DNA from: Bacteroidota bacterium
GTDB taxonomy: Bacteria > Bacteroidota > Bacteroidia > Palsa-965
Length of the DNA: 37,614 bases
Assembly: GCA_021299855.1 (NCBI GenBank)
Contig: JAJTEY010000018.1
Location: 1-37,614 of the forward strand
Direction: 5' to 3'
The notes under the pieces were generated by a model. It was not told the DNA's origin, ran no database searches, and worked only from the letters and a program-made list of their open reading frames with translations. Below, piece after piece: positions 1-37,614 of the stretch (position 1 is its first letter; each line of letters starts with the position of its first letter). The translations under genes and the position numbers were made by a program.

Positions 1-584
1 CGATCCTGATGATGCTGCCATGTATTACGCAATTCGTTAACACGCGCAGACGGCACTTGCCCAACTTCTCTCCAACGTGCTTGCAAGTCCTGCAACTTTT
101 CGAAAGCCTTATTCATGCTGTCGCTGGTTTCTGCCAACGCTTTCAGTTCATCAATTAGTTCCAGTTTCTTTTGCAAGTTTCTGTTTTGCTCAACCTCACG
201 CTGTCTGCGCTGATCAGCACGCTGCTGATTATACTTTCGCAATGATTCTTCAAACTCTTCCACAACCGCATCCGGTGCAGGTTCGAACGTATCATCAGCT
301 CCTTCTTTATTTTCTTCCCAATGACGACGCTTCGTCTCCATTTCTTCGCGCGCTAATTCACGGAAAAGCTCCTTCAATTTAGCTACCGTACCGCGCACGG
401 CATCAAGATCTGAACTAGTCAGACATTCTTTCATGCGGTTAAGTAGCTGTGTCTTGTCCCATCCCGTAAAGTCTTCTGCCTGCTGCACTTCTTCAGCGGC
501 TGCATCGTGTTCAGAAGTCATTACGGTTGCATTTTCATCGTGCAATTCCGGGTCCTGCGGTGAGTTCATCAGATTCTCGCTCAT
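1..584 (-). CDS. DUF349 domain protein (C-terminus outside window)
   Basis: The reverse strand reads open from an ATG at 584 to the window edge (194 codons visible). The first ~45 residues are acidic and low in complexity. A charged, probably coiled-coil stretch follows, rich in Glu, Lys, Arg and Gln. From about residue 157 the pattern LQxRWxxxGxVPxxxxxELxxxW matches the start of a DUF349 repeat. In Bacteroidota such proteins run to 400-650 residues with several DUF349 copies, so roughly the first third is seen. The molecular role of DUF349 is not firmly known. Promoter-like boxes and a hairpin precede the gene at 607-678. The family call is fairly secure; no function is assigned. Confidence 0.8.
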   Translation of the reverse strand, partial: MSENLMNSPQDPELHDENATVMTSEHDAAAEEVQQAEDFTGWDKTQLLNRMKECLTSSDLDAVRGTVAKLKELFRELAREEMETKRRHWEENKEGADDTFEPAPDAVVEEFEESLRKYNQQRADQRRQREVEQNRNLQKKLELIDELKALAETSDSMNKAFEKLQDLQARWREVGQVPSARVNELRNTWQHHQD

Positions 585-606
585 GTCGATTAGAATAAGA
601 ATGAAA

Positions 607-629
607 AACCTTGTCGTTTTGACAAGGTT
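607..629 (-). promoter_or_regulatory. Leader hairpin of the DUF349 gene
   Basis: AACCTTGTC (607-615) pairs perfectly with GACAAGGTT (621-629) around a five-base loop. It lies between the predicted promoter (651-678) and the ATG at 584, so it would be in the 5' untranslated leader. It has no U-tract, so it may be an mRNA-stability or regulatory hairpin, or an operator. Confidence 0.4.
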
Positions 630-650
630 AGATTACATTTTAGTTATGAG

Positions 651-678
651 CAAAAATACGTTTTTTTCATTCAAACAA
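651..678 (-). promoter_or_regulatory. Bacteroidota-type promoter for the DUF349 gene
   Basis: On the minus strand a TTG (678-676) is followed after 17 bases by TATTTTTG (658-651), which fits the TAnnTTTG -7 element of the Bacteroidota housekeeping sigma factor. The predicted transcript would start near 644, giving a leader of about 60 bases. Confidence 0.5.
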
Positions 679-780
679 GGGAAATAACAACGTTAATCAA
701 AGATTAAAATTGACCGTAAAATCGGGTTTAGGCGTAAGGTTTAGTATCTTCACAGCTCTTAAAAATATAATTCCTTTATC

Positions 781-2148
781 ATGAGCACTACGATACAACG
801 TTCCGTAAAACATATAGAAAATTACGCTTTAGGAAAGTGGATAAGAGGAGCCGGTGAAGGTCAGGTATTGTATAATGCCATTACCGGAGATCCATACGCA
901 CTGGCAGGCAGCAAAGGTTTAGATTTTGCGGCGATGACCGATTATGCGCGTAAAGTAGGCGGGCCTAATTTGCGTAACATGACATTTCAGGAGCGAGGAA
1001 GAATGCTGCGTGCCTTAGCCTTGCATCTACTGAGTAAGAAAGATGAATTTTACGGAATTTCCTGGGCTACAGGTGCTACGAAAGTGGATAGTTGGGTAGA
1101 TATTGAAGGTGGAATCGGGAATTTATTTGCTTATGCTTCTTTACGCCGACAGTTTCCGAATGAAACATATTATGTGGATGGTGAAATTGCAAAACTCTCC
1201 AAGGGCAATACGTTTATCGGTCATCACATTTGTACACCAAAGCATGGTGTTGCAATGCACATCAATGCGTTCAATTTCCCGGTTTGGGGAATGCTTGAAA
1301 AAGTTGCAGTGAATTGGCTCGCAGGTGTTCCGGCAATCGTTAAACCTGCAACGTTAACTTCTTTTCTTACCGAAGCTGTAGTGCGTGAAATTGTTGCTTC
1401 GGGAATTTTACCGGAAGGTTCTTTACAACTGATATGCGGTTCTGCAAATGGCTTGCTCGATCATGCCATTAATCAGGATGTGGTAACATTTACCGGTTCG
1501 GCATCAACAGGACGCATGCTTAAATCGAATCCGACTATCATCAATGAATCTGTTCCTTTCAACATGGAAGCCGATTCTTTGAATTGTATCATTCTCGGTA
1601 ATCATGTAGAACCTGGGCATCCTGAATTTGACATATTCATCAAAGAAGTTGTTCGTGAAATGACTACAAAAGCAGGTCAAAAATGTACTGCTGTGCGTCG
1701 TATCATCGTTCCTGAAAATAAAATAGAAGCGGTTCGCGAGGCGTTAAATAAACGTTTGAGTCAAACTATCATCGGCGATCCGAATGTAGAAGGTGTGCGT
1801 ATGGGAAGTTTGGCAGGAATTTCTCAGCGACAGGAGGTGATGGAGAAATTAGAACAGCTTTCGAAGACCCAGAAAATGATCATCGGTGATTTCGAAAACT
1901 ACGAAGTGAAAGGAGCAGACAAAAATAAAGGCGCGTTTATGCCTCCTGTTGTTTTCCTGAATGAAAATCCGTTCAAAAATACCGATTGTCATGACATCGA
2001 AGCATTTGGTCCGGTGAGCACACTGATGCCTTATAAAACTGCAGATGAAGCTATCGAGTTAGCGCGTATGGGTAAAGGATCATTGGTTTCTTCAATTGTT
2101 ACAGCGAATACTGTGCTGCTCATATGCACGGACGTGTTCATATTTTGA
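781..2148 (+). CDS. PaaZ N-terminal fragment (aldehyde dehydrogenase domain)
   Basis: This is the 455-codon open frame holding the aldehyde dehydrogenase half of broken paaZ. The cofactor-site pattern [10 protein letters not shown] (about 235-244), Glu263 and Cys302 are intact, and the last ~12 residues after VTAN are out-of-frame sequence. The ATG at 781 begins a typical PaaZ N-terminus. If the frameshift is real, this product would lack the final dehydrogenase segment and the hydratase, and would probably fold poorly. The downstream open frame overlaps its end. Confidence 0.6.
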
Positions 2149-2828
2149 ATGTAGACTGCGCGAAGGAAAGTACAGGACATGGTTCTCCAATGCCTTTATT
2201 GGTGCATGGCGGACCGGGTCGTGCAGGTGGAGGCGAAGAAATGGGTGGCAAACGCGGCGTGATGCATTACTTACAACGCACGGCTATTCAAGGTTCTCCG
2301 GACATGCTAACCGCGGTTACTAATCAATATATGTACGGTGCGAAATATGTGGAGAAAGATGTGCATCCTTTCCGTCAATATTTTGAAGATCTGGAAATCG
2401 GCGAAACAGTAATTACAGCGAAACATACAGTAACAGAAACTGATATCACTAATTTCGCTAACGTAAGCGGTGATAATTTTTACGCACACATGGATGCAAC
2501 ATCGCTGGAAGGAACGATTTTCGAACGTCGCGTAGCACACGGCTATTTCATCTTGTCCAAAGCTGCAGGGCTTTTTGTTGATCCGAAAAAAGGACCTGTA
2601 TTATTAAATTACGGTATCGATGAATGTCGTTTCACGAAGCCTGTATATCCGGGAGCAACAATTGGCGTGCGTTTTACGTGCAAGGAAAAAATTGAGCAGG
2701 AGAAGAAAAATGCGGATGATATTGCAAAAGGAATTGTAAAGTGGTTAGTGGATGTATATGATGAAACCGGGGAAACCGTTGCCATCGCCACAATTTTAAC
2801 CATGGTAAAAAAACGTAATCAGGAATAA
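2124..2828 (+). CDS. PaaZ C-terminal fragment (MaoC-like hydratase domain)
   Basis: This open frame of 234 codons starts at an ATG within the conserved PaaZ linker ([30 protein letters not shown]) and continues through the R-specific hydratase domain. The hydratase motif [10 protein letters not shown] has Asp117 and His122 in this fragment's numbering, followed by [14 protein letters not shown]. It could be translated alone from the internal ATG, but the first ~70 residues belong to the dehydrogenase half. It ends one base before the next gene at 2830, as expected for an operon partner. Confidence 0.6.
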
Positions 2829-2829
2829 T

Positions 2830-3327
2830 ATGGGTCAGAGCATAAGTACCTTACGCGACATGATGAATGCTACCCGCAACATTGCGACCGATTATATCAA
2901 GAAATTAGAAGGAAAAGATGTTCGTCAATCTTTTGAAGTAAATGGCGTGCAGCTCAATTCCGCCTATTGGTTGATTGGGCACATGGCGTGGGCACAAAAT
3001 AATTTGATCATTCGCTCATTCGGCGGACCTAATCCTGAAGTGAAATGGTTAAAACATTTCGGCATGGGAAAGACGCATCAAGAAGCTCTGGATAATGGAC
3101 CATCTTGGGAAGAATTAATGGAAGGATTTCACAAAGTTCATGAAGTAGCCATGAATCATTTAAGTACCTTGAATGACGACACATTGGAGGAAGACAATTT
3201 ATTGAATTGGGAAGTGATGCATTCAAAATCGAAAGGAGCAACACTGACGCATCACATTCGTCACGAAGGAATGCACGTGGGTCACTTAGGTTGGATTGCC
3301 AAATTGCATGGCATTCCCGGAATTTAA
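2830..3327 (+). CDS. DinB-like (DinB_2) family protein
   Basis: This 165-residue helical protein has the DinB/YfiT-like metal-site pattern: a central GHMAW His (about residue 51) and a C-terminal HHIRHEGMHVGHLGW cluster that would supply the other metal-binding histidines. DinB-family four-helix-bundle proteins include thiol transferases and maleylpyruvate isomerases, and many are of unknown function. The ATG follows the broken paaZ stop by one base, so the two are probably cotranscribed. The substrate is unknown. It converges on panB with only a 3-base gap and no visible terminator. Confidence 0.75.
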   Translation: MGQSISTLRDMMNATRNIATDYIKKLEGKDVRQSFEVNGVQLNSAYWLIGHMAWAQNNLIIRSFGGPNPEVKWLKHFGMGKTHQEALDNGPSWEELMEGFHKVHEVAMNHLSTLNDDTLEEDNLLNWEVMHSKSKGATLTHHIRHEGMHVGHLGWIAKLHGIPGI

Positions 3328-3330
3328 AAT

Positions 3331-4149
3331 TTAGTATTGCTCGTTATCGTTGGGGAAGTCACGACTTTTTACATCTGTGATGTATTGCCCGACTGCGCCA
3401 TTGATAACTTCATATAGATTCAGGTAACGACGTAAAAAACGCGGGCTGAATTCTTTGGTTAATCCTACCATATCGTGGAAGACCAAAACCTGTCCATCCA
3501 CGCCGTTTCCTGCACCAATTCCTATTACCGGAATTTGCACAGCCTCCGCAACTTGCTTGGCCAATTTTGCAGGAATTTTTTCTAGGACGATAGCGAAACA
3601 TCCGGCATCTTCCAAAATCCTGGCATCCTCCAAAAGGCGTTGTGCTTCCGCTTCTTCTTTGGCTCGAACGGTATACGTTCCAAATTTATAAATCGATTGC
3701 GGCGTAAGTCCAAGGTGTCCCATTACCGGAATTCCTGCGGTGAGAATACGCTGAATGCTTTCTGCCACTTCTCTTCCACCCTCTAATTTCACGGCGTGCG
3801 CACCGGATTCTTTCATGATACGAATTGCAGAATTCAATGCTTCTTTTGAATTGCCTTGATAAGAACCAAAAGGTAAATCAACAATAATCAGTGCACGATC
3901 AACAGCGCGTACCACACTTGATGCGTGATAGATCATTTGATCCAAGGTAATGGGCAAAGTTGTTTCATGTCCGGCCATTACGTTCGAAGCCGAATCACCA
4001 ACAAGAATTACATCAACACCTGCAGCGTCTACGATCTTCGCCATGGTATAATCATAGGCGGTTAACATCGCTATTTTTTCGCCACTGCGCTTCATTTCCA
4101 AAAGCACATGTGTCGTCACCTTCTTAAATTCTTTCTTGTGTATAGACAT
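3331..4149 (-). CDS. panB: 3-methyl-2-oxobutanoate hydroxymethyltransferase
   Basis: PanB transfers a hydroxymethyl group from 5,10-methylene-tetrahydrofolate to alpha-ketoisovalerate to make ketopantoate, the first committed step to pantothenate and CoA. The 272 residues match the family's usual length and show its hallmarks. These are [26 protein letters not shown] near the N-terminus (metal-binding Asp in GDS), [11 protein letters not shown], and IGIGAG with the preceding catalytic-region [10 protein letters not shown]. The gene lies 37 bases after the Rieske gene. A TAGCTTTG box upstream suggests it also has its own promoter. No panC or panD is nearby. Confidence 0.96.
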
Positions 4150-4168
4150 GATAATAAATGATAGAAAA

Positions 4169-4176
4169 CAAAGCTA
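4169..4176 (-). promoter_or_regulatory. -7 box (TAGCTTTG) upstream of panB
   Basis: The minus strand reads TAGCTTTG 20 bases before the panB start codon, a full match to TAnnTTTG. No clear TTG lies at the -33 position, so the call rests on the -7 box alone. Confidence 0.4.
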
Positions 4177-4186
4177 CCTGAAAAAA

Positions 4187-4540
4187 TTAAGATTTAAACC
4201 AGCCCCACTCTGTGCGCTCAAATCCTATATACCAGCCGTCTTCCCTTAATTCCACAGGAAAAGTGCGCATAACGCCGCCCTGCGTGAGTGCTCGTCCGGT
4301 TTTCAAATCAAATGCAAATCGATGTAAAGGACAAACGATCGCTTTCCCGTCTGCGGTGCATTTGCCTCTCGACAATTCAAATCCGTTATGAGGACAACGA
4401 TCTTCGAATGCATAAATGCCTTCATCGTTGCGAACGACAGCAACTTTTTTCCCTCCGATATATCTTATGACAGGTTCGATGGTAAACTCTTCCGTTTCGC
4501 TCGGAGCCAGAAAAATCCATTGAATAACCTTTCGAAACAT
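4187..4540 (-). CDS. Rieske [2Fe-2S] ferredoxin-like protein
   Basis: This small 117-residue protein has one Rieske domain. Cys49-Pro-His51 and Cys70-Pro-Leu-His73 form the CxH...CxxH ligand set for a [2Fe-2S] cluster. Overall it resembles small soluble Rieske ferredoxins and the small subunit of nitrite reductases. It has no transmembrane anchor, so it is probably a cytoplasmic electron carrier or a regulatory subunit whose partner is not visible here. It starts 3 bases after the upstream M61-like gene's stop, so the two are likely cotranscribed. Confidence 0.88.
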   Translation of the reverse strand: MFRKVIQWIFLAPSETEEFTIEPVIRYIGGKKVAVVRNDEGIYAFEDRCPHNGFELSRGKCTADGKAIVCPLHRFAFDLKTGRALTQGGVMRTFPVELREDGWYIGFERTEWGWFKS

Positions 4541-4543
4541 TGA

Positions 4544-6403
4544 TCACCAATAAGGATTAAAAATCCTGTTATTCAGCAGCAATGCGTCCTCAGAACATGC
4601 AGGATCATCAGTGATATAGTGATCAACGAGAATCTCGCGAATCATCGGCTCTCCCGTTTCTTCAGCATTTACATTGTTACGGATATATTGCACCTTCAAT
4701 TCTACTCCTTTTTGCGGATGATACAATGGAAACAATGCCTGATCAAAATTATCAGCTGCTACTAACACATTATTCACCGCAATCAAACGATCTCCTCGTT
4801 TCAATCCAAGTACATTATTCGCGTCTACCATATTCACAAAAAATGCATCTGCTTTATTATCGTAATAAACACCTATACGCCCGAACGTTAACACAGTATT
4901 AATGCCGGAAGGTGAATATGCCCAACCAATTTTGTTCAACATCTTAATCAACGGAAAAGACCTATTGTTCACAACCAAGTCTTTTGCAAGGTTGGCAACT
5001 TCGGATCCTGCGAATCGAGTGATATAGCGCATCAAGGAATCGGGATAATAGGTCTCCAAAGAGTCGTTCAAATAAGCGACAAACTCGCGAAGACCATGTT
5101 TACCACCCGATCTTTCGGTCATTTCAATATCCAGCAACAAGCACGCTATCGTTGCTTTGGCCCGCACTTGCTCCCGCATTATCGGTTGTTCCAAATAACC
5201 GGAAACTTTTCTTCGATCACTGAGAACAACAGCACTTGCTTTCTGCGACACACGAATTTTAGCACTAACAACAGCCATGAATTCCGATTGATTGACGAGC
5301 GAATCTCGTATGTCTGCTAACCAACTGAAGTACGATTTTGTACCTTCAGAGAACCACCATGCAGATGAAACTTGAGGCTGCAGATAATTACCTGTAGCGC
5401 ATGATTTATAGCAATCCAGTGGAGCCCATGCACGCAACATATCACCGAAAGTTTCCTGTTGCAATATCTCCATAAAAGCGTCTTCATCCTGCAACTCCGA
5501 AAAAAAATAAATAGCACCTGAACGCGATGCATTACCTCTATAATTTCCGAAACGTGTCAATGGACTATCAGCAGAGGCAAAATAAAATATCATTTTATAA
5601 ACCGGTAAATTCCCAAGAGACATAAAACGCGTCACAGCATTGACTTCAGCAGCAACTAATCTTCGCACATGGCGCGCTGTTATTGCCCCACTTTCCGAGT
5701 ACACAGCTAATTGAACGTATGTATTACCGGCCATAAAACCAATAGTATCGGCAGCGCAGACCATAACCGGATTTGACAACATTTCGTCATATGAATTCGC
5801 AGTAAATTCACTTTTTATAGCAGTTGTTACAACAGGCAGCATCGCAGTCTGTGGTTGCAATCCAGCCGGATGATGAATAGTGAGCCGATACGGGATTTTA
5901 CTGAAACCTTCAATATAACCATAGATAAATGCGTGATTCAGCAAGAAGTTCTTACCCGCTTCAAAATTTGTGCCTAAGGATTGAATTATAAAGACGTTCT
6001 TATTTTTATCAGCGAGTGTGTCATCCCAAGTATCATCTACATAGTACTCAATTTTACGCAATGTCGCACCGCTTCTCAATTTCATCTGAACGGTATTTTT
6101 ACCTTTTTTCTTTACCTTGAGAGGATAACCTCGATCATCAAGCGCATAAAACCGGTGCACGAATCTTAATGCATTTACCTTTCCGCTGATGCTAGGTAAA
6201 TAATCAGGAAGAACATAATTGATCACTCGAGCCTGAACCGCCGGTGTTAGAATAGTTACGGTAACACGGTCTTTATCTGTAGTTACATTTTGTAAATCCA
6301 AAGAAACATGAAATTCACCTCCGTGTCCTGCTATAGCTTGAACAGAAAGTACACTCAGTACCAGTATGTACAAAACATTGAGGAGGATTTTTTTTGTTGT
6401 CAT
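4544..6403 (-). CDS. Secreted M61-like protein with PDZ domain, zinc motif lost
   Basis: The layout is that of M61 glycyl-aminopeptidase-like proteins: signal peptide, N-terminal beta-sandwich, peptidase-like domain and a C-terminal PDZ-like domain (GLKRGDRLIAVNN). I chose the ATG at 6403, which starts directly on a clean signal peptide (MTTKKILLNV...AIAG). A start at 6460 would add 19 residues ahead of it and gives 638 aa. In the 638-aa numbering, the place where Bacteroidota M61 proteins have HEFFH reads QETFG (Q335-G339). The downstream Glu region (SEGTKSYF, E372) and the following helix are kept. Both zinc His residues are therefore absent and the protein is probably not an active metallopeptidase. 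It is likely periplasmic or surface-located. The Rieske gene follows at 3 bases. Confidence 0.7.
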   Translation of the reverse strand: MTTKKILLNVLYILVLSVLSVQAIAGHGGEFHVSLDLQNVTTDKDRVTVTILTPAVQARVINYVLPDYLPSISGKVNALRFVHRFYALDDRGYPLKVKKKGKNTVQMKLRSGATLRKIEYYVDDTWDDTLADKNKNVFIIQSLGTNFEAGKNFLLNHAFIYGYIEGFSKIPYRLTIHHPAGLQPQTAMLPVVTTAIKSEFTANSYDEMLSNPVMVCAADTIGFMAGNTYVQLAVYSESGAITARHVRRLVAAEVNAVTRFMSLGNLPVYKMIFYFASADSPLTRFGNYRGNASRSGAIYFFSELQDEDAFMEILQQETFGDMLRAWAPLDCYKSCATGNYLQPQVSSAWWFSEGTKSYFSWLADIRDSLVNQSEFMAVVSAKIRVSQKASAVVLSDRRKVSGYLEQPIMREQVRAKATIACLLLDIEMTERSGGKHGLREFVAYLNDSLETYYPDSLMRYITRFAGSEVANLAKDLVVNNRSFPLIKMLNKIGWAYSPSGINTVLTFGRIGVYYDNKADAFFVNMVDANNVLGLKRGDRLIAVNNVLVAADNFDQALFPLYHPQKGVELKVQYIRNNVNAEETGEPMIREILVDHYITDDPACSEDALLLNNRIFNPYW

Positions 6404-6568
6404 CGGATTGATGAAATTACACAAATTGTATAAACAAGAAAGGCAAGCAGACTTGTTCAACTCATTTAGAAAAACGAAATAAAGAAAAATTTGGTGCCAT
6501 TTAAAATTACAACTTCATTCACAATACATGGAAATACTTCAGCATAATTCAATTATTCAAAATACATG

Positions 6569-7513
6569 TTATCGATTCTTGAGATAATTGATAATATTCT
6601 GTTCTACACGTTGTTCTATATTCTCAGCAGTTGTTCTATTAAACGTGCTCCCGGTTACTTTTTCAAATAATTCAGTGTAACGCTGAGTCACCAAATTCAC
6701 AAAATCATCCGTCATTAACGGAACCGACTGACCTTCTTTACCCATAAAACCATTTTCAATCAACCACTGTCGCACGAATTCCTTACTTAACTGACGCTGC
6801 GCCTCTCCGCGTTCCTGGCGTTCTTCGTAACCATCAGCATAAAAATATCGGGACGAATCCGGCGTGTGAATTTCATCCATCAAATAAATGATTCCGTTGG
6901 CTTTTCCGAACTCGTACTTCGTATCTACCAAAATCAATCCACGTTCACGTGCCATTTCCTGGCCACGCATATATAAAGCACGTGTATACTTTTCCAGCTG
7001 CTCATAATCCGCACGGCTAACAATACCACGATTAATAATTTCCTCTTTGGAAATATCTTCATCGTGCCCAACAGCAGCTTTGGTTGTTGGTGTGATTATC
7101 GGTTCCGGAAATGGATCACTTTCGCGCAATCCTTCCGGCATGCGTACACCGCAAATTACACGTTTCCCCGATTGATATACGCGCCAAGCATGCCCACTCA
7201 GGTACCCGCGAATGACCATTTCAACTTTGAACGGCTCACACTTAATTCCGACAGTAACATTAGGATCCGGAACAGCCAACACCCAATTCGGAACAATATC
7301 AGCAGTAGCTTTCAAAAAATGTGCGGCAACCTGGTTCAACACTTGTCCTTTAAAAGGAATGCCACGTGGCAAAACAACGTCAAATGCTGAAATCCGATCA
7401 GACGCCACCATCACCAAAAGTTCATCATTGATCGTGTAAACATCACGCACCTTGCCTTTGTAAAACGCTGTTTGCCCGGGTAAATTGAAATGTGTTCCTG
7501 TTAATGCGCTCAT
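6569..7513 (-). CDS. purC: Phosphoribosylaminoimidazole-succinocarboxamide synthase
   Basis: PurC (SAICAR synthetase) joins CAIR and aspartate with ATP in purine synthesis. The 314 residues match the longer form common in Bacteroidota and yeast. Visible motifs are [11 protein letters not shown] at the N-terminus (ATP-binding loop), [33 protein letters not shown], and the C-terminal half with LVDTKYEFG and [11 protein letters not shown]. The ATG lies 1 base after the phoH stop, so phoH-purC form an operon. No other pur genes are present here. Confidence 0.97.
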
Positions 7514-7514
7514 G

Positions 7515-8501
7515 TTATTTTTTTAAAGTATCGTAAATTTCTATGATTCGTTTTACCAATCGATGACGGATAACATCGCGATTATCCAAATACACAAATT
7601 CAATTCCTTCTGTCCCAGGCAATACTTTGATCGCCTGCAACAATCCGCTGGGTTGGTTTCGCGGAAGATCAACCTGAGTAACATCGCCCGTGATGACAAA
7701 TTTGGCAGTTGGACCCATTCGAGTAAGAAACATTTTTAGTTGACTCTCCGTTGCATTCTGTGCCTCGTCCAGAATTACAAATGCATTGTCCAACGTGCGA
7801 CCGCGCATAAACGCCAAAGGTGCAATTTGAATTACATTGTTCTCGATGTAATTCCGCAACTTCTCTCCCGGAATCATTTCGTACAATGCGTCATACAATG
7901 GTTGTAAATACGGATCCAGCTTCTCTTTTAAGTCACCCGGTAAGAAACCCAGATTTTCTCCTGCTTCAACCGCAGGACGCGTTAAAATAATCTTTCGCAC
8001 TTCACGATTTCTTAATGCTCGTACAGCTAATGCTACAGCAGTGTATGTTTTACCTGTTCCCGCCGGTCCGATAGCGAAAACCATATCGTTCTTTTCGCAA
8101 GCTTCCACCAAACGATGTTGTCCAGAAGTTCGGGCTTTTACAATCAAGCCGTTGTTTCCGAAAACCAAAGCATCAGTCACTGCAACAGTAGTATCACCAC
8201 CAGCCCCAACGCCCATTACGTGCTCAATATTGGCTTCGGTGAGTGTTCCGTATTTTTCGAAATGCGCAATGAAAGCTGCAATCGCTGTTTCAAATCGTTT
8301 AATTTCTTCATCATCGCCTACTACTTTGATTTGATCGCCACGACCTACAATTTTCAACTTTCCGAAATACGATTTGATTTTTTGCAGCTTCACATCATTA
8401 ACGCCGTAAATCACAATCGGATCAACTCCTGAAATTATTACCTGTTTTTCTGCCAATGTACACGTGTGTTTAAAGTGTCTTATAAACATTCGCATTTTCA
8501 A
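7515..8501 (-). CDS. PhoH family ATPase (PhoH-like protein)
   Basis: PhoH-like proteins are P-loop NTPases related to superfamily 1 helicases, associated with RNA metabolism and stress. The 328 residues contain an N-terminal KH-like region (about 20-95). The PhoH domain follows, with Walker A GPAGTGKT (145-152), the motif [17 protein letters not shown], Walker B-like VILDEAQN, and the ending [11 protein letters not shown]. The reading frame opens with [10 protein letters not shown]. The family usually begins close to [19 protein letters not shown], so a slightly later start is possible. A 13-base palindrome (TCAGGA-G-TCCTGA, 8506-8518) sits just upstream of the start codon. Confidence 0.92.
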
Positions 8502-8593
8502 AACATCAGGAGTCCTGAAACGGCGAACATGGTGTATTCCGATAATTTTGTCACAAAATAAACGGATTTTAGCAATCTGTAAGTTTTCGGAAC

Positions 8594-9373
8594 ATGGGAA
8601 AAATCATCACGCTAACTACCGACCTTGGCCTTCGTGACCCTTACGTTCCTGCAACTAAAGGTTTTATCCTTCGTCATCTACCCGATGTTCAAGTGATAGA
8701 TCTTTCCCACACCGTAAAACCATTTGACATCGCGCAAGCCGCGTGGATGGTGCGTTATGCGCATCGCGAGTTTCCCGATGACACCGTACATCTCATCACG
8801 GTTGGTGGTACAATTTCTAAAAAGTTTAACCATGTTTTGGTGCGTTACCATAACCAATGGATGATGGGTTGTGATAACGGAATTTTTTCTTTGATCACCG
8901 AAGAAGAGCCCGAACTGATTATCGAATTGTGCAAAGGAGGTGAAGAACCCGGTCCGCTAACTTTGAAAGATGTGTATGCTGCGGCGGCTGTTCGGCTGCT
9001 TTCAGGAACAGCAGCAATAGACCTTGGACCGCAGGCTGAACGTATTCAGCAGCTATTGCGACCAATTCATCCGCCGGAGTCGGATACACTGAAAGGATCT
9101 GTGGCTTATATAGACAGTTACGGAAATGTGATCACTGATATTTCCCGAGAACAATTTGCTCGCTTTGGGAAGAATTTACCGTTCGGTATTGAGTTGTTCG
9201 GAGATGAAATAACAACCATCAGTAAAAACTATTACGATGTTGCGGAAGGTGAAAAGCTGGCATTTTTTAATTCGGCCGGATATCTCGAAATTGCAATAAA
9301 CAAAGGCTCTGCAAGCGCTTTATTGAACATTAAAAGTTCTTTTGTCGTACGAATCCGATTTCAGGGACTATGA
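8594..9373 (+). CDS. SAM hydroxide adenosyltransferase-like protein (DUF62 fold)
   Basis: The 259 residues follow the DUF62/chlorinase-fluorinase family architecture. The N-terminal domain has TLTTDLGLRDPYV (6-18), DLSHTVKPFDI (36-46) and DNGIFS (94-99). The C-terminal beta-barrel has YIDSYGNVITDI and an SAGYLEIAINKGSA end. Classical members hydrolyse S-adenosylmethionine to adenosine and methionine using an Asp-Arg-His triad. Here the usual VDPGVG is TVGGTI with Gly71 at the Asp position, no Arg follows in the usual place, and the usual FHGRD stretch is TLKDV. The triad appears absent, so activity is uncertain. The ABM gene starts within its stop codon (ATGA). Confidence 0.8.
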   Translation: MGKIITLTTDLGLRDPYVPATKGFILRHLPDVQVIDLSHTVKPFDIAQAAWMVRYAHREFPDDTVHLITVGGTISKKFNHVLVRYHNQWMMGCDNGIFSLITEEEPELIIELCKGGEEPGPLTLKDVYAAAAVRLLSGTAAIDLGPQAERIQQLLRPIHPPESDTLKGSVAYIDSYGNVITDISREQFARFGKNLPFGIELFGDEITTISKNYYDVAEGEKLAFFNSAGYLEIAINKGSASALLNIKSSFVVRIRFQGL

Positions 9374-9675
9374 TTACTCGAATAGTGCGTATGGAATTTC
9401 ATCCCAATCGTGTGGATGATTTTCTTAAAGTTTTTGAAGCCAATAAAAATCGAATTGCGGGCTACCCCGGATGTTTACGACTTGAATTACATCGAAATAT
9501 CAGTGAGCCGCAAACTTTATACACGATTAGTCGCTGGATTTCGGAGGACGCGTTGAACGATTATCGCGCCAGCGAACTATTTCTTAGCACGTGGAAACAA
9601 ACTAAAATTCACTTTGCTGCACCGGCTCAGGCATGGAGCTCCACTGCGTTGTTCGATTCCGCGGAAATTAAATAA
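9370..9675 (+). CDS. Antibiotic biosynthesis monooxygenase (ABM) domain protein
   Basis: This is a 101-residue single-domain ferredoxin-like protein of the ABM/YgiN type. It starts with ITRIVRMEFHPNRVDDFLKVFEANKNRIAGYPGCLRLELHR and continues with TLYTISRWISEDALNDYRASELF. Both are the usual core of small dimeric quinol monooxygenases or heme-degrading relatives. There is no evident catalytic signature that fixes a substrate. Its ATG overlaps the preceding stop by four bases, so it is translationally coupled to the SAM-enzyme-like gene. Its end overlaps the convergent birA gene by 8 bases. Confidence 0.8.
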   Translation: MITRIVRMEFHPNRVDDFLKVFEANKNRIAGYPGCLRLELHRNISEPQTLYTISRWISEDALNDYRASELFLSTWKQTKIHFAAPAQAWSSTALFDSAEIK

Positions 9676-10435
9676 AGCCAACTTCCTTCACATCAAATTG
9701 GCGCTCTTCACCGGTTTCAAGCATCAGCACCAATCGCCCTTCAGAAGAAACATCATGCAGTGTAGCCGTAAAAACGGATTTGAAATCTGTGTACACAGCA
9801 GACTTATTGTAGCGGTACAGACGTTGAAAATAGCGACTTCGAATTTCATCACTTTTTCCGGCACGCAGCGTTAAATAAGCCGCTTCCAATTTTCCGAAAA
9901 GCACTTCCATAACCTCATCAAAAACATATTTTTCCCCACTTACTTTAGCCATAGATGTCGCGGTATTCAAGTCGCCGGGAAATTCCAGTTGGTTCACATT
10001 AATTCCAATTCCTGCAATAGATTGCATCCAAACTGCACCTTTGAAAGAGTTTTCAATCAAAATTCCGCCTGACTTTTTTCCATTGATTAAAATATCGTTA
10101 GGCCATTTGATTTGAATATCGGAATCGGGTAAGAATTCAGCCAGTGTTTCTGCCGTTGTCACTGCTACCGCTTCCGAAATACGGAATTGCTCCTTTACGC
10201 TTAAAAATGTCGGCGTAAGTAATACACTTAGGGTAATATTAGCGCCGGGTTCTGCATACCAGGAAGCACCACGCTGGCCTTTCCCTGCGTATTGTTCTGC
10301 AGCAATAACAACCGCACCTTCCGATAAAGCGCCCGTAGCAGCCATACCATTTAGGAACGAATTGGTAGAGTCCACACGATCGAGACGAACAATACGTCGA
10401 CCAATAAACAAAGTTTGTGAACCCTTCGTGCCCAT
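9668..10435 (-). CDS. birA: Biotin--[acetyl-CoA-carboxylase] ligase
   Basis: Biotin protein ligase attaches biotin to the carrier protein of acetyl-CoA carboxylase. I place the start at 10435 (MGTKGSQTLFIG), giving 255 residues. The frame stays open another 99 codons upstream, but that part is the antisense of the Lys/Ala-rich rsfS tail. Motifs are VDSTNSFL, the ligase loop AAEQYAGKGQRGASWYAEPG (usual GRGRxGRxW), LSVLL, IKWPNDILINGKKSGGILIE, and AGIGINVNQ. It lacks the N-terminal DNA-binding domain of E. coli BirA, so it is a class I ligase that is probably not a repressor. It is divergent from rsfS with an 79-base gap. Confidence 0.93.
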   Translation of the reverse strand: MGTKGSQTLFIGRRIVRLDRVDSTNSFLNGMAATGALSEGAVVIAAEQYAGKGQRGASWYAEPGANITLSVLLTPTFLSVKEQFRISEAVAVTTAETLAEFLPDSDIQIKWPNDILINGKKSGGILIENSFKGAVWMQSIAGIGINVNQLEFPGDLNTATSMAKVSGEKYVFDEVMEVLFGKLEAAYLTLRAGKSDEIRSRYFQRLYRYNKSAVYTDFKSVFTATLHDVSSEGRLVLMLETGEERQFDVKEVGFI

Positions 10436-10441
10436 TTTTGT

Positions 10442-10469
10442 TAATTTTGTACGCTTTATAGCAAATTTA
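10442..10469. promoter_or_regulatory. Back-to-back -7 boxes between birA and rsfS
   Basis: The plus strand has TAATTTTG (10442-10449), which would serve rsfS. The minus strand has TAAATTTG (10469-10462), which would serve birA. Both match TAnnTTTG and face each other 12 bases apart, so the two promoters would overlap and start sites would nearly coincide. Good TTG -33 partners are not obvious (nearest plus-strand TTTG is 24 bases upstream). Confidence 0.35.
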
Positions 10470-10514
10470 CAATTTGAACCAATGCCGCATGAGGAATGCG
10501 GTTTATATTCCCGA

Positions 10515-11090
10515 ATGGCAACTAAGAAAACTACTACAGCCAAAAAAGCTGCTCCGGCTAAGAAGAAACCTGCAACTAAAGCTGCAAAATCATCCGCGCC
10601 CAAGAAGGCTGCTCGCACCACGGCTGCTCCTAAAAAATCTGCTGCGAAGAAGACAACCAAAACGGCTGCTCCGACTAAAAAGGCAGTTAAAGTGGTTAGT
10701 GCTGCTGCTTCCACAAAAAAGACCGGCGGCAAATCAAAACTCCACGATGAATCTTTGGAATTGGCATTATCTGCAATTAAAGGAATTCAAGAGAAAAAGG
10801 GACAAAACATTCTTTGTCTCGATCTCAGCAAAATCGAAAACGCAGTAACGAAATACTTCATTATTTGTGATGCGCAATCGAATACGCAAGTGGAGGCCAT
10901 TGCTGATTCTGTGGAGCAATACGTGAAGAAAGATCGCGGGCAACGCGCGTATAAATCGGAGGGCTGGGAAAATGCGCTATGGATTTTGATTGATTACATT
11001 GATGTCGTTGTACACGTTTTCGAACAGGAAACCCGTAATTTCTACAACCTTGAAAGTTTGTGGGCAGATGCTGAAGAAGTGAAGTTTTAG
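10515..11090 (+). CDS. rsfS: Ribosome silencing factor RsfS with Lys/Ala-rich N-terminal tail
   Basis: The C-terminal ~115 residues (about 78-191) are RsfS (Iojap/YbeB family), which binds L14 on the large subunit and blocks subunit joining. Visible are the LCLDLSKIENAVTKYFIICDAQSNTQVEAIADSVE core, the SEGWENALWILIDYIDVVVHVF motif and FYNLESLWADAE. Ahead of it is a ~70-residue tail of Lys, Ala, Pro and Thr repeats (such as KKAAPAKKKPATKAAK), unlike the short N-terminus of ordinary RsfS. I chose the ATG at 10515 (MATKKTTT), which starts directly on the tail; upstream in-frame codons overlap birA. ftsH follows, a conserved neighbour in Bacteroidota. The RsfS call is firm and the tail's role is unknown. 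Confidence 0.9.
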   Translation: MATKKTTTAKKAAPAKKKPATKAAKSSAPKKAARTTAAPKKSAAKKTTKTAAPTKKAVKVVSAAASTKKTGGKSKLHDESLELALSAIKGIQEKKGQNILCLDLSKIENAVTKYFIICDAQSNTQVEAIADSVEQYVKKDRGQRAYKSEGWENALWILIDYIDVVVHVFEQETRNFYNLESLWADAEEVKF

Positions 11091-11157
11091 TGAAGAATTG
11101 TTAAAGCATTACAATAGTTGAGTCGGCATAACCGACCTTAGGAGAAATCAGGACTTT

Positions 11158-13233
11158 ATGAGTAACATGAATAACGAGCAAGAGCAAGAAAAGAAATTTA
11201 AGGACCGAATTCCGAAGAAACCGCAATTACCGCGATCTCCGTCAGGATTTTTCTGGATATACATCATTCTGGTTGTCGGATTGATCGGATTTTTCATTCC
11301 GAATATGATGTCGGATGTCCCCGAGATTTCGTACACCGAGTTTAATGATTTAGTGCGTGATCGTGCTGTAGAGAAGATCTATCGCGTAAGCAATGAGAAC
11401 AACCGACTAGAAATCGTAGTGCGTGCAGATAAGAAAGATGCGCCCGCTGTTGTTGCAATCCAAGCTAAACAGAAAAACTGGCGTGGACCTGTTCCTGCGC
11501 ATCAACCGCATTTACGACTCAGTTCAACGTGGACTGAAGATTTGGGTAAACGTATTACCGAAACACAACTGAATAATAATTACACGGCTCAGGAGCTTAT
11601 TGATATTCAGGAAATCAAACGCACTTCATTCTCCGATCATCTGGGTTGGTTGTTACCAATTTTGTTGATGGTAGTGTTGTGGGTATTCCTGATGCGTCGC
11701 ATGGGCGGCGGTGGTGGAAGCCAGATATTCAATATCGGAAAAAGTCGTGCGCAATTGTACGATAAAGACACCATGGTGAATGTAACGTTTAACGACGTTG
11801 CCGGATTGGAAGAAGCCAAGGTGGAAATTAAAGAGATTGTTGACTTTCTGAAGCATCCCAAAAAGTACACCGACTTAGGAGCAAAAATTCCGAAAGGAGC
11901 ATTACTAGTTGGCCCTCCGGGAACAGGTAAAACATTACTAGCGAAAGCAGTTGCCGGCGAAGCAAAAGTTCCTTTCTTCTCCTTATCAGGATCTGATTTC
12001 GTTGAAATGTTTGTCGGAGTTGGAGCCTCTCGCGTACGCGACTTGTTCAAACAAGCAAAAGAAAAATCGCCTTGTATCATCTTTATTGATGAAATTGATG
12101 CGATTGGCCGTGCGCGCGGAAGAAGCGTTTCTCAAGGTGCAAACGACGAACGAGAGAACACACTCAATCAGTTATTGACGGAAATGGACGGTTTTGGTAC
12201 GAATAGCGGGGTAATTATCCTTGCGGCAACCAACCGTGCAGATATTTTGGATCGTGCGTTATTGCGCGCAGGTCGATTCGATCGTCAGATTTACGTAGAT
12301 CTTCCTGATTTGAATGAGCGTAAGGCCATTTTCCAGGTGCATTTGAAACCATTAAAGTTGGATAAAGCTTTAGATCTCGACTTTTTGGCAAAACAAACAC
12401 CTGGCTTCTCGGGCGCCGATATCGCTAACATTTGTAACGAAGCGGCTTTGATTGCTGCACGACACAACAAGAAAACGGTAGACAAACAAGATTTCCTTGA
12501 TGCGGTGGATCGAGTAATCGGTGGATTGGAGAAGAAAAATAAAATTATTTCTCTCGACGAGAAGCGCATCATCGCATTCCACGAAGCAGGACATGCTACT
12601 GTAAGCTGGATGTTGAAACACGCGGCTCCATTAGTGAAAGTAACCATCGTACCTCGTGGTCGATCTTTAGGTGCGGCTTGGTATTTACCGGAAGAACGTC
12701 AATTAACCACAACAGAACAGTTTATTGATGAGATGTGTGCAACATTAGGAGGTCGTGCTGCGGAAGATGTCATTTTTGACCAAGTATCTACAGGTGCATT
12801 GAGTGATCTTGAACGTGTAACCAAGCAGGCTTATGCAATGGTTATGTATTACGGACTGAATGATAAAGTAGGCAACATCAGTTTCTACGACTCAACAGGT
12901 CAGGAATATTCATTCCAGAAACCATATAGCAATAAGACTGCAGAAGTTATTGATGAGGAAGTAAAGAAAATGGTGGATGCTGCTTACGAAAAAGCAAAGC
13001 AAATCCTGCGCGACAATCGCTCAAAACTGGAGCAGTTAGCAAAAGTATTGTTGGAGCGTGAAGTCATTTTCAAGGAAGATTTGGAACAGATTTTTGGTAA
13101 ACGACCTTGGGACGTGGAAGTTAAAGAGGAAACACCTCAGAACACATCAACACCTACACCTACAGTTGTCGGAGACCAGTTGTCCGGAGAAGAAACCAAG
13201 AAAGAAGAGAATAATGACAATCCGGTCGTTTAA
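11158..13233 (+). CDS. ftsH: ATP-dependent zinc metalloprotease FtsH
   Basis: FtsH is a membrane-bound AAA+ protease that degrades damaged and regulatory proteins. The 691 residues show a cytoplasmic start, transmembrane segment 1 (31-49), a periplasmic domain (50-160), transmembrane segment 2 (162-179) and a Gly-rich linker. The AAA domain has Walker A GPPGTGKT (252-259), Walker B IIFIDEID (307-314) and the second region of homology ([19 protein letters not shown]). The M41 protease domain has HEAGH (475-479), and the C-terminal tail is acidic and Thr/Pro-rich. All catalytic elements are intact. It lies between rsfS and the LUD gene, and a strong hairpin terminator follows. Confidence 0.98.
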
Positions 13234-13252
13234 AAACTATGCATAATTATTG

Positions 13253-13281
13253 AAAGGTCAACCCCAAAAAGGTTGACCTTT
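13253..13281 (+). terminator. Hairpin terminator after ftsH
   Basis: AAAGGTCAACC (13253-13263) pairs perfectly with GGTTGACCTTT (13271-13281) around a seven-base loop, 20 bases after the ftsH stop. The trailing T-run is short, so termination may be partial. Confidence 0.65.
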
Positions 13282-13310
13282 CTGTATAACTTTATGCCGT
13301 TAGAGCTATC

Positions 13311-13967
13311 ATGGAAGAATCTACATCGCGAGAAAAAGTATTGAAAAAGTTACGGGCTGCGCTGATGACAAAGTCGCGTTTGGAACCCGGAGCAATAGAT
13401 TTCGAAAGCAATGTTTTTCAATCATTCGAAGAACCGCTAGAGCTTGTTTTTGCGCAACAGTTTTCAGACGTTGGAGGACAATTTATTTTTTGTGAGAACG
13501 ATCAGGACTTTATAGATAATATTGCTGCGTTATTACAAGACAACTCATTTGGAAAAGTGTGGTGTGGAGATGCGGAATTAATTCCATTATTGGAAACGGC
13601 GCAACTTAAATTTGACCGTCAAATTCCAGTGAGTGATGCCGACACAACGATAACCGGTTGCGAATTTTTAATTGCACGTTCCGGCAGTATTATGGTGTCA
13701 TCAAAACAAGCATCCGGAAGACGAGCTGCTTACGTTCCTGCGAATCACATTGTGGTTGCGCGTACTTCACAATTAGTGATGCACTTGAAAGATGCGTTGC
13801 GGGAATTGAAAAATAAATATAACGATCAACCACCATCGATGACTTCGATAATTACAGGCCCGAGCAGATCTGCAGATATTGAAAAAATTCTTACCACCGG
13901 TGCGCATGGCGCTAAAGAACTCTATCTTTTTTTGATTGACGATTTGGAATGGAATCCGGAAGATTAA
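13311..13967 (+). CDS. LUD-domain protein (LutC/YkgG family)
   Basis: This 218-residue protein has the LUD domain found in LutC, a component of the lactate-utilisation complex. The domain shows GCEFLIARSGSIMVSSKQASGRRAAYVPANHIVVA in the centre and a C-terminal ITGPSRSADIEKILTTGAHGAKELYLFLID. These match the family's conserved TGTI(V) and GPSxTADIExxxVxGxHGPxxLxVILV elements. The partners LutA and LutB are not present. In Bacteroidota a lone LUD gene often sits between ftsH and cdsA, as here, so a role in lactate oxidation is doubtful. It ends 6 bases before cdsA, suggesting cotranscription. Confidence 0.85.
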   Translation: MEESTSREKVLKKLRAALMTKSRLEPGAIDFESNVFQSFEEPLELVFAQQFSDVGGQFIFCENDQDFIDNIAALLQDNSFGKVWCGDAELIPLLETAQLKFDRQIPVSDADTTITGCEFLIARSGSIMVSSKQASGRRAAYVPANHIVVARTSQLVMHLKDALRELKNKYNDQPPSMTSIITGPSRSADIEKILTTGAHGAKELYLFLIDDLEWNPED

Positions 13968-13973
13968 TGTATC

Positions 13974-14822
13974 ATGGATCGTAATCTCATTCAACGTCTG
14001 ATAACGGGCACTTTGTTTGTCGGCGTTTTGGTTTTTGCAATATGGTGGCACTCGTGGTCATATGCAGCCCTTTTTCTGATCATTACCGTTTCGGGACTAT
14101 TCGAGTTCTACCGACTGATTGGTTTAACGGGAGCTTCTCCGCAAGTTTTTACGGGTGTCGTGACAGCAATCGCATTGTACGCCGGTGTTTACGGTTTGTA
14201 TGAGTTCACTTACGAACTGCAACTAGCATTGCCTCTCGCGTTACTCTTAATGTTCGTCATTTTTATTGTTGAGTTATTTCGCGGATCTGCTGCGCCGTTT
14301 CAGAATATTGGAACAACAATTCTTGGTGTAATCTATGTTGCGCTTCCTTTCGCGCTCTGGCATACCGCCTCTTTCGATATGCTCAATAATATCAACACCG
14401 GCAAATTAGAAACGTATTATAATTACCGATACATGCTGGGGTTCTTTATCATTCTTTGGACAAGTGATTCATTGGCATACGTTTGCGGACGACTATTCGG
14501 TAAACGCAAATTATATGAACGTATTTCACCTAAGAAAACATGGGAAGGCTTTATTGGTGGTGTTGTCTTTACTATTGCTGCCTCTTGGCTGGTCGGCGAA
14601 TACATTGGAGGGTTACAACATCTGCATTGGATGGTCATCGGAGGAATAGTGGCAATAACGGGCACTTTAGGCGATTTGGTCGAATCGATGTTCAAGCGAA
14701 GTATCGGTGTAAAGGACTCGGGAACATTGCTTCCGGGTCATGGCGGAATCCTCGACAGATTTGACGCCGTGCTGATTTCCTCCCCATTTGTGGTGATGTA
14801 CATTTTGGCCGTTCAACGATAA
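13974..14822 (+). CDS. cdsA: Phosphatidate cytidylyltransferase
   Basis: CdsA makes CDP-diacylglycerol from phosphatidic acid and CTP, the branch point of phospholipid synthesis. The 282 residues are mostly hydrophobic, with about seven or eight membrane segments. They contain SDSLAYVCGRLFGKRKL and SPKKTWEGFIGG in the middle. The C-terminal signature is GDLVESMFKRSIGVKDSG...LPGHGGILDRFD, with the metal-binding and catalytic Asp residues. It is 6 bases after the LUD gene. Phosphatidylserine decarboxylase, from the same pathway, lies two genes downstream. Confidence 0.96.
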   Translation: MDRNLIQRLITGTLFVGVLVFAIWWHSWSYAALFLIITVSGLFEFYRLIGLTGASPQVFTGVVTAIALYAGVYGLYEFTYELQLALPLALLLMFVIFIVELFRGSAAPFQNIGTTILGVIYVALPFALWHTASFDMLNNINTGKLETYYNYRYMLGFFIILWTSDSLAYVCGRLFGKRKLYERISPKKTWEGFIGGVVFTIAASWLVGEYIGGLQHLHWMVIGGIVAITGTLGDLVESMFKRSIGVKDSGTLLPGHGGILDRFDAVLISSPFVVMYILAVQR

Positions 14823-14918
14823 TTTTCTTCAATAACATACCCTCAACGATTCGATATAAATTACCTAATTTCGTCCCTGCTCAATTAAACAAGAGAACCA
14901 ACGTATAAAAAACCAGTT

Positions 14919-16193
14919 ATGGCTACTACAACAAAGAAGACAGAAGCAACACATCACAGCATGTTTGATGCAGTACTTGCTCGTCTGGACAAGGCTGCAG
15001 AGTTGTTTGGATTAGACCCGTCTGTTGCTGAAATTCTTCGTCACCCTAAGAAAGAAGTTAAAGTGAGCTTGCCAATCGTTATGGATAACGGCAGCATTCA
15101 GGTATTTGAAGGTTATCGCACAGTTCACTCTACGCATCTGGGACCATCAAAAGGTGGTATTCGTTATGCGATGGATGTAAACGATGATGAAGTTCGTGCA
15201 CTTGCTGCTTGGATGACCGTTAAATGTGCCATTGCCAACTTGCCTTATGGTGGTGGTAAAGGTGGTATCAAATGTGATCCGCGTAAAATGTCAGTCGGTG
15301 AATTGGAGCGTTTAACACGTGCCTACACTCGTGCTATGGCGGATATTTTTGGAGTAAACAAAGACATTCCTGCACCGGATATGGGCACAGGCAAGCGCGA
15401 GATGGCTTGGTTAGTAGATGAATTCAATAAAGTAACCGGAGAAGATCAGCCGGGCGTAACAACAGGAAAGCCAATCACATTAGGTGGTTCTCGCGGCCGT
15501 GAAGCTGCAACAGGTCGTGGTGTAATGGTAGCTTCTTTGGCTGCTATGAAGAAAATCGGCATCAACCACAAAACTGCAACTGCTGCTGTTCAAGGTTTCG
15601 GTAACGTAGGTTCACATGCTTCACGTTTGCTCGCTTCTAAAAACATTAAAATTGTTGCGATTTCCGATCACACTGCTGCATTCCACAATGAAAAAGGAAT
15701 TGACATTGATGCTGCATTGCGTTACGTTGCGCAAAACGGCAACATGTTAAAAGGATTCACCGGCGGAGATGAAATCAGCAATAATGATTTGATTACTTGC
15801 AATGTGGATCTTTTAGTTCCTGCAGCGATTCAAGGTGTAATTACTGCTGCTAATGCAAAAGATATCAAGGCGAAATTAATCGTTGAAGGTGCAAACGGTC
15901 CAACGGAGGCGGAAGCTGATGCAATTTTGAATGACAAAGGAATCGTTGTAGTACCGGACGTTTTAGCAAACGGTGGCGGCGTTACTGTATCTTACTTCGA
16001 GTGGGTACAAAACAAATACGGCCACTACTGGACAGAAGATGAAGTGAACGCAAAACACGACATTTCCATGAATCAGGCATTTGAAAACGTGTGGTTCAAC
16101 TCACAACAATACAAAACCAGCATGCGCATCGGAGCGTACATCACAGCATTGAAAAAGCTGGATAAAGCGATTCGTTACAAAGGCAACTATTAA
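14919..16193 (+). CDS. gdhA: Glu/Leu/Phe/Val dehydrogenase (glutamate dehydrogenase)
   Basis: This is a 424-residue hexameric-type amino-acid dehydrogenase that catalyses reversible oxidative deamination, most likely of glutamate. It shows the substrate-domain signature LPYGGGKGGI with catalytic Lys114 and KGGIRY earlier. The Rossmann fold has the nucleotide motif GFGNVGSHA, followed by EGANGPT and NGGGVTVSYFEW. The length fits the roughly 420-residue family rather than the ~450-residue NADP biosynthetic form. NAD versus NADP preference is not settled here. It is separated from cdsA by about 96 bases and followed by a clear terminator, so it is probably a single-gene unit. Confidence 0.93.
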   Translation: MATTTKKTEATHHSMFDAVLARLDKAAELFGLDPSVAEILRHPKKEVKVSLPIVMDNGSIQVFEGYRTVHSTHLGPSKGGIRYAMDVNDDEVRALAAWMTVKCAIANLPYGGGKGGIKCDPRKMSVGELERLTRAYTRAMADIFGVNKDIPAPDMGTGKREMAWLVDEFNKVTGEDQPGVTTGKPITLGGSRGREAATGRGVMVASLAAMKKIGINHKTATAAVQGFGNVGSHASRLLASKNIKIVAISDHTAAFHNEKGIDIDAALRYVAQNGNMLKGFTGGDEISNNDLITCNVDLLVPAAIQGVITAANAKDIKAKLIVEGANGPTEAEADAILNDKGIVVVPDVLANGGGVTVSYFEWVQNKYGHYWTEDEVNAKHDISMNQAFENVWFNSQQYKTSMRIGAYITALKKLDKAIRYKGNY

Positions 16194-16210
16194 TCGTTAC
16201 AAACGAAACG

Positions 16211-16237
16211 AAAAGCAGCTCGAAAGGCTGCTTTTTT
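16211..16237 (+). terminator. Rho-independent terminator after gdhA
   Basis: AAAAGCAGC (16211-16219) pairs with GCTGCTTTT (16227-16235) around a seven-base loop and is followed by further T residues. It lies 17 bases after the gdhA stop codon. Confidence 0.85.
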
Positions 16238-16255
16238 ATTACCTGTGCGAAAGGT

Positions 16256-16263
16256 TATCTTTG
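16256..16263 (+). promoter_or_regulatory. -7 box (TATCTTTG) upstream of psd
   Basis: TATCTTTG fits TAnnTTTG, 19 bases before the psd start codon and just after the gdhA terminator. There is no clear TTG at -33; a T-rich stretch from the terminator is at that position. Confidence 0.45.
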
Positions 16264-16282
16264 TACACTAAACATTACACCT

Positions 16283-16942
16283 ATGAAATTTCACCGCGAA
16301 GGCCGATTGACGATTTTCATGACGCTGCTGTTGTTTTTTGTTGTGAATATTGGCATGTATCTGATAGATCCGGGATTTGGAATTGCCAACATTATCGCAC
16401 TGGTTCTAACATTGGCGTTGCTGTATATTATTCTCCAGTTTTTCCGTAATCCACCGCGCAACACTGTTCCCAATGTGCAACATATTATTTCTCCTGCCGA
16501 TGGAAAAGTAGTGGTAATTGAAGAAGTGGAAGAATCGGAATATTTTAAAGACAAGCGCATTCAGATTTCCGTTTTCATGTCACCGTTTAACGTGCACGTG
16601 AATCGTTATCCCATCGGAGGAACAGTTTCGTATGTAAAATACCATCCGGGTTTGTATTTAGTGGCATGGCATCCGAAATCATCAACAGAGAACGAACGCA
16701 GCACAGTTGTAGTGAAGCATCCTTCAGGTATTGAAGTACTGTTTCGTCAAATTGCCGGTGCCTTAGCAAAACGAATTGTGTATTATTCTGCCGTTGGTGA
16801 TGAGGCGCAGCAAGGCGGGGAAATGGGCTTTATTAAATTTGGTTCGCGTGTAGATATTTACGTGCCGCTTGGAACTAAGATTGACGTACAGCTGAATCAG
16901 GTAGTGCGCGGTGGAGAATCAGTATTGGCCACATTAGCATGA
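16283..16942 (+). CDS. psd: Phosphatidylserine decarboxylase family protein (short PSD type)
   Basis: PSD converts phosphatidylserine to phosphatidylethanolamine at the membrane, using a pyruvoyl group made by self-cleavage at a Gly-Ser bond. The 219 residues match the short, archaeal-type PSD common in Bacteroidota. Two N-terminal membrane segments (about 9-28 and 35-53) are followed by the decarboxylase domain with SPADGKVV (70-77), MSPFNVHVNR (99-108) and the cleavage site FGSRVDIYVP, where Gly187-Ser188 would be split. It lies downstream of cdsA in the same pathway, with its own likely promoter. The pssA gene is not in the window. Confidence 0.94.
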   Translation: MKFHREGRLTIFMTLLLFFVVNIGMYLIDPGFGIANIIALVLTLALLYIILQFFRNPPRNTVPNVQHIISPADGKVVVIEEVEESEYFKDKRIQISVFMSPFNVHVNRYPIGGTVSYVKYHPGLYLVAWHPKSSTENERSTVVVKHPSGIEVLFRQIAGALAKRIVYYSAVGDEAQQGGEMGFIKFGSRVDIYVPLGTKIDVQLNQVVRGGESVLATLA

Positions 16943-16988
16943 AATCGTTAAAAAAGTTAAAAAACTCACACTCTAGCACGCAATTTGC

Positions 16989-16996
16989 TACATTTG
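16989..16996 (+). promoter_or_regulatory. -7 box (TACATTTG) for the small exported protein
   Basis: TACATTTG matches TAnnTTTG and lies 30 bases before the ATG at 17027, implying a short leader. No convincing -33 TTG is visible. Confidence 0.4.
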
Positions 16997-17026
16997 GAAT
17001 AAGCAACTAATTAAAACCTAATAGAC

Positions 17027-17275
17027 ATGAAAAAGTTATTTGTAGTATTGGCATTGGCCGGAATGGTAGGAACAGTTTCTGCAACTACTGTATCTGCGAT
17101 CAACGGATCTGAAATCGTTGTTGTTAAAGGCGGCGACAAAAAGAAGAAAAAGAAAAAAGGATGCTGCTCAGGCGACGCTAAAGCTGCTGACGGAAAAACA
17201 TCTTGCGCTGACGGTGCAAAGAAAGAAGCCGGATGCTGCAAAGACAAGAAAGCTGATGCTGCTCCAAAGCAATAA
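17027..17275 (+). CDS. Small exported Lys/Cys-rich protein of unknown function
   Basis: This 82-residue protein begins with a signal peptide (MKKLFVVLALAGMVGTVSA, cleavage near residue 19-24). A run of seven lysines follows at about residues 38-44. After it come five cysteines in the order GCCSG, TSC and GCC within a Lys/Ala/Asp-rich segment. There is no folded-domain signature. The clustered cysteines and lysines suggest metal binding or surface association, but this is inference. It has its own promoter-like box and a strong terminator, so it is a single-gene unit. I do not recognise a named family. Confidence 0.75.
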   Translation: MKKLFVVLALAGMVGTVSATTVSAINGSEIVVVKGGDKKKKKKKGCCSGDAKAADGKTSCADGAKKEAGCCKDKKADAAPKQ

Positions 17276-17291
17276 TCGCTTTTCGAAAAAC

Positions 17292-17324
17292 AAAAAAACC
17301 GCTGTTAACGCAGCGGTTTTTTTT
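17292..17324. terminator. Bidirectional terminator between convergent genes
   Basis: An A-run plus ACCGCTG (17292-17304) pairs with CAGCGGT plus a T-run (17311-17323) around a six-base loop. It would terminate the small exported protein gene on the plus strand and the long minus-strand operon whose last stop codon overlaps it. Confidence 0.9.
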
Positions 17325-18030
17325 ATGCTTTATCCCGAACAATGTGCTCTATTTGTCGCAGTTCCTGAATTTCAAACGTCACTTCTTCATCATGCGTTTG
17401 TGCGTTAACATTGAAATACACTTGATCAATAGCCGCATCACGCGCACCAACAATATCCACGTGTAAGTCATCACCAATCATTAATGAATTGGACGCTACT
17501 GCCCCACTCTTTTTCATGGCGTAGTTGAATATCCTCACGTCCGGCTTATTATAACCGCAGCCTTCAGAAGTAACTATTACTGTGAAATATTTATCCAGTC
17601 CGCAATGTTCCAGCTTATAATGCTGAACTTCCGGAAAGCCATTGGTAATGATGTGAAATTCGAAATCGTCTTTCAGCGCGTCCAGCAATTCCATAGCACC
17701 CGGAATTAAATTGGTTTTCTTCGGTGCTTCAGAAATGTAATCCTGATCAAATGCGTCAGCTAATTTTTGATCGTGAACGCCAAAATGTGCTAACGTCTGC
17801 TTGAAGCGCAATGCGCGCAAAGTAGCTTTATCAATTTTCTTTTTTCGGTAACGATCCCACAGCAAATCGTTGTATTCGTTGTAATGATTTATGAATACGT
17901 CAACAGGAGGAACACCGCGTCCCGAAAGATTATATTTATCGTACAATTCGGCCAATGTCTCACGGGCATTACGCTCCATGTCCCACAAGGTGCGGTCCAG
18001 GTCAAAAAATAAATGACGGTATTTACTCAT
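17323..18030 (-). CDS. YjjG-like HAD-family pyrimidine nucleotide phosphatase
   Basis: This 235-residue haloacid-dehalogenase-superfamily phosphatase has motif I FFDLDRTLWD (Asp10 and Asp12), motif II HIITNGFPE, and motif III/IV Lys near YNKPD with SLMIGDDLHVDIVGA. The cap region and the wording of motif I resemble YjjG, a nucleotidase that removes non-canonical pyrimidine nucleotides. A housecleaning role near upp (uracil salvage) would make sense. The start overlaps the upstream membrane-protein gene by 8 bases, so it is the last gene of the operon. The HAD call is firm; the YjjG assignment is likely. Confidence 0.88.
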   Translation of the reverse strand: MSKYRHLFFDLDRTLWDMERNARETLAELYDKYNLSGRGVPPVDVFINHYNEYNDLLWDRYRKKKIDKATLRALRFKQTLAHFGVHDQKLADAFDQDYISEAPKKTNLIPGAMELLDALKDDFEFHIITNGFPEVQHYKLEHCGLDKYFTVIVTSEGCGYNKPDVRIFNYAMKKSGAVASNSLMIGDDLHVDIVGARDAAIDQVYFNVNAQTHDEEVTFEIQELRQIEHIVRDKA

Positions 18031-18544
18031 GCAACGCTTCGGGCATATATTGAGAAAGCGCTAATTGCTGGGCTGTGTAGTTGAGCACTATCGACCATAA
18101 GAGCAACGAAACAAAAAGATAAAGTAAAATAGGTTTACGCTTTCGGTAAAATGCAACCGCAACCAAAGTTCCTACCGGAATAGAAATTATACACGGTGTA
18201 ACAAAAGCAATTCCTGCAAGACCAAAGCGACGCTTGATTTTCACGATCATTTTGTTTGTTTGTGTAAAATGACGTTTCGGCCGTCGTTCGAGTACTTCTG
18301 CCGGACGACGCACAAAATTAGATTTAACGAGCGCTTTGATATGATTCCACCAAGCTGCTATCAATGAACCGGCATAGTAGAATACCAAAATGCCAATCAC
18401 ACCACCTAATGTGGTAATCGTAAAAGACTGTATGAAATTAAATCCTTGACGTTCCGCCTCAAATGGAGCTAAAAGAAACTTCACACCGGAAATTAATCCT
18501 ACTTCCAGGACTTTAAACCAATATGTTATTTCTTCTGCATTCAT
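18023..18544 (-). CDS. Integral membrane protein, possibly small multidrug export-like
   Basis: This is a 173-residue membrane protein with hydrophobic segments at about 40-62, 110-133 and 138-160, separated by a basic loop rich in Arg and Lys. The middle motif GLAGIAFVTPCIISIPVGTLVAVAFY recalls the conserved Pro/Gly loops of the small-multidrug-export family (Pfam Sm_multidrug_ex) and of DedA/VTT proteins. I cannot confirm either by eye. It sits between upp and the HAD gene with a 2-base gap and an 8-base overlap, so it belongs to the operon. Transport function is not established. Confidence 0.65.
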   Translation of the reverse strand: MNAEEITYWFKVLEVGLISGVKFLLAPFEAERQGFNFIQSFTITTLGGVIGILVFYYAGSLIAAWWNHIKALVKSNFVRRPAEVLERRPKRHFTQTNKMIVKIKRRFGLAGIAFVTPCIISIPVGTLVAVAFYRKRKPILLYLFVSLLLWSIVLNYTAQQLALSQYMPEALHE

Positions 18545-18546
18545 CC

Positions 18547-19194
18547 TTACAACTTCTCACCAAATGCCAGATCACCGGCATCACCCAACCCCGGAACGAT
18601 ATATGATTGTGCAGTTAATTCATCATCAATAGCGCAACACCAAATGGTAGTGTTCTCGGGTAAATGTTTCTTGATGTAATTCACACCTTCCAGACTTGCA
18701 ATAACACTTAGCACGTGAATATGTTTCGGTTTCCCATGACGCAAGATTGCCTGATACGCTAATTGCATTGAAGTACCGGTAGCAAGCATCGGATCACATA
18801 AAATCAATTCTTTATTGTTTACATCAGGGCATGCCAGATATTCTACGTGCACATCAAATGATCCATCCTTGTGATGTTTACGGTATGCAGAAATAAAAGC
18901 ATTTTCCGCTTTGTCCAGAATACGCAAAACACCATAATGTAAAGGCATTCCGGCGCGTAAAATAGTAGCCACCACCGGCTGATTTTTTACACAGGGAACA
19001 CTCGCTATTCCCAACGGTGTTGTTACATCACGATTCTCGTATTCCAAGCGCTTACTGATTTCATAACCAACGAGCATTCCAAGACGCTCGAGATTGGTAC
19101 GAAAACGCATGCTGTCTTTCTGGATCTGAGTATCGCGCAACTCAGCCATGTATTCATTAATAACGGAAGATTCTTTACTAAGATCGATTACCAT
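18547..19194 (-). CDS. upp: Uracil phosphoribosyltransferase
   Basis: Upp makes UMP from uracil and PRPP in pyrimidine salvage. The 215 residues show the family pattern. The N-terminus has a phosphoribosyltransferase fold with TPLGIASVPCV, followed by ATILRAGMPLHYGVLRIL. The PRPP-binding motif is ELILCDPMLATGTSMQLA, and the C-terminal uracil-binding loop is YIVPGLGDAGDLAFGEKL, which is diagnostic for Upp. It starts 4 bases after the GNAT gene's stop and ends 2 bases before the membrane protein gene. All key residues appear intact. Confidence 0.96.
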   Translation of the reverse strand: MVIDLSKESSVINEYMAELRDTQIQKDSMRFRTNLERLGMLVGYEISKRLEYENRDVTTPLGIASVPCVKNQPVVATILRAGMPLHYGVLRILDKAENAFISAYRKHHKDGSFDVHVEYLACPDVNNKELILCDPMLATGTSMQLAYQAILRHGKPKHIHVLSVIASLEGVNYIKKHLPENTTIWCCAIDDELTAQSYIVPGLGDAGDLAFGEKL

Positions 19195-19198
19195 AAGT

Positions 19199-20119
19199 TT
19201 ACTTTTTATACCACTTCAACAACCACGGCAAACGGTTGTGACGTGCTTGTAAATATACACATTCTTTTGCGCCGAAACCCCTGTAAAATCGAGCTAAATC
19301 GGGATTATTACTGCCTTCGAAATCAAGAATCAGATTACGTTGCGCATTTTCTTCGATAAACGCATCAATCAAAAATAACATGGCGCCTTGTGTTTTACCT
19401 GCTGCTGAATTACCTGAAAACAGAAAAATAACTTTCCCGTTTGAATCCATAAAAAAAGCACCCGAAAGTAATTGACCGTTAGCATCGGTCACTGCCCGCA
19501 CATGCAAACATCCGCGCGCTTCCGCAGCCTGTAATAAACGGCGCAAAATATCGTAATGATTTTCATTCCAAACCGTCACTTCCGCACCACGATCAGAACG
19601 GAACAATGCAATTATTTCTTCGTGCGAATACTGCTTATGTAAGACAAGATTATTGCCGAGTGCTTTCTTCAGATTTCTCTTATGATTTTCCGAATAGTTT
19701 TTTCGGATCACAGCGATGTCTTCTATTAAATCCAACTCGTGTGTAAGATTCGGTTTCAGTTTATACTTATCACCCGCGATCTTATTAAATACATTCAGAT
19801 TGATTTCCCAATAGCTGAATTTTGAAGGGATATTCTCCAGGAATCGCGCAACTTCATCAGCAGACAATTTGTCTACAGAAAAAACACCCAACTGCTGAAT
19901 GAAAAACGGTGGATACAAATACGTAATACCCATTTTAGATCCATGAGTAAGCGGCATAACGGAAACATAATTCTCCGTGATTAACGCGTCCCAACCCGGG
20001 CAAGTAATATCCAGATACCACGAATACGCATACACCATTCCATTGAACGATTTGCGAATACAATCGTCCCAACGCCCTTTATCTATGGCATGATGCGGTA
20101 CGTATGAAATGTTCTTCAT
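19199..20119 (-). CDS. GNAT/FemAB-like N-acyltransferase (BioF2-like)
   Basis: This 306-residue protein resembles the FemAB-like/BioF2-like group of the GNAT superfamily. It has two related acyltransferase halves, with a basic NYSENHKRNLKKAL helix in the middle and a second half (about 185-290) with LLSGAFFMDSNGKVIFLFSGNSA, GAMLFLIDAFIEENA and LDFEGSNNPDLARFYRGFGA. Such proteins modify amino groups on sugars, lipids or peptides. The ATG overlaps the polysaccharide deacetylase stop by 4 bases, which suggests a joint pathway: deacetylation exposes an amine that this enzyme could re-acylate. The substrate is unknown. Confidence 0.75.
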   Translation of the reverse strand: MKNISYVPHHAIDKGRWDDCIRKSFNGMVYAYSWYLDITCPGWDALITENYVSVMPLTHGSKMGITYLYPPFFIQQLGVFSVDKLSADEVARFLENIPSKFSYWEINLNVFNKIAGDKYKLKPNLTHELDLIEDIAVIRKNYSENHKRNLKKALGNNLVLHKQYSHEEIIALFRSDRGAEVTVWNENHYDILRRLLQAAEARGCLHVRAVTDANGQLLSGAFFMDSNGKVIFLFSGNSAAGKTQGAMLFLIDAFIEENAQRNLILDFEGSNNPDLARFYRGFGAKECVYLQARHNRLPWLLKWYKK

Positions 20120-21432
20120 GCCGGTTGTGCTGCAGCTGCAACAATTTTTTCATACACTACTTTCCAGCCACTCCATTGTTTTTCATCGCTTAATGTTTCG
20201 TTGTGCCACAATATGCAAAACTCTCCTCCTACCGCTTTAACCGATTCCAATATGGACAAACAACGGTGCACTGCTTCTTCCGGATTCAATTTCATGTACA
20301 GATTTAAAGTGGCGTCCATAATTGCGAAGGGATGTACTCGCAAACCCGTTTCTGCCTCCAGATCTAAATCATAAAAGTTAAATGGAGTACAAATGCCGGC
20401 ACGGAATCCAATTTCGTTCGCGTAACCCATCGAGTAATCATCCGTAATATCACGCTCAATTAAATGACGATACGTGTCAGGAAATTTCAGCATTAAAAAA
20501 TGTTGTCGGCTTTTCGTGATGTCTTTGTGCAAAATGTTCTTCAGTCGCGAAATTTCTACATTCAAACGCGTTGGATCGGTATTAGAACCAAATGAAGGAT
20601 GCACGCCAACATCAGCGTAATCGGCAAGATGTCGAATCAACTCTCTGAATACACGCGACTGCGTAGAAATATTTTTATCATTCTTGCCGTAGTCCCCAAC
20701 CAGAAAAAAATAAAGTGGTTGTAACTTATATTTTTTCTGAATCTCCAATTGAAATTCGTAGGTATCGTATGGATCACGATTACCGCCAAACAACACGGCA
20801 GTGCGTCGTCGGATATCCTCAAAATTCCCGTACAGCAACGCTTTCGCATAGCCTCCAACAGTCCGCATAAATCCTTTCAACTTGTACGCATATGCGTTGT
20901 CAATATCGATTGTAGGAACAAAAGAATATTGCTTTGCTGTCAATTGCACTTCAGGGAATCGTTCCTTTAATTTTTCGCCCAACAATTTAGCCCATTGATT
21001 AATTACGGGCTGCTCCAGAAATCCATTATGATAAGCCAAAGCTGCATAAGCATCAAAACGATCTAATCCGTCGCGTATGTGCGGCAAATATTCTTCGTAG
21101 CGACTCACCAAATAAAAACCTGCCGAGAAAAGATCAAACGGAATTGCGGATGCCTTCCCCGTTGCAAAAAAAGCCTTATGGTTATTCCAGGTAAAAACAG
21201 CAATACTTTGCTCGCTAATTCCCGCTTCGAACAACAAATTCCTGCAAGATATGTGCAACTCATCGGCAACGGGATGCGGAGCATAACTCACCTTCACTCC
21301 CGTGTAAGCTTTAAACTCTTCTTCGGAAGTAGTTGCAGAAAACTTCAATCCCAACAACTCATTAAAGTACAAGCGAAACATATATTTATTTCGACCCGTA
21401 ATGCGAGGTGTATAGATTAACAATTCTCTCAT
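20116..21432 (-). CDS. Polysaccharide deacetylase family protein
   Basis: The 438 residues have an N-terminal domain of the type seen ahead of deacetylases in Bacteroidota surface-glycan loci (about 1-150). A carbohydrate-esterase-4-like domain follows. The metal-site motif is FVPTIDIDNAYAY (usual TxDxD). Further on come YFFLVGDYGK, VGVHPSFGSN with the His, and a late ILWHNETLSD segment with the catalytic-type His. It is probably cytoplasmic, since no signal peptide is visible, which fits action on a precursor. It overlaps wecB and the GNAT gene by 4 bases each, so the three are translationally coupled. The precise glycan substrate is unknown. Confidence 0.82.
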   Translation of the reverse strand: MRELLIYTPRITGRNKYMFRLYFNELLGLKFSATTSEEEFKAYTGVKVSYAPHPVADELHISCRNLLFEAGISEQSIAVFTWNNHKAFFATGKASAIPFDLFSAGFYLVSRYEEYLPHIRDGLDRFDAYAALAYHNGFLEQPVINQWAKLLGEKLKERFPEVQLTAKQYSFVPTIDIDNAYAYKLKGFMRTVGGYAKALLYGNFEDIRRRTAVLFGGNRDPYDTYEFQLEIQKKYKLQPLYFFLVGDYGKNDKNISTQSRVFRELIRHLADYADVGVHPSFGSNTDPTRLNVEISRLKNILHKDITKSRQHFLMLKFPDTYRHLIERDITDDYSMGYANEIGFRAGICTPFNFYDLDLEAETGLRVHPFAIMDATLNLYMKLNPEEAVHRCLSILESVKAVGGEFCILWHNETLSDEKQWSGWKVVYEKIVAAAAQPA

Positions 21433-22574
21433 TTCGCAAAATGCTTAATCATTTCACCGCAAATAAATTCGGCGGCTTTACCGTCTCCAAAATAAGGAGG
21501 AAAATCGAGTTGGCGATTCAGTAATGTTGTTGCTGCTGCTGTTATACGCTGTGTATCGGCATCTGCGAGAATTGCTGCTCCGCAATTGACCAACTCCACC
21601 CACTCCGTTTCGGGACGAAGTATCACACATGGCTTTTTGAAGAAGAACGCTTCCTTTTGCACTCCACCCGAATCTGTTATAACTAATCGTGCATGCTGCT
21701 CCAGCAATACCATTTCCAAAAAAGACGCCGGCGGAATAATTTCAATTTTACCGGAAGCTGTAATAGCGTTCTGCAAAGTTGTAGTGGCTTCGATAATCTT
21801 GCGTGTTCTTGGATGCAAAGGCAAAATAACTTTCAATCCCGTTTGTTCCGCAACGGCTATCAATCCCTGAAACAGCGCATTCAACCGCTCCGGCACATCC
21901 GTATTTGAGTCGCGGTGCACAGTAGCCAGAACAAACCGGTCGGATGACACTCCCAGTCGCTGCAATAAATCGGAACGTTGAGAAGCTACTTCAGCAAAAT
22001 GCAAACTGTTATCGTACATCACATCACCACAGTGATACACTGCAGGCTGATCGGCCGATGCGGGACAAGGTTGCGGATCACGCACTAAATTTTCATTCTT
22101 CAAATTTTCGAAGCCCACAGCTGTCGGTGAAAACAACAATGTAGAAACGTGATCGCACATGATGCGATTGATCTCTTCGGGCATACTTTTATTGAAAGAG
22201 CGTAATCCGGCTTCGATATGCACAACGGGAATGTGAAGTTTTGAGGCCGCCACAGCACCTGCTAATGTTGAATTTGTATCGCCATACAACACAATGGCAT
22301 CAGGCTTTTCGCTCAACAAAATTTCTTCCATGCCGGAAATCATAGCCGCAGTTTGTTTTCCATGCGAACCCGAACCAACTCGTAAATTGTAGTTGGGTTG
22401 AGGGATACCGAGTTCCGTAAAAAATACGTCCGACATATTTTCGTCGTAATGCTGTCCCGTATGTACTATGGTTTCACGAATCGAGTTCGCAAACTTCTGT
22501 TGAATGGCCCGACTTAAAGCCGCAGCTTTAATAATTTGAGGACGCGCCCCGATAACGGTTAAAATATGAATCAT
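21429..22574 (-). CDS. wecB: UDP-N-acetylglucosamine 2-epimerase (non-hydrolysing)
   Basis: WecB interconverts UDP-GlcNAc and UDP-ManNAc, a precursor for capsule, enterobacterial-common-antigen-like and other surface glycans. The 381 residues match the family. Visible motifs are VIGARPQIIKAAALS at the N-terminus, VHTGQHYDENMSDVFF, VLYGDTNSTLAGAVAA, HIEAGLRSFNKSMPEEINR (catalytic acid region), and the C-terminal ITDSGGVQKEAFFFKKPCVILRPETEW. It is followed by the deacetylase and GNAT genes with 4-base overlaps, forming a small sugar-modification unit. radC ends 14 bases upstream of its start. Confidence 0.95.
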   Translation of the reverse strand: MIHILTVIGARPQIIKAAALSRAIQQKFANSIRETIVHTGQHYDENMSDVFFTELGIPQPNYNLRVGSGSHGKQTAAMISGMEEILLSEKPDAIVLYGDTNSTLAGAVAASKLHIPVVHIEAGLRSFNKSMPEEINRIMCDHVSTLLFSPTAVGFENLKNENLVRDPQPCPASADQPAVYHCGDVMYDNSLHFAEVASQRSDLLQRLGVSSDRFVLATVHRDSNTDVPERLNALFQGLIAVAEQTGLKVILPLHPRTRKIIEATTTLQNAITASGKIEIIPPASFLEMVLLEQHARLVITDSGGVQKEAFFFKKPCVILRPETEWVELVNCGAAILADADTQRITAAATTLLNRQLDFPPYFGDGKAAEFICGEMIKHFAK

Positions 22575-22588
22575 AAGCTGAAGAGGAA

Positions 22589-23263
22589 CTAGATCATTCC
22601 TTCGTCTGCAAAGCTAAAGTATGTATTGGCACCAACGATAATATGATCCAACAAACTGATGTCTAAAAGTGCTGCTCCTTGCTTTATTTTAGTGGTTAAA
22701 TCAATATCCTGTCGACTGGGCTGTGTTTCTCCCGAAGGATGATTGTGTGCTAGAATAATTCCGGATGCACCGTTTTCAATAGCTTTTTTGAAAATCACCT
22801 TTGCATCAACAACAGTTGCGCTAACTCCACCACGACTGATGGCCTCCTTGCGAAGAACCACATTAGCGCGGTTTAAACTCATCATCCAGAATTCTTCCTG
22901 ATTTAAATCGTTAAGGTGGGCACGCAATAAATTGAACGCATCGTTACTCGATTTGATTTTTTCTTCTTTCGCCTGTTCCATACACAAACGTCGACGTCCC
23001 AACTCCAATGCAGCTGCAACAGTTACTGCTTTTGCTTCGCCGATACCGCGATATTTCTGCCAATCGGCGATGGACAGCTGAGCGATACGAACCAGATTAT
23101 TTTGATTTTCCGAAAGAATTCGTTTTGCTACATCCAATGCCGATTCCCGTGCATTTCCCGAACCCAGCAATATGGCGATCAGTTCTGCATCAGAAAGACT
23201 TTGACGGCCTTTAGCAACGAGTTTCTCCCTCGGTCTGTCGTCCGGAGCCCAGTCTTCGCCAAC
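22589..23263 (-). CDS. radC: RadC family JAB-domain protein, start codon missing
   Basis: The frame reads as RadC: WAPDDRPREKL, SLSDAELIAILLGSG, the helix-hairpin-helix IADWQKYRGIGEAKAVTVAAALELGRRR, and the JAB metal motif HNHPSGETQPSRQD near the C-terminus. RadC proteins have a putative metalloprotease/DNA-processing JAB domain whose cellular role is unsettled. The conserved N-terminus begins at about 23251, but in frame a TAA stop at 23266-23264 lies only four codons upstream. No ATG, GTG or TTG occurs before a TTG at 23170. The original start and first residues therefore seem to have been removed by a deletion joining it to rpsT. Translation from the TTG at 23170 would give 193 residues without the DRPREKL motif. 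Confidence 0.75.
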   Translation of the reverse strand, partial: VGEDWAPDDRPREKLVAKGRQSLSDAELIAILLGSGNARESALDVAKRILSENQNNLVRIAQLSIADWQKYRGIGEAKAVTVAAALELGRRRLCMEQAKEEKIKSSNDAFNLLRAHLNDLNQEEFWMMSLNRANVVLRKEAISRGGVSATVVDAKVIFKKAIENGASGIILAHNHPSGETQPSRQDIDLTTKIKQGAALLDISLLDHIIVGANTYFSFADEGMI

Positions 23264-23433
23264 TTATCCAACATAGAAGAAACTTTAGGCAACAATGTCG
23301 CAGCTTCTTTCTTATCGGTAGATGTACGCAATTTCTTCATTGCAGTACGAGTTGATTTCGCCTGGTAACGATTTGTAAGGCGCTTGGCATCATTGGAACG
23401 AATTCTCTTCAGCGCTGATTTATGATTTGCCAT
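23179..23433 (-). CDS. rpsT: 30S ribosomal protein S20 with a replaced C-terminus
   Basis: S20 is a small helical protein that binds 16S rRNA in the 30S subunit. The first ~61 residues are a normal Bacteroidota S20 (MANHKSALKRIRSNDAKRL, NRYQAKSTRTAMKKL, LPKVSSMLDKLAKTG). The expected ending (IHKNKAANxKSKL-like) is absent. Instead 22 residues are read from the start of radC in a different frame, and the frame ends at 23179. Total length (84) happens to match normal S20. The ATG at 23433 is supported by the promoter at 23460-23489. This would be a tail-swapped S20 if real, or an assembly error. Confidence 0.8.
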   Translation of the reverse strand: MANHKSALKRIRSNDAKRLTNRYQAKSTRTAMKKLRTSTDKKEAATLLPKVSSMLDKLAKTGLRTTDRGRNSLLKAVKVFLMQN

Positions 23434-23453
23434 TGCAGTAATGATTAATTTTG
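23426..23453 (+). promoter_or_regulatory. Promoter for selU-selD
   Basis: On the plus strand TTTG (23426-23429) is followed after 16 bases by TAATTTTG (23446-23453), a full TAnnTTTG match. Transcription would start near 23460, downstream of the first possible selU ATG (23441), which supports a later start codon. Confidence 0.45.
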
Positions 23454-23459
23454 AGGGTG

Positions 23460-23489
23460 CAAATATATGCTTTCTTTTAATTCCAACAA
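23460..23489 (-). promoter_or_regulatory. Promoter for rpsT
   Basis: On the minus strand TTG (23489-23487) is followed after 19 bases by TATATTTG (23467-23460). Both the boxes and the spacing suit the Bacteroidota housekeeping promoter. The rpsT leader would be about 20 bases. It faces the selU promoter, the two -7 boxes being 6 bases apart. Confidence 0.6.
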
Positions 23490-23506
23490 GAAATTCCTTA
23501 AAAACA

Positions 23507-24541
23507 TTGGCAAAAACATTGAATATCAGTGAATTTCTTAGGTTGCGCGACCTCGGAACGCCTCTTTTTGACGTCCGTTCGCCCGGAGAATTCGCGCATG
23601 GACACATGAGCCATGCCTCGAACTTGCCTTTGTTTACGGACGAAGAACGGAAAATTATCGGCACTGTATACAAGCAGCAAGGACGCGCGATTGCGGTAGA
23701 AATAGGTTTTGCCTTAACCGGTCCGAAAATGGCGGATTGGGCGAAACTGGCGGCAACATTTACGGAACAGGAAGCCGTATTGATGCATTGCTGGCGAGGT
23801 GGAATGCGGAGTAATGCGATGGCATTTCTGTTCGATAGTGTAGGTGCGCAATCAATAGTATTGCGCGGAGGCTACAAAGCATATAGAAGTGCCGCGCAGG
23901 AAGAATTTACCCGCGCGCGAAAATTTATAGTTGTTGGTGGCAGCACCGGATCCGGCAAAACAGAATTGTTACACGAATTGCATGCGCAGGGAGAAACCAT
24001 TATCGACCTCGAAGCCATTGCCAAGCACAAAGGTTCTGTTTTCGGGTCGTTGGGGATAGATGAACAGCCGAGTGTAGAGCAATTCGAAAACAATCTGTAT
24101 GAAGTTTTAAGGCTGATTCCGGACAATACACGCATTTGGATTGAAGACGAATCGCGTTCCATCGGCCGCAATTTTATCCCGCCTCCATTTTACCGACTGA
24201 TGCATGAGGCGCCACTTATTGTGCTGTCCACTGCAATGCAACAGCGCGTTGAGCGATTGGTTAACGATTACGGCAAATTCGATCCGGAAGTATTGACTGC
24301 AGCATTTTTACGGATACAAAAACGATTGGGCGGCAAGGCAACTCAGGATGCGGTGTCAGCAGTGAATTCGGGCAATTTACATACAGCGGCCGAAATTGCT
24401 TTATATTATTACGATAAAGCTTACAATCACACGCTTGCCGAGCATGTCAACGAACGCATGCATTGCCTGGAAGTAGGAAACGACTCTTTGTCGGAAGTCG
24501 CACGGAACGCAATACATTTAGCGAATCAATTAGAGCAGTAA
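23507..24541 (+). CDS. selU: tRNA 2-selenouridine synthase
   Basis: SelU (MnmH/YbbB) replaces the sulfur of wobble 2-thiouridine in tRNA with selenium, using selenophosphate. An N-terminal rhodanese domain has DVRSPGEFAHGHM and the active-site loop HCWRGG, matching Cys97 of E. coli. A P-loop domain carries GGSTGSGKT. The frame is open from ATG 23441, but that start overlaps both divergent promoters and lies 7 bases from the rpsT ATG. A TTG at 23507 (or 23519) places the active Cys near residue 95, close to E. coli, so I favour it. The neighbour selD supplies selenophosphate and starts 1 base after the stop. Confidence 0.9.
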   Translation: MAKTLNISEFLRLRDLGTPLFDVRSPGEFAHGHMSHASNLPLFTDEERKIIGTVYKQQGRAIAVEIGFALTGPKMADWAKLAATFTEQEAVLMHCWRGGMRSNAMAFLFDSVGAQSIVLRGGYKAYRSAAQEEFTRARKFIVVGGSTGSGKTELLHELHAQGETIIDLEAIAKHKGSVFGSLGIDEQPSVEQFENNLYEVLRLIPDNTRIWIEDESRSIGRNFIPPPFYRLMHEAPLIVLSTAMQQRVERLVNDYGKFDPEVLTAAFLRIQKRLGGKATQDAVSAVNSGNLHTAAEIALYYYDKAYNHTLAEHVNERMHCLEVGNDSLSEVARNAIHLANQLEQ

Positions 24542-24542
24542 T

Positions 24543-25577
24543 ATGAATGAAGAAGTAGCACTAACCGCATACAGCAAGGGTTCCGGATGCGGTTGTAAAA
24601 TTGAGCCGGCAGTACTTAAAGCGATGATCGGGCCATCTGTTAATCGCGGTAATGTTCCGGGACTTCTGATAGGGAACGAATTTAGTGATGACGCTGCTGT
24701 TTTTGCATTCGATGATACACACGCGCTAATCGCAACAGTCGATTTTTTCACTCCGATAGTTGATGACGCGTTTGACTTCGGCAGAATAGCTGCAACCAAT
24801 GCATTAAGCGATGTTTATGCGATGGGCGGAACACCTTTTATGGCGTTGGCCGTTTTAGGTTGGCCGGTGGACAAATTGCCCCATGAACTTGCTGCACGTG
24901 TGATGGCAGGTGCGGAAGAAGTTTGCAAACAAGCAGGGGTTGCGCTTGCGGGAGGTCACAGCATTGACAGCGCGGAGCCTTTTTTTGGATTGAGTGTAAA
25001 CGGGAAAGTAAATCGGGCAAACATCAAAGCCAACCACACCGTACAGGAGGGTGATGCAATCTATATCACAAAAGCGCTGGGAACCGGCATTATCAGCGCT
25101 GCAGCCAAAAAGAAAATTTTACAACCGGGCGATCTCGAATTGGCCGTTCAATCGATGACCACACTGAATACGGCCGGAACGTTCTTTGGTACCCTGCCCT
25201 ATGTAACAGCAATGACCGATATCACCGGATTCGGCTTACTCGGTCATTTAGGCGAAATGATTGACCCCGGAAAATTTAGCGCTACTATCGAATACAAAAC
25301 TGTGCCTTTTATCACCAATCTGAAGCCGTACACTGATGTTTTCTGCATGCCCGACGGCACTACGAAAAATTGGAAAAGTTACCATCAGGGAATTGTTGGC
25401 GTTGACGGTGTACAATTGATTACGTTATGCGATCCACAGACTTCCGGAGGACTTGTAGTCACTGTTACATCAACACAGGTTGCGGAGTTCGAAAAGGCAT
25501 GTAAGCAGGAGCAAATCAGAGTTACGGCTGTCGGAAGAATTGAAAAATCCGCTGATTATCGCATTAGAATTTCTTAA
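24543..25577 (+). CDS. selD: Selenide, water dikinase (selenophosphate synthase)
   Basis: SelD makes selenophosphate from selenide and ATP. The 344 residues match the family. The N-terminal loop YSKGSGCGCKIEP holds Cys16 and Cys18, the equivalents of catalytic Cys17 and its partner in E. coli, so this is the Cys rather than the selenocysteine form. The downstream AIRS-type ATP-binding domain shows NEFSDDAAVFAF, DFFTPIVDDAFDFGRIAATNALSDVYAMGG and the GGHSIDSAEPFFGLSVNG motif. It is 1 base after selU, so the pair forms a unit for tRNA selenouridine. No selA, selB or selC is visible in the window. Confidence 0.96.
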   Translation: MNEEVALTAYSKGSGCGCKIEPAVLKAMIGPSVNRGNVPGLLIGNEFSDDAAVFAFDDTHALIATVDFFTPIVDDAFDFGRIAATNALSDVYAMGGTPFMALAVLGWPVDKLPHELAARVMAGAEEVCKQAGVALAGGHSIDSAEPFFGLSVNGKVNRANIKANHTVQEGDAIYITKALGTGIISAAAKKKILQPGDLELAVQSMTTLNTAGTFFGTLPYVTAMTDITGFGLLGHLGEMIDPGKFSATIEYKTVPFITNLKPYTDVFCMPDGTTKNWKSYHQGIVGVDGVQLITLCDPQTSGGLVVTVTSTQVAEFEKACKQEQIRVTAVGRIEKSADYRIRIS

Positions 25578-25619
25578 CGTTATTTTTTCGTTGAACTTTC
25601 AGGGCTTAAAATGAACAAT

Positions 25620-25655
25620 TTGTAAACTAATCTGTATTTACAAGTGAATTTTACA
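25620..25655 (+). promoter_or_regulatory. Candidate operator upstream of the MerR/B12 regulator
   Basis: TTGTAAA (25620-25626) and TTTACAA (25637-25643) form an inverted repeat, with another TTTACA at 25650-25655. The 13-mer ATCTGTATTTACA (25630-25642) recurs before folE (27244-27256). TTTACA fits the TnTACA half-site described for CarH repressors, so autoregulation is plausible. Confidence 0.4.
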
Positions 25656-25665
25656 ACTAGCTCAT

Positions 25666-26541
25666 ATGCCCGCCAAATACTCCATTAAAGATTTAGAACG
25701 CCTATCAGGAATTAAGGCTCATACATTGCGTATCTGGGAACAGCGGTATGAACTGTTCAGCCCTGCTAGAACTACTACTAATATTCGTTGGTACACAGCC
25801 GGAGATTTAAGAAAACTGCTTAATGTAAGCGTTTTGAACAATCACGGCATTAAGATTTCCAAGATTGCATCCATGAATGAAGATGCAATTAATAAACTCG
25901 TTGTTGAATATACGGAATCCACCAGCGATGAGACGGAACAAGTAACGGCATTGGTAATGGCAATGGTGGATTTGAATGAGGCGCGTTTCGACAAGATCAT
26001 TTCGTTGTGCTTTATGCGTTTCGGGTTTGAAAAAACCGTAGAAGAAATCATTTACCCGTTCTTCCGAAAGATTGGCGTGATGTGGCAAACAGGAAGCATC
26101 AATCCTGTGCAGGAGCATTTCATTTCGAATTTGGTGCGCCAAAAAATTATCGTTGCTATTGATGGGCTGGTTCCAACTCAAATAGAACAACCTAAAACTT
26201 TTGTTTTGTATTTACCTAATAATGAATTGCACGAGTTGTCGCTGTTGTATTACTGCTACAAAATCAGAAGTCGTGGCCATCAGGTTATTTATTTAGGTCA
26301 AAGCGTTCCTGTTGAAGATTTGGAAACATCATTTGATCAACGTCCACCACATTTCTTTTTAACTGTATTGACGCATGAAATAAAAGATGTGAATTTGCAG
26401 GAATACCTGAACCGTTTAAGCAAGAAATTCCCTGAAAGTACATTTCTGGTTAGCGGTTTTCAGATGATGAAACGCAAATTGAGTTTACCCAGAAACATTC
26501 AGGTATTTAAAGATCCTTCCGACATTCATGTTCACCTATAA
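25666..26541 (+). CDS. MerR-family regulator with B12-binding domain (CarH/LitR type)
   Basis: Residues 1-70 are a MerR-type winged-helix domain (YSIKDLERLSGIKAHTLRIWEQRYEL...RWYTAGDLRKL). Residues ~90-165 are the helical cobalamin cap, with Trp140 followed by Glu150-His151, the Wx9EH motif that holds the adenosyl group in CarH. Residues ~178-291 are a Rossmann-like cobalamin domain in which E187-L-H189-E-L-S192 corresponds to the ExHxxG motif with Gly replaced by Ser. His189 would be the lower axial ligand. CarH/LitR proteins repress photoprotection genes in the dark and release DNA when light breaks the Co-C bond of adenosylcobalamin. Sigma-factor, folE and photolyase genes downstream support the same role here. 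Confidence 0.85.
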   Translation: MPAKYSIKDLERLSGIKAHTLRIWEQRYELFSPARTTTNIRWYTAGDLRKLLNVSVLNNHGIKISKIASMNEDAINKLVVEYTESTSDETEQVTALVMAMVDLNEARFDKIISLCFMRFGFEKTVEEIIYPFFRKIGVMWQTGSINPVQEHFISNLVRQKIIVAIDGLVPTQIEQPKTFVLYLPNNELHELSLLYYCYKIRSRGHQVIYLGQSVPVEDLETSFDQRPPHFFLTVLTHEIKDVNLQEYLNRLSKKFPESTFLVSGFQMMKRKLSLPRNIQVFKDPSDIHVHL

Positions 26542-26558
26542 ATGAGTTTTATTAAACG

Positions 26559-26585
26559 AAAAGACCGTTAAATCCGTCTTTTTTT
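26559..26585 (+). terminator. Terminator after the MerR/B12 regulator gene
   Basis: AAAAGAC (26559-26565) pairs with GTCTTTT (26576-26582) around a ten-base loop and runs into more T residues. It separates the regulator gene from the sigma-factor promoter. Confidence 0.6.
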
Positions 26586-26630
26586 GCTCCTTCTCAAAAT
26601 TTATATCATTGATTTCCAATACAATAACAA

Positions 26631-26713
26631 TTCTGTTTAAGTTTTAACACTTTTTGTTAAACGACAATGTTTGTTCTGTTTAATGTTTTTATACTTTTGT
26701 TAAACAACAAACA
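26631..26713 (+). repeat. Duplicated 43-bp operator-like repeat upstream of the ECF sigma gene
   Basis: Two 40-base units start at 26631 and 26674, exactly 43 bases apart and ungapped relative to each other. Each begins TTCTGTTTAA and, after 11 variable bases, has TTTTGTTAAACRACAA. Within each unit TGTTTAA and TTAAACR form an inverted repeat separated by 16 bases (26634-26640/26657-26663 and 26677-26683/26700-26706). Unit 2 contains the -7 box of the sigma-factor promoter, so a protein bound there would block transcription. Confidence 0.7.
26670..26699 (+). promoter_or_regulatory. Promoter of the ECF sigma gene
   Basis: TTTG (26670-26673) and TACTTTTG (26692-26699) are 18 bases apart and match the Bacteroidota -33/-7 elements. 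The start site would be near 26706, leaving a leader of about 17 bases. The -7 box is enclosed by the half-sites of the second operator-like repeat. Confidence 0.6.
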
Positions 26714-26722
26714 CAAATACAC

Positions 26723-27229
26723 ATGACCGCAATAGAATTCAACGAACAGCTTATCAAGCAACGCAGCGCTTTAAAAAACTTTGCATTGAGCTTGACCTCC
26801 GATCCGGAAGATGCACAAGATCTTCTTCAGGAAACCATGTTGAAAGCTTTAACGTATCGAGAAAAATTTGCGGACTCGACAAACTTAAAAGCATGGTTAT
26901 ACATGATCATGAAGAATACGTTTATTAATTCATATCGCCGTGCAGTGAAAACACGCGAGATCATGCAGAAGTCGAAAGATCAAGCAATGACGCACTTTGT
27001 CGGCACTGTTCACAAAAATGCGTCGGAGTCGCGTTTAAACGAAAAAGAAATCCGTCGTTGCATCGAACTGTTGGAAGACGATTACAAAATTCCATTCACA
27101 CGTTTCTACAATGGATTTAAATACAAGGAAATTGCAGACGAGATGAATCTGCCGATCGGAACAGTGAAGAGTAGAATTTTTCTGGCTCGTAAAAAGCTGA
27201 TGGATCAGTTATCCGATTTTCAGAATTAA
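26723..27229 (+). CDS. ECF-type RNA polymerase sigma factor
   Basis: This 168-residue sigma-70-family protein contains region 2 (about 10-75: SLTSDPEDAQDLLQETMLKAL, then NLKAWLYMIMKNTFINSYRR) and region 4 (about 110-165: GFKYKEIADEMNLPIGTVKSRIFLARKKL, a helix-turn-helix for -35 recognition). No anti-sigma gene lies next to it. Control therefore probably acts on its own transcription, through the duplicated operator-like repeat just upstream. In known CarH/LitR systems a light-induced ECF sigma factor drives the photolyase and pigment genes. That role is inferred here from position. Confidence 0.93.
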   Translation: MTAIEFNEQLIKQRSALKNFALSLTSDPEDAQDLLQETMLKALTYREKFADSTNLKAWLYMIMKNTFINSYRRAVKTREIMQKSKDQAMTHFVGTVHKNASESRLNEKEIRRCIELLEDDYKIPFTRFYNGFKYKEIADEMNLPIGTVKSRIFLARKKLMDQLSDFQN

Positions 27230-27243
27230 TTTTTTATCACTTT

Positions 27244-27256
27244 ATCTGTATTTACA
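27244..27256 (+). promoter_or_regulatory. Shared 13-mer upstream of folE
   Basis: ATCTGTATTTACA here is identical to 25630-25642 upstream of the MerR/B12 regulator. It contains TGTA-TT-TACA, a short inverted repeat. It lies 37 bases before the folE ATG and may be a regulator site or part of an alternative-sigma promoter. Confidence 0.4.
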
Positions 27257-27293
27257 TATTTTTTCATGTTTTATCTTTTTAATTAAACAAAAT

Positions 27294-27965
27294 ATGCGCA
27301 ACTCCCCTATTTCCCTTAATGTTCACGAAATCGGTGACGAACATTTTTCCGTCTCCATGGAAACACCACTGCGCCCGGACGCTTTTCAGCTGGACGATGA
27401 ACTGAAAATGGAATTGATTGAAAAACACTTCCGCGACATTATGCATGTATTGGGTTTGGATCTTCAGGACGACAGTTTAAAGGGAACTCCCGCACGTGTG
27501 GCAAAGATGTTCGTGAAAGAAGTGTTCAGCGGCTTAGATCCAAAAAATAGACCGAGCGTTAAACTCTTCGAGAACAAGTACAACTACAACAGTATGCTGG
27601 TGGAGAAAAATATCACGTTGTATTCGTTCTGTGAACATCATTTTATTCCGATCATAGGAGTTGTACACGTGGCCTACATTCCGAAAGATAAAGTTGTTGG
27701 CCTATCCAAACTGAATCGCATCGTGCGCTATTTTGCAAAGCGTCCTCAGGTACAAGAGCGTTTGACCGTACAGATCGCTAACGAACTGCGGACATTGCTC
27801 GAAACTGATGATGTTGCAGTTTATATTGACGCGAAACACTTGTGCGTATCAGCTCGTGGTGTAGAAGATACAGCCAGTTCAACCGTTACATCCAGTTACC
27901 ACGGAAAATTCAACAGCGAAAAAACACGAAGTGAGTTTTTGAATTCATTCTCTTGCGGTCAATGA
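27294..27965 (+). CDS. folE: GTP cyclohydrolase I
   Basis: FolE converts GTP to dihydroneopterin triphosphate, the entry to folate and pterin synthesis. The 223 residues include the zinc ligands Cys113 and His116 (SFCEHHFIP) and Cys184 (KHLCVSARG). The substrate motif GLSKLNRIVRYFAKRPQVQERLT is also complete. In photolyase clusters a FolE copy plausibly raises the supply of methenyl-tetrahydrofolate or other pterin antenna for photolyases and cryptochromes. It may therefore be a second, regulated copy. It is preceded by the 13-mer shared with the regulator gene, and its stop overlaps the SDR start (ATGA). Confidence 0.96.
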   Translation: MRNSPISLNVHEIGDEHFSVSMETPLRPDAFQLDDELKMELIEKHFRDIMHVLGLDLQDDSLKGTPARVAKMFVKEVFSGLDPKNRPSVKLFENKYNYNSMLVEKNITLYSFCEHHFIPIIGVVHVAYIPKDKVVGLSKLNRIVRYFAKRPQVQERLTVQIANELRTLLETDDVAVYIDAKHLCVSARGVEDTASSTVTSSYHGKFNSEKTRSEFLNSFSCGQ

Positions 27966-28648
27966 GTGTTGTAGCCATTATAGGAGCGACTTCGGGCATA
28001 GGCCTTGCAATAGCCGAAAAAGCGATTGCCCAAGGTCATGAAGTACATAGCTTTTCCGGAAGAACGGGTAATCCGTCTTCACTTTTGCATCAGCAATATA
28101 ATGCTGTTGATCCGGGCTCAACGCCAATTAACGTTCCGGAAAAAGTTGATCATTTAATTTACACGCCGGGATCGATTAACCTGAAACCGTTCCATCGTAT
28201 TACTAACGAGGAATGGATTCAGGAATTTAATATCAACGTGCTCGGCGCTGTGCAAACCATACGATTATTTCTGCCCGCGTTAAAACAAGGCACAAATTCA
28301 TCTGTGACGTTGTTTAGTTCTGTAGCTGCCCAAACCGGCATGCCGTTTCATACAAGTATTGCGGCGATGAAAGGCGCAGTAGAAGGATTAACACGTTCGC
28401 TGGCGGCGGAATTTGCACCGCATATTCGCGTAAATGCCATAGCGCCTTCACTTACGGAAACGCCGCTTGCCGAAAAATTGACCGCAACTCCGGAGAAAAA
28501 AGAAAGTGCCGGTAAACGTCATCCCCTTCAACGTATCGGAACTGCGCAAGATCAGGCGGATGCCGCTATTTTTCTGATGTTTCATGCACCATGGATGACC
28601 GGACAAATTTTGAAAGTTGACGGAGGATTATCAGCACTGAAAATGTAG
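27962..28648 (+). CDS. SDR-family protein lacking the catalytic tyrosine
   Basis: This 228-residue protein has a Rossmann fold with the cofactor motif [14 protein letters not shown] (8-21), [11 protein letters not shown] and the C-terminal ITxx-like [20 protein letters not shown]. These are typical of classical short-chain dehydrogenases. The ATG at 27962 overlaps the folE stop. At the usual YxxxK active site the sequence is SIAAMK, with Ile133 in place of Tyr and Lys137 kept; Ser120 is present. It may be an inactive or altered SDR, perhaps acting on pterins given folE upstream. That is inference. The SDR fold is certain; the substrate is unknown. Confidence 0.88.
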
Positions 28649-28815
28649 TGACACATCATAAACTAAGGTTGCCGTTTAAAATATGCGTCAGTTGTAACCG
28701 ACCCTTCAACTGGAGAAAAAAATGGGAACGCGATTGGGAGTCGGTAAAATATTGTAGCGAACGATGTAAATCAAACGCAAAGAGAAATGGAAACGTGCGG
28801 AATAGTTTGGGTTAG
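28648..28815 (+). CDS. DUF2256 zinc-ribbon small protein
   Basis: This 55-codon gene starts with GTG at 28648, overlapping the SDR stop (TAGTG), and ends at 28815, 29 bases inside the photolyase gene. The protein reads [19 protein letters not shown], then [15 protein letters not shown]. Four cysteines in two CxxC-type pairs (13, 16, 36, 40) and the Trp/Arg-rich FxWRKKWxRDWxxVKYCSxxC core match DUF2256. Such proteins are commonly encoded beside cryptochrome/photolyase and DUF2805 genes, as here. It probably binds zinc; its role is unknown. It is short enough that gene callers could miss it. Confidence 0.88.
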
Positions 28816-30181
28816 AAACGATTTACGAATTACCGATCACGAGCCTTTACTGAAGGCAACTCAAAAGCATGATCGGATCATTCCCTGTTTTATTTACGAC
28901 CCTAAAATTCATCCTCAACTATCCGACAATACTTTTCGTGCCGGATTCCTCAATGAAACATTGCTATGGTTAAAATCCGAATTGCAGCAGCGTGGTTCCG
29001 ATTTACTTATCGCAAGCGGTAATAGCGCCGAAGAACTAATTAAAATTTCTAAACGGTATAAGGTAAGCGGAATTTATGCGCACGAAGAATATGCGCCATA
29101 CGAGAAACAAATTGAAGCGGAAGTCAATGCGTTGGCTCTGCGCAACAAAATTGAAACGCACTTCTATCATGGCAATGCCTTAATTCCAAAAACAGAACTC
29201 CCCTTCTCTATTACTCATCTTCCTGATGTTTTTACAAAATTTCGATCGCGAGTTGAATTGACTTCTCAATTTGCAAAACCCTTACCGGACTTTACGATGA
29301 AGCCATTGCCGACTATTCCTGCAGAAGAACTTCAATCGAATTTTCTAACCATAAATAAATCATCCCCACTATTTAAAGCAGGAACGGAAAGCGCATTGCA
29401 ACGATTGAAGTATTATTCCTTTGAGCAACATTTATTGCCTAAATATTTCGAGACGCGCAACGGTTTGTTACACTTTGATGATTCCACAAAACTGTCACCA
29501 TGGTTAGCTGTAGGCAGCATTACACCGGCAATGATTCTGCAGGAAGTGGAGCAGTACGAAAAACAATTTGGTGCGAATAAATCAACCTACTGGGTAAAAT
29601 TTGAATTGTTGTGGCGGGATTATTTTCGCTTAGTGGTTAAAAAATTCGGAGCACAACTTTTTCAATACGGCGGAATTCGTAATCGCACTGCAGAACCTAT
29701 CAAATGTGATGATAAACGTATCAAGGCTTGGACAAACGGCAACACCGGATTTCCAATAATTGATGCCATCATGCGCGAATTGCAACAAACCGGATATACT
29801 TCCAATCGTGGAAGACAACTGGCTGCTAGTTTTTTTGTCCACGATCTACAACAAGACTGGAGAATTGGAGCGCTGTACTTTGAACAACAATTAATCGATT
29901 ACGATGTGCATAGTAATTGGGGAAACTGGGCCTACATTGCAGGAGTTGGCAATGATCCACGGCCTGAACGCTACTTCAATATTCCGGCTCAATCGGAACG
30001 TTATGATCCACACGCAGACTTCATCAAGTCGTATTGTCCTGAATTGAAAGATGTACCGACTAAAAATCTTCATCACTTTCATGAATACTCCGAATCCTTT
30101 GTAAATTCCTTCGGGATTCAGTTGGGTGAACATTATCCCGCGCCAATTGTCCAATTAAGCATGCACGCAATAAAACATTAA
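28787..30181 (+). CDS. Cryptochrome DASH-type photolyase
   Basis: The 464 residues comprise an N-terminal Rossmann-like antenna domain ([15 protein letters not shown], about 7-21) and a C-terminal FAD-binding helical domain. The FAD domain shows [60 protein letters not shown] and the DASH-like [35 protein letters not shown] proteins repair cyclobutane pyrimidine dimers mainly in single-stranded DNA and bind methenyl-tetrahydrofolate. The start overlaps the small DUF2256 gene. Separation from ordinary class I photolyase rests on the VGNDPR...FNI segment and should be treated as likely. Confidence 0.9.
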
Positions 30182-30184
30182 ACC

Positions 30185-30655
30185 ATGGCCGTATATAAAA
30201 TTGAGCAAACGCAATTCATTCCAATCTCTCTCGACGAAGCGTGGCACTTTTTTTCTTCTCCTAAAAATTTGGACACGATAACGCCACCCGACATGACATT
30301 TAAAATTACCTCGGGTAATGAAAATGAACCGTTACATGCGGGACAAATTATCACGTATAAAGTGAGCCCTTTCGCGGGAATAAAAATGTTTTGGTTAACA
30401 GAAATCACACATGTTGTAGACCGGCAGTATTTCGTGGATGAACAACGATTCGGTCCTTATACAATGTGGCACCATCGTCACTTTTTTGAAGCAGTGGAAG
30501 GTGGTGTAAAAATGCGCGATGTGGTTTATTACAAACTGCCGCTGGGCTTTCTGGGAGATATTGCGCATGCAATATTCGTTAAGAAAAAGCTTCAAAATAT
30601 TTTCGGCTATCGTTATACCAAACTTGAACAATTGTTTGGAAAATGGAATCGTTAA
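30185..30655 (+). CDS. SRPBCC (START/Bet v1-like) family protein
   Basis: This 156-residue protein starts with a Bet v1-like ligand-pocket fold: QTQFIPISLDEAWHFFSSPKNLDTITPPDMTFKI, and later LTEITHVVDRQYFVDEQRFGPYTMWHHRHFFEAVEGG. Proteins of this type often accompany photolyase or cryptochrome genes in similar clusters, but their function is not known. It starts 4 bases after the cryptochrome stop and overlaps the next gene by 13 bases, so it is part of the operon. No catalytic motif is evident and a hydrophobic ligand is only a possibility. Confidence 0.8.
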   Translation: MAVYKIEQTQFIPISLDEAWHFFSSPKNLDTITPPDMTFKITSGNENEPLHAGQIITYKVSPFAGIKMFWLTEITHVVDRQYFVDEQRFGPYTMWHHRHFFEAVEGGVKMRDVVYYKLPLGFLGDIAHAIFVKKKLQNIFGYRYTKLEQLFGKWNR

Positions 30656-30918
30656 CACCGCAGGAAATTGATCGTGTTATTGAAATGGCGTGGGAAGACC
30701 GCACGCCGTTTGACGCTATACGGAAACAGTTCAGTTTAAAAGAAGCTGATGTCATTGCACTCATGCGCCGCGAATTGCTTCCCAAGTCTTTCGAACGTTG
30801 GCGCAAACGTGTTTCAGGCAGAGCCACAAAACATCTCAAAAAAAGAACGTTTACTTCAGGTACATTCAAATGCGACGCACAACGCGCTATTACCGGAAAC
30901 CGAATCAGTAAACGATGA
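30643..30918 (+). CDS. DUF2805 / TIGR03643 family protein
   Basis: This 91-residue protein has the conserved core LTPQEIDRVIEMAWEDRTPFDAIRKQFSLKEADVIALMRREL, followed by SFERWRKRVSGRATKHLKKR. The core looks like a helix-turn-helix-like pair of helices and the tail is basic, so nucleic-acid binding is plausible. The family is known mainly by its association with cryptochrome and photolyase genes. It overlaps the SRPBCC gene by 13 bases and the PhrB-type photolyase by 4 (ATGA), which argues for translation coupling. The C-terminal ~25 residues are less conserved. Function unknown. Confidence 0.87.
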   Translation: MESLTPQEIDRVIEMAWEDRTPFDAIRKQFSLKEADVIALMRRELLPKSFERWRKRVSGRATKHLKKRTFTSGTFKCDAQRAITGNRISKR

Positions 30919-32450
30919 GCACGCGCACCGTACGATTAATCCTTGGCGATCAATTGAATTCCGGGCACAGCTGGTTTTCTGCAGTGGATCCCGATGTCCT
31001 TTATGTGATGATGGAGGTGCGTCAGGAAACCGATTACGTACGCCACCACATTCAAAAAGTTGTTGCCATATTTATGGCCATGCGTGCATTTGCTCAACAA
31101 TTGCGTTCTCAGGGCCATCAGGTCCACTACATTTCTCTAGACGATCCACAAAACAAACAGCGTATAAATGAAAATATTCTTGCCGTGCTCTCCGCCCACA
31201 AAGCCGACAAATTTGAATATCAGGAACCGGATGAATATAGATTAGATCAAGAACTGAGTATATTTTGCAAGTCGCTATCTATAGCATCTGCATGTTGTTC
31301 AACAGAACATTTCTTTACGACAAGAAATGCATTAGCAGATTTCTTCAAAGGGAAAAAAACGTTTTTGATGGAGTCGTTTTACCGCAACATGCGCAAGCAA
31401 ACGGGAATACTAATGCAAGATGATCAACCCGAGGGTGAAAAATGGAATTACGATCACGATAATCGACACACGTTCTCTGCTGTATTACCACCACCCGTTA
31501 AAGAATTTGAGCATGATGCTTCGGAAATCGTTGAACTGCTGAAAACACATCAGGTTGATACCATAGGAAAGATTGAGAACAACGTCAACATATGGCCTGT
31601 TAACAGAACGGAAGCATTAGCGGTGCTGATTCATTTCGTTACCGAACTTTTACCTTCATTCGGAACATATCAGGATATGATGAGTACTGATCATGCGTAC
31701 TTGTATCATTCGCGACTTTCATTTGCTTTGAATATAAAAATGATTACACCGCATGAAGTGGTTGATGCAGCCTTGACACAGTATCGTAAACAACCAGAGA
31801 CTATTTCGTTAGCTCAAGTTGAAGGTTTTGTGCGTCAGATACTGGGATGGCGGGAATATATGCGCGGAATTTACTGGGCCGCAATGCCTGAATTTGCAAC
31901 GCACAATTACTTCAATCACCACCGCAAACTTCCATCATGGTTTTGGACGGGCGAAACTAAAATGAATTGCTTAAGACATGCCATTCGTCAATCGCTGAAT
32001 TTGGGATACGCTCACCACATCCAGCGACTCATGATCACCGGAAACTTCGCGCTACTTGTAGGCATTCACCCTGATGAAACGGACCAATGGTATTTAGGCA
32101 TTTATATAGATGCATTCGAATGGGTGGAAATCACGAATACGCGCGGAATGAGTCAATACGCGGATGGCGGCATTGTAGGTTCAAAACCTTATTGTTCAAG
32201 TGGAGCCTATATTTCGAAAATGAGTAACTACTGCAAAAGTTGTTCGTACAGTGTGAAAGAAAAAACAGGAGCTCACGCCTGTCCGTTCAATTCATTATAC
32301 TGGCACTTTCACGTTCGAAATCGTAGTACGTTGGAACGCAATCCAAGAATAGGAATGGTGTATCGCACATGGGATAAAATGAATGCGGATCATCAACGTT
32401 TGTTATTGGATCAGGCCACGCAGTATTTGAACACGATTGAATCGTTATAA
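30915..32450 (+). CDS. Iron-sulfur photolyase, PhrB / CryB type
   Basis: This 511-residue member of the bacterial cryptochrome/photolyase group carries a [4Fe-4S] cluster. Cys352, Cys440, Cys443 and Cys456 are spaced exactly as Cys350, 438, 441 and 454 of Agrobacterium PhrB, the (6-4) photolyase. The N-terminus (RLILGDQLNSGHSWF) is typical of the group, and the FAD domain has YHSRLSFALNIKMITP, FVRQILGWREYMRGIYW and DAFEWVEITNTRGMSQYADGG. PhrB uses a ribityllumazine antenna. Together with the DASH protein it gives two photoenzymes of different lineage in one unit. Its end overlaps the convergent downstream gene by 6 bases. Confidence 0.94.
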   Translation: MSTRTVRLILGDQLNSGHSWFSAVDPDVLYVMMEVRQETDYVRHHIQKVVAIFMAMRAFAQQLRSQGHQVHYISLDDPQNKQRINENILAVLSAHKADKFEYQEPDEYRLDQELSIFCKSLSIASACCSTEHFFTTRNALADFFKGKKTFLMESFYRNMRKQTGILMQDDQPEGEKWNYDHDNRHTFSAVLPPPVKEFEHDASEIVELLKTHQVDTIGKIENNVNIWPVNRTEALAVLIHFVTELLPSFGTYQDMMSTDHAYLYHSRLSFALNIKMITPHEVVDAALTQYRKQPETISLAQVEGFVRQILGWREYMRGIYWAAMPEFATHNYFNHHRKLPSWFWTGETKMNCLRHAIRQSLNLGYAHHIQRLMITGNFALLVGIHPDETDQWYLGIYIDAFEWVEITNTRGMSQYADGGIVGSKPYCSSGAYISKMSNYCKSCSYSVKEKTGAHACPFNSLYWHFHVRNRSTLERNPRIGMVYRTWDKMNADHQRLLLDQATQYLNTIESL

Positions 32451-32855
32451 CGCGTTTAGTTTTTGAAGAATAACGTTGTGTTGTGTATGAAAACGTTCAG
32501 TCAACAGCGAACTTATCCGTTTACCAACTTCCCTTCGATGCAGTTGAATAAATTCTAATTCCGATTTTGTACAATGGGTTCGTAACATTGAGAAGACTTT
32601 GTTTCTTAATGTTTGCTTAGTTGCCACGATCGAATGAATTAAGGCTTCCCTTTCCTTTTCATGAGCAGAAAGATATTTTGCTTTGCTTTTCCCGAGTGAA
32701 CGCACGAAAGCATCAATCAAATCGTTATTCCATTGTTTGAACAAGGGTCGTAATACCAAACCTTGAAACGATTCAACCGGCAATGCTATCGCGGGATCAA
32801 ATGAGACAGATGGTCGTGTATCAGTATATTCCTCTTCGTTGCTTGCAGATGCCAT
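32445..32855 (-). CDS. Uncharacterised small protein, possibly nucleic-acid or stress related
   Basis: I do not recognise this 136-residue protein. The start at 32855 (MASASNEEEYTD) is preferred over longer frames, which would run antisense into the response-regulator gene. It opens with a polar, probably disordered ~20 residues, then SFDPAIALPVESFQGLVLRPLFKQWNNDLIDAFVRSLG. A long basic helical half follows, with many Lys, Arg, Glu and His residues (KAKYLSAHEKEREALIHSIVATKQTL). It has no signal peptide or membrane segment. It converges on the PhrB-type photolyase with a 6-base overlap and diverges from the response regulator by 19 bases. Confidence 0.6.
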   Translation of the reverse strand: MASASNEEEYTDTRPSVSFDPAIALPVESFQGLVLRPLFKQWNNDLIDAFVRSLGKSKAKYLSAHEKEREALIHSIVATKQTLRNKVFSMLRTHCTKSELEFIQLHRREVGKRISSLLTERFHTQHNVILQKLNAL

Positions 32856-32874
32856 TGTAATTGTAAATTTACGT

Positions 32875-33621
32875 ATGATAAGATCAGTAATCGTTGATGA
32901 TTCCGTTGAAGCTGTAAACAGTTTAAAAGCCGACCTTACACAATGGTGTCCGGAGGTTTCACTGATAGGTACCGCAGACAGTGTCAAAGAGGGAATTCAA
33001 CTTATTCAACAAACAAAACCTCAACTGGTTTTTCTGGATATTCAGTTAGGAGATGGAGAAGGATTCGATATCCTTAATGAACTTCAAGATCCGGACATCC
33101 AGGTCATATTTACAACGGGCTTAGATAATCAGGGAATTCGGGCAATAAAATACAGTGCTTTAGATTATTTACTCAAACCTGTTGATCCCGATGAATTGAT
33201 TGAAGCGGTTAAGAAAGCACGCGGTAAAGAATTACAGCAAAGTCTTTCGGACAATTTGAAACTCTTACGAGATTATTTGAGTTCGGGTTCACCTACTCCG
33301 AAGCGCCTTGCCTTAAATAGTGCCGATCGTGTCCATGTAATTCAAACCAATGAAATTATTCGTTGCGAATCGGAGCGCAACTACACCACTTTCTTTTTAT
33401 CTACAGGAAAACAAATTGTGGTGACACGCACTTTAAAAGAGTACGAAGAACTTTTGGAACCGATTGGCTTTGTGCGTGTGCATCATTCGCATTTGATCAA
33501 CATCGAATTCCTCAAAGAATTTGTCAAACAAGATGGCGGTTATGTGCTGATGAAAGATGGCAGTAATGTTCCGGTTTCGGTTAGAAAAAAAGAAGATCTG
33601 CTGCGGATATTAGGTCTATAA
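32875..33621 (+). CDS. LytTR-family response regulator (orphan)
   Basis: The 248 residues are a two-domain response regulator. The receiver (about 1-120) has the acidic pair Asp8-Asp9, phosphoacceptor Asp55 (VFLDIQLGDGEGF), Thr80 and Lys101 (YLLKPVDP). The LytTR DNA-binding domain (about 148-245) includes IIRCESERNYTTFF, RTLKEYEELL, FVRVHHSHLINIEFLKEF and the end VPVSVRKKEDLL. I use the ATG at 32875, which starts on the usual MIRSVIVDDS. No sensor kinase is adjacent. Its targets cannot be deduced, although the divergent small gene is a natural candidate. A strong terminator follows. Confidence 0.94.
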   Translation: MIRSVIVDDSVEAVNSLKADLTQWCPEVSLIGTADSVKEGIQLIQQTKPQLVFLDIQLGDGEGFDILNELQDPDIQVIFTTGLDNQGIRAIKYSALDYLLKPVDPDELIEAVKKARGKELQQSLSDNLKLLRDYLSSGSPTPKRLALNSADRVHVIQTNEIIRCESERNYTTFFLSTGKQIVVTRTLKEYEELLEPIGFVRVHHSHLINIEFLKEFVKQDGGYVLMKDGSNVPVSVRKKEDLLRILGL

Positions 33622-33655
33622 AAAAACGCCTGTGTTCAATAACACAGGCGTTTTT
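33622..33655. terminator. Bidirectional terminator
   Basis: AAAAACGCCTGTGTT (33622-33636) pairs perfectly over 15 bases with AACACAGGCGTTTTT (33641-33655) around a CAAT loop. A-run and T-run flank it, so it can serve the response regulator and the convergent surface-protein gene. Confidence 0.92.
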
Positions 33656-33670
33656 GTTGTATCGCAAACC

Positions 33671-36600
33671 TTATCTCGGTTTCGCAGGTGCAGGAGTTTC
33701 CTGCTTTGGAGTAGTTGTTGGAAGAGAAGGAGCCGGTTTCGTTGCAGGCGTATCTTTCTTGGCTTCCGTCTTTTTCGGTTCTGTTTTCGCAGGCTCCGTC
33801 TTCTTTGGTTCCGTCTTTTGGGGCTCCGTTTTAGAAGGAGTCGATTTGGAAGGCGTGTTTTGTGTGCGGCTATTCGCGTACGTCACAGTTAACGTATTCT
33901 GAGCATACCCAATATTATTCTGCGCCTTCACTTCAATGGTGTTTGTACCCTGATTCAAGTTAGCTGTAAAAGTAACTGTACCGGTCTGCGCATTGAAATT
34001 AATACCCGACATCATGCGAACACCGTTCACTTTAACTCCGAATTGTGAAGCTGAAGTAATTCCTGTAACCTGCATTGTTACCGCCAACTGTTGAGTTGGA
34101 GATGTGTAATTGGTTGTTGACGGTGTTATCAATGTAATAACCGGATCACTTGGTGTAGGAGTCGGTGTCGGTGACGGATTGGTTGGGTTCGTCGGATTCG
34201 GAGGTGTCGGATTCGATGGATTGCTTGGTGGAACAACCGTTGTCTGACCCGGACGTGAATTACCCGGCTGTTGAGTTGGTGTAGGAGAGGGATTGTTATT
34301 ACCAGGATCCTGAGCACCACCGCCCGGACTTGTATTCACCAATTTAATTGTAGTGGCATCATTCGCAGATCCTGCAGAATTAGTTGCAGTAACGGTATAC
34401 ACGTTTGCTCCAGGCACACAATTATCACTAAACGTAACAGTATTCGAAACTGCATTGTAGTTAAACGGAACATCTGTACCATTTAAGCGCTTCACCGTAA
34501 TCTGCGATGCCGATGTAACATTCAACACAGTAGCAATAAGAGTTTGTTGCGGCGTACTAGTAATAAACGGATTCGCAGACGGTGTAGTGATATTCACCAC
34601 AGGAGGTTGCACTACAGGAGCCGGTGTGTAAGCGATAGTTGTTGATTTACTATCTGAACCAACACTGTTTGTACCTGTTACAGTAAATACGTTATTGCCT
34701 GAAGTCAATGTAGCATTGATCGTCACCACTTTTGTTGAGGCGTTGTATGAGAATGAACTTACAGCCGCATTGTTTTGAGTAACAGTAATGTCGCTCTGAC
34801 CGTTCACGTTCAACACTGTTGCAATTACCGTTGTGTTCTGAGTTGGAGAAATAAACGGTGTTGAAGCCGGTGTCGTAATCGTCACAACAGGTGGTGGTGA
34901 TGTCTGAGTGGTCTTGTAAGTAATAACACAAGATTTCGAATTGGTACCGGCAGTATTTGTACCGGTAATAGTCAGATTATTACTACCGCTTACAAATGAT
35001 GCGGGGAATGACACTGTCGCAACACCATTAGCAACATTGAAAGTAAAGTTTGTTACCGGTGCGTTGTTCAAGTTAATTGCAACTTGACTCATCGAAGTAA
35101 CATTAGTTACGGTAGCAGCAATTGTCATCGATGCAGTCTTTGTAGAGTATGGACAAACATTTGGAGACGTAATCGTAACTACAGGAGGCTGCAATGTTTG
35201 TGTCGGATTGTAATTAATAGTAACTACATCAGATGCACTGCCAAAATTATTTGTACCAATTACTTCGTACGTGTTTGCTCCTTGCTGCAAATTAGCCGTA
35301 AATGTTACCTGACCATTTACAGGATTGAACGAGAATCCGGAAATAGCAACACCGTTACGCTTCACCTGTACATTAGCCTGGGAAGTAACATTTACAATTG
35401 TTGCGGTAACATTTGTTGTTGGTGCTAACGATGTAAACGGATCAACTCCGGGATTGGTGATCGTTACTTGCGGAGGAACACCACTGTTGTTCGGATTCGG
35501 ATTATTCTGACTGTAAATAATCGTCTGATTATCAGATGCACTTCCCGCATTATTGGTTGCAATTACAGAATAGGTATTTGTTCCTGCCAGCAAATTGTGC
35601 GAGAAGGTCATCGTGTTTGTTGTCGGGTTGAAATTGAACGCAGTGCTCACCTGTCCATTGATCGTTAAACTGATTTGACTGGATGACAATACACGCTCAA
35701 TACGTACCACCAAATTTTGTGTAGGCACAGTAGCTGTAAACGGATTCGTTGCAGGTGTTGTAAACGATACTATTGGAGGTAACTGAACCGGATTATTAGG
35801 ATTAACCGGAGTCTGATTCGGATTTGGAGGTGGAGGATTCGTCACAACCGGATTTGGATTCGTCGGGTTGTTCGGATTCGGATTGGTGTTATACGAATTC
35901 GGATTCGGAGGAGGCGGAGGAGGATTGTTCGTGGAAGTTGTAGATTCTGCACGACCAAAAGTCCAGCGAATAAACATGCCCGCATAATGATACATGTCGT
36001 TATTAGGAGTAGCAGCCCCAATGTAATCGTGACGCGTACCATCAATAACATCATTCAACGCGAATGTGGTGCGGTGCTCAATTCCAATTGCAAATGCGCG
36101 ACCAAACTGATAACCCATTCCAAAACCTGCAGAAGGCATGAATGACCATTTCGCAGTCGGACTTCCGTCAGCTGCCGTTTCATAAGTATCATCCCACAAT
36201 GCTTCCAGTTGTCCACGAACGATATTATCCATACCAAACTCATTGATGCCGGAATAATTGTACATCATCCCGTTTTCATCCAACTGGTTGGTTGTCGTCT
36301 TCCAGTAGTTCATCCCTACTCCACCAAAGCCATAGAGCAGAAAACCACTTTTACGCAAGCTGTTGCTTCCGATAATTAATTCCAATGCAAACTCATCGTA
36401 TCGGAATTTGTAATTACTGAATACATAACCGCCATTTGAAGCGTAATTGGTTGCACCACTGCTTAACACCGGATTCGATTGCAATCCTGTTAACGCATTG
36501 TAGTTGTAACCATAATTTCTTCCATCCTGAAAACGGAAACGGGCTCCATAATACAACGGACCCGGTTTACTCATTCGGGAATATTTAGTTGCGGTAATGC

Positions 36601-36754
36601 CCCAACCAAATCCACCCAACGGTTTCATGTCGCTGGTTTGGAAGGTTCCGCCCATATTGACGCCCCACCACCATGGGTTGCGTTCTCTTAATGCCTGAGC
36701 ATTGGCCTTTACACCGAGGAAGGTAAACAATGCGATAAAATAAAATAGTCTCAT
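33671..36754 (-). CDS. Surface protein: predicted outer-membrane barrel plus six Ig-like repeats
   Basis: The 1027 residues are built as follows. A signal peptide (1-19) precedes a ~250-residue aromatic/Gly-rich domain (20-268) with the alternating pattern of an OmpA/PorV-like beta-barrel. A Pro/Asn linker (275-325) leads to five tandem ~97-residue Ig-like modules (326-810), each PPxVxITxP...F...xVxNVxS...FxxNxxxxxVTFxxxLxxGxNxYxVxxTNxxGSxS. A second Pro-rich linker (811-870), a sixth module (871-962) and a KTEPKK/KTEPAK tail complete it. The modules resemble extracellular adhesin/Big-type domains. There is no C-terminal secretion signal of the type IX kind. It is probably anchored by the N-terminal barrel with the repeats exposed. 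Function is unknown. Confidence 0.75.
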   Translation of the reverse strand: MRLFYFIALFTFLGVKANAQALRERNPWWWGVNMGGTFQTSDMKPLGGFGWGITATKYSRMSKPGPLYYGARFRFQDGRNYGYNYNALTGLQSNPVLSSGATNYASNGGYVFSNYKFRYDEFALELIIGSNSLRKSGFLLYGFGGVGMNYWKTTTNQLDENGMMYNYSGINEFGMDNIVRGQLEALWDDTYETAADGSPTAKWSFMPSAGFGMGYQFGRAFAIGIEHRTTFALNDVIDGTRHDYIGAATPNNDMYHYAGMFIRWTFGRAESTTSTNNPPPPPPNPNSYNTNPNPNNPTNPNPVVTNPPPPNPNQTPVNPNNPVQLPPIVSFTTPATNPFTATVPTQNLVVRIERVLSSSQISLTINGQVSTAFNFNPTTNTMTFSHNLLAGTNTYSVIATNNAGSASDNQTIIYSQNNPNPNNSGVPPQVTITNPGVDPFTSLAPTTNVTATIVNVTSQANVQVKRNGVAISGFSFNPVNGQVTFTANLQQGANTYEVIGTNNFGSASDVVTINYNPTQTLQPPVVTITSPNVCPYSTKTASMTIAATVTNVTSMSQVAINLNNAPVTNFTFNVANGVATVSFPASFVSGSNNLTITGTNTAGTNSKSCVITYKTTQTSPPPVVTITTPASTPFISPTQNTTVIATVLNVNGQSDITVTQNNAAVSSFSYNASTKVVTINATLTSGNNVFTVTGTNSVGSDSKSTTIAYTPAPVVQPPVVNITTPSANPFITSTPQQTLIATVLNVTSASQITVKRLNGTDVPFNYNAVSNTVTFSDNCVPGANVYTVTATNSAGSANDATTIKLVNTSPGGGAQDPGNNNPSPTPTQQPGNSRPGQTTVVPPSNPSNPTPPNPTNPTNPSPTPTPTPSDPVITLITPSTTNYTSPTQQLAVTMQVTGITSASQFGVKVNGVRMMSGINFNAQTGTVTFTANLNQGTNTIEVKAQNNIGYAQNTLTVTYANSRTQNTPSKSTPSKTEPQKTEPKKTEPAKTEPKKTEAKKDTPATKPAPSLPTTTPKQETPAPAKPR
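33761..33832 (-). repeat. KTEP-type tandem repeat in the tail of the surface protein
   Basis: Residues ~975-998 are four KTEP copies separated by QK, KK or AK, from an imperfect 18-base tandem in the gene. It makes a highly charged, probably disordered end and may vary in copy number between strains. Confidence 0.6.
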
Positions 36755-36809
36755 AGATCCACAATTAGGAGGTTTTCCCTGTTCACGCAGTAATTGTGCC
36801 GAAACACCG

Positions 36810-36840
36810 CAGTGGTTTAAATCAAAAAATCAAACCACTG
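36810..36840 (-). promoter_or_regulatory. Leader hairpin of the surface-protein gene
   Basis: CAGTGGTTT (36810-36818) pairs perfectly with AAACCACTG (36832-36840) around a 13-base A-rich loop. It lies between the surface-protein promoter (36880-36910) and its ATG, in the predicted ~119-base leader. Confidence 0.4.
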
Positions 36841-36879
36841 ATTAACAGACACTTACCTTACAAGAACTTTGATATCTGG

Positions 36880-36910
36880 CAAAGCTAACCAATAGAAGGT
36901 TATCGTACAA
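36880..36910 (-). promoter_or_regulatory. Promoter of the surface-protein gene
   Basis: On the minus strand TTG (36910-36908) is followed after 20 bases by TAGCTTTG (36887-36880), a full TAnnTTTG match. The transcript would start near 36873. Confidence 0.55.
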
Positions 36911-36954
36911 TCGGGAGACTCGCATCGGTGTGAATTCGTAACTTCGGCGCAACT

Positions 36955-37548
36955 GTGGTAGAATACTCCGGAGATATTAAATCAAAGTCAGATCACGAGC
37001 TGGTTGCCGAATTTAAAGCGACCGGAAACAGCATTGTCGTGGGTGAACTTTTTCGCCGGTATAAACATCTGGTTTTGGGGGTCTGTCGAAAATATTTAAA
37101 AGACGACGATGAAAGTCAGGATGTGCAGATGCAAATTTTCGAGAAACTACTCACCGATTTGCACAAACACGAAATCGATCAATTCAAAGCCTGGCTTTAT
37201 ATGGTAACGCGGAATACGTGCCTGATGTATTTACGCAGTTTGAAATCGAAAAAGGCGGGGCAGGCGGAGATGCAAAAAGTTTTGGAGCAGGATATGGAAA
37301 TTGAAAGTTCACTGCATCTTAGTGATGAAGGGAGCAATAACCGGATGCTCGACCTCATGGAACAAATGTTGGAACAACTTCAGGAGACGCAGAAAATTTG
37401 TGTGGATATGTTCTACCTGAAAAAAAAGACCTACAAAGAAATTCATGAAGCTACCGGCTACAGCATGAATGAAGTAAAAAGTTATATCCAGAATGGAAAA
37501 CGCAAGTTGAAATTATTGATGGACCAACAACTCAATGAAAACCGATAA
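36955..37548 (+). CDS. ECF-type RNA polymerase sigma factor (second)
   Basis: This 197-residue sigma factor has region 2 (about 25-90: VVGELFRRYKHLVLGVCRKYLKDDDESQDVQMQIFEKLL, then FKAWLYMVTRNTCLMYLRS) and region 4 (about 140-195: LEQLQETQKICVDMFYLKKKTYKEIHEATGYSMNEVKSYIQNGKRKLK). The linker between them is long and acidic. I use the GTG at 36955, as no in-frame ATG fits. The next gene overlaps its end by 14 bases, as anti-sigma genes often do. It differs from the light-module sigma factor at 26723. Promoter targets unknown. Confidence 0.9.
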   Translation: MVEYSGDIKSKSDHELVAEFKATGNSIVVGELFRRYKHLVLGVCRKYLKDDDESQDVQMQIFEKLLTDLHKHEIDQFKAWLYMVTRNTCLMYLRSLKSKKAGQAEMQKVLEQDMEIESSLHLSDEGSNNRMLDLMEQMLEQLQETQKICVDMFYLKKKTYKEIHEATGYSMNEVKSYIQNGKRKLKLLMDQQLNENR

Positions 37549-37614
37549 GTTCCATATACATCTGCCCGAAGATCCGTGTTTAACGGAATACGAGCTGCAT
37601 GCGTACATCTCGGG
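37535..37614 (+). CDS. Start of a gene overlapping the sigma factor, possible anti-sigma factor (partial)
   Basis: An ATG at 37535, inside the sigma gene's last codons, opens a frame that runs to the window edge (26 codons). The visible residues (MKTDKFHIHLPEDPCLTEYELHAYIS in two parts) contain PCLTEYELHAYISG, recalling the DCLxxxxLxxYxxGxL openings of Bacteroidota zinc-finger anti-sigma and related membrane proteins. Overlap with an ECF sigma gene supports that reading. With so little sequence the identity remains a guess. Confidence 0.45.
   Translation, partial: MKTDKFHIHLPEDPCLTEYELHAYIS

What the first reader, a model, noticed from the sequence alone, without database searches (positions are those of the whole stretch)
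25666..32450. A complete light-response and photorepair module with two photoenzymes
Seen: nine tightly packed plus-strand genes, namely a MerR/B12 regulator, ECF sigma, folE, SDR, DUF2256, cryptochrome-DASH, SRPBCC, DUF2805 and iron-sulfur photolyase, joined by overlaps of 1 to 29 bases or gaps of a few bases after folE. Known: CarH/LitR proteins sense light through adenosylcobalamin, and in several bacteria they control an ECF sigma factor and photolyase genes. Inference: light releases the repressor, the sigma factor is made, and repair enzymes with pterin cofactors follow. The combined set of SDR, SRPBCC, DUF2256 and DUF2805 proteins has no assigned role and could be an undescribed accessory set for photoenzyme assembly, antenna loading or repair.
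Basis: partly seen in the sequence, partly recalled or inferred. Interest (0 to 1): 0.75.

Follow-up and report, generated by a model that had tools for sequence, protein, structure and literature searches.

The report
Light-switched DNA photorepair operon in Bacteroidota
A run of bacterial genes encodes two light-powered enzymes of the DNA-repair family plus four conserved helper proteins, and a shared DNA switch sequence suggests that a vitamin-B12-type light sensor controls them, as it seems to control pigment and light-pump genes in related bacteria.

Summary
The nine genes are real. The regulator is a Bacteroidota relative of CarH/LitR. Its operator was identified here as TGTTTAA-N16-TTAAACA. 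The window has a perfect and a one-mismatch copy before the ECF sigma gene and a two-mismatch copy before folE. Across 148 phylum genomes, exact operators occur in 25 of 30 genomes with the regulator and in 2 of 118 without it. Elsewhere exact sites also precede crtI/crtB, photolyase-cluster genes, cluster folE genes, proteorhodopsin/Blh and fasciclin genes. This points to a light regulon, but no expression data were available. The "accessory set" is a conserved module: SDR-like, DUF2256, SRPBCC and DUF2805 recur with CRY-DASH, FeS photolyase and FolE; DUF2256 and FeS photolyase share 46 of 50 and 49 genomes. Two details depart from textbook models. The regulator keeps AdoCbl-binding residues but has Gln for the photoproduct ligand His132. 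The SDR has V/I for the catalytic Tyr in 61 of 62 aligned sequences (one unread). Light/B12 dependence and the accessory proteins' biochemistry remain untested. Verdict: a new variant of a known kind (CarH/LitR-type light regulons).

The parts
25666..26541 (+). CarH/LitR-like MerR regulator with a B12-binding-type C-terminus
   Evidence: Pfam MerR_1 and B12-binding_2; phmmer to CarH 3whp/5c8d E 7e-17 and 8e-17; W131/E141/H142/H177 equivalents kept, position 132 is Gln
25630..25642 (+). ATCTGTATTTACA, candidate ECF-dependent promoter element (weak)
   Evidence: identical 13-mer before folE; similar element in a minority of ECF-linked relatives
26634..26663 (+). operator copy 1, TGTTTAA-N16-TTAAACG
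   Evidence: 1 mismatch
26677..26706 (+). operator copy 2, perfect TGTTTAA-N16-TTAAACA, spans a TAnnTTTG element at 26692-26699
   Evidence: 0 mismatches; TAnnTTTG register
26723..27229 (+). ECF sigma factor
   Evidence: Pfam Sigma70_r2 and r4_2
27244..27256 (+). ATCTGTATTTACA, second copy of the candidate ECF element
27260..27289 (+). degenerate operator before folE (2 mismatches)
   Evidence: perfect sites sit 22-25 bp (centre to start) before folE in L224, L227 and L234
27294..27965 (+). GTP cyclohydrolase I, second genomic copy of folE
   Evidence: NF006824 293.4 bits; other copy at G000:C66
27953..28648 (+). SDR-fold protein lacking the catalytic Tyr (likely start ATG 27962)
   Evidence: Pfam adh_short_C2; no Tyr at the YxxxK position in 62 aligned sequences, one of them unread there
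28648..28815 (+). DUF2256, small four-Cys zinc-finger-like protein
   Evidence: PF10013 E 2.7e-20; 4 invariant Cys in 27 sequences; weak YacG/FCS-like model match
28787..30181 (+). CRY-DASH
   Evidence: TIGR02765 461.8 bits; PDB 1np7 E 6.4e-108
30185..30655 (+). SRPBCC-like protein
   Evidence: family-level Polyketide_cyc hit; recurrent neighbour, 34 of 80 loci
30643..30918 (+). DUF2805/TIGR03643 small helical protein with a basic tail
   Evidence: PF10985 E 8.9e-33, TIGR03643; alignment and model
30915..32450 (+). FeS bacterial cryptochrome/photolyase (DPRP)
   Evidence: PF04244 E 1e-78; 7ykn E 5e-179; Cys352/440/443/456

Best explanation
A light-response photorepair operon. Inferred working: in the dark an AdoCbl-loaded CarH/LitR-like repressor (25666-26541) sits on TGTTTAA-N16-TTAAACA operators that overlap the TAnnTTTG promoter element of the ECF sigma gene and lie just before folE. 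Light photolyses the cobalamin, the repressor lets go, the sigma factor is made, and the seven-gene folE-DPRP unit is transcribed. The unit provides CRY-DASH, an FeS photolyase, a second GTP cyclohydrolase for reduced pterin supply, and four small proteins that most likely support these flavoenzymes (assembly, cofactor or DNA hand-over). Shown by sequence: gene content, coupling, operator, regulator-operator co-occurrence, module conservation, shared operator with carotenoid and proteorhodopsin genes. Inferred: light, AdoCbl, order of events, accessory roles.
For: Operator spacing is specific: 114 sites with at most 1 mismatch at N16, against 2-23 at each other spacing from 6 to 30, in 200 loci. 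In the window, 3 sites with at most 2 mismatches against 0.45 expected; 0 of 100 shuffles reach 3. Exact operator and regulator co-occur in 148 genomes: 25/30 against 2/118, Fisher 3.4e-21; 71 exact sites against 4 reversed-pattern controls in regulator genomes, 2 against 3 elsewhere. Exact sites precede ECF-crtI-crtB, TetR-ABC1 kinase clusters, SRPBCC-SDR-photolyase, flavin reductase-DPRP, PTPS-FolE-SDR, proteorhodopsin/Blh and fasciclin genes. TAnnTTTG peaks at three registers about 20 bp apart around the operator (that it is the Bacteroidota -7 element is recalled). AdoCbl-contact residues kept in 46-47 of 47 (roles); adenosyltransferase in 7/7 close genomes. Module conserved.
Against: No expression, light or B12 data. 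His132, reported critical for TtCarH disassembly, is absent in 45 of 47, so release must work differently or the protein may not be photoactive. Pfam does not see the B12 Rossmann domain in the window protein (seen in 11 of 16 family members). 5 of 30 regulator genomes have no exact operator. In the 7 genomes of the own genus/family, sites with at most 1 mismatch total 16 against 20 for the reversed control, so at that stringency single sites prove nothing. The folE operator is degenerate. 22 of 57 loci around sites have no recognised near gene, and 70 of 164 oriented sites face an unlabelled gene. An ECF target promoter is only weakly suggested. crtI of the own genome has no site with at most 1 mismatch. 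Fetched loci are related to each other and at least one is a duplicate.
Confidence: 0.7

Rival explanations
1. The regulator is a CarA- or class-II-LitR-type repressor that keeps the B12 fold but does not sense light itself; another input (partner photoreceptor, singlet oxygen, redox) releases it. The operon is still a photo-stress operon.
For: Gln at the His132 position in 33 of 47 and other non-His residues in 12; class II LitR in Pseudomonas is an effector of a LOV photoreceptor (PMC9758184, passages); window Rossmann domain not recognised by Pfam.
Against: Trp131, Glu141 and His177 equivalents are nearly invariant, as expected if AdoCbl binding is selected; all of 16 scanned members carry the helical B12 domain and 11 the Rossmann one.
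Confidence: 0.22
2. The cluster is a constitutive DNA-repair and pterin neighbourhood without light control; the operator belongs to general stress or developmental control.
For: Operators also precede fasciclin proteins with no obvious light role and many unlabelled genes (70 of 164 oriented sites).
Against: Sites precede proteorhodopsin/Blh in 2 genomes and crtI/crtB and photolyase-cluster genes in more; these are photobiology genes.
Confidence: 0.08
3. The SDR is an ordinary pteridine or sepiapterin reductase that completes a tetrahydropterin pathway with FolE, as in the light-induced folM-folE-folX operon of P. mendocina.
For: FolE-SDR adjacency; PTPS-FolE-SDR in L280; folM-folE-folX responds to illumination.
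Against: No Tyr at the YxxxK position in 62 aligned sequences (V 37, I 24, X 1) although Lys is kept in 62.
Confidence: 0.15

Closest known systems
CarH/LitR B12 photoreceptor regulons (Thermus, Myxococcales, Bacillus)
   Same: MerR DNA-binding domain, helical B12 domain, W/E/H contact residues; TnnACA half-site; relatives of the window regulator stand before carotenoid genes
   Different: His132 replaced by Gln; operator is an inverted repeat with a 16-bp spacer, not tandem 11-bp direct repeats; targets here are photorepair genes
Light-inducible LitR-linked genes of Pseudomonas (P. mendocina, P. putida)
   Same: light-induced folE, folM (an SDR by recall), cryB and phrB (PMC9758184, passages read)
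   Different: class II LitR keeps only the helical B12 domain and serves a LOV sensor; gene set and order differ
Vibrio cholerae MerR/ChrR blue-light response
   Same: MerR in a blue-light response with photolyase and sigma factor in the text (PMC5241685; title, term counts and start of abstract in a search listing only)
   Different: no ChrR-like gene among the nine here; further differences not checked
Photolyase-linked cluster of proteorhodopsin-bearing Flavobacteriia
   Different: the passages read name no regulator, operator or small accessory genes

Membership tests
CarH (NCBIfam equivalog NF052513) | score above the curated cut-off of 400 bits | tested here: not met
   90.4 bits
CarH/LitR superfamily | MerR HTH plus helical B12 domain | tested here: met
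   PF13411 and PF02607
CarH/LitR superfamily | B12 Rossmann domain PF02310 | tested here: inconclusive
   no hit in the window protein, hit in 11 of 16 family members at E<=0.01
CarH/LitR superfamily | AdoCbl contacts Trp131, Glu141, His177 | tested here: met
   W 47/47, E 47/47, H 46/47, present in the window protein
CarH (T. thermophilus mechanism) | His132 photoproduct ligand | tested here: not met
   Gln in the window; His in 2 of 47, one of which is TtCarH itself
CarH (operator type) | tandem 11-bp nnnnTnnACAn direct repeats | tested here: not met
   half-site TAAACA fits TnnACA, but arranged as an inverted repeat with N16
CarH/LitR superfamily | light- and AdoCbl-dependent DNA binding | not testable with these tools
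   needs EMSA
CRY-DASH | TIGR02765 above cut-off | tested here: met
   461.8 against 317.05
FeS-BCP/CryPro photolyase | DPRP domain and four cluster Cys | tested here: met
   PF04244; Cys352, 440, 443 and 456 align with Cys of 7ykn; that these four bind the cluster is recalled
Classical SDR reductase | YxxxK catalytic Tyr | tested here: not met
   Ile in the window; V/I in 61 and X in 1 of 62 aligned sequences, window included
YacG-like FCS zinc finger (DUF2256) | fold match | tested here: inconclusive
GTP cyclohydrolase I | NF006824 above cut-off | tested here: met
   293.4 against 202

The most novel reading that the evidence does not exclude
Many Bacteroidota share one B12-type light regulon, defined by TGTTTAA-N16-TTAAACA, that joins photorepair, carotenoids, proteorhodopsin/retinal, pterin supply and fasciclin surface proteins. 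Its photoreceptor signals without the His132 switch of CarH, and its photorepair arm carries a dedicated accessory set (DUF2256, DUF2805, SRPBCC and a Tyr-less SDR) needed for cryptochrome/FeS-photolyase maturation or action.
Probability: 0.45. Interest if true: 0.82.

Novelty: new variant of a known kind. Interest (0 to 1): 0.68.

Why it matters
How Bacteroidota sense light is poorly described: a light-pigmented Chryseobacterium is reported with an unknown regulatory mechanism (PMC7064467, passages read). A computed operator plus its regulator turns that into a direct experiment and predicts targets, including proteorhodopsin. The accessory set gives concrete candidates for missing partners of CRY-DASH and FeS photolyases. 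A CarH-like protein without His132 would test which part of the CarH photoswitch is essential.

Tried and rejected
Rfam: no family over gathering score in the window. PF10103 was a wrong accession on my part (used only for the genome handle). Literature (10 searches): DUF2256 with cryptochrome 0 papers; DUF2805 2 papers; DUF2256/DUF2805/TIGR03643 4 papers; I read passages of only one of these (PMC3597751), where the word photolyase does not occur; the others were seen as search listings. In the listings no title or abstract start mentions this operator; three of these lists were cut (20 of 37, 12 of 23 and 15 of 23 shown), and the library lacks most subscription papers. MliR of Bizionia (PMC9478572, passages) is a different MerR protein without an effector domain.
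Full report
Anatomy. The nine plus-strand genes are present as described. merR is followed after 181 bp by the ECF gene and after 64 bp more by folE. From folE to the FeS photolyase the genes overlap or are 3 bp apart, so the unit is seven coupled genes behind two regulatory genes. A same-genus genome keeps the order merR-ECF-folE-SDR-DASH-SRPBCC-DUF2805-DPRP (L221; DUF2256 not labelled in my map of it). The window lies in a 2.08-Mb, 88-contig, 72%-complete genome. That genome has a second folE elsewhere, a crtI homolog elsewhere and a cobalamin adenosyltransferase. Of 7 genomes of the own genus/family, 4 have two folE copies.

Photoenzymes. The CRY-DASH passes its curated cut-off and matches solved CRY-DASH. 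The last gene matches the FeS-BCP structure 7ykn at E 5e-179; its Cys352, 440, 443 and 456 align with cysteines there (their role as cluster ligands is recalled).

Regulator. It is homologous to CarH over the DNA-binding and B12 parts but far below the CarH equivalog cut-off. In 47 aligned sequences (46 from the fetched loci and the window, plus TtCarH) the equivalents of Trp131, Glu141, His142 and His177 are kept in 46-47. At position 132 there is Gln in 33, I/M/L/S/A in 12 and His in 2, one of which is TtCarH. [quoted passage not shown] So cobalamin binding is plausible and the release step may differ. All 16 scanned family members have the helical B12 domain and 11 the Rossmann domain; the window protein lacks a Rossmann hit.

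Operator. Reading intergenic DNA between the regulator and the next gene suggested an inverted repeat. In 200 loci (3.38 Mb, window included) TGTTTAA-N16-TTAAACA with at most 1 mismatch occurs 114 times; every other spacing from 6 to 30 gives 2-23 (loci are related, and L081 and L187 look like the same contig). The window has sites at 26634 (1 mismatch), 26677 (0) and 27260 (2); 100 shuffles gave a mean of 0.45 and none reached 3. Across 148 phylum genomes, regulator orthologs above 170 bits are in 30 (weaker MerR hits, which 77 further genomes have at E<=0.001, counted as absent) and exact operators in 27, with 25 in common (Fisher 3.4e-21; genomes are related, so the p-value is nominal). Regulator genomes hold 71 exact sites against 4 for the reversed pattern; the other 118 hold 2 against 3. 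Two genomes with a TetR-ABC1 kinase photolyase cluster but no regulator (G012, G095) have no exact operator, so the site tracks this MerR protein and not the TetR. In 164 oriented sites the TAnnTTTG element peaks at offsets -5, 16 and 36 (21, 21 and 23 sites; next 6), that is in and around the operator at about 20-bp steps, as expected for occlusion (that TAnnTTTG is the Bacteroidota -7 element is recalled). CarH operators are tandem 11-bp nnnnTnnACAn repeats (PMC9304148, passages). Here the half-site TAAACA fits TnnACA but the arrangement is inverted.

Regulon. The 73 exact sites were all looked at: 59, which also holds one exact site of another genome and 4 one-mismatch sites (64 rows in 57 of 59 loci, 7 rows inside ORFs), and 14. 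Of the 57 loci, 23 have a gene of the families named here within 150 bp (ECF, merR, crtI, TetR, SRPBCC, flavin reductase-DPRP, PTPS-FolE-SDR, SDR, SDR-DUF2867, or proteorhodopsin divergent from Blh in 2 genomes), 13 a fasciclin-domain protein (12 confirmed by Pfam; 11 genomes; one locus has both), and 22 neither. Among 46 regulator genes the next same-strand gene is ECF in 18, crtI in 5, unlabelled in 15, and absent or on the other strand in 8. In L240 and L070 one merR-ECF stands before crtI-crtB and then a photolyase-family gene, DUF2256, DPRP, an SDR-DUF2867 protein and SRPBCC. These are photobiology genes, which is the main support for light as the signal.

Accessory set. In the 148 genomes DUF2256 (50) and DPRP (49) share 46 (nominal p 8e-30), DUF2805 (43) and DUF2256 share 38, DUF2805 and DPRP share 37; five genomes have DPRP or CRY-DASH without DUF2256. 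By position, 35 of 50 DUF2256 and 17 of 47 DUF2805 genes lie within 8 kb of a listed photolyase-family gene (lower bounds). In 80 named DUF2805 loci (the best 80 of 582, many of them Flavobacteriaceae by title and many cut by contig ends) a photolyase/cryptochrome-family gene (my DASH profile, which is broad) is found in 45, an SDR in 43 (40 above 250 bits), DPRP in 38, SRPBCC in 34, ABC1 kinase in 33, TetR in 31, DUF2256 in 30, flavin reductase in 30 and FolE in 28. TspO and glutathione peroxidase lie in the example locus L143. DUF2805 also occurs alone in many genomes, and a paralog sits in six loci, four of them with an AlkB-type gene nearby, so its tie is looser than that of DUF2256.

Roles. 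DUF2256 has four invariant Cys and a model nearest to the gyrase inhibitor YacG and FCS zinc fingers, at weak significance, so a small zinc-bound partner protein is the likeliest reading. DUF2805 is a small helical protein with a conserved basic tail, without a confident fold match. The SDR keeps Lys but has V/I in place of the catalytic Tyr in 61 of 62 sequences, X in one, which argues against an ordinary reductase and for a binding or atypical role. FolE as a second, operator-linked copy fits extra pterin or folate supply for a CRY-DASH antenna; that is inference.

Known and new. CarH/LitR light regulons, light-induced folE/SDR/cry genes in Pseudomonas (PMC9758184, passages) and a photolyase cluster in Flavobacteriia (PMC5932025, passages) are in print. 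The operator, its phylum-wide link to this regulator, the joint regulon with proteorhodopsin and fasciclins, the missing His132 and the Tyr-less SDR did not show up in the ten literature searches, of which I saw listings and passages only. No expression or binding data were available, so light and B12 remain predictions.

Noticed in passing
L070:7541-8641 (-), L063, L092, L093, L098, L210, L220: Proteins of about 370 aa with only the FAD_binding_7 half of a photolyase (no PF00875 in the one scanned) sit near or next to DUF2805 or DUF2256 in several loci: a possible undescribed cryptochrome-like flavoprotein.
   Followed up: partly
L103, L105, L113, L115, L119, L128: A divergent DUF2805 paralog (2805b) in six loci, four of which (L113, L115, L119, L128) have an AlkB-type 2OG-Fe(II) oxygenase gene nearby, hinting at a wider DNA-repair link.
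   Followed up: partly
L279, L283, L284, L286, L288, L291, L295, L298, L303, L306, L309, L319, L320: Exact operator copies stand within 150 bp of fasciclin-domain secreted-looking proteins (L306 by my own profile only); why these would be light-regulated is unexplained.
   Followed up: partly
L307:2219-3979, L312:2295-4004: The operator lies between divergent proteorhodopsin and beta-carotene dioxygenase (Blh) genes.
   Followed up: partly
window 25630-25642 and 27244-27256: Identical 13-mer ATCTGTATTTACA before merR and folE; exact ATCTGT at -32 to -39 of merR in 4 of 20 ECF-linked regulators and in none of the 14 best-listed of 36 ECF-less ones: candidate ECF promoter, post hoc.
   Followed up: partly
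G000:C42:31315-32535 and G000:C65:5811-7013: Two further photolyase/cryptochrome genes in the same genome, on contigs without operators of at most 1 mismatch.
   Followed up: no
window 32839-33621: A LytTR-type response regulator gene follows the operon; no link was tested.
   Followed up: no
window 33671-36754 (-): A 1027-aa protein with a series of similar repeats and Pro/Asn-rich stretches (by eye).
   Followed up: no
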